Assembly (NCBI GenBank): GCA_003671055.1
Contig: QWPV01000028.1
Coordinates: 1 to 32,966 of the forward strand
Origin: Planctomycetota bacterium
GTDB taxonomy: Bacteria; Planctomycetota; Phycisphaerae; Phycisphaerales; SM1A02
Reading direction: 5' to 3'
DNA length: 32,966 nt
Every line of letters begins with the position of its first letter. Position 1 is the stretch's first letter. The notes below the pieces were generated by a model. That model did not search any database, was not told the origin of the DNA, and saw only the letters and a program-made list of their open reading frames with translations. The translations under genes and the position numbers were made by a program. Below, piece by piece: positions 1 through 32,966 of the stretch.

Positions 1-101
1 CCTTGCGCGACAAGCACTTCGCCAGCAACGGGAAGCACTCGACGAACACGCATCGAAGTCAGCGAAGAAACTTTGAGTCCAGGCGTATAGGCCTTAGCCA
101 T
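1..101 (-). CDS. AYTPGLKV-type conserved protein, N-terminal part only
   Basis: The gene starts with ATG at 101 on the minus strand and runs off the left edge, so only the first 33 residues are visible. They begin MAKAYTPGLKV and continue with an Arg-rich stretch (RVRRVLPVAGEVLVAQ). This pattern resembles a protein I recall in Planctomycetota and other bacteria next to GlmL/MutL-family ATPases. Its start looks like a small beta-rich carrier-like (biotinyl/lipoyl-type) fold, with the LPVAGEVLV segment typical of such domains. It lies downstream of the GlmL-like gene on the same strand, separated by 166 bases that hold two hairpins. Family membership is from pattern memory and the carrier-like fold is inference. 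No strong Shine-Dalgarno is visible. An AAGGTAG lies about 12 bases upstream of the ATG. Confidence 0.6.
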   Translation of the reverse strand, partial: MAKAYTPGLKVSSLTSMRVRRVLPVAGEVLVAQ

Positions 102-152
102 ATGAGGAAAACTACCTTGAATCGCAGCTCGTCACACACAACAGCTCAGCCA

Positions 153-199
153 AATGCCGGCTCAGGCGAAGGCGATTCACTCGCCGAGCCGTACGAAAG
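153..199. repeat. Intergenic GAGCCGTAC motif, copy 1, with hairpin
   Basis: This segment contains AATGCCGGC (153-161) and CGAGCCGTAC (185-194) followed by GAAAG. Both blocks recur in the same order at 32742-32764, and CGAGCCGTAC also occurs at 24520-24529. All three sites are intergenic. Here the segment folds into a hairpin. GGCTC (159-163) pairs with GAGCC (186-190) and GGCGA (165-169) with TCGCC (181-185), leaving one bulged A at 164 and an 11-base loop. It lies between the GlmL-like gene and the AYTPGLKV gene, next to a second hairpin at 204-236. Confidence 0.5.
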
Positions 200-203
200 C
201 GCG

Positions 204-236
204 TGATGATTTTGCCGCTTGGGGCAGAAATCATCA
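204..236 (-). repeat. Bulged hairpin repeat with CTGCCCCAAGCGGCA core, copy 1
   Basis: TGATGATTT (204-212) pairs perfectly with AAATCATCA (228-236). Inside, TGCC (213-216) pairs with GGCA (223-226) around a 6-base loop, leaving one unpaired base at 227. Read on the minus strand the centre is CTGCCCCAAGCGGCA, identical to the centre of the hairpin at 27352-27394, while the outer stems differ. It lies 31 bases downstream of the GlmL-like stop codon and in the same sense. It could act as a terminator or an mRNA 3'-end stabiliser, but no long T tract follows, so this is not a textbook intrinsic terminator. Confidence 0.6.
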
Positions 237-240
237 GAAG

Positions 241-276
241 CGCTCAAACACGCGCTCAACTACGCCCTCAAACATG
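241..276. repeat. Imperfect 12-bp tandem repeat, three units
   Basis: Three consecutive 12-base units (241-252, 253-264, 265-276) read CGCTCAAACACG, CGCTCAACTACG and CCCTCAAACATG. They span the stop codon of the GlmL-like gene, so the last residues of that protein and its stop lie inside the repeat. The array is short and may be chance or a small slippage product. Confidence 0.4.
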
Positions 277-2094
277 CCAAGCCTTCGCCCAGCTTGCAAC
301 CGCAAGTCGGCGCTCAGTAGCATTAGAAGGGAGTGTGAGTGCGCGGCCGCGTGCGTCGAAGAAAATTCCGACAGCGCCGCCCTTCACTCGCCGCGTCACT
401 GCCTTTCCTGAACCTGCGCCGAAATCAAAGCCCTTCTCGGGTTCGACAGTCACTTCAACTTCGCCACCGCCGGGCACGCGCACGAGCGCTACTTCGCCGC
501 AACTCAGACTGCCAGACGCCGTGGCTGCGCCGTTGACCTTGAATCGGAAGCAGGGCTTTCCCCACCGAACCTCGCCCTTCGCAGCAACGCACCAACCGAG
601 CCGCACGAGGCAATCGCGCTCGAACACTTCCATCGCCGCCTGTGGATGCACGCTCGCGAGCACGCCGAGGTGCGGCATCATGAAGATGGAGTCCTTCGCG
701 AGTTCCGTGAATCCTTCGGGCTCGAAACTATCGATGAGCATTGCCGCCGTCTGCTCGAACTTCGGCGCGTGAGACAGCACGCCTCCGCTTGCGACGAGTA
801 AGTGCAACTGCATCGAATCGACAATCGTGTCAGTGCCACCCTGCTCAAAGAGATCGCCGACCGTGCGCTGCTTCTGCACGCCTTTGAGCTTCGTCGCGAA
901 CTCCTTGTGCTGTTGATACGCAAGGCGAAGTGCTTCGCGTGCAACTGCCTGCTCAAACGCCAACGCGTCGAGGTTCTCTGGAATCGTCGTCGGGCGAATC
1001 ATCTTGTTCTTCACGCGATTTCGAAGTTCGCCTTCATCCATCTCGATATGCACCCAGCGAAGCACATTGTCCATGCCCGCTTCTGCACAGACATTCGAGA
1101 TGGAATAACTCATGCCTAAGTTCGCACTCACTGTGCGATTGAACGTGCCGTCAAACACGCTGAACACATCGGTGGTGGCGCCACCAATGTCCACGCACAC
1201 CGCGTTCACGCGATCGCGCGCCGCAATGCGTTGCAGAATGTCACCCACTGCGCCTGGCGTTGGCATGATCGGCGCATCCGACATACTCATGAGTCGGTCG
1301 TAACCCGGCGCATGCGCCATCACGTGTTCGAGAAACACATCGTGAATGCGATCGCGTGCTGGACCGAGATTCTCCAACTCGAGTGTTGGTCGAAGATTCT
1401 CGACAACGGAGAGATCGAAGCCAGTTGAAAAAATCTCTCGCACACGCGGCGCTGCATCACGATTGCCCGCGAAAATCACGGGCAATGAGTAGTCGCTGCC
1501 GAATCGTGGTCTCGGCTTGGCTGGCGCGATGAGTTCCGCAATCTGCACGACTTGCTGCACATTGCCGCCATCGGTGCCGCCAGAAATCAGCACCATGTCG
1601 GGGCGCAACTCGCGAATGCGCTGAATCTGTTCGTGTGGCCTGCGACGATCGTTCGATGCGATTGTCTCCATCACGATTGCGCCCGCGCCGAGTGCAGCCC
1701 GCTTCGCGCTTGCTGCAGTCATCTGCGCGACCACGCCTGCAACCACCATCTGCAATCCACCGCCCGCGCTCGAGGTTGAAATGTAGAGATCGCAACCTTC
1801 CGACTCCGTCAATGAGGTTCGGCGAATGATGCGACCGTCGTCGTCGATGAAACGACGACCCGCGAGTTCGCCGACTTCTGTGAGCGAATTCACGACACCG
1901 ATCGTGACATCCGCGAACGGCTCTTCAACAGTCGTTGGCGCTTCACCGCGCTGCGTTTGTGAATAGGAGCCGTCGGGTTGCCGTTCAATCAACACGGCCT
2001 TCGTCGTGGTGGAACCGCAATCTGTCGCGAGGATGATGGCGATCTTCGCAGGATCAAGTGTCGGATACGCACGGGAGTGTGATGGCGCGGACAT
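268..2094 (-). CDS. glmL: GlmL/MutL-family ASKHA ATPase (glutamate mutase accessory-like)
   Basis: The product is 608 residues. The ASKHA-type phosphate loop DCGSTTTKAVL lies near residues 25-35. A second ATPase motif, CVDIGGATTDVFSV, lies in the middle. This matches the GlmL/MutL family, named for the accessory ATPase of B12-dependent glutamate mutase. No mutase subunit gene (glmE/glmS) is visible here. In Planctomycetota the family is often found without the mutase, as far as I recall, so the true partner may differ. I chose the ATG at 2094 (MSAPSHSRAY) over one 23 residues upstream, because that longer N-terminus has no family-like sequence. The next gene on the same strand begins MAKAYTPGLKV, a combination I associate with this family. 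Family assignment is firm and the substrate is unknown. Confidence 0.82.
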   Translation of the reverse strand: MSAPSHSRAYPTLDPAKIAIILATDCGSTTTKAVLIERQPDGSYSQTQRGEAPTTVEEPFADVTIGVVNSLTEVGELAGRRFIDDDGRIIRRTSLTESEGCDLYISTSSAGGGLQMVVAGVVAQMTAASAKRAALGAGAIVMETIASNDRRRPHEQIQRIRELRPDMVLISGGTDGGNVQQVVQIAELIAPAKPRPRFGSDYSLPVIFAGNRDAAPRVREIFSTGFDLSVVENLRPTLELENLGPARDRIHDVFLEHVMAHAPGYDRLMSMSDAPIMPTPGAVGDILQRIAARDRVNAVCVDIGGATTDVFSVFDGTFNRTVSANLGMSYSISNVCAEAGMDNVLRWVHIEMDEGELRNRVKNKMIRPTTIPENLDALAFEQAVAREALRLAYQQHKEFATKLKGVQKQRTVGDLFEQGGTDTIVDSMQLHLLVASGGVLSHAPKFEQTAAMLIDSFEPEGFTELAKDSIFMMPHLGVLASVHPQAAMEVFERDCLVRLGWCVAAKGEVRWGKPCFRFKVNGAATASGSLSCGEVALVRVPGGGEVEVTVEPEKGFDFGAGSGKAVTRRVKGGAVGIFFDARGRALTLPSNATERRLAVASWAKAWHV

Positions 2095-2110
2095 AGGTAA
2101 GTCGCGCAGT

Positions 2111-2154
2111 ATGACTTGAAAACCGCGCTTGCGTAATGCGCTCGTCAAAGTCAT
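2111..2154. other. Candidate stem-loop or operator in a divergent promoter region
   Basis: In the 69-base gap between the divergent GlmL-like and membrane protein genes, ATGACTT (2111-2117) is matched by AAGTCAT (2148-2154). Between them is a smaller inverted repeat, GCGC-N9-GCGC. The pair could form a nested hairpin or serve as a regulator site. The arms are short and this is weak evidence. Confidence 0.2.
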
Positions 2155-2163
2155 CCTGCACAC

Positions 2164-2613
2164 ATGGCAGTGACCGAGCAGAAATGCGTGACGACCGAAC
2201 TTCGCTGGCGCGTGTGGCCAGCGTGCGAATGGCCGCGCCGAACATGTGTTGCGGTCGTCGTGATCAGCGCGCTTGCAGTTGCAGCGGCAATGCTGCTCGA
2301 ATCAAGTACCGCCGCTGGGATTGCGATCGGCGTGCTGATTCTCGCGAACATTCGATTCTTCGCGCCAAGCAACTATCTGGTCCATGATGGCGTCATCACG
2401 CTCGCGAATTGCTTCGGCACGCGATCACTTGCGCTGCAGCAGGTGCGCCTCCAACGCTTCGACCATCTTGGCGGTCTGCTCGCAGATCGGAAGCGCCCAG
2501 GACCTTTCGCGAGTTTGCGCGGGATTCCGCTGCTTTTCCCACGCGAAGGTGGCGAAGCGATCGCTGCAGCGCTGCACCTCGCACTCCGCACTGCGCAGAG
2601 CAACACACAATGA
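2164..2613 (+). CDS. Small membrane protein of unknown function
   Basis: The product is 149 residues with two adjacent hydrophobic stretches near residues 28-45 and 50-66. A soluble C-terminal part of about 80 residues follows (SNYLVHDGVITLANCFGTRSL). The layout of two N-terminal helices followed by a short beta-rich region resembles bacterial PH-like (bPH2/YdbS-type) membrane proteins, but no motif settles it. The start is the ATG at 2164. Its stop TGA overlaps the ATG of the next gene in an ATGA, so the two are probably translationally coupled. It is divergent from the GlmL-like gene, with 69 bases between the starts. Confidence 0.6.
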   Translation: MAVTEQKCVTTELRWRVWPACEWPRRTCVAVVVISALAVAAAMLLESSTAAGIAIGVLILANIRFFAPSNYLVHDGVITLANCFGTRSLALQQVRLQRFDHLGGLLADRKRPGPFASLRGIPLLFPREGGEAIAAALHLALRTAQSNTQ

Positions 2614-2960
2614 GTACCTGGCGCGAGAATCTCAAACGCGCATTCGCGCTCGACGACGGAGCAGTGTGTGTGCCTGATGAGCATGAGCGCGAAGTGCTCG
2701 AGAAACTCGCTCGCGAAATCGCGAAACGAGAACTCACAGGTCCCGCGCTCGCCTTTCTCGAAATGTCGCGGCCACTCAATGCGCTGTCTGCTGCGGCGAT
2801 CCACTTTTTTACGCCGATCGCATCCGTGCTCGCAAGCCCAGTCGCACTTCGACGCTTCGCTGAGTTTCTCGAAAAGCGTGGCTCCATCGATGTGCTGTGC
2901 GGCATGCTTGAAGACGCACAATCCGCGCTCGAGCGAGAGTCGCGTCCGCCCACGCTTTAA
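2610..2960 (+). CDS. Small protein of unknown function coupled to the upstream membrane protein
   Basis: The product is 116 residues, begins MSTWRENLKRAFALDD and is rich in helix-forming residues. A central hydrophobic patch (LNALSAAAIHFFTPIASVLASPVAL) could be a membrane-associated helix or a buried helix. The start is fixed by the 4-base ATGA overlap with the stop of the preceding gene. The gene stops two bases before the end of the convergent chemoreceptor gene, leaving no room for a separate terminator. I do not recognise a family. Co-translation with the membrane protein suggests a shared role, which is inference. Confidence 0.6.
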   Translation: MSTWRENLKRAFALDDGAVCVPDEHEREVLEKLAREIAKRELTGPALAFLEMSRPLNALSAAAIHFFTPIASVLASPVALRRFAEFLEKRGSIDVLCGMLEDAQSALERESRPPTL

Positions 2961-2962
2961 TC

Positions 2963-5050
2963 CTATTCTTTGAGCGTGAAGACCTGCATGTTCTCGCGCA
3001 GAGTGATACTCGCGTGCTGCAGTTCTGTCGCAGTCTTCCCAAACTCTTCCGCGCTCTCGACCGTGCGCTTGGCAGCATCCACGAGCGAAGACATCGACTC
3101 CGAAATACTCGTCGCGCCTTCGGATTGACTCTGCATACCGACCGAGACTGTGCCGAAGCGCACTGAGTTCGCGGCGACTTGCTCAATGATCTCGCCCATC
3201 TGCCGACTCGTTCGAACGACTTCGTCAACGCCACGGCGAACCTTCTCGCTGAATCGATCCATCTCCATCACGCCAGCACCAACTGCTGATTGCATCTCGC
3301 GCACCATCTCTTCGATGTCGACGGTCGCCCCCGCAGTCTGATCTGCGAGGCGACGAATCTCTCGCGCAACAACCAAGAATCCGCGTCCCTGTTCTCCAGC
3401 TTTCTCCGCTTCAATCGCGGCGTTCACAGAGAGCAGGTTCGTCTGATCCGCGACTTTGGCGATTGTTGTAACAACGGTGTTAATCGCACTCGCGCGATCA
3501 CTGATCGCAGAGAGCTTCGTTGCAATCGACGCCGTGGCGCTCTGCAATTCGCGCATTGTTCCATCCACTGCGATCAAGCCGCTTCGACTGTCGTTGGCGA
3601 CGTGCGACGTTCGCTCCACTGCCTTGTCGACTTCCGACATCGTGCGCGAGAGCTCCGTGCCAGTCGCGCTGATTTGGCGCGTGGCTGCGGCGATCTGGCT
3701 CGTGGACTCACCGAAAGACTGCGAGAGATGCTGCTGCTCTCGGCTCGTCGCAGTAAGTTCAAGTGCGGAAGAATCGAGCGTCACACCCGCGCCCTTCACC
3801 GCCATCATCAACGCGTTCAAGTTTCGTTGCATGAGATCAAGGCTTCGCAGCAGCACCCCAGCTTCGTCGCGCGTGTTGCTCGATGGAACTACGGTTCGCA
3901 AATCTCCTGCGGCGATGTGCTGAGCTGAGAGCGCAGCGCTTCGCAAGCGTGCGCCAGTCTGCACCGCAATCCATGCGATGAGCCCAACTGCAACGGAAAT
4001 CGCGAGCAGGAAGATCAATCCAGTGCGCCACGCTGCGGTCGAAGCTGCGGCGAGTACCTCTGTCTCTGCCTTCGTGAACACGAGCGTCCAATCGCCCGCC
4101 GGAATCTTGACGGCCGCCGCGAAGTAGCGCGTGTGCGACTTTGGATCCTCAGCAAGTTTGCACACGCCTTCTTCAGTCGCTTCAGCAATGAGCGGCTGCA
4201 CGAGCCATTCGAGTCGGCTGCCCTTCACTGTGGTGGTGCGAAGGTCTTCGACTGCGCCGAGCACTTGCGCGGAACCGATCGCGCTGTCTGTCGATGCAAC
4301 AACAAATCGCCCGCGTCCGGAGATGAGATACGCAACAGCGCCGCTCGCGTACGCGCTCTCGCGAACCTGTGCCTCGATTTTCGCGAGCGCTCGATCCGTC
4401 GCGCCAACACCCTTGAACTTTCCATCAATGACGATCGGGTACGCGGCTTCAACAATCAACTGTCCGTCGTACACATACGGCTCGGTGACGATTGTCCGTG
4501 CAATGCCGGACTGCGCGAAGTCGCGTCGAACGCCGTCGTAGTAGAGACTCGTTTCGTAGTCCACAAGTTGCTTGACGCTGATTGCATCCGCTTTGCGCCA
4601 ATCGCGAAACGGGTACGCGATGAAACGGCCTGAGAGCTCCATCCACTCCTTCGGGTCGCCCGCAGTAAGTGCTGCCGCATCGTTGTTGTCTGCGTTGGGT
4701 TCGTAGCACGCATACGCGGCTGTGACGTTTTCATCTGCTACAAGCATCGCGGTGTTCACAGCGACCGAGAGCGCGCGCTTGCCGAACAGTGCTGCGACCT
4801 GCTGATGAGCAATCGACTCCGCAAGTTCCATTGCTCGCTTGTTCGAGGCCTGCACGTTTCCCGCAGCGATGTTCGCATGGCGAAGCAGTCTTTCTTCGCC
4901 AATCGTTCGCATGTTGTCGAACTTGTCGAATGCCCCCCAAGCGAGCAGTGATCCGAGGAGAAGCGTTGCGGGCAGCACGCCGAAAGTCAACAGTCGACCT
5001 GCGAGGCTGTGAAAGAAACGAATCCGCTCTGTTTCGCGTGCATCTGCCAT
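2963..5050 (-). CDS. Methyl-accepting chemotaxis protein, WspA-like signalling tip
   Basis: The product is 695 residues. A first transmembrane helix lies near residues 18-38. Next come a large periplasmic Cache-like sensor region, a second helix (TGLIFLLAISVAVGLIAW), a HAMP-like linker and a long cytoplasmic coiled coil. The hairpin tip reads ADQTNLLSVNAAIEAEKAGE followed by QGRGFLVVAREIRRLADQT. The 'SVNAAIEAEKAGE' and 'VVAREIRRLADQT' wording resembles WspA-type receptors, which feed Wsp-like alternative (c-di-GMP) chemosensory pathways rather than flagellar control. No che or wsp partner is in the window. I chose the ATG at 5050 (MADARETERI). A start at 5158 would leave only two bases before the divergent dioxygenase and adds an unlikely cytoplasmic N-terminus. 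No CheR-binding pentapeptide is seen at the C-terminus. Confidence 0.9.
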   Translation of the reverse strand: MADARETERIRFFHSLAGRLLTFGVLPATLLLGSLLAWGAFDKFDNMRTIGEERLLRHANIAAGNVQASNKRAMELAESIAHQQVAALFGKRALSVAVNTAMLVADENVTAAYACYEPNADNNDAAALTAGDPKEWMELSGRFIAYPFRDWRKADAISVKQLVDYETSLYYDGVRRDFAQSGIARTIVTEPYVYDGQLIVEAAYPIVIDGKFKGVGATDRALAKIEAQVRESAYASGAVAYLISGRGRFVVASTDSAIGSAQVLGAVEDLRTTTVKGSRLEWLVQPLIAEATEEGVCKLAEDPKSHTRYFAAAVKIPAGDWTLVFTKAETEVLAAASTAAWRTGLIFLLAISVAVGLIAWIAVQTGARLRSAALSAQHIAAGDLRTVVPSSNTRDEAGVLLRSLDLMQRNLNALMMAVKGAGVTLDSSALELTATSREQQHLSQSFGESTSQIAAATRQISATGTELSRTMSEVDKAVERTSHVANDSRSGLIAVDGTMRELQSATASIATKLSAISDRASAINTVVTTIAKVADQTNLLSVNAAIEAEKAGEQGRGFLVVAREIRRLADQTAGATVDIEEMVREMQSAVGAGVMEMDRFSEKVRRGVDEVVRTSRQMGEIIEQVAANSVRFGTVSVGMQSQSEGATSISESMSSLVDAAKRTVESAEEFGKTATELQHASITLRENMQVFTLKE

Positions 5051-5160
5051 TGTGTTTGCTCTCGGTAAGTGGACGAGTGCGAATACTACGGGAAGTCTCG
5101 CCGCTCCTGATAGGGCTGCGGACGCTTCCATTCGCGCGCCTTCCTTCTTACCATTCATGC

Positions 5161-5754
5161 ATGAGCCTGGCGCACACCACTCCGACCATCACGAATCCAG
5201 ACACGCCTCACGAGATGAACGGCTGGAACGCCGATGGAAGCGTGCAATCCCCCTTCCATCTTCTCTCGTGGATCATGGCGAACCGCGCGCACTTCAAGCC
5301 TCCGGTGGCGAACAAGTATCTTTACTCCGGTCGCGACTTCTTCGTGATGATCATCGTGGGTCCGAACGCGCGCAATGATTTTCATCAAGTCAATAGCGAG
5401 GAATTCTTCCTCCAACTCAAGGGCGACATTGTTGTAAAAACCATCGAGAACGGGCGCGTTCGCGATAATGTCATCAAGGAAGGCGAAGTGTTCTTCATTC
5501 CGCCAAATGTCATTCACTCTCCTCGCCGCGGACCGGACACCATTGGCCTTGTGGTGGAGAAGCGGCGGCCAGACGGCGAGTCCGAGCACCTCATCTTCTA
5601 CTGCGAGAAGTGCGAGACGCTCGTGCACGACAAGGTCTTCGACTGCAAGGACATCGTGCAACACTTTGCGCAAGCGATGGAAGATTTCTGGGCCGACACT
5701 GCGCTCTGCACATGTAAGAACTGTGGTCACGTCATCACGAAGCCGCGCGCTTGA
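5161..5754 (+). CDS. nbaC: 3-hydroxyanthranilate 3,4-dioxygenase
   Basis: The enzyme opens the ring of 3-hydroxyanthranilate with O2 to give 2-amino-3-carboxymuconate 6-semialdehyde (ACMS). The product is a 197-residue cupin. Iron ligands fit His75 and Glu81 (FHQVNSEEFF) and His119 (PPNVIHSPRRG). Arg71 and Arg123 match substrate-carboxylate positions known in the family. The C-terminal half carries two Cys pairs, C148/C151 (FYCEKC) and C185/C188 (CTCKNC), which form the rubredoxin-like metal site of bacterial homologues. The N-terminus is roughly 20 residues longer than usual; a start at Met19 (MNGWNADG) is possible. It is separated from the rest of the kynurenine genes by the kup gene on the opposite strand. 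Its stop lies 21 bases from the end of kup. Confidence 0.93.
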   Translation: MSLAHTTPTITNPDTPHEMNGWNADGSVQSPFHLLSWIMANRAHFKPPVANKYLYSGRDFFVMIIVGPNARNDFHQVNSEEFFLQLKGDIVVKTIENGRVRDNVIKEGEVFFIPPNVIHSPRRGPDTIGLVVEKRRPDGESEHLIFYCEKCETLVHDKVFDCKDIVQHFAQAMEDFWADTALCTCKNCGHVITKPRA

Positions 5755-5775
5755 TCGTGCGCGTGTCTGACTGTG

Positions 5776-7707
5776 TCACAATTCAACTTGCGAACCGAAG
5801 TCGACCACGCGCGATGGCGGAAGGCTGAACGATCGCGTCGCATCCGTTGCGTTGCGCGAGAGCGCTGCGAAGAGACGCTTGCGCCACGGAGCCATCTTCG
5901 CTGGGCCCGTCGGCAGCACCTGCGTTCGGCGTGTGAAGTAGGTCGTTTCTTCTGGGATGTAGTTGAACCCACCTGAGCGTGAACGCTCGAGGAAACGTGG
6001 GATATTCGGATTCTCCATGAATCCGCAGCGCGCGGTGATCTTCCACACTCCATCGGGCAACCACTCCACATGCACTTGCCTCCATGGAGGAACGATCGGC
6101 AAGTTCGACGAGATGATCGTGAGTAGTACGACCTGTCGATGCACGACATGCGCGTGCTCGACGAAGTGCTTGAGCGCAATCGGCGTGCTGTAGTTCGTCG
6201 TCAAGAACACAGCAGTGCCATCCACCCGCGGTGTTGCATCTGTCCAGAGTTCCGCGAGAAATTCGTGAATCGACTGGCTGTCTTCTGCGATCCGCTTGCC
6301 GATGTGGAAACTTCCTTGCACCCATGTCGCCATCACGATGAATGTGCCAAACGCGATCGCGAGCGTGAACCACCCACCCGAGAGGACCTTAATCGCGTTC
6401 GCGCCAAAGAGCAGGAGATCAACACTTAGGAATGCGCCGCCCATGAGAAGCACCCAGTGCAAGCGCCAGCGCCATAGTCGATGTGCAACCGTGCAGAAAA
6501 GGAATGTCGTTACGCCCATGACCGCCGTCACTGCGATGCCGTATGCAGACGCGAGTGATGTCGATGACGGAAACAAGAGCACGGTGACGAGGCAACCAAC
6601 AAGCATGAGCCCATTGATCGTCGGCAAATAGATCTGTCCTTCGTGCTCATCCGATGTATGCACAATCTCCAAGCGTGGAAGGAGATTCAATCGCACTGCT
6701 TGCCGCGCCATCGAGAACACGCCACTGATCATCGCTTGGCTCGCAATCACCGCAGCGCACGTCGAAAGCAGCACCATCGGGATAAGCAAGCCGTCGGGGA
6801 CAAGTTCAAAGAACGGATTGAATCCCACGGGGAGCGTTTCGCCTGCTTTGAGCTTGGAAAGCGCAAGCGCGCCTTGTCCGAAGTAACTCAATGTAAGCGC
6901 AGGACCGACGAGCAGATACCAACCGAGTCGAATGGAACGAATGCCGAAGTGACCCATGTCCGCATAGAGCGCCTCTGCACCAGTGACCACAAGCACGACT
7001 GCGCTGAGCAAGAGGAAACACTCGAGCGGATATGCGTAGATGAGATACGCCGCGTGCATCGGGTTGAATGCGTGGAGCACTGAGGGGTCCATCGCAATAC
7101 CGCGCACACCAAGCAGCGCGATGACGGTGAACCACACGATCATGACGGGACCGAAGAATCTTCCGATGGTGCCGGTTCCCCACTGCTGCGCGAAGAAGAT
7201 CGCAACAAGAATGATGAGCGTTCCAGGAACCACCGCGACCTTGAGCGCGGGGTTGAAGACGACGAGCCCTTCCATTGCCGAAAGCACCGACATCGACGGT
7301 GTAATGATGCCATCACCAAACAGAAGCCCGCCACCGAGCACCGCAAGCATCAGATAGAAGAGCGTGCTTCGGCGAACACCGCGCGCAAGTCCACGCGGAA
7401 TGAGCGACATGAGTGCAAAGATTCCGCCCTCGCCACGATTCGACGCGCGCGTGATTCCGAAGATGTACTTCACGTTGACGACGAACACGAGCAACCACAA
7501 CACAAGCGACATCAACCCAAGCATGAAGTCTTGAATCGGTTGGCCGTGCGCTTGCAAGTGCGCGATGCTTTCTTTGATCGCGTAGAGCGGACTCGTGCCG
7601 ATGTCGCCGAAGACGACTCCTATTGCGCCAACGGCGAGCCCAGCGACCCCTGTTGCTTTCAAGGTGTCGTGCGTCGAGACGGTTGTATGTTCAGGCGGGG
7701 TGCTCAC
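5776..7707 (-). CDS. kup: Kup-type potassium uptake transporter
   Basis: The product is 643 residues. The N-terminal family signature GVVFGDIGTSPLYAIKE is followed by about twelve hydrophobic segments over residues 20-440 and a soluble C-terminal domain of roughly 150-200 residues. The motif NRGEGGIFALMSLIP in the first cytoplasmic loop and GDGIITPSMSVLSAMEG are characteristic of Kup/HAK/KT proton-coupled K+ symporters. The start ATG at 7707 gives a normal length. It has no known link to tryptophan breakdown, yet it lies between the dioxygenase and the decarboxylase of the kynurenine pathway, on the opposite strand. It is divergent from the ACMS decarboxylase gene with 127 bases between starts. 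Confidence 0.95.
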   Translation of the reverse strand: MSTPPEHTTVSTHDTLKATGVAGLAVGAIGVVFGDIGTSPLYAIKESIAHLQAHGQPIQDFMLGLMSLVLWLLVFVVNVKYIFGITRASNRGEGGIFALMSLIPRGLARGVRRSTLFYLMLAVLGGGLLFGDGIITPSMSVLSAMEGLVVFNPALKVAVVPGTLIILVAIFFAQQWGTGTIGRFFGPVMIVWFTVIALLGVRGIAMDPSVLHAFNPMHAAYLIYAYPLECFLLLSAVVLVVTGAEALYADMGHFGIRSIRLGWYLLVGPALTLSYFGQGALALSKLKAGETLPVGFNPFFELVPDGLLIPMVLLSTCAAVIASQAMISGVFSMARQAVRLNLLPRLEIVHTSDEHEGQIYLPTINGLMLVGCLVTVLLFPSSTSLASAYGIAVTAVMGVTTFLFCTVAHRLWRWRLHWVLLMGGAFLSVDLLLFGANAIKVLSGGWFTLAIAFGTFIVMATWVQGSFHIGKRIAEDSQSIHEFLAELWTDATPRVDGTAVFLTTNYSTPIALKHFVEHAHVVHRQVVLLTIISSNLPIVPPWRQVHVEWLPDGVWKITARCGFMENPNIPRFLERSRSGGFNYIPEETTYFTRRTQVLPTGPAKMAPWRKRLFAALSRNATDATRSFSLPPSRVVDFGSQVEL

Positions 7708-7834
7708 GGGAAGTCGGGAAGGGTATCGCCTTCACCTCGCATAATGGGGGGAGCGCAGCACAACATGTGCCGACCAAGAAACTCGCGTTCCACGCAAGAG
7801 TGACGGCGCCCAAACCCCTGCTAGCATCAGCGAT

Positions 7835-8851
7835 GTGCACGCAGGACCACTCGACATTCACACGCACATGCTGCCGCCGGAGTGGCCAGATCTCGCGGCG
7901 CAGGCCGGAGGCAGTGGCTGGCTCGGCATCGAACACTGCGGCTGCGATCGCGCGCGACTGCTGCTCGACGGCAAGAGCTTTCGTGAGATCGAATCAAATT
8001 GCTGGGATGCACCGCGACGATTGACGGAGTGCGACGCAGACGGCGTGGGAGCGCAAGTACTCTCGACGGTTCCCGTCATGTTCATGTATCAGCAGAGCGC
8101 AACCCACGCACTCGCGTTGCATCGCTACCTCAATGATCATCTCGCGACGGTGGTGCGAAGTGCCCCCACGCGATTTGCTGCACTTGGTTGCGTGCCGATG
8201 CAAGATCCTGATCTTGCAACCCGCGAACTCGAACGATGCGTGCAAGACCTCGGCATGCGCGGCGTGCAGATCGGTTCCAACATTGCAGGGGTGAATCTTG
8301 ACGACCGTCGATTCTTCCCTTTCTTCCGCCGCTGCGCTGAACTGAACGCTGGCGTGTTCATTCATCCATGGAACATGCTCGGTCAATCTGAGTTGCCGAA
8401 GTATTGGCTGCCGTGGTTAGTGGGGATGCCCGCTGAAACTGCGCGTGCCGCATGCGCGCTCATGATGGGCGGCGTGCTTGAGCGATTGCCCACACTGCGC
8501 GTGTGTCTCGCACATGGTGGCGGCTCCCTGCCGTTCACAATTGGTCGCATCGCGCACGGCTTCGATGAGCGACCTGACTTGTGCGCGGTCGATTGCGACG
8601 TTTCGCCGCAAACACAATTCTCGCGCTTCTACTTCGACACGCTCGTGCATGACGCAGAGGCGTTGCGCTTTCTGATCGCACGCGCTGGCGTTGCGCGACT
8701 TGCGCTCGGCAGCGACTACCCGTTCCCACTCGGTGAACGACATCCAGGCGCGCTCATTCGCTCGCTCAAGCTTGATGCGCGTGATGAGACTCGCTTGCTC
8801 CGAGGGACTGCACTCGAGTTCCTTGGTCTCCCTGAAAAACCGTTTGCGTAG
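7835..8851 (+). CDS. nbaD: 2-amino-3-carboxymuconate-6-semialdehyde decarboxylase (ACMSD)
   Basis: The amidohydrolase-fold enzyme removes CO2 from ACMS to give 2-aminomuconate 6-semialdehyde, steering the pathway to catabolism instead of quinolinate and NAD. The product is 338 residues, close to the family norm. Metal ligands are visible: HTH at residues 9-11, His in GVFIHPWNM, His in LAHGGGSLPF and Asp in GSDYPFPLG. The start is GTG at 7835. The ATG two bases upstream is out of frame, and the next in-frame Met would remove the HTH metal motif. It is the first gene of a plus-strand operon with kynU (15-base gap), kmo, kynB and the RidA gene. Confidence 0.93.
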   Translation: MHAGPLDIHTHMLPPEWPDLAAQAGGSGWLGIEHCGCDRARLLLDGKSFREIESNCWDAPRRLTECDADGVGAQVLSTVPVMFMYQQSATHALALHRYLNDHLATVVRSAPTRFAALGCVPMQDPDLATRELERCVQDLGMRGVQIGSNIAGVNLDDRRFFPFFRRCAELNAGVFIHPWNMLGQSELPKYWLPWLVGMPAETARAACALMMGGVLERLPTLRVCLAHGGGSLPFTIGRIAHGFDERPDLCAVDCDVSPQTQFSRFYFDTLVHDAEALRFLIARAGVARLALGSDYPFPLGERHPGALIRSLKLDARDETRLLRGTALEFLGLPEKPFA

Positions 8852-8866
8852 GTACACAAGAATCCG

Positions 8867-10186
8867 ATGAGCACACCTTCTCCCGCGATGCCCACCGCAC
8901 TTGACCGCGTGCAAGTTTCACACTTCGTCGCGGAGGAATCGTTCGCGCGTCACCTTGATGACCTCGATCCGTGCTCTGCGTTTCGCTCGCGATTTGCAGT
9001 GCCCTGCGGCAATGCTGCGCAACCCAACGTCTACTTCGTGGGCAATTCGCTCGGCGCGATGCCGCTCGCTACGCGCACGATGTTGATGGAAGAACTTGAT
9101 GATTGGTCGACGCTAGGCGTCGAAGGTCACTTCCATGCGAAGCGCCCGTGGTACTCGTGGCACGAACAAGTGCGTGAGCCACTCGCGCGACTTGTGGGCG
9201 CAAAGCCGTCGGAAGTAGTCGCGATGAATTCACTCACCACGAATTTGCACTTGATGCTCACGACGTTCTATCGCCCTGAGGGCAATCGAACAAAGATCCT
9301 CATCGAGAAGGGTGCGTTCCCGAGCGACATCTTCGCGCTGCGGAGTCATGTTGCCGCGCGTGGACTTGACCCTGATGTGCATGTGATTGAAATTGCAGCG
9401 CGAGTAGACGAATGGTTGCTTGACGAAACCGACATCGAAGCGGAGTGCGAACGACTCGGCGATACCCTCGCATGCGCTGTGCTTCCTGGCGTGCAATATC
9501 GCACCGGCCAAGCATTCGATCTCGCGCGACTCACGCGAGCGGTGCATGCCGTTGGCGCAACATGTGGCTTCGATCTCGCACACGCAGCAGGGAACATCGA
9601 CGTGCAACTCACCGCGTCGATGTGCGACTTCGCAGTGTGGTGTTCCTACAAATATCTCAACGCTGGTGCGGGCGCGGTTGGTGGCTGCTTCGTTGCGGAA
9701 CGACATGGGCGCGATACGAGTCTTCCGCGATTGGCTGGTTGGTGGGGCAATGATCCAACCACACGCTTTCAAATGTCCGACCGCTTCATCCCTGTTGCAA
9801 GCGCGGATGCGTGGCAACTTTCCAACCCACCGATTCTCTCGCTTGTGCCGTTGCTGGCATCGCTGCAGATCTTCGATGAAGCGACCATCCCTGTACTGCG
9901 GCGCAAGTCGATCGTCATGACTGGCTACCTTGAGTATCTCATTCGTGATGCATTGCGTGGGCACGCTGAACTTCTCACTCCAGCCTCCGCCTCGCGACGC
10001 GGATGCCAACTCTCCTTGCTCTTCAAGGACAACGCGCGAGCGCGATTTGGCGCGCTGACTGCAGCGGGCATTGTGTGCGACTATCGCGAGCCTGGAATTG
10101 TGCGACTTGCACCCACACCGCTCTACAACACCTTCCACGAAGTGTGGCGTGCAGCGCAGGCGGTGAAGTCGGCGTGCGTGTCATAG
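8867..10186 (+). CDS. kynU: Kynureninase
   Basis: This PLP enzyme cleaves 3-hydroxykynurenine (or kynurenine) to 3-hydroxyanthranilate (or anthranilate) plus alanine. The product is 439 residues, slightly longer than most bacterial KynU. YFVGNSLGAMP near residue 56 is the conserved N-terminal block. The PLP lysine is Lys262 in WCSYKYLNAGAG. GFDLAHAAGNIDV holds the Asp that contacts the pyridine nitrogen, and LAGWWGNDP is a further family block. It follows the ACMSD gene by 15 bases and precedes kmo by 11, so the three are surely co-transcribed. Nearby kmo and the dioxygenase imply the physiological substrate is 3-hydroxykynurenine. Confidence 0.95.
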   Translation: MSTPSPAMPTALDRVQVSHFVAEESFARHLDDLDPCSAFRSRFAVPCGNAAQPNVYFVGNSLGAMPLATRTMLMEELDDWSTLGVEGHFHAKRPWYSWHEQVREPLARLVGAKPSEVVAMNSLTTNLHLMLTTFYRPEGNRTKILIEKGAFPSDIFALRSHVAARGLDPDVHVIEIAARVDEWLLDETDIEAECERLGDTLACAVLPGVQYRTGQAFDLARLTRAVHAVGATCGFDLAHAAGNIDVQLTASMCDFAVWCSYKYLNAGAGAVGGCFVAERHGRDTSLPRLAGWWGNDPTTRFQMSDRFIPVASADAWQLSNPPILSLVPLLASLQIFDEATIPVLRRKSIVMTGYLEYLIRDALRGHAELLTPASASRRGCQLSLLFKDNARARFGALTAAGIVCDYREPGIVRLAPTPLYNTFHEVWRAAQAVKSACVS

Positions 10187-10197
10187 AATCCGCAGCT

Positions 10198-11664
10198 ATG
10201 CAGGACGTCGAAGGTCGTAGCGCACTCATCGTTGGTACTGGACTCGCAGGCAGTCTGCTCGCTGTGTTTCTTGCACGCGCTGGTTGGACTGTGCGCCTTG
10301 TCGAGCGCCGACACGATCCACGCGAGAAGCGATTTGCGGAAGGGCGTTCCATCAATCTCGCGATCAGTGCGCGCGGTATTAAAGCGCTTCAACGCGCGGG
10401 ACTTGAAGATCGCGTGATGAAGGACGCGTTGCGGATGTATTGCCGAATGATTCATCCAGTGCAAGGCGCATCGCACGCGCATCCGTATTCGAACGATCCC
10501 ACGCGTGGCATCAACTCTGTTTCACGCAGCGCACTCAATCTCGCGCTGCTCGACGCAGCAGCGAGTGAGGCGCGCGTATCACTTTTGTTTGCACGGCGAT
10601 GCACGCATGTTGATTCTGTGAAAGGCACCGCGACCTTCGTCGACGAAGCCTCTGGCAACGCCGAAACCTTCAGCGCAGATCTCATCGTCGGCGCAGACGG
10701 CGCATACTCCGCTGTGCGCGACGCACTACTGAAGAGTGGACGCGTGGATTTCTCGCAGACCTTTCTGACGCATGGCTACAAAGAACTTGTGATTCCGCCA
10801 GTGACAAGCGGGAAGTACGCGCCGCACGCACTCGAACCGGACGCGCTGCACATCTGGCCGCGTGGTGCGTCGATGATGATCGCGCTGCCTAATCCCGATG
10901 GCTCGTTTACATGCACGCTTTTCTGGCCGTGGGAAGATGCAGCGAATACGCCGAGCTTCGCGACAGTTCGTTCCGCTGCAGACGCGCGTGCAGTCTTCGA
11001 GCGCGATTATCAGGATGCGCTTCCACTCATGCCCACGCTCGCAGAAGACTTCGAGCGCAACGCCGCAGGCAGCATGGTCACTGTGCGTTGCTCACCATGG
11101 ACTGCGAACGGACGCGTGACACTCATCGGTGACGCTGCGCATGCTGTTGTGCCGTTCTATGGACAAGGCGCCAACGCGAGCTTCGAAGATTGCGAAGCAT
11201 TGACGGATGCGTTGGCTGCCCACGCGAACATCGCTGATGCATTGCGTGCGTACGAACTTGCGCGCAAAGCAAACTCGAATGCGATCGCGGATATGGCGCT
11301 CGCAAACTTTGTCGAGATGCGCGATCACAGCGCGAAAGCGAGTTTCCGTCGGAAGAAGGCGTACGGTCGATTCCTGAGCCGCATCTTTGGTCGATACCTC
11401 GAACCTGAATACGACCTCGTGAGTTTCTCTACGGTTCCGTATACAGAAGCGCAATCGCGTGGGAAACGGACTTCGACATTCATGTTCGCCTCGATTGTGC
11501 TGCCGATTATGCTTGCTGGCGCTGGACTCTTCTTCTATGTCGAGCGGGAGTACGGGAAAGACACGGCGACGGACCTCGTGCTCAAAGTGCTTGTCCTTGT
11601 GTTTGGCATCGGCGCAATTGTCGACGTCGCGAGGCGAATCTCCACCGCGAGCGCTCGACCATGA
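10198..11664 (+). CDS. kmo: Kynurenine 3-monooxygenase
   Basis: This FAD-dependent aromatic hydroxylase converts kynurenine to 3-hydroxykynurenine with NADPH and O2. The product is 488 residues. The dinucleotide-binding GTGLAG lies at 13-18, and the second FAD motif GDAAHAVVPFYGQG at 311-324. EGRSINLAISARG near 48-60 is diagnostic of KMO. Two hydrophobic helices near 427-447 and 459-476 probably anchor the enzyme to the membrane, as in eukaryotic KMO and many bacterial homologues. The ATG at 10198 was chosen because the FAD motif then begins about residue 10; the open frame upstream lies inside kynU. The stop TGA overlaps an ATG (ATGA at 11661-11664) that opens a 20-codon frame leading to kynB. 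Confidence 0.95.
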   Translation: MQDVEGRSALIVGTGLAGSLLAVFLARAGWTVRLVERRHDPREKRFAEGRSINLAISARGIKALQRAGLEDRVMKDALRMYCRMIHPVQGASHAHPYSNDPTRGINSVSRSALNLALLDAAASEARVSLLFARRCTHVDSVKGTATFVDEASGNAETFSADLIVGADGAYSAVRDALLKSGRVDFSQTFLTHGYKELVIPPVTSGKYAPHALEPDALHIWPRGASMMIALPNPDGSFTCTLFWPWEDAANTPSFATVRSAADARAVFERDYQDALPLMPTLAEDFERNAAGSMVTVRCSPWTANGRVTLIGDAAHAVVPFYGQGANASFEDCEALTDALAAHANIADALRAYELARKANSNAIADMALANFVEMRDHSAKASFRRKKAYGRFLSRIFGRYLEPEYDLVSFSTVPYTEAQSRGKRTSTFMFASIVLPIMLAGAGLFFYVEREYGKDTATDLVLKVLVLVFGIGAIVDVARRISTASARP

Positions 11665-11723
11665 TTCCGTTCTTCCTTGCACAAGCGCGCGAGGAAATCG
11701 ATGCGGGTGGAGCACGCGCATGA
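11661..11723 (+). CDS. Possible 20-residue coupling peptide between kmo and kynB
   Basis: This small open frame encodes MIPFFLAQAREEIDAGGARA. Its ATG overlaps the kmo stop as ATGA (11661-11664), and its TGA overlaps the kynB start as ATGA (11720-11723). It therefore bridges the 55-base gap between the two genes exactly, with no untranslated base. It may serve to carry ribosomes from kmo to kynB instead of making a functional peptide. It could also be chance, since such short frames are common. No homology can be judged at this length. Confidence 0.35.
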   Translation: MIPFFLAQAREEIDAGGARA

Positions 11724-12370
11724 GTGCTGCGCTCATCGACATCACGCCGCGTATCTCTGAGCGACTTGCAGTCTGGCCAGGTGACACGCCGCTCTCGCGA
11801 CAGATCCTCTGCGCGCTTGGCGATGGCGCATCGGTCACGCTCTCGTCGCTGCACGCAACCGTCCACCTCGGAGCGCACGCGGACGGCGCGAATCACTACG
11901 GCGTGAACGGCGCGTCGATTGATGCGATGCCGATTGAGCGCTACATCGGGCCGTGTGAAGTCGTGCGCGCGAAAGTTGCTCGGGGCATGCGCGTGTGTGC
12001 TTCTGATCTTGAAGTGCCTGTCCAGTCACTTCGGCATACACGCGTACTGATTTGTACTGGGACGTTTCCAGACTGCGAAAATTGGAACAGCGACTTCGCG
12101 GCGATGGATCCCGCGCTCGTGGATCAACTCGCCGATCACGGCGTCACGCTCGTCGGCATCGACACGCCCAGCGTCGACACGCAAGACTCCAAAGATCTTC
12201 CTGCGCACCAACGATTTCTCGCGCGCGACATGTCCATTCTCGAAGGACTTCGACTCGATCACGTGCAGAGCGGTGAGTACGAACTCATCGCACTCCCGCT
12301 TCCACTCGTTGGATTTGACGCAAGTCCGGTCCGCGCCATTCTGCGATCACTCCACAGGAGCACGCCATGA
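11720..12370 (+). CDS. kynB: Kynurenine formamidase (KynB type)
   Basis: The enzyme hydrolyses N-formylkynurenine to kynurenine and formate, the second step of tryptophan breakdown. The product is 216 residues of the cyclase-like metal hydrolase family. The metal motif HxGxHxDxxxH is complete: His49, Gly51, His53, Asp55, His59 in HLGAHADGANHY. Later blocks VGIDTPSVDTQDSKDLPAHQ and SILEGLRLDHV also match KynB. The start ATG at 11720 is backed by GGTGGAG at 11706-11712, seven bases upstream. Its end overlaps the RidA gene in an ATGA. Confidence 0.94.
   Translation: MSAALIDITPRISERLAVWPGDTPLSRQILCALGDGASVTLSSLHATVHLGAHADGANHYGVNGASIDAMPIERYIGPCEVVRAKVARGMRVCASDLEVPVQSLRHTRVLICTGTFPDCENWNSDFAAMDPALVDQLADHGVTLVGIDTPSVDTQDSKDLPAHQRFLARDMSILEGLRLDHVQSGEYELIALPLPLVGFDASPVRAILRSLHRSTP
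12356..12360 (+). promoter_or_regulatory. Shine-Dalgarno AGGAG of the RidA-family gene
   Basis: AGGAG lies six bases upstream of the ATG at 12367, inside the end of kynB. It supports the start that overlaps the kynB stop. Confidence 0.7.
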
Positions 12371-12789
12371 CAGACATCGTTTCCCATCGCGCTCCCGAAC
12401 CCGTTGGCGCATATCCCCACGCAAAGCGCGTGGGAAACCTCGTTTTTCTTTCGGGCATCGGTCCTCGTCAACGAGGCGTGAAGGCGATTCCTGGTGTCAC
12501 GCTCGATGCGAGCGGCGCTGTCATCGCCAAAGACATTGAGCTGCAATGTCGCGCGTGCTTCGACAACCTTCGCGCAGTCGTTGCTGATGCTGGTCTGCCT
12601 TGGACGAGCATTGCGGATGTCACGATGTTCCTCACCGACATGAAGAACGACTTCGCGATCTACAACCGCATCTACGCAGAATATTTCGCGGGCGAAGGGA
12701 ATCCGAATCCCACGCGCACCACGATCGAAATCAATTGCTTGCCCACGCCGATTGCGGTTGAAGTGAAAGCGATCTGCTTCAGCGGCTGA
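12367..12789 (+). CDS. nbaF: RidA-family protein, likely 2-aminomuconate deaminase
   Basis: The product is 140 residues of the RidA/YjgF fold. Family blocks are GAYPHAKRVGNLVFLSGIGPRQ near the N-terminus, the VVADAGLPWTSIADVTMFLTDM helix-strand segment, and PTRTTIEINCLP near residue 117 with the conserved Arg. In this operon the natural role is conversion of 2-aminomuconate to 4-oxalocrotonate with release of ammonia, as for RidA-type deaminases of nitrobenzoate and aminophenol pathways. A generic enamine deaminase cannot be excluded from sequence alone. The start is set by an ATGA overlap with kynB and a good AGGAG. The last 11 bases overlap the end of the convergent acetyltransferase gene. 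Confidence 0.88.
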   Translation: MTDIVSHRAPEPVGAYPHAKRVGNLVFLSGIGPRQRGVKAIPGVTLDASGAVIAKDIELQCRACFDNLRAVVADAGLPWTSIADVTMFLTDMKNDFAIYNRIYAEYFAGEGNPNPTRTTIEINCLPTPIAVEVKAICFSG

Positions 12790-13288
12790 GACCGAGGATC
12801 GTGACACTTCGACGAATCCTGTCGAGTGCACACGCGTCCGGAAGCAATCCCCACTGCTCGAAGCCGCGCGAACGGAAGAGTTTGAGGCTTGGTTCATTGT
12901 GTGAGAAGCAGATCGCGAGGATGCGATCGATGCCGCATGTGTCCGCGCGCTCGAGAAGATCATCAAGGATCGCGCGACCAACGCCTTGATGCGCTGCGGC
13001 ATCGCTGACATACACCGAGACTTCCGCGGTCGGCGCGTATGCGCTGCGCTCTTTGAAGTTCGTGAAACTCCCCCACCCCACCACCTTTTCATCGCGCACT
13101 GCGACCACGATTGGACGCGTGGCGAAGTCGTGGCTCTTGAACCATGCCATGCGGACATCGAATGTTTGAGGAACAAGATCAGCAGTCGCGATGCGCTTTG
13201 GAATCGACTCGTTGTAAATCGCGAGAATGGACGACACATCGCCCTTGATCGCGAGACGAATCTCCACTGTACTCATAGGCGTACTCAT
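12779..13288 (-). CDS. GNAT N-acetyltransferase (phosphinothricin acetyltransferase-like)
   Basis: The product is 169 residues. The acetyl-CoA site is HQGVGRAILDDLLERA, preceded by the beta-strand AEVSVYVSDAA. The N-terminal IRLAIKGDVSSILAIYNESI and the VVGWGSFTNFKERSAYAPTAE block resemble the Pat/Bar/MddA group, which acetylates phosphinothricin-like compounds or methionine sulfone/sulfoximine. The real substrate is unknown. I chose the ATG at 13288, since it overlaps the stop of the upstream dehydrogenase as ATGA; the ATG at 13276 is an alternative. Co-translation with the aminomuconate dehydrogenase suggests it may act on an amine in this pathway or simply travel with the operon. Confidence 0.88.
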   Translation of the reverse strand: MSTPMSTVEIRLAIKGDVSSILAIYNESIPKRIATADLVPQTFDVRMAWFKSHDFATRPIVVAVRDEKVVGWGSFTNFKERSAYAPTAEVSVYVSDAAAHQGVGRAILDDLLERADTCGIDRILAICFSHNEPSLKLFRSRGFEQWGLLPDACALDRIRRSVTILGLSR

Positions 13289-14760
13289 AGCCGCGCTCCA
13301 AGTGCGATGCACACATTGGTCGGCTCAGTAAAGAAGCGCAGCGCTTCCGTGCCGCCCTCGCGCCCAACTCCCGAATCCTTCATGCCACCAAACGGCGTGC
13401 GGAGATCGCGGAGCATCCAACAATTCACCCACACGATGCCTGCTTCGAGTGCGCCCGCCATGCGATGCGCGCGCGAAAGGTCACGCGTCCAGATCGTCGC
13501 AGCCAATCCATAACGCGTTCCATTCGCCATCCGCACCGCGTCTGCGTGTCGATCAAACGACTGCACCGTGACAACTGGTCCGAAGATTTCTTCCTGCACA
13601 CACTGCGAGTCTTGCGGTGGCGCGAGCAGAACCGTCGGGCTCAAGAACGCACCCTTGGCAACGCGCGATGCAAGTCGCGCGGGCGGTGCTCCTCCGGTCA
13701 CGATCTTCGCGCCATCCTTCACGCCTCGTGCGATCATTGCAGTCACCTTCGCTAGGTGTTCCATCGACACAAGACTTCCGAGGTCGCTCTCCGCATCGAG
13801 TGGATCACCCACACGCAGCGCAGAAACGAGCGCGGTGAACTGCTCCATGAATTCTGCGAGCCGCGTCTTGTGCACAAGAATGCGCGAGCCACATAGACAA
13901 ATCTGTCCTTGATTGAGAAACGCGCTGCGGACAATCTCGGGCATCGCCACCGTGAGATCTGCATCCGCGCAGATGATGGTTGGGTTCTTCCCACCAAGTT
14001 CGAGCGAGAGTTTCTTAAACATCGGCGCAGCAACGCCAGCAATCGCCGCGCCTGTTGTGGTGCCGCCTGTGAAACTTATCGCTTTCGTCTGTGGGTGCGC
14101 GACGATTGCGTGACCCGCTTCGCTTCCGAGTCCGTGCACAACATTGAGTACACCCGCCGGCAATCCTGCGCGCGCGGCGATCTCGCACAACATCGATGCC
14201 GTCGTCGGTGCAAGTTCACTTGGCTTCGCAATCACGGCGTTGCCCGCAGCGAGTGCTGGCGCGATCTTCCATGTGAAGAGATAGAGCGGAAGATTCCATG
14301 GAGAGATGCAACCCACAGTACCAACCGGTCGACGCGTGACGTAATTCAACGCATCCTGCGGAACCTCGGTGCGATAGGACTCGCCTGTTTCGTGCAGGAT
14401 TGCGGTTGCGAAGAATCTGAAGTTCGCAGCCGCGCGCGGAATGTCGAGACTTCGTGCGAGTGAAAGTGGCTTGCCTGTGTCTTCGCACTCCGTCATCGCG
14501 AGTGCATCCAACTGCGCGTCGATGCCATCTGCAATCTGCAACAGGATGCGAGATCGTTCCGCTGGACTTGTTGCGCCCCATGCCTTCTGCGCTTTCGCGC
14601 ATGCGCCAGCAGCTCGCGCGACATCTTCACTCTGACCACGCGCGATCGAACGAAGCGGCGCGCCGGTTGCTGGATTCTCGCGAGGGATCCACGCATCGCT
14701 CTCTGATGGACAGAAGGAGCCGCCGATGAAGTGTTGAACTTGCGTTGGACTAGCGTGCAT
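13285..14760 (-). CDS. nbaE: 2-aminomuconate 6-semialdehyde dehydrogenase
   Basis: This NAD-dependent aldehyde dehydrogenase oxidises 2-aminomuconate semialdehyde to 2-aminomuconate. The product is 491 residues. The oxyanion Asn lies in SPWNLPLYLFTWKIAPALAA (Asn156). Cofactor and base motifs are FTGGTTTG and LELGGKNP (Glu254). The catalytic Cys is Cys288 in NQGQICLCGSR. The WNLPLYLFTWKIAPAL wording fits the ALDH8/AmnC/NbaE group acting on muconic semialdehydes. The ATG at 14760 is backed by GAGG at 14770-14773; an upstream TTG at 14775 is unlikely. It is the middle gene of a minus-strand operon (SDR, ALDH, GNAT) that converges on the kynU-kmo-kynB operon. Confidence 0.9.
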   Translation of the reverse strand: MHASPTQVQHFIGGSFCPSESDAWIPRENPATGAPLRSIARGQSEDVARAAGACAKAQKAWGATSPAERSRILLQIADGIDAQLDALAMTECEDTGKPLSLARSLDIPRAAANFRFFATAILHETGESYRTEVPQDALNYVTRRPVGTVGCISPWNLPLYLFTWKIAPALAAGNAVIAKPSELAPTTASMLCEIAARAGLPAGVLNVVHGLGSEAGHAIVAHPQTKAISFTGGTTTGAAIAGVAAPMFKKLSLELGGKNPTIICADADLTVAMPEIVRSAFLNQGQICLCGSRILVHKTRLAEFMEQFTALVSALRVGDPLDAESDLGSLVSMEHLAKVTAMIARGVKDGAKIVTGGAPPARLASRVAKGAFLSPTVLLAPPQDSQCVQEEIFGPVVTVQSFDRHADAVRMANGTRYGLAATIWTRDLSRAHRMAGALEAGIVWVNCWMLRDLRTPFGGMKDSGVGREGGTEALRFFTEPTNVCIALGARL

Positions 14761-14795
14761 TGGAAACAACCTCAAAGCTCTTCAATCATCAAGCG

Positions 14796-15593
14796 TTACT
14801 GCGCAGCGAGCCGTCCGCCATCTACGGGAAGATTCACGCCATTGACATAACTCGCTGCGGGCGACGCGAGAAACACCGCGACGCGCGCAATCTCTTCGGG
14901 GGCTGCAAATCGACCGAGTGGAATGGTTGCCATCGATTCTTCTTCAACCTCGCGCACCGCGATACCTGCGCGTGTCGCTTTGCCCTTGAGCAATGCGTCA
15001 AGCCGATTCGTCCGTGTGAACCCTGGCAAAATCGCGTTGACCGTGATGCCGAATCGACCGAGTTCGCTCGCAAGCGTCTTCGTCCAGTTCCCCATCGCCG
15101 CGCGCACCGTGTTCGACACACCGAGTCCTTTGATCGGCGTGACAACAGATGTCGACGTGATGCTCACGATTCGACCGTAGTTCGCACCTCGCATAAGTGG
15201 CGCGCATGCTTGTGTCCACGCTTGCGCTGTTCCAACGTGCATCGCGATCGCTGCTGCGAAATCATTCGGATTGGCTTCAATGATCGCGCCAGCCGCAGGT
15301 CCGCCCGTGTTGTTCACGAGGATGTGCACGACGCCGAGCCGCGCGGCGGTCTCGCGCGCAATGCGAACGGTGTCTTCAAGCTTCGCGAAATCTGCCGTCA
15401 CCGTTTCGTGCGCGCAGGAAGAGATCTCAAGCAACTCCGCGTGCACCTTTTTGAGCCCATCGTCATTACGGCCAACAGCAACAACTCGTGCTCCAGCGTG
15501 CGCGAACGCAAGCGCGATCGCGCGGCCAATGCCTTGTGTTGCGCCACAGACGATGGCGGTCTTGCCATCAAGCGAGAAGGAATCTTCACTCAT
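14796..15593 (-). CDS. Short-chain dehydrogenase/reductase with altered active site
   Basis: The product is 265 residues with a normal Rossmann start (TAIVCGATQGIGRAIALAFA), the NNTG block (HILVNNTGGPAAG), and the Ser strand (IVSITSTSVV). In the position of the usual YxxxK it reads SNTVR (LGVSNTVRAAMGNWTKTLASE), so Tyr is replaced by Ser and Lys by Arg. The rest of the fold, including NAILPGFTRTNRL and a C-terminal YVNGVNLPVDGG, is intact, so this is a functional variant or an atypical subfamily, not a decayed gene. It lies 35 bases upstream of the aminomuconate semialdehyde dehydrogenase and is probably co-transcribed. I recall SDRs with SN-type sites elsewhere but not their reaction. The name 3-oxoacyl-ACP reductase would be unsafe. 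Confidence 0.88.
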   Translation of the reverse strand: MSEDSFSLDGKTAIVCGATQGIGRAIALAFAHAGARVVAVGRNDDGLKKVHAELLEISSCAHETVTADFAKLEDTVRIARETAARLGVVHILVNNTGGPAAGAIIEANPNDFAAAIAMHVGTAQAWTQACAPLMRGANYGRIVSITSTSVVTPIKGLGVSNTVRAAMGNWTKTLASELGRFGITVNAILPGFTRTNRLDALLKGKATRAGIAVREVEEESMATIPLGRFAAPEEIARVAVFLASPAASYVNGVNLPVDGGRLAAQ

Positions 15594-15616
15594 GCACGCG
15601 AGTGTACGGCGGTCGA

Positions 15617-17308
15617 TCAGACGGTGTATGCGCCGAGCAGGATCGCAAGATCCGCTGCGTTGACGATGTTGTTCCCATCAAGATCCGCGACCGACTTCGT
15701 GCTTCCCCATGCATTGAGAAGGATTGCGAGATCCGCGCCGTTCACGATGCTGTCGCCGTTGAGGTCACCGACGACAGTGCACGTTCCTGGCACGACGAAA
15801 CTCTTCGTCGGTCCGTTGCGCACATTCAGCGAGACATCGCGCGCGCGAACGAAGTACTGCACCGTTGCACACACAGCCTGCGCAGGAATCGTGCCACGCC
15901 AGAGACTGTTGCCGCTCCAACGCATACTCACTGTCAATGGCTTGCCGCCATCCACCGTGTAGACAAGGTCCACCCCCGCATCGTCGTAGCCGCGATCACT
16001 CGAAATGCCGTCGAAGACTTCAGTGCGAACCGTGAATGGCCCTAAGCCTGTCGGCACAACTTGCTCCGTCAACTTGATGTTCGGTGCGATCGTGTCGGCT
16101 GGACCACTGTTGATGTAAATGCGATTCTGAAACGCGCCGGATTCACCTTGCGCAGTGATAATGTCTGGCTTTCCATCGCCAGTGAGATCGCCAGCTTTGA
16201 TGTCGAGTGAGCTATCCGCAAGCGTGGGAACGATGCCCGTGACTTGCGCGAAGAGTCCAGCGCCATTGTTTTGGTACATGCGATCCGCAGCACCGAGCGC
16301 TGCGATCACGAGATCAAGATCTCCATCGTTGTCGTAATCGATGAAGCGCGAATCGTTGTCATCGACCACTGGGTTCGGTGTGATTTGCGAAGAGATCACT
16401 GTCCATGGGCTTGCGCCGTTGTTGCGCAGCAAGAGTTCGGTGTTGCTTGCGCCAGCGTTCACGCCGATGAGATCGAGGTCGCCATCGCCGTCGATGTCAC
16501 CTGCGTCGTAGGAGTAGCACGTTGCATCGGTCACGAAAGGTGCGAGCTTCGCAAATGTGCCTACGCCGTTGTTGATCCAGAGTTGGCTTGAGTTCGTGCC
16601 TGATGATCGCGTGCCGACGTGAAGGTCAAGATCGAGATCGTTGTCGGCATCGAAGAACAAACAATCCATTTGCTCCGAAAGTGCTGCGGAAGGGAACTGC
16701 GTGAGCGCGGCATCGGTGAAGACGCCGCTGCCGTTGTTCAAGAACATGCGCGGACGGCCGGTGGTAGAGAACCGATTCGCGCCTGAATTGCAAAGTGCGA
16801 TATCGAGATCGCCATCGTTGTCAACGTCACCGAACTGCGCACGCGCAGAACCCATCGTGATGTTGGGAAGTCGCGCGACAGTCTGATCAGTAAATCGCCC
16901 GATGCCATCATTGATAAGTAAAAGTGGTCGGCGGTTGTAGTCCTGCGCAAGAATCAAATCCCAATCTCCATCGCGATCCACATCGCCCGCTTCGACGCCA
17001 CGGAAGCATCCAGTGATTCCAGGAATCTGGGTGTCCGTCGCGTCAGTGAAGATGCCCGTCCCATTGTTCAAGTAGAGCCGCGGCTTCAGCAATGCGCCAA
17101 GTGTCGAGTAGCCTTGACCGTTCGCCCACACGATGTCCTTATCGCCATCAGCATCGACGTCGACGATCGTGCATTGATTCGTGTACTCCGCTTGCACCGG
17201 AAAGCGCGTCGAGGTCTGATCCGCGAACTGCTGCGCATGTGCAGAGAGAAGAATCGTGGAAGGGAGGATCGCGCTAAGCACGATGGCGATTCGCAGAGGT
17301 TGGTCCAT
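15617..17308 (-). CDS. Secreted FG-GAP/VCBS repeat protein with dockerin-like C-terminus
   Basis: The product is 563 residues. A signal peptide (MDQPLRIAIVLSAILPSTIL, then LSAHA) is probably cleaved after residue 25. At least seven calcium-loop repeats of FG-GAP type follow, with cores such as DVDADGDKD, DVDRDGDWD, DVDNDGDLD, DIDGDGDLD, DYDNDGDLD and DLTGDGKPD, probably forming a beta-propeller. A beta-rich domain comes next. The end carries two dockerin-like repeats, GDLNGDSIVNGADLAILLNAW and ADLDGNNIVNAADLAILLGAY, common in Planctomycetota secreted proteins. The ATG at 17308 is chosen because it is followed at once by the signal peptide; the open frame continues upstream without coding signs. 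Function is likely extracellular binding or adhesion, but the ligand is unknown. Confidence 0.9.
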   Translation of the reverse strand: MDQPLRIAIVLSAILPSTILLSAHAQQFADQTSTRFPVQAEYTNQCTIVDVDADGDKDIVWANGQGYSTLGALLKPRLYLNNGTGIFTDATDTQIPGITGCFRGVEAGDVDRDGDWDLILAQDYNRRPLLLINDGIGRFTDQTVARLPNITMGSARAQFGDVDNDGDLDIALCNSGANRFSTTGRPRMFLNNGSGVFTDAALTQFPSAALSEQMDCLFFDADNDLDLDLHVGTRSSGTNSSQLWINNGVGTFAKLAPFVTDATCYSYDAGDIDGDGDLDLIGVNAGASNTELLLRNNGASPWTVISSQITPNPVVDDNDSRFIDYDNDGDLDLVIAALGAADRMYQNNGAGLFAQVTGIVPTLADSSLDIKAGDLTGDGKPDIITAQGESGAFQNRIYINSGPADTIAPNIKLTEQVVPTGLGPFTVRTEVFDGISSDRGYDDAGVDLVYTVDGGKPLTVSMRWSGNSLWRGTIPAQAVCATVQYFVRARDVSLNVRNGPTKSFVVPGTCTVVGDLNGDSIVNGADLAILLNAWGSTKSVADLDGNNIVNAADLAILLGAYTV

Positions 17309-17415
17309 TGCAATGAATCTACTTCCGAATTGGACGATATCGAAGTGATTCTCATCTCGAACCCCAATGATTGTTCGATTGAGGAGGCTTGCGGCTGCCC
17401 TTGCTGCGTGAAAGA

Positions 17416-19479
17416 ATGCGTTGCATGCGATCCACCCTGTGCCGTCCGAGAATTGCGCGCGTCCTGCAGCACGGAGTCGCGGCGCTTTGCCTGTTCGGCA
17501 CCGCGCACTTCGCGGCGGCGCAATCACAGTCGGCTGCTGTGTTGTATGAACAACTCGCGGCAAGCGTTGCGCCGCTGAATGAAGCATTTTATGCCGAGGG
17601 AAGTGCGAGCCTCGGTTCGGATGTTGCGTTTGAACGAGATGGCGTGGTGGACAGCAACATGGCGCGCTGGCTCGAAGGTGCGCGAGGCATGCGTGCGGAT
17701 CTCATTCGATCGACGTCGTTGCGGTACTCACGCGCACTCGATCGAACGCAGGGCTTCTCGTTGTTACTCCCGCATCTGAGTGAGAGCCGAACTCTCGCGA
17801 AAGCGATTCGCTGGCTCGCGCTTGACGCTGCTCGTCACGGAGACAATGTCAGCTTTGCCGCTTTGCTTCGCGCGCAGTCCGCAATCGCGCAGCGTATGTC
17901 GGAGGATCGAGTCGTCATTTCTTCGCTCGTGGGTCTGGCGATTGGGCAGTTTGAAGCCATAACGCTGCAGGAGATGATCGAGCGCGGCGAATTGAATCAA
18001 GACGCGGCGAAGTTAGCACTCGCCGCGACAGAAGGTATTCGAACTGCTGCATTCATGAATCTCTCCGGCGCTCTCACTGGTGAGCGAGAGATGCTGCTCA
18101 TGGAGATCGGCAAACTGAGCGCACTTGAAACGGGTGAACGCAACGCGCGGTTGCTCTCGATTGGTCTCGAAGATTCCTCGATGTTTCCCGAGAGTATGAG
18201 TCTCGAAGACGTGACGCGAGATACGAACGCCTACTACGACGCGCTTGATGCGATTGGCGCCGACCCACATGCAGAAGGGGCGAAAAAGGCGATCGCGAAA
18301 CTTGAAGCGGATGTTGCGTCGGGCAAGTACGGCGAGATGGTGAAACTTTTCGGCGCTGCGATCGGCAGGATGATCGCGAAGTCGGTGGAGTACGACGAGA
18401 AGTGGGTCGCGCTCGCCAAGAATCTCGAAGCACTTGCGGATGGAACCAAGAAGCCAGAGGACTTCTTAACTGCGGCGAAGTTCTACATCGCGGCCGCGAA
18501 TGCGTGTGCTGCATTGAGCATGGAGATGCAAGTGGAGATTGAAACGCTGCGACTCGCGGGCACCGCTACGCCGCACATCGCAGCGCCGCAAGCGCTGTGG
18601 CTTCAGCTTGAGAAGCCCATCATCGACAATGTTCTCGCGGGATCGCATTGCGAGAAGTTGATCTTTCCGATGTTCGGACAGTACTCCGATTCTCAACATG
18701 TAAACGGGTTTCTTCGTGAGTCGATGCCGGGAATTGTTGGCGCAGTGCGCGTGCTACTTGCGCAAGCGCTCGTTACGTCGAACGAAGAGTCTCTGCTCGC
18801 GGCACTACGCGTCTTTTTGCATTACGCGAGCACTGGAACCATCGGGCACTCACTCGTCGCAGAGCAGATTGCAATTGATACTTGCGCAGCCTTTGACGAG
18901 ATGCGCGCAGGGCGCCCCCTCACTGCAATCACGCGCGCAGCCCTTGGCGAGTTGCTTGGAAAAGTCTCGACTGAGGATCCGTGCAACTTCCGTCGCGCGA
19001 TTGAACGCGAGCGGCTCACGCTTGCGACGACGAAAGTGTGGCTCGAAGATGACGCGAAGCGCGGCGTGCTTCCCTTCGACGAGCAACGGCTGAAGTCACT
19101 GCCACCGAATCAAGTTGCGTTTCTTGTCGCAGTGAAAATGAATCCAGTAGCTGCGCTCACGAGTGCAGGCTGCGCATGTCCACACGATGGCGCGCTCATG
19201 GACCTTCGATCATGGTTCAAAATGGATGCGCTTGAGAAGGCGATGGCACAGCACGAACGGTTCATGAAACGAATCGAGCGCTGCGTCCATGAAGGTCAAT
19301 TCGAAGAAGACGCGCAGCGCGACCTCTCCCCTCTCGCAGGACTTCAAGCGACAGAACCGCTCGATCTCTCACAACACATGCAAGCGCAGTTGATCGTGCT
19401 CGCGCGCTTGCAAGCGTTAGCGAATGAAACGGAGCCGACCGAAGTCGGGGACGATCGCAGGCAGCCCAAAGCCTGGTGA
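17416..19479 (+). CDS. Large exported protein of unknown function
   Basis: The product is 687 residues. The Arg-rich N-terminus followed by VLQHGVAALCLFGTAHFAAA is a probable signal peptide with cleavage near AAA/AQ. The rest is almost entirely helical, rich in Ala, Leu, Glu and Arg, with a possible heptad-like stretch and few Cys (a CACPH motif near the C-terminus). I do not recognise a family. Helical exported proteins of this size occur in Planctomycetota, but no function can be given. Start choice is uncertain: ATG at 17416, ATG at 17425 and TTG at 17389 are in frame, and a GAGGAGG at 17381-17387 lies too close to the TTG and far from the ATGs. Its final 63 bases overlap the end of lepB on the other strand. 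Confidence 0.75.
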   Translation: MRCMRSTLCRPRIARVLQHGVAALCLFGTAHFAAAQSQSAAVLYEQLAASVAPLNEAFYAEGSASLGSDVAFERDGVVDSNMARWLEGARGMRADLIRSTSLRYSRALDRTQGFSLLLPHLSESRTLAKAIRWLALDAARHGDNVSFAALLRAQSAIAQRMSEDRVVISSLVGLAIGQFEAITLQEMIERGELNQDAAKLALAATEGIRTAAFMNLSGALTGEREMLLMEIGKLSALETGERNARLLSIGLEDSSMFPESMSLEDVTRDTNAYYDALDAIGADPHAEGAKKAIAKLEADVASGKYGEMVKLFGAAIGRMIAKSVEYDEKWVALAKNLEALADGTKKPEDFLTAAKFYIAAANACAALSMEMQVEIETLRLAGTATPHIAAPQALWLQLEKPIIDNVLAGSHCEKLIFPMFGQYSDSQHVNGFLRESMPGIVGAVRVLLAQALVTSNEESLLAALRVFLHYASTGTIGHSLVAEQIAIDTCAAFDEMRAGRPLTAITRAALGELLGKVSTEDPCNFRRAIERERLTLATTKVWLEDDAKRGVLPFDEQRLKSLPPNQVAFLVAVKMNPVAALTSAGCACPHDGALMDLRSWFKMDALEKAMAQHERFMKRIERCVHEGQFEEDAQRDLSPLAGLQATEPLDLSQHMQAQLIVLARLQALANETEPTEVGDDRRQPKAW

Positions 19480-21057
19480 AACTGGCGCAGGAAAATACAC
19501 GCTCCACGCCTTGCCAAGCAGCAGTTCGCGCGGCACAACAAACGGTGCGCCTTCGCCGTAGCGCGAGGCAACCAATTCATGCGCAGCGCCCCACAGTCGT
19601 GAATCGCGACTCGCGGGACTGTTGTCGCCGAGCATCAAGAATTGATCTGCTTGCAGTTGCGCAGGATGATGAGGATCGCAACCGAATCCAAGTCCATCGC
19701 GTTGATCTGTGGCAAGCGCGCCCTGTTCACGGGGCGCGAGCGCGACAGAGCGATAGAAAATATCGCGATCGACTCGCACGGCGCGAAGCGTCACTGGCGC
19801 GCCATCAAACTCCCATCGCACGATGGTCGGCGGCGCGGTTGCGCCCATTGGATTGCGAAGGAAGTCTTCGACTGTACGACCTGGTAGCGACGCTTCGAGA
19901 CGCGCGTCCACACTCGGGAAGACATAGTCCAAAACCCCGATGCTTTCCCCGTTCATGCGTACTTCGAGTCGCTGATCGACATGCACAAAATCAAGATCAA
20001 ACGGCGCGCCTGCGCTCGGAACTTCAAACGGAAATTCGCGCGTCATCTCGACATCACCTGATTCGGTGAACACGATCTTCAGCGTGAGCGTTCCGTCGGC
20101 AAGCGAGAACACGAAGTTTCGCTTGCGCGCGGCGATGGTGAGTGATGCGCGCACCGCTGCAGGATCCGCGGAGTCAAGCGCAGCGCTCACGCGAACGTCA
20201 CTCACAGGGTACGGACCGGGAAGCCGATCGCGCCACATGTTGTACGCCGCCCAATCATCGATCGTGAGAATGGAATGATCCCACTCAAGCGTCGCACGAC
20301 CTGCAGGCTTCGACCACGCGCGCGCGTTGCCTTGCGCGAATTGCGCAGGCTCTGACGCAACACTGCGAAACGGTGTTCCTGGCCAAGGTCGATTCCACAT
20401 CTTCGCGAGTGCTGCGGGATCGGTCGGCTCGAAGTCGCTGTCGTACACATTGCGCCAGACCGAGTCTTGAATGAACTCCGGCTTGCGCTGAATCACGAAC
20501 GCTGCAGGATCGGTCGAGCCGAGCGGTGCCGTGAAGATGTCGCCGTCGATGATGACGAACTGTTCATTCGGTAGACCCACGAGACGCTTGATGTAGTTCT
20601 GTGAATCGCCAACTGGATCGGTTGGATTCTTGAAGACGACGACATCCCATCGCTCAGGCTCATGGAAGGGATAGAGAAACTTCAGCACCAACACTCGGTC
20701 GCCCATACGCGAACTTTGCATGATCTGCCCGTTCTCCAACGCACCCACTGGCCGTTCGTGCGAGAGCATGGGGTCGAAGATCGGGCGCTGCTGCTTGACA
20801 ACTTGATCGCCGAAGTAGCGATACATCTCAAACGCTGGCCCTGAGTCCACAGGAAACTCAACGCCTGTGGCCTTGCTCTGCAATCGCGCGTGTTGACCCA
20901 TCAGTGTTGGACCCATCGAGCCCGTTGGGATGACGAATCCTTCTGTCACGAAGCTGCGCACTGCCATTGAAAGCGCGAATGCGACAACAAGCGACTGCAC
21001 AGTCTCAACAACGTTGGTCTCTTCTCGTTTCGGCGGCGTCGCGCTAGGAGCGTTCAT
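19417..21057 (-). CDS. lepB: Signal peptidase I with large insertion
   Basis: The membrane protease removes signal peptides from exported proteins. The product is 546 residues, well over the usual 200-330. An N-terminal helix (VQSLVVAFALSMAVRSFV) is followed by the Ser box IPTGSMGPTLMGQH (Ser47), the Lys box NYIKRLVGLPNE (Lys157) and the C-terminal box GDNSPASRDSRLWG (477-490). Two insertions split the catalytic domain: about 60 residues between the Ser box and GDRVLVLKF, and about 280 between residues 185 and 465. The latter contains beta-rich segments (FVFSLADGTLTLKIVF, DQRLEVRMNGESIGVLDY) that resemble a concanavalin/LamG-like sandwich. Its start overlaps the stop of the RicT-like gene as ATGA, so the two are coupled. 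Confidence 0.93.
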   Translation of the reverse strand: MNAPSATPPKREETNVVETVQSLVVAFALSMAVRSFVTEGFVIPTGSMGPTLMGQHARLQSKATGVEFPVDSGPAFEMYRYFGDQVVKQQRPIFDPMLSHERPVGALENGQIMQSSRMGDRVLVLKFLYPFHEPERWDVVVFKNPTDPVGDSQNYIKRLVGLPNEQFVIIDGDIFTAPLGSTDPAAFVIQRKPEFIQDSVWRNVYDSDFEPTDPAALAKMWNRPWPGTPFRSVASEPAQFAQGNARAWSKPAGRATLEWDHSILTIDDWAAYNMWRDRLPGPYPVSDVRVSAALDSADPAAVRASLTIAARKRNFVFSLADGTLTLKIVFTESGDVEMTREFPFEVPSAGAPFDLDFVHVDQRLEVRMNGESIGVLDYVFPSVDARLEASLPGRTVEDFLRNPMGATAPPTIVRWEFDGAPVTLRAVRVDRDIFYRSVALAPREQGALATDQRDGLGFGCDPHHPAQLQADQFLMLGDNSPASRDSRLWGAAHELVASRYGEGAPFVVPRELLLGKAWSVYFPAPVSPGFGLPAIVPDFGRLRFIR

Positions 21058-22616
21058 GATGATGTTGGTGGAGGCGTGGGCGAGTTTGCTGGAGCGTCGC
21101 CGCCTGCATCAGGTCCACGATTCTTTCGTCGACGTCGACGACGCTTGCGCTTGCCTGTTGATGGTTGTTCAGTGCCGTCACTGTTCAGTGTTGGCGACGA
21201 CTGTGTTGACGCGGAATCCTCAGCTCCAACATCGGTTGCGTCGTCAACATCATCGCCTTCAATGTCATCGTCACTCGATTCATCCTGCGCACGCGCGGGC
21301 GAATGCTGTGGACCGTGCGTGAGCGCAGCGAGATTTCCAGAACCTTCTGCACTTGCTGCGTCTGCGAGTCGCTTCTTCTTGCGTCGGCGGCGCTTCTTCT
21401 GTGATGCTGTTTCGCCCACAATCGGCGCACCAGCGCTGTCGGTCTTGCCCGCGATTGGCGCGGCCGAAATGGGCGTGTTCGCAACTGGAGTTGTCGCGTC
21501 GAGCCGTTGACTCTTCTCGCGATACGCATCTTGTCGACGATCCTTCGACTGCACCGGCGCCATCGGACTCTTCGGCTCGCCGAGCTTCCGTCGCACGCCG
21601 CCCGCGTTCATGCCGCGCATTGGATCCGGCGCAACTGTGGTTTCTGGCGTTGGGCAGGTATCGGGATCACACAACTCTTCGACCGGCACCGCGATGTCGC
21701 GTCCATCCGCTTCAAGCCGCACGAGCACGAGTTGCACGAGAATCTTCGACTCAAGAACGATGCCTGGACCTTCAGAAGTTCCCACGCGCGTCTTGTTGCG
21801 CGGCAGATTCTTCTTCAGTTGTTCGTACGTTTCATCTTCGTAACGCAAGCAGCACATCAGTCGCCCGCAGCGACCAGAAATCTTCAACGGATCGAGCGTT
21901 GCCTTCTGCGTCTTCGCAGACTTCATCGAGATTGGCTTCAGAACTTTGAGGAAGTTCTTGCAGCAGCAGTGCTGACCGCATCGCTCGTAATCCGCAACAA
22001 GGCGCGCTTCATCACGCGCGCCCACTTGTCGCATCTCGATGCGACAATTGAAGAGTGGCGACAATCGTTCCACAAAGAAACGGAAATCGATGCGCTCATC
22101 GGAGAGGTAGTAGACGACGAGCACGGACTCGTCGAGCACTGGCTCGACATCCACAATCTTTGCGGGAAACCGTGCTTCTTCTGCGGCTTCGCGAATGCGC
22201 TGCAGCACGCCCTTCATGCCGGCTTGCACTGCAGACCATCGATTGAGATCTTCAATCGTCGCAACGCGCAAGACTTCGCCTTGTGTTTGGAAGGGATAGT
22301 CGCGTCCGCCAGAGTTCTCGACGTACTCAAGCATCTCGCGACGAGACACAGACTTGCCGCAGCCGGAGTTCGAGCACGTTGTCGTGAGCATTTCCGCAAC
22401 TTCGAGTGCACGGAAACTCTTCACGACGAGCTTCGAACCACAACCTGGCTTCGCATCGCCGCGATAGGGATATTCGCCAACCAATTTCATGCGGCCAAAG
22501 CGCACGACGATTGTGGTCGGTGGCTTCAACTTCGCGTAGATCTCTTCGTCGGTGAGTGCCGTCCGATTCGATGGATCGGCGTCGCGCTCAAAGACAGGGA
22601 GTGGGAAGATCGACAT
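21054..22616 (-). CDS. PSP1-domain protein, RicT/YaaT-like, with charged tail
   Basis: The product is 520 residues. Residues about 30-330 form a PSP1/YaaT-type domain. Its family block is CGQHCCCKNFLKVLKPISMK, preceded by RQVGARDEARLVADYERCG and followed by ISGRCGRLMCCLRYEDETYEQL. The Cys-rich segments match those binding an Fe-S cluster in Bacillus RicT, part of the RicAFT complex that affects RNase Y and RNA processing. No ricA or ricF is seen. A N-terminal pair (GCGSKLVVKSF, CSNSGCGKSVSRR) adds further Cys not typical of Bacillus RicT, as I recall. The tail (about 340-520) is low complexity, with KKRRRRKKKRL and KRKRRRRRRKN basic runs and an acidic stretch between. The basic runs may bind RNA. 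Its end overlaps the lepB start. Confidence 0.87.
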   Translation of the reverse strand: MSIFPLPVFERDADPSNRTALTDEEIYAKLKPPTTIVVRFGRMKLVGEYPYRGDAKPGCGSKLVVKSFRALEVAEMLTTTCSNSGCGKSVSRREMLEYVENSGGRDYPFQTQGEVLRVATIEDLNRWSAVQAGMKGVLQRIREAAEEARFPAKIVDVEPVLDESVLVVYYLSDERIDFRFFVERLSPLFNCRIEMRQVGARDEARLVADYERCGQHCCCKNFLKVLKPISMKSAKTQKATLDPLKISGRCGRLMCCLRYEDETYEQLKKNLPRNKTRVGTSEGPGIVLESKILVQLVLVRLEADGRDIAVPVEELCDPDTCPTPETTVAPDPMRGMNAGGVRRKLGEPKSPMAPVQSKDRRQDAYREKSQRLDATTPVANTPISAAPIAGKTDSAGAPIVGETASQKKRRRRKKKRLADAASAEGSGNLAALTHGPQHSPARAQDESSDDDIEGDDVDDATDVGAEDSASTQSSPTLNSDGTEQPSTGKRKRRRRRRKNRGPDAGGDAPANSPTPPPTSS

Positions 22617-22655
22617 ACGTCGTCAGTCTACCGATCTACGGACGATTGCATTGCG

Positions 22656-24392
22656 TTACTTCCCGCGCGAGTGTGCCTTTGCGAGTTTCACGCCGGTGAA
22701 CTTCGCGGGCGCTTTGCCGACTTGCTTCCGATCGGGCTTGCGTGGTGGCTTGCCGAAGGACTTTTCATTCGGATTCTTCTTCGCTTTCGCCTTACCCGGC
22801 GTGCGATTGCTTGAGCCAGCCCCTTGCTTGCGCGGCTTCGCTGTCGCGCTGTCCATGACATAGAAGTCGCCGGCGCCTTCGTCGGTCGGTTCCTTTTGGC
22901 TTTCCGCAAGCGTCTTTCGCGGCGGCGCGTTTTTCGCGACCATCGCTGAAGAAATCTCGCGACGGGTCGTCTTTCGTCGCTGCGTCTCTGGATTCTCGTC
23001 AGCAAGTTCAACACGCTTGCGAGCGCTGAAGGTCAGACGAATCGGCACCTCCGAGAATGGCAATTGCTCATGCAGTTGGTTCAGCAGGTACTTCGCGTAT
23101 GCACCTTCGAAGAGTTCTGGGCGATTCACAACCATGTGAATGGTTGGCGGTCGAACTGCAAGCTGCGACACATAGAAGACCTTCGCGCGAGATCCGAGAC
23201 GAGCGCTTGGACCGCGCGCCTCAAGAATGCGCGCGATCGTCGCGTTGAGTCGGCCAGTTGTTTCGCGGTGGCCCGCTTGGTTGAACAAGTTGAAGCAGAT
23301 CTTCACCATGCTCTGAATCCCATCGGACTTCTCCGCGCTGATGAAAATGATCGGCGCGTAGGAGAGACCGAAAAGTTCCTGCGTGAGGTACTCGGTGTAA
23401 TCCTCTGGAGAAAGTTCGTTCTCCACGAGATCCCACTTGTTCACGACAATTGCGGTGGGCTTGTGCTGCGTAACAAGCTCGAGTGCGAGACGCTTCTCGA
23501 TCTGCGAGACTTTTTCACGCGCGTCAAGAAGAAGGACGCACACGTCTGCTCGCTCGATCGCCGCTTGTGCGCGGTGATGCGAGTGCGTTTCGATGTCGTC
23601 GCTCCAACTCTTTCGCTTGCGCACGCCTGCGGTGTCGATAGCGACAAACGCGTGGCCGTCCATCTCGAATCGCACGTCGACACAATCGCGCGTTGTGCCT
23701 GCAATTTCCGAGACAATCACGCGAGGCTCACCCGCAAGCGAGTTGACGAGCGTGCTCTTGCCCGCGTTACGACGACCAACGATCGCCATACGCATTTCGC
23801 TCGGCGTGTCTTCGCTGCCGTGTGCGGGAAGTTCGTTCCACAACCATTCCGTGAAGATGCGTCGACCGAATCCACTCTTCGCACTCAGTGAAAGCGGTTC
23901 ACCAAATCCAAGGCGCGATGCTTCTTGCGCGGCGGGAATCCAGGTGTCATCGTCGACCTTGTTGGTCACGATGCGAACGCGGGAAGTGACGTTGCGCTGA
24001 CGAAGCAACTGCGCAATTTTTTGGTCGAGCCCCGTGATGCCAGCTTGCGCATCGACTACGAACAGAATGATGTTCGCGGTGCGGACGGCGGTCTCAATCT
24101 GCTGCTCGATCTGCGGCGTGAGCCGAGCGAGATCTTCGCCAGCGTCGTCGTATCGACCGCCCTCGGCGACATAGACGCCGAAGCCGCCGGTATCGACGAG
24201 CTCGAACGCGCGAGCATCGTCATCGGATCCAATTTCAGCTGGAGGCGGAACTTCGACAATCTGGGAAACGCGATCTCGTGTGGTTCCTGGAGTCGGGTCG
24301 ACGATCGATACCCGTCGTCCGACGAGCCTGTTGAACAGACTCGACTTACCGACGTTTGGTCGACCAACAATGGCAACAGTCGGTAGGGGCAT
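22656..24392 (-). CDS. der: Ribosome biogenesis GTPase Der with basic C-terminal tail
   Basis: Der has two GTPase domains in tandem and a KH-like domain, and is needed for 50S subunit maturation. The product is 578 residues. The first P-loop GRPNVGKSS is at 10-18, with DTGGFG and TNKVD. The second, GRRNAGKST, is at 206-214, with DTAGVRKRKSW and NKWDLVE. Usual Der proteins are about 440-490 residues. Here about 120 residues follow the KH-like domain, rich in Lys, Arg and Pro (KAKAKKNPNEKS, GKPPRKPDRKQVGKAP), probably an rRNA-contacting tail. I chose the ATG at 24392 (MPLPTVAIVGRP). The open frame continues upstream to 24557, but that part is translated intergenic repeat. Confidence 0.95.
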   Translation of the reverse strand: MPLPTVAIVGRPNVGKSSLFNRLVGRRVSIVDPTPGTTRDRVSQIVEVPPPAEIGSDDDARAFELVDTGGFGVYVAEGGRYDDAGEDLARLTPQIEQQIETAVRTANIILFVVDAQAGITGLDQKIAQLLRQRNVTSRVRIVTNKVDDDTWIPAAQEASRLGFGEPLSLSAKSGFGRRIFTEWLWNELPAHGSEDTPSEMRMAIVGRRNAGKSTLVNSLAGEPRVIVSEIAGTTRDCVDVRFEMDGHAFVAIDTAGVRKRKSWSDDIETHSHHRAQAAIERADVCVLLLDAREKVSQIEKRLALELVTQHKPTAIVVNKWDLVENELSPEDYTEYLTQELFGLSYAPIIFISAEKSDGIQSMVKICFNLFNQAGHRETTGRLNATIARILEARGPSARLGSRAKVFYVSQLAVRPPTIHMVVNRPELFEGAYAKYLLNQLHEQLPFSEVPIRLTFSARKRVELADENPETQRRKTTRREISSAMVAKNAPPRKTLAESQKEPTDEGAGDFYVMDSATAKPRKQGAGSSNRTPGKAKAKKNPNEKSFGKPPRKPDRKQVGKAPAKFTGVKLAKAHSRGK

Positions 24393-24423
24393 TGGGGGCG
24401 CGATTCTACGCGCAGCCCAATCA

Positions 24424-24594
24424 AGGACAGGCACAATTCCCGCAATTGAGGACAGGCACCAGTCAAGAGCCCGAAGCTGAGCCCAATTGCTCCCAATCGA
24501 GGACAGGCACCGATCGGTTCGAGCCGTACTACAGGACACGCAATTGAGGACAGGCACCAGTCACGCGCCCCAATCGAGGACAGGCACCGATCGG
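24424..24594. repeat. GGACAGGCACC repeat array upstream of der
   Basis: Five copies of GGACAGGCAC(C) lie at 24425, 24450, 24501, 24548 and 24578. The last four alternate between two forms: CAATTGAGGACAGGCACCAG (A) and CAATCGAGGACAGGCACCGA (B), in the order A, B, A, B. The copies are irregularly spaced (51, 47 and 30 bases between starts). The invariant AGGACAGGCAC can be the loop of a small hairpin: ATCG/CGAT in form B and ATTG/CAGT in form A. CGAGCCGTAC, seen in two other intergenic sites, occurs at 24520-24529. The array fills the gap between gpmI and der, both minus strand. I recall GGTGCCTGTCC-type repeats in other bacteria, sometimes linked with REP-associated transposases, but cannot verify it here. 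Confidence 0.85.
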
Positions 24595-24656
24595 CTGGGT
24601 GCCGTTTCGGTGCGTAGAACTGGGATGACCAGCTTTGCGACTATGAGTTGGTGTGG

Positions 24657-26300
24657 TTATCGGGCGAGCAGGCTGGCGCCGGTCATTGCTTCGGGCTTCG
24701 CGATCCCGATGAGGTCGAGCACCGTTGGTGCTAGGTCGGCGAGCCTGCCGACTTTGTGGAGCCTTGCACTTTCTAGTCCCGGCGCCACGACTGAGCATGG
24801 GACCAAGTAGTTCGTGTGGGCGGTGTGCGGGCAAGCGTGGATTGGATCCCACATTTGTTCTGCGTTTCCGTGGTCGGCGGTGATGACGAGACTTCCTCCG
24901 CGAGCGAGCGTCGCCTTCACGATCTCGCCCACGCAGCGGTCGACAACCTCAACCGCGGCGATCGCCGCATCCAACTTTCCCGTGTGCCCGACCATGTCGG
25001 CATTCGCGAAGTTCACGATGATGACGGCTTCGCAGTCAGGCGCGCCGAGGCGGGCGAGCACTGCGTCGCACACACCGAACGCGCTCATCTCTGGCTTGAG
25101 GTCGTACGTCGCGACATCTTTCGGACTCTGCACGATGACGCGAGTCTCGCCGTCGAATGGTTCTTCGCGATAGTCGTTGAAGAAGAATGTGACGTGCGGG
25201 AACTTCTCGGTCTCCGCGCAGCGGAACTGCGTCAAGTTCGCGCGCGCGAGTGTTTCGCCGAGAATCATGTTGAGCTTCGGCGGTTTTCTGAAGACGAGTT
25301 CTACTGGAAGACCAGCCTCGTACTCCGTCATCGTCGCGTAGAAAAGATTCGTCAATCTCGCACCGCGATCGAACCCACCGCCCTGCACCTTCGACCACGC
25401 TGCGTCGTCATACATAAACGCCTTCGTGATCTCGCGCGGTCGATCGCCGCGGAAGTTGAAGAAGATCACACTGTCGCCTGAACGCACACGCGAGTGCGCT
25501 GCATCATGTGCACCAGCAGAAGCAATCGTCGTCGGCAGGATGAACTCATCGCCGCCGCGCGAACTGTCGGTTGGATTCGCGTGATACTGACTCGCAGCAT
25601 GCGCAGCGGAGTCAGCCATTCGAGGCTCGTGCTCCCGACCAACGAGACAGTCATATGCCGCGCGAACGCGATCCCATCGGTGATCGCGATCCATCGCGAA
25701 AAAACGGCCAATCACACTTGCAATGCGGCCAACGCCAGCACAACGGAGATGCGCCTCAAGCACTTCAAAGTAGCGAAGCGACGAGAATGGCGCCGTATCG
25801 CGGCCATCCGTGATCGCGTGCACGAACAAACGCGCTGCATCGATTCCCTCAAGTTTCGCGAGGTCGATCAGCGCCAGTAGATGCGAGAGATCACTGTGGA
25901 CTTGACCGTCTGAGACGAGTCCAAGCAGGTGCACGCGACCACCAGTTGCGCTCGCGTGTGCGAACGCCGCGCGAAGCGTTGGGTTCTTCGCGAACTCACC
26001 TGTGCGAATCGCGCTCGTGATGCGCATGAGTTCTTGGTCGACAATCCTTCCCGCACCGATGTTCTGATGTCCAACTTCGGAGTTCCCCATGACCGGCCCC
26101 TCGGGTCCGACAGGAAGTCCGACATCCTCGCCGCTCGTGCGAAGCAACGTCCTTGGCCAATCGCGCGCGAGCATCGCATCGCACGGGGTCTTCGCGAGTT
26201 TCACTGCGTTGAATGCATCATGTGAAGGATGCGGGTTTTCGCCCCAACCATCACGGATGATGAGCACACATGGAGTCTTCGCCGGACGCATCGCGCACAT
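24657..26300 (-). CDS. gpmI: 2,3-bisphosphoglycerate-independent phosphoglycerate mutase
   Basis: The glycolytic enzyme interconverts 3- and 2-phosphoglycerate with two manganese ions. The product is 547 residues. The N-terminal metal motif IIRDGWGENP contains Asp17, the phosphorylated Ser is Ser74 in GNSEVGHQNIGAGR, and late metal ligands lie in VNFANADMVGHTGK and TADHGNAEQMWD. The usual length is 510-550. I chose the ATG at 26300 (MCAMRPAKTP), with 26291 as an equal alternative. Neither has a visible Shine-Dalgarno, and the frame upstream has no family sequence. It is divergent from yggS with 118 bases between starts. Downstream lies the repeat array before der. Confidence 0.95.
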   Translation of the reverse strand: MCAMRPAKTPCVLIIRDGWGENPHPSHDAFNAVKLAKTPCDAMLARDWPRTLLRTSGEDVGLPVGPEGPVMGNSEVGHQNIGAGRIVDQELMRITSAIRTGEFAKNPTLRAAFAHASATGGRVHLLGLVSDGQVHSDLSHLLALIDLAKLEGIDAARLFVHAITDGRDTAPFSSLRYFEVLEAHLRCAGVGRIASVIGRFFAMDRDHRWDRVRAAYDCLVGREHEPRMADSAAHAASQYHANPTDSSRGGDEFILPTTIASAGAHDAAHSRVRSGDSVIFFNFRGDRPREITKAFMYDDAAWSKVQGGGFDRGARLTNLFYATMTEYEAGLPVELVFRKPPKLNMILGETLARANLTQFRCAETEKFPHVTFFFNDYREEPFDGETRVIVQSPKDVATYDLKPEMSAFGVCDAVLARLGAPDCEAVIIVNFANADMVGHTGKLDAAIAAVEVVDRCVGEIVKATLARGGSLVITADHGNAEQMWDPIHACPHTAHTNYLVPCSVVAPGLESARLHKVGRLADLAPTVLDLIGIAKPEAMTGASLLAR

Positions 26301-26406
26301 GACGCAAGAGTAGCATCGTCTGCCAATGCCAATGCAGTTGGAAGGATTCACTTGTCGCCACGGCGCACTACGACTACTCTGCTCCGAGATGAAATCCACC
26401 GCAACC

Positions 26407-26410
26407 GGAG
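26407..26410 (+). promoter_or_regulatory. Candidate Shine-Dalgarno for yggS
   Basis: GGAG lies eight bases upstream of the ATG at 26419. It favours this start over in-frame ATGs at 26326 and 26389, which lack a similar site at proper spacing. Confidence 0.45.
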
Positions 26411-26418
26411 TGACAGCG

Positions 26419-27276
26419 ATGGACACGGTCGCCAACGACGACGCAGCACAGCCACCTCAACACATTCCGTTGGGTGCCGAGCTTCGCAGTCGTTACGACA
26501 GCGTGATGGATCGCGTCGCGAAAGCCGCCGCTCGAGTCGGTCGTCGTCCCTCCGACATCGTGGTCGTTGCGGTGACAAAATACGCATCGATGGAGCAAGT
26601 GCGCGAGTTGATCGCGTTCGGCCACGAGCACCTCGGCGAGAACCGCGTGCAACAACTCGTTCAGCGCGCTGCGCTTGTCGACGAGCAGATGCTGCGCCGT
26701 CGCGAACGGCCAACCGCTGCTCAAGATGGCTCGACACCAACCGTGCGATGGCATCTCATCGGTACGTTGCAGCGCAACAAAGTGAAGAAGGCAGTTGAGA
26801 TCGCGCGCCTCGTGCACTCGGTGGATTCACTTCGCCTCGCTGAAGAGATTCAAGATTGCTGCCAGAAGCGCACGGAGCCAGTGGATGTGCTTGTTGAAGT
26901 CAATGTGAGTGGCGAACGATCAAAGCATGGCGTCGCTCCTGCAGCGGCTCGTCATGTTGTTGAAATGATCGACACCATGATTCACCTTCGCGCGCGCGGC
27001 CTCATGTGCATGGCACCAGAAGGACAAACTGGAGCGTTGGGCGAAGCTGAAACACGACGCATATTCACACGTTGCCATGAACTCTTCGAAGAAATTTGTA
27101 CTGCTCGCACAGGCATGAGCGCGAACGGATTGCGCTTTGACATTCTCTCCATGGGAATGAGCGACGACTTTGAAATTGCTATTGAATGTGGCGCCAACAT
27201 GGTGCGCATCGGTAGCGCGATCTTCGGCGACCACGCGACACGCGAACTTGAAACTGATTCGCCTGCAAACGACTAA
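26419..27276 (+). CDS. yggS: YggS/PROSC-family PLP homeostasis protein
   Basis: This fold-III PLP protein balances free PLP and keto/amino acid pools. It has no known catalytic activity. The product is about 285 residues from the chosen start. The PLP lysine is Lys54 in VVVAVTKYASMEQVREL. GENRVQQL, VEVNVSGERSKHG, GLMCMAPEG and LSMGMSDDFEIAIECGANMVRIGSAIFG are all family blocks in order. The N-terminus from residue 1 to about 22 is not conserved. Starts at 26326 or 26389 would add 31 or 10 residues. It is followed by a strong intrinsic terminator at 27308-27348. PLP-dependent kynureninase is in the same window, but yggS lies far from it and the link is likely incidental. Confidence 0.94.
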   Translation: MDTVANDDAAQPPQHIPLGAELRSRYDSVMDRVAKAAARVGRRPSDIVVVAVTKYASMEQVRELIAFGHEHLGENRVQQLVQRAALVDEQMLRRRERPTAAQDGSTPTVRWHLIGTLQRNKVKKAVEIARLVHSVDSLRLAEEIQDCCQKRTEPVDVLVEVNVSGERSKHGVAPAAARHVVEMIDTMIHLRARGLMCMAPEGQTGALGEAETRRIFTRCHELFEEICTARTGMSANGLRFDILSMGMSDDFEIAIECGANMVRIGSAIFGDHATRELETDSPAND

Positions 27277-27307
27277 CCGCTTCAGACACCGTTCGATTTT
27301 TTCCTCT

Positions 27308-27348
27308 CACGCGCGCCCGGAACTCCGACCCAGGTGCGCGTGTTTTTT
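27308..27348 (+). terminator. Intrinsic terminator after yggS
   Basis: CACGCGC (27308-27314) pairs with GCGCGTG (27336-27342). Six T residues follow directly (27343-27348). The position 32 bases after the yggS stop and the T tract on the plus strand fit a Rho-independent terminator for yggS. It is the clearest one in the window. Confidence 0.8.
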
Positions 27349-27351
27349 AGC

Positions 27352-27394
27352 GCGAGCGATGAATTCTGCCCCAAGCGGCAAATTCATCGCTCGC
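27352..27394 (+). repeat. Bulged hairpin repeat with CTGCCCCAAGCGGCA core, copy 2
   Basis: GCGAGCGATGAATT (27352-27365) pairs perfectly over 14 bases with AATTCATCGCTCGC (27381-27394). Inside, after one unpaired C at 27366, TGCC pairs with GGCA around CCAAGC. The core matches the minus-strand hairpin at 204-236 over 15 bases, with the same single bulge and loop, while the outer stem bases differ but still pair. It starts four bases after the yggS terminator and ends four bases before the stop of the convergent DUF1579-like gene. It may serve as that gene's 3' hairpin, since it is near-symmetric. Confidence 0.8.
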
Positions 27395-27397
27395 CAT

Positions 27398-27871
27398 TTA
27401 CACGCGCTCGTAAACGCCTTCCATGAATGGCTGCCATGCGATCGCGTCGCCAGAGACTTCCGCTTTGTATCGAATGATGCCTGCCTGACGAAGGTCCCAA
27501 CTTGTGCGCATGAATCCGCCTTGCGTGGCCTGCTGTAACACGAGGAGTCCGTGCTCGAAGGTCCCGATGAATAGCGATGGCGCGCCGCCGAAGGAATCGA
27601 ACCAGTGGAGTTCGTACTGTGACTTCTGCGCGTCGTAGCGAAACACACCGTGTCCGAAGAAACTTGCGATGTCCTCGCGGACTTGCTGGTACTCCTGCAC
27701 CACTGCGAATCCATCGAGCGATCGTGCGTTGTGGATCATGCCAATAGCACTGCCGCCCTTCGGATCCCAGGGGGATGGATGCATTGTTTCCTCGCCCTGC
27801 CAGCGACCGATGAGTGCTTCGAGCGCACGATGCGCATCAGTAGGGTCAAGCATGGCGTATGGACTGCTCAT
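27398..27871 (-). CDS. DUF1579-like protein
   Basis: The product is 157 residues. It begins MSSPYAMLDPTDAHRALEAL, then LIGRWQGEETMHPSPWDPKGG. The 'L.G.W.G.E...PSPWDP' opening, the FFGHGVFRYDAQKSQYELHWFD middle and the MRTSWDLR near the end suggest a small lipocalin-like beta barrel of the DUF1579/THAP4-heme-binding-like type. Function is unknown. The start is supported by GAGGAG at 27878-27883 with a 6-base spacer. The longer open frame to 28039 lacks such a site and has no family-like sequence. It converges on yggS and is divergent from the membrane protein gene, with 96 bases between starts. Confidence 0.8.
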   Translation of the reverse strand: MSSPYAMLDPTDAHRALEALIGRWQGEETMHPSPWDPKGGSAIGMIHNARSLDGFAVVQEYQQVREDIASFFGHGVFRYDAQKSQYELHWFDSFGGAPSLFIGTFEHGLLVLQQATQGGFMRTSWDLRQAGIIRYKAEVSGDAIAWQPFMEGVYERV

Positions 27872-27877
27872 CAAAGA

Positions 27878-27883
27878 CTCCTC
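27878..27883 (-). promoter_or_regulatory. Shine-Dalgarno GAGGAG of the DUF1579-like gene
   Basis: On the minus strand GAGGAG lies six bases before the ATG at 27871. It is among the best ribosome sites in the window and decides this start. Confidence 0.75.
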
Positions 27884-27912
27884 GTGTTGCAGGATAAAGA
27901 CGGCGCAGCGTA

Positions 27913-27961
27913 CTTCAGTCCGAGCGCGGTTGGCTGAATCTTGCAATGATTCACGCTGAAG
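27913..27961. promoter_or_regulatory. Nested inverted repeats in a divergent promoter region
   Basis: TGAATC (27935-27940) and GATTCA (27948-27953) form a perfect 6-base inverted repeat with a 7-base spacer. CTTCAG (27913-27918) and CTGAAG (27956-27961) form an outer pair. They lie between the divergent DUF1579-like and membrane protein genes. The inner pair has operator-like geometry. No promoter hexamers could be assigned with confidence. Confidence 0.3.
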
Positions 27962-27967
27962 CCTGTC

Positions 27968-28675
27968 ATGACTGAGCCAAACAAAAATCACTACGACCTC
28001 GTGCCGGATGAACCTGATGCCGACGCTGCGCGACTTCATGCTGAACGCGTCGAGCGCGCAGTTGAAGCGCAGTCACGCGCGCCCACTCCGATTCCAGCGA
28101 GCGTCGACTCGATTGATGAGGATGCTGACGACACTGACGACGAGGAGTCCAGCCTCAACGCGCCGATCTCTCCGCAGAGCGATGCGCGCACATGGATCAT
28201 CGCCGCACTCTGTGTGATTGGTGTTGTCGTGCTCGCGTGGCTTGCGGGCGCAAGCGGACTTGTGATTCCAGGCGACTCCGCCGACGCAGCGTCCACCGAC
28301 CTTTCCATCATGCAGCGACTCGGTGGAGTGATGCGAACTATTTCCTACGCTGTGCTTTCGACAGCGGGATTCACCTTCGGCATCTGCTGCCTTGCATTCG
28401 TACGACAGCGTCCGCTCGGCGATGTGCTCTCACTCTTTGCAAAGTGCGCGTTGATCTGCGCCGTTGGTCTTCTCACATGGATCGTTCCGTGCGACTTCCG
28501 TGTGCTCAAGCAATTACTCAACAGCGTCGGCCCGCTCGCCATTGCATGCGTGCTTTACATGTTTCTCTTCCGACTTCCACTGAAAGAAGCAATGCTCGCG
28601 GTTGCGTACGCCGTCCTCGGCATGGCGCTGCTCGTCTTCTTTTCTTACGCGGTCGTCTTCAGCATGCGCTTCTAG
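27968..28675 (+). CDS. Membrane protein of unknown function
   Basis: The product is 235 residues. The first 72 are hydrophilic and acidic (SVDSIDEDADDTDDEESS). Five hydrophobic helices follow: IIAALCVIGVVVLAWLAG, ISYAVLSTAGFTFGICCLA, LFAKCALICAVGLLTWIV, SVGPLAIACVLYMFLFRL and AVLGMALLVFFSYAVVF. I recognise no family. The acidic N-terminus is probably cytoplasmic. The start at 27968 is the first ATG in the frame. The 3' end overlaps the convergent NeuD-like gene by 17 bases. Confidence 0.72.
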   Translation: MTEPNKNHYDLVPDEPDADAARLHAERVERAVEAQSRAPTPIPASVDSIDEDADDTDDEESSLNAPISPQSDARTWIIAALCVIGVVVLAWLAGASGLVIPGDSADAASTDLSIMQRLGGVMRTISYAVLSTAGFTFGICCLAFVRQRPLGDVLSLFAKCALICAVGLLTWIVPCDFRVLKQLLNSVGPLAIACVLYMFLFRLPLKEAMLAVAYAVLGMALLVFFSYAVVFSMRF

Positions 28676-29297
28676 CCGGCACGCCGACAACCGTCGCGTC
28701 ATCGACAACATCCTTCGTCACAACCGCGCCTGCACCCACGCGGACCCGTGCACCAATTCGAATACCTGGCAGCACGACAGCGCCAGCACCGATGTGCGTG
28801 AGTGTGCCCACGCACACAGTTCCGCAGAGAATGCTGCCCGGCGAAACATGCACGCCGTCTTCGAGCACGCAATCATGCTCGACGATTGCGCCACTGTTGA
28901 TGATGCATGCCGCGCCAATCGTTGCGCGAGCATTCACGATCGCTCGAGATGCAATGAATGTTCCAGCGCCAAGCGATGCGCTCGTCGACACGACTGCGCT
29001 CGGATCGATGATCGAATCAAACTGCTCCGCGCCGAATGCTGTCAGCCATCGCATACGCAATTCGCCATCGCCCACCGCGGCATGAAGCCTCGCGCCCACA
29101 CGCAGAGCGCCCGCAAGTTTCGCGACCGACACCTCACCGAGCCACACGGCTGCGTGCAACGCGCACAGATCACGCGGCTCTGTGTCCGCTGCGAAGGCAA
29201 TTGAGAATCTCGATGTACGCGTCGCGCAATCGGCAACCACAGCAGCGTGCCCGCCGCCGCCGAGCAAGATGAGTGGAGTACGCGCAGGGGTCGTCAT
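28659..29297 (-). CDS. NeuD-like hexapeptide acyltransferase
   Basis: The product is 212 residues. The N-terminal PglD/NeuD-type region has GGGGHAAVVADC at 13-24, a nucleotide-loop-like motif shared by the family. About ten left-handed beta-helix hexapeptides follow, for example IVNARATIGAACIINSGAIVEHD and VLPGIRIGARVRVGAGAVVTKDV. The ending ATVVGVPAR is typical. Such enzymes acetylate nucleotide- or surface-sugar amines or hydroxyls. The sugar cannot be told, since no glycan cluster is nearby. The start is fixed by an ATGA overlap with the upstream zinc-ribbon membrane protein, suggesting coupled translation. Confidence 0.9.
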   Translation of the reverse strand: MTTPARTPLILLGGGGHAAVVADCATRTSRFSIAFAADTEPRDLCALHAAVWLGEVSVAKLAGALRVGARLHAAVGDGELRMRWLTAFGAEQFDSIIDPSAVVSTSASLGAGTFIASRAIVNARATIGAACIINSGAIVEHDCVLEDGVHVSPGSILCGTVCVGTLTHIGAGAVVLPGIRIGARVRVGAGAVVTKDVVDDATVVGVPARSAC

Positions 29298-29863
29298 GCA
29301 GAGGCTTCCTTGGTTGGCAGTTGCATCGGCAATGCGTCCGCAAGCACCGCAGGGAATGGCTCGAGTTCCTCAGGTCGCGCTTGCTTCATTCGCTCCACCA
29401 CAGCGCGATCCCATGGTCGCATGTAGCGTGCGATGATTGCGCCTGTGAATGTGGCGTGACAGCGGTAGCAGTGCAATCGACGGCGTGCAACGATCAGCGT
29501 GGCGATATCGACAACGAGGAGCAGAATGAGTGCCGCGATCGCGGCAGGATGGTTTGCGAATCCGAGCGCCGCAACGAGCGCACCGATGAACGCGAGAAGA
29601 ATGATGAACGGCGTCACTTGCGGCGTCGACTTGCGCACATACAACTCGTCGCAACCGCAAATCACGCAGCGACGGAGCGCGCCCGCGTCGTCAATCGCTT
29701 CATCCCAACGGAGAAAAACATCGGTGGATTCACCAGGATGTGCAGCACGCGGAAGTGCCACCCGAACAGGTCGCGTCAAAGGGTCGACGTCGATCTGCCC
29801 AAGGCGTCGCCCTGCAAGATTGCGCAGTTCAATCCGCATGCAGAGATGATAGTGTGCGGTCAT
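29294..29863 (-). CDS. Zinc-ribbon membrane protein of unknown function
   Basis: The product is 189 residues. A beta-rich N-terminal part is followed by CVICGCDELYV, then a long hydrophobic region (FIILLAFIGALVAALGFA and IAALILLLVVDIATLIVA) that forms two helices, and CYRCHATF. Two CxxC motifs on either side of the membrane hairpin would lie on the same side and could share one zinc ion. I recognise no family. The ATG at 29863 has AGGAG five bases upstream. ATG at 29839 is possible. It overlaps the NeuD-like gene by ATGA and is divergent from tmk with only 34 bases between starts. Confidence 0.75.
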   Translation of the reverse strand: MTAHYHLCMRIELRNLAGRRLGQIDVDPLTRPVRVALPRAAHPGESTDVFLRWDEAIDDAGALRRCVICGCDELYVRKSTPQVTPFIILLAFIGALVAALGFANHPAAIAALILLLVVDIATLIVARRRLHCYRCHATFTGAIIARYMRPWDRAVVERMKQARPEELEPFPAVLADALPMQLPTKEASA

Positions 29864-29868
29864 CGATT

Positions 29869-29873
29869 CTCCT
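29869..29873 (-). promoter_or_regulatory. Shine-Dalgarno AGGAG of the zinc-ribbon membrane protein
   Basis: On the minus strand AGGAG lies five bases before the ATG at 29863. It favours this start over the open frame's first ATG at 29893. Confidence 0.65.
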
Positions 29874-29897
29874 GCCGCAGATACCTTACGCACTTCG

Positions 29898-30599
29898 ATG
29901 TCGCCTTCGATGCAAGAATCATTTTCATCAACGCCCCCAGCGCCGATTGACTGGGATCGCTATCTCCGTGGGCGATTCATGGTGTTCGATGGACCGGACG
30001 GCTCCGGCAAGAGCACGCAGTTCAGGATGTTTTCGAATTGGGTGAAGGGCAACTGGAACGTTCCTGTCACCGAAGTTCGCGAGCCTGGCGGCACGGAAAT
30101 CGGCGAACAGATTCGCGCGATCTTGCTCGATCCGAAGAACGATCCAATGACGGTGCGTTGCGAGATGTTGCTGTACATGGCGAGCCGCGCGCAGCTTCTT
30201 GAAGAACGCATTCGGCCAGCGCTGACTGCGGGACATCTCGTGCTGAGTGATCGATTCGTGAGTTCAACCCTTGCGTATCAAGGCACCGCAGGCGGCATCG
30301 ATCGCGACGACATCATTCGTGTTGCGAAGGTCGCGGTCGGAGATCTCTGGCCACACAACACCATCATCTTCGATGTCGATGTGCCCACTGCTGCAAAGCG
30401 TTTGAATCCGCTGCTCGATCGCATGGAACAGAAGGGCGCGATTTTTCATGAGCGTGTGCGCCAAGGCTATCTGCAGCAAGCACGCGAGGATCCTGATCGC
30501 GTCACTGTGCTTGATGCAACACAGGATGCGGACGCAGTCTTTGGCGATCTCATCCGTTTCTTGACGCAGCAAGCAACTGTCCACGCACAAGGTCAGTGA
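29898..30599 (+). CDS. tmk: Thymidylate kinase
   Basis: The enzyme phosphorylates dTMP to dTDP. The product is 233 residues. The P-loop GPDGSGKST lies at 32-40, and the family DR motif is in VLSDRFVSSTLAYQGTAGG. The TEVREPGGTEIGEQIR block holds the dTMP-binding Arg. The N-terminus is about 20 residues longer than usual. An ATG at 29910 is an alternative. The last 50 bases overlap the end of gmk on the opposite strand. Tmk and Gmk are both nucleotide monophosphate kinases, and here they converge tail to tail. Confidence 0.95.
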   Translation: MSPSMQESFSSTPPAPIDWDRYLRGRFMVFDGPDGSGKSTQFRMFSNWVKGNWNVPVTEVREPGGTEIGEQIRAILLDPKNDPMTVRCEMLLYMASRAQLLEERIRPALTAGHLVLSDRFVSSTLAYQGTAGGIDRDDIIRVAKVAVGDLWPHNTIIFDVDVPTAAKRLNPLLDRMEQKGAIFHERVRQGYLQQAREDPDRVTVLDATQDADAVFGDLIRFLTQQATVHAQGQ

Positions 30600-31134
30600 G
30601 TTGATCGATGGCGACCTCAAGGTCGTCATTCACCACGAATGCGTCATACACGCCGCTCGTTTGCGCGAAATCGATTTCCTTCTTCGCTTCTTCAAATCGT
30701 CGCTCGATGGCCGCTTCATCTTCGCGACCGCGCGCATGCAATCGTGCGAGCAGCGCGTCTTCGTTCGGAGGAAGAATGAAAACCGCGTACGCGTGCGGAA
30801 TCCGGCGCTTCACATTCTTCGCGCCTTGCACATCGATGTCGAGTGCGATGAGTTTTCCCGCCTTGAGTGCGTCGGTGACTTGGGCAGTCAACGTGCCGTA
30901 CCAGTTGCGACCGAAGACTTGCGCAACTTCGATGAAGCGGTCTTCGTCGACATAGCGCTGGAAGGTCGCCTGATCGACGAAGTGATAGTCCACGTCATCT
31001 CGTTCGCGAGCTGTCCGAGCTCGCGTCGTCGCGCTCACGCTGAACTCGCCACCAAGTCGGCGCACCACCTCATGCACCATCGTGGTTTTCCCAACGCCAC
31101 TCGGCCCTGAGATGACGAAGAGCAAGCCACTCAT
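30550..31134 (-). CDS. gmk: Guanylate kinase
   Basis: The enzyme phosphorylates GMP to GDP. The product is 194 residues. The P-loop GPSGVGKTT lies at 10-18. FSVSATTRARTARERDDVDYHFV contains the GMP-binding Arg and Tyr positions, and IALDIDVQGAKNVKRR and VFILPPNEDALLARL are further family blocks. Its ATG overlaps the stop of the ABC ATPase gene as ATGA, so the two are coupled. The 3' end overlaps tmk by 50 bases. Confidence 0.96.
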   Translation of the reverse strand: MSGLLFVISGPSGVGKTTMVHEVVRRLGGEFSVSATTRARTARERDDVDYHFVDQATFQRYVDEDRFIEVAQVFGRNWYGTLTAQVTDALKAGKLIALDIDVQGAKNVKRRIPHAYAVFILPPNEDALLARLHARGREDEAAIERRFEEAKKEIDFAQTSGVYDAFVVNDDLEVAIDQLTDLVRGQLLAASRNG

Positions 31135-32186
31135 CGCGCTGCTCCTGCGACTTCGAGAATCGGAACAACATCTTCAGCTTCCACGCCAAGCGTGACCACG
31201 CTTCCCACATCGAGAGATTCGCGCGGATTGAGTTCGAAGACCTTCAACGCACCAACGCCATCGACATGCACAACATGCTGCGCAACTTCGCCGAGGTACG
31301 CGCTCGAGACGACGCGTCCGCGCATCGTGTTCGATCCTTCCGATGCGCGAAGTCGAAGTGCTTCTGGTCGCAACGACAGCGTGACGCTCTCCGCATCACA
31401 CGGAATCGAAGAATGCAACGCTACTCCTTGCGCGTTCCAATGAAATGCACCCGTTCGCTTTGCTTCGACGAAGTTTGATTCGCCAAGAAAGTCCGCCACA
31501 AAGCGTGAGCTCGGACGACGATACAGTTCGCGCGGCGCGCCGAGTTGCGCAATCGATCCAGCGTTCAGCACCGCCATCCCATCCGCAAGCGAGAGCGCTT
31601 CCTTCTGATCGTGCGTCACATAGACCGTCGTCACTTTCAACGTATCGACGATGCGACGAATCTCATGACGCATCTCAATGCGCAATTTCGCGTCGAGGTT
31701 GGAGAGCGGCTCGTCAAGCAACAGCACTTGCGGCTCAATGACAACCGCGCGCGCGAGTGCAACGCGCTGCTGCTGACCACCAGAAAGTTCGCCTGGTTTA
31801 CGCGCGGCATACGCCTCCATCCGAACCAACGCGAGCGCCTCTCGCACTCGGCGCTCCTTTTCAGGACGCGCAATCGAACGCACATCGAGACCGAACGCGA
31901 CATTCTCCACGACACTCATGTGCGGCCACAGCGCATAATTCTGAAACACCATGCCTGTGTTGCGTGCGTTCGGCGGAGTCGCCGTCACGTCTGTTTGATC
32001 GAAGAAAATCCGCCCCGCTGTCGGCTCGATGAATCCCGCAATCATGCGCAGCAGCGTGGTTTTCCCACAGCCCGAGGGACCGAGCAGGAAGAACAGCGAG
32101 CCAGAGGGAATCGAAAGCGTGACCCCTGCCACCGCGGCGGTCTGACCATAATGCTTCGTAAGGCCCTCGAGTCGGATCGCAGTCAT
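31131..32186 (-). CDS. ABC transporter ATPase, CUT1/Pot/Fe-type with TOBE domain
   Basis: The product is 351 residues. Walker A GPSGCGKTT is at 36-44, signature LSGGQQQR at 134-141, Walker B VLLLDEP near 154-160 and the switch His at 192 in YVTHDQKEAL. A C-terminal TOBE-like region follows (VTLSLRPEALRLRASEG and GEVAQHVVHVDG). This makes it an importer ATPase of the MalK/PotA/FbpC group (sugars, polyamines, iron or phosphonates). No permease or binding protein is in the window, so the cargo is unknown. The ATG at 32186 (MTAIRLEGLTKHYG) is set by homology. The open frame upstream to 32252 crosses the start of the divergent DUF721 gene. Confidence 0.92.
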   Translation of the reverse strand: MTAIRLEGLTKHYGQTAAVAGVTLSIPSGSLFFLLGPSGCGKTTLLRMIAGFIEPTAGRIFFDQTDVTATPPNARNTGMVFQNYALWPHMSVVENVAFGLDVRSIARPEKERRVREALALVRMEAYAARKPGELSGGQQQRVALARAVVIEPQVLLLDEPLSNLDAKLRIEMRHEIRRIVDTLKVTTVYVTHDQKEALSLADGMAVLNAGSIAQLGAPRELYRRPSSRFVADFLGESNFVEAKRTGAFHWNAQGVALHSSIPCDAESVTLSLRPEALRLRASEGSNTMRGRVVSSAYLGEVAQHVVHVDGVGALKVFELNPRESLDVGSVVTLGVEAEDVVPILEVAGAAR

Positions 32187-32250
32187 GCGCGCACTGTAGG
32201 AAATCGCGCGAAAGTGTGTACCCTCGTTGCACACGAGAGAAACTCCAGTC

Positions 32251-32706
32251 ATGGATCAGCGACAACAGCGAAACTTCGAACAAATGAAAGCCTGGCGCGG
32301 ACCTCGGGTGCGGGATTTGTCGGTCGGCGCGACCATCACAAGCATCGCGAAGTTCGCCACCAAGCGCCAACGCGACCTCGGCGAAGTGCTGACCACATGG
32401 AATGCTCTCTGCCCCGCGAAACTCGCAAGTTCATGCACCGTGGATTCACTCACGGGCGGCATGCTCTCCATCACAGTCACAACCGCAGGCGCAGGCTTCG
32501 AAATCTCCCGAGTCCTCCGCGCCTCACTCGAACGCGAACTCGCAACGCGATTCCCCACACGCATCCGCCGCATCAAAGTATCAATCGGCGAGATTGCGCC
32601 AACCGCGCAACACCCAGCGCGCACGCCAAAGGGCAAAGGCGCAGAGATCATCGAACCGCGCGAAAAAGCCGTCACCCCCGTGGATGAAGTTCTCTACTTC
32701 GATTGA
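32251..32706 (+). CDS. DUF721/DciA-like protein
   Basis: The product is 151 residues. The N-terminus (MDQRQQRNFEQMKAWRG) is followed by a KH-like DUF721 core: VLTTWNALCPAKLASSCTVDSLTGGMLSITV, then SRVLRASLERELATRFP and IRRIKVSIG. DciA proteins with this domain help load the replicative helicase DnaB in bacteria without DnaC. Fit to DciA is plausible but not proven, since the DUF721 family is broad. The ATG at 32251 is used; a TTG at 32227 is in frame. Starts of this gene and the ABC ATPase are 64 bases apart and divergent. Confidence 0.8.
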   Translation: MDQRQQRNFEQMKAWRGPRVRDLSVGATITSIAKFATKRQRDLGEVLTTWNALCPAKLASSCTVDSLTGGMLSITVTTAGAGFEISRVLRASLERELATRFPTRIRRIKVSIGEIAPTAQHPARTPKGKGAEIIEPREKAVTPVDEVLYFD

Positions 32707-32727
32707 AATCAATCCCCGAGCAGTACA

Positions 32728-32764
32728 CGCCCATTCAGGCGAATGCCGGCGAGCCGTACCAAAG
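32728..32764. repeat. Intergenic GAGCCGTAC motif, copy 2, with hairpin
   Basis: AATGCCGGC (32742-32750) runs straight into CGAGCCGTAC (32750-32759) and CAAAG, matching the blocks at 153-199 but without the 23 intervening bases. Upstream, CGCC-CATTC (32728-32736) pairs with GAATG (32741-32745) and GGCG (32748-32751), with a 2-base bulge. It lies between the 3' ends of the DUF721 and nusG genes. It may be a 3'-end structure for either. Confidence 0.45.
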
Positions 32765-32845
32765 AGAGCGAAACCGCGCGCCTAATACGTACTGAGGCAA
32801 ACATGGACCAACGCGCGGTCATTCGCGAACGCTCAAAATACTCGC

Positions 32846-32966
32846 TTACTCGTCGCCGATGCCCTTGCGGACTTGCCAGTACTCGAGTTCGATTGGGGCT
32901 TGGCGGCCGAAGATTGTGACAAGCACGCGAACGAGTCCCTTGTCGGGGAGCACTTCGTCGACTTCG
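32846..32966 (-). CDS. nusG: Transcription factor NusG, C-terminal end only
   Basis: The gene runs off the right edge. Only the last 39 codons are visible, ending in TAA at 32846. They read as the KOW domain end: VLPDKGLVRVLVTIFGRQAP, then IELEYWQVRKG. The 'VTIFGR.APIELEYWQV' wording is typical of NusG, which links RNA polymerase to Rho or to the ribosome. In most bacteria nusG sits between secE and rplK; rplK would lie on its downstream side, yet here no rplK follows in the 139 bases before the DUF721 gene. Confidence 0.85.
   Translation of the reverse strand, partial: EVDEVLPDKGLVRVLVTIFGRQAPIELEYWQVRKGIGDE

Follow-up and report, generated by a model that had tools for sequence, protein, structure and literature searches.

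The two hairpins at 204-236 (minus strand) and 27352-27394 (plus strand) of the window, meaning the whole stretch of 32,966 nucleotides analyzed, are probably two copies of an undescribed, genus-restricted, REP/BOX-like mosaic palindromic repeat with a trans-acting mover. The family is observed directly in the genome of the window. An earlier note on this DNA had suggested 3' structures that belong to a mobile or regulatory family. This is borne out in part: the family (43 copies) and the 3' location (16 of 25 resolved sites between convergent genes) are confirmed, and mobility is probable from the presence and absence of the hairpin at an orthologous junction.

Hairpin A, module B and their copies

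The features of the window on which the analysis turns are as follows.

213-227, minus: core CTGCCCCAAGCGGCA, exact match
27366-27380, plus: core CTGCCCCAAGCGGCA, exact match
204..236, minus: copy 1, hairpin A, with a 9-bp stem TGATGATTT/AAATCATCA, bulged C, inner stem TGCC/GGCA and loop CCAAGC
197..249, minus: copy 1, hairpin A extended to the outer AGCGC/GCGCT stem and the TTGA edge, from the alignment and covariance model R1 (83 bits, a self-included score since copy 1 is among the 41 copies used to build R1)
161..194, minus: copy 1, module B, consisting of GTACGGCTC, GGCGA-GTGAA-TCGCC and TTCGCCTGAG, from an exact pattern match at 171-193 and the alignment
27352..27394, plus: copy 2, hairpin A without module B, with a 14-bp stem GCGAGCGATGAATT/AATTCATCGCTCGC and bulge, inner stem and loop as in copy 1
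27344-27396, plus: copy 2, model match, 67.5 bits
268..2163, minus: gene with its stop ~32 bp from the copy-1 hairpin, from open frame and codon score
26326..27276, plus: gene upstream of copy 2, which we take to be a YggS/PLP-binding protein by resemblance, from open frame and codon score
27308..27348, plus: terminator-like stem with TTTTTT behind it, a separate structure located upstream of copy 2, -21.7 kcal/mol, z -3.57
27398..28039, minus: convergent gene at copy 2, from open frame, with the codon score covering 27398-27871

Folding confirmed what the earlier note had read from the letters, namely, a 15-base core, a bulge and a loop common to both hairpins, with outer stems that differ yet pair in each. 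Folded as RNA, both consist of a 6-nt loop CCAAGC, a 4-bp UGCC/GGCA helix, a bulged C and an outer stem, which is 9 bp long in copy 1 and 14 bp in copy 2. On the strands chosen in that note and with 10-nt flanks, the folding z is -5.45 for copy 1 and -6.85 for copy 2, and 0 of 200 shuffles reach the stability; the opposite strands fold too (z of -4.44 and -6.32, respectively). The module B stretch of copy 1 (146-196) folds weakly by itself (z of -1.53, 12 of 200 shuffles equal). Copy 1 represents A+B, and copy 2 (C22:27366), which lacks module B, represents A alone. Both hairpins do stand behind gene ends as had been described, copy 1 ~32 bp past a stop and copy 2 between convergent genes, where the stop of the gene at 27398..28039 falls 3 bp past the hairpin. 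Some gene ends resemble dockerin and PEP-CTERM domains, which suggests a planctomycete host of the Phycisphaerae.

The remark that these are not standard terminators stands for the hairpins themselves, with no U-tract or terminator-like match around either in a scan of both window regions, but has to be qualified at copy 2, which is preceded by the separate stem with TTTTTT. This stem was not reported by the terminator pattern scan (loops of 3 to 8), and it is kept in the sister genome G001, where the T-run is poorer. Rfam 15 gave 0 matches in the window at gathering score. An intrinsic terminator reading of hairpin A itself is not supported, as no T-run follows it in the 41 aligned copies and no terminator match was found in the two window regions.

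One shared 15-mer within 33 kb is about the chance expectation by arithmetic. The genome of the window (G000, a draft of 2.85 Mb in 100 contigs, with the window as contig C22) contains CTGCCCCAAGCGGCA in 37 exact copies and a further 5 times with one mismatch, and the reversed pattern has 0 at up to one mismatch. Neither of the grounds that the earlier note had named against its proposal, a lack of further copies or copies within coding regions unable to fold, was borne out. At up to two mismatches there are 54 core matches versus 5 for the reversed pattern. The 43 copies kept are the 42 exact and one-mismatch matches plus one two-mismatch match, C16:25557. Among the other 11 of the 12 two-mismatch matches, C24:19230, C30:23397 and C30:24598 were dropped for having no stem, and the remaining eight were not included, with 0 of 8 in the covariance model list. 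Two near-identical stretches 1.2 kb apart on contig C30 (2098 and 3299 of locus L042) carry a two-mismatch core with no stem and were dropped.

The 43 copies make up 29 sites. All 14 pairs of neighbors <300 bp apart are on the same strand, head to tail, and tandem series reach up to four units. From 41 copies (the alignments exclude two with adjacent runs of N), we built a hairpin A covariance model, which recovers all 43 at 47 bits or more and reports at least 5 further places in G000 at 32.5 to 35.1 bits with another head or none, among the 150 of 2,274 first-look candidates scored; the remaining model rows are opposite-strand matches to the same palindromes.

The consensus of hairpin A in the 41 aligned copies is TTGAGCGC-TTC-TGATGATTT-C-TGCC-CCAAGC-GGCA-AAATCATCA-C-GCGCT, in which the bulged C and TGCC/GGCA are invariant, a constancy owed in part to the collection of copies by their core. 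Module B, that is, GTACGGCTC plus a short hairpin, follows hairpin A in most copies, with the stem alleles GGCGA/TCGCC, GCGGA/TCCGC, GCCGGC, GGTGGC and GGCGGC. It is missing from four copies (C16:30548, C18, C22:27366 and C36:3520), degenerate at best in C10 and shortened in C88; in one copy the hairpin is followed by a run of N. C44 and C63:2317 have a third hairpin between A and B, and this longer hairpin (GACTGACCGCGCG...CGCGCGGTTTCGCTC) stands before module B at L113 (C44) and L114 (C63) and replaces hairpin A at L112 (C6). Both main A stem alleles were found with each of four B alleles, in a typing that left out two C40 copies with module B in the alignment, suggesting that the modules have been exchanged or changed repeatedly. 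GTAG occurs at the left edge (positions -24 to -21) in 11 of 43 copies, and in tandems the preceding unit occupies that place.

The stems vary across copies yet stay paired. For A and B together, 92.1% of cells pair (98.1% in helix A and 78.6% in helix B) versus 82.9% in shuffles, and changes on both sides affect 10 pairs versus 5.9 in shuffles, a count that 1 of 500 reaches. The covariation score is 0.214, compared with 0.084 for shuffles, of which 0 of 500 reach it, and no more than 0.055 for slid alignments; these controls leave the kinship of the copies in place. The count of A+B pair types was not above that of shuffles (238 of 500). For hairpin A with the outer stem alone, the double-changed pairs are weaker (38 of 500 shuffles reach them), still none of the 500 reaches the score, and within the outer AGCGC/GCGCT stem no pair has changed on both sides. 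The nine pairs adjoining the core comprise 387 cells: 374 Watson-Crick pairs, 3 G-T pairs and 10 mismatches.

Placement behind genes and orthologous junctions

Of 29 sites in all, 25 could be resolved (the other four are outside the count), and 16 of these are convergent, 8 co-directional and 1 divergent, as assigned by hand from RNA genes and from gene calls by a home-made codon score trained on the long frames of the window; the type given to the copy 1 site depends on a minus-strand start that we read near window position 101. The probability of 16 or more convergent sites is 4e-5 at an expected 25% and 0.0016 at one third, and removal of five weaker sites leaves 12 of 20 (P = 9e-4). We counted ~7 convergent junctions among 28 in the window, in agreement with the 25% expectation, with intergenic length unweighted. 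Six sites have the stop codon of the upstream gene at the left edge of the element, three ending at -17 and three at -21, and some copies lie behind RNA genes: tRNA-Arg(CCT), tmRNA and two tRNA-Glu. Comparison of the flanks of six single-A copies gave an 8-bp direct repeat at C16:30548 (12 of 2,000 random flank pairs) and at most 6 bp at the other five; with a direct repeat of a length that could suggest a MITE-like target duplication at 1 of 6 single copies, no duplication rule emerges from these six.

Empty sites were compared at two loci, copy 2, which was informative, and C90, which was not collinear. The copy-2 junction in G001 is collinear over ~1.5 kb at 73% identity, with the same convergent gene and terminator-like stem but without the hairpin, a difference of ~50 bp. 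The hairpin is therefore a discrete insert or deletion, that is, either inserted in G000 or deleted in G001. At the same junction G003 has ~400 bp containing other mosaic units (by eye), and the neighborhood in G002 is rearranged. Hairpin A also occupies the same place behind tRNA-Arg(CCT) in both G000 and G001 (collinear flanks of 70 to 71% identity, different heads) and behind tRNA-Gly(CCC) in both G002 and G003 (84% identity over the 295 bp compared), indicating that some copies are old or that such places are hit repeatedly. A guess that the G003 copy on C75 is located behind tmRNA was not confirmed.

Spread among relatives and the RAYT-like genes

Model matches were found in 5 of 121 genomes of the family (own included), with 48 candidates per genome scored under strict filters, and 116 of the 120 other genomes had no match among these candidates. 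There are at least 47 matches in G000 and at least 7, 20 and 15 in its same-genus sisters G001 to G003, which are drafts of 94 to 100% completeness. A genome of another genus has a single 25-bit match, the meaning of which is unsure because the exact core sits in a hairpin there. The three sister species keep the frame and have other heads, including TGC[T/G]CCAAGC[A/C]GCA and TGCCCGCAGCGGGCA. A frame pattern written for the sister forms, which does not match the main G000 form, has 2, 0, 12 and 11 matches in G000 to G003, and its reversed control has 0 in each. G002 and G003 each have one locus at which an A+B unit faces an inverted B'+A' unit (L064, 1501-1727, and L065, 1501-1736), with a different head in each half. 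No match to a 121-bp stretch of copy 1 was found in plasmids and phages, and no exact match to the 19-mer TTCTGCCCCAAGCGGCAAA in viral contigs; the GTDB collection, from which the records of the own genome may be absent, has 3 exact matches to this 19-mer, with Bacillota, Sphingomonas and Psychrobacter as the record titles, where simple arithmetic puts chance at about two.

A RAYT transposase usually accompanies GTAG REP families, and G000 encodes five RAYT-like Y1 proteins (L043, L044, L045, L046 and L091). The four that were translated are 386 to 411 amino acids long, which exceeds the 146 positions of the REP_Tyr_transpos model, and have a long C-terminal part and, in the alignment, a common HLH (HUH-type) motif; NF047646 matches all four at E values of 2e-6 to 4e-10 but below its cut-off. 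Among Y1 proteins, PMC6006769 describes subclasses that have a large C-terminal domain and no association with REPs. The flanks of four of the five RAYT loci contain another repeat, GGACAGGCAC or GGACAGGCAAGCC, and no hairpin A, and on the five RAYT contigs the only hairpin A in the model list lies ~17 kb away, on C79. The pattern GGACAGGCACMA occurs 37, 3, 0 and 0 times in G000 to G003 versus 5, 0, 0 and 0 RAYT genes, whereas hairpin A is present in all four genomes. The GGACAGGCACMA counts thus track RAYT, save for the 3 in G001; the RAYT of G000 probably belongs with this other, GGACAGGCAC/GGACAGGCAAGCC-type repeat and is an improbable mover of hairpin A. With the flanks of four loci devoid of hairpin A, contigs nearly so, and no RAYT match in three sisters that bear the element, RAYT is not supported as the mover, and these comparisons of RAYT and Y1 genes link no transposase to the hairpin A element.

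The window itself has five copies of a different repeat with GGACAGGCAC, the motif beside the RAYT-like genes, at 24416-24594. An open frame at 22656-24557 (minus strand) begins within the GGACAGGCAC repeats (24393-24557), and this GTPase-like gene more likely starts near 24392.

Comparison with known repeats and candidate explanations

REPINs are two REPs in inverted order, and the facing A+B / B'+A' units at one locus each in G002 and G003 resemble them, whereas 0 of 14 neighboring pairs are inverted in G000. PMC3733652 describes GTAG REPs with alternative complementary stems, a 3'-end location and stop codons supplied by the tag; they and their BIMEs occur singly or in clusters, for the most part where neighboring genes are co-directional or convergent, with some families confined to one species, and head-to-tail dimers are absent or rare in most genomes. 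Hairpin A is likewise a repeated extragenic palindrome with compensated stem variants (43 copies) and stop codons at the element edge (six sites), but it differs in that the unpaired terminal GTAG, which is present in >90% of members in most of those families and degenerate in some (PMC3733652), is found in 11 of 43 copies only, and in that no RAYT gene is flanked by hairpin A (four of five loci read). It shares with the CGTC-tagged REPs, as that source describes them, palindromes without an associated transposase gene; unlike them, it lacks CGTC at either edge of the consensus (41 aligned copies of hairpin A). The BOX repeats of Streptococcus pneumoniae are modular, in variable combinations, limited to few related species and thought to be parasitic (PMC3049150). 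Here, too, hairpin modules vary separately (A with or without B, a third hairpin, alleles mixed) within few related species, but the most variable part is the head of the first hairpin within a fixed frame, and the likeness is one of described architecture. Titles and abstract openings in the literature searched, largely without subscription journals, contained no such repeats in Phycisphaerae. We place the family with the REP/BOX kind, whose way of life it shares, although it departs from GTAG REPs in the two features that define them, the tag and the RAYT flanks.

Placement behind genes, stable folding, two-sided stem changes and the recurrence behind the same tRNA-Arg(CCT) in G000/G001 and the same tRNA-Gly(CCC) in G002/G003 would also suit a 3'-UTR RNA device (terminator, exonuclease block or attenuator) under transcript-level selection. 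We regard such a device as unlikely, given the lack of a U-tract or terminator match in the two window regions, stems that change by Watson-Crick swaps with few wobbles (374 versus 3 G-T pairs and 10 mismatches), the missing hairpin at the collinear G001 junction and tandems of up to four units, which are unexpected for a terminator. It is quite improbable that the copies form a GTAG-tagged REP family mobilized by the five RAYT-like Y1 proteins of G000. That explanation can draw on the genes themselves, four of which were scanned and match NF047646 below its cut-off, and on the GTAG left edge in 11 of 43 copies and edge stop codons at six sites, as in the GTAG REPs of PMC3733652, but it has to face 0 of 3 sisters with a RAYT or Y1 match despite 7, 20 and 15 hairpin A matches, four RAYT loci flanked by GGACAGGCAC or GGACAGGCAAGCC instead, with hairpin A ~17 kb off on C79, and a GGACAGGCACMA distribution (37, 3, 0, 0) that goes with RAYT except for the 3 in G001.

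A process without any transposase would have recombination and replication slippage spread and homogenize the copies while template switching between the arms repairs the palindromes. Template switching can create and repair stems (PMC8794818), and two-sided stem changes with few wobbles, mixed A/B alleles and 14 of 14 neighbors head to tail agree with it; by itself, this process leaves the dispersal to 29 sites and the discrete difference at the window junction unexplained, and we consider it very improbable. The explanation we prefer is the REP/BOX-like repeat with a trans-acting mover, the mechanism and function of which we infer as follows. The element would be a nonautonomous DNA palindrome that works like REP/BIME or BOX, mainly just behind genes, and it may be recognized in folded, single-stranded form through a putative contact at the head and bulge, the stem being needed only to pair. 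A trans-acting activity would copy or move it, and the spots behind genes would be those tolerated by selection, a tolerance that the left edge (TAG, TTGA) may help by supplying a stop codon.

More tentatively, the family could be a RAYT-free palindromic system with a fixed outer frame (GAGCGC...CTTTSGACT plus module B) in which heads are swapped per species. A hairpin-recognizing recombinase would move it, or else replication template switching alone would both spread it and preserve the palindrome. The family lives in three sisters without a RAYT or Y1 match, with its head swapped between species and its frame kept. It thereby offers a compact case for asking what else spreads short palindromes and whether selection or template switching preserves the pairing.
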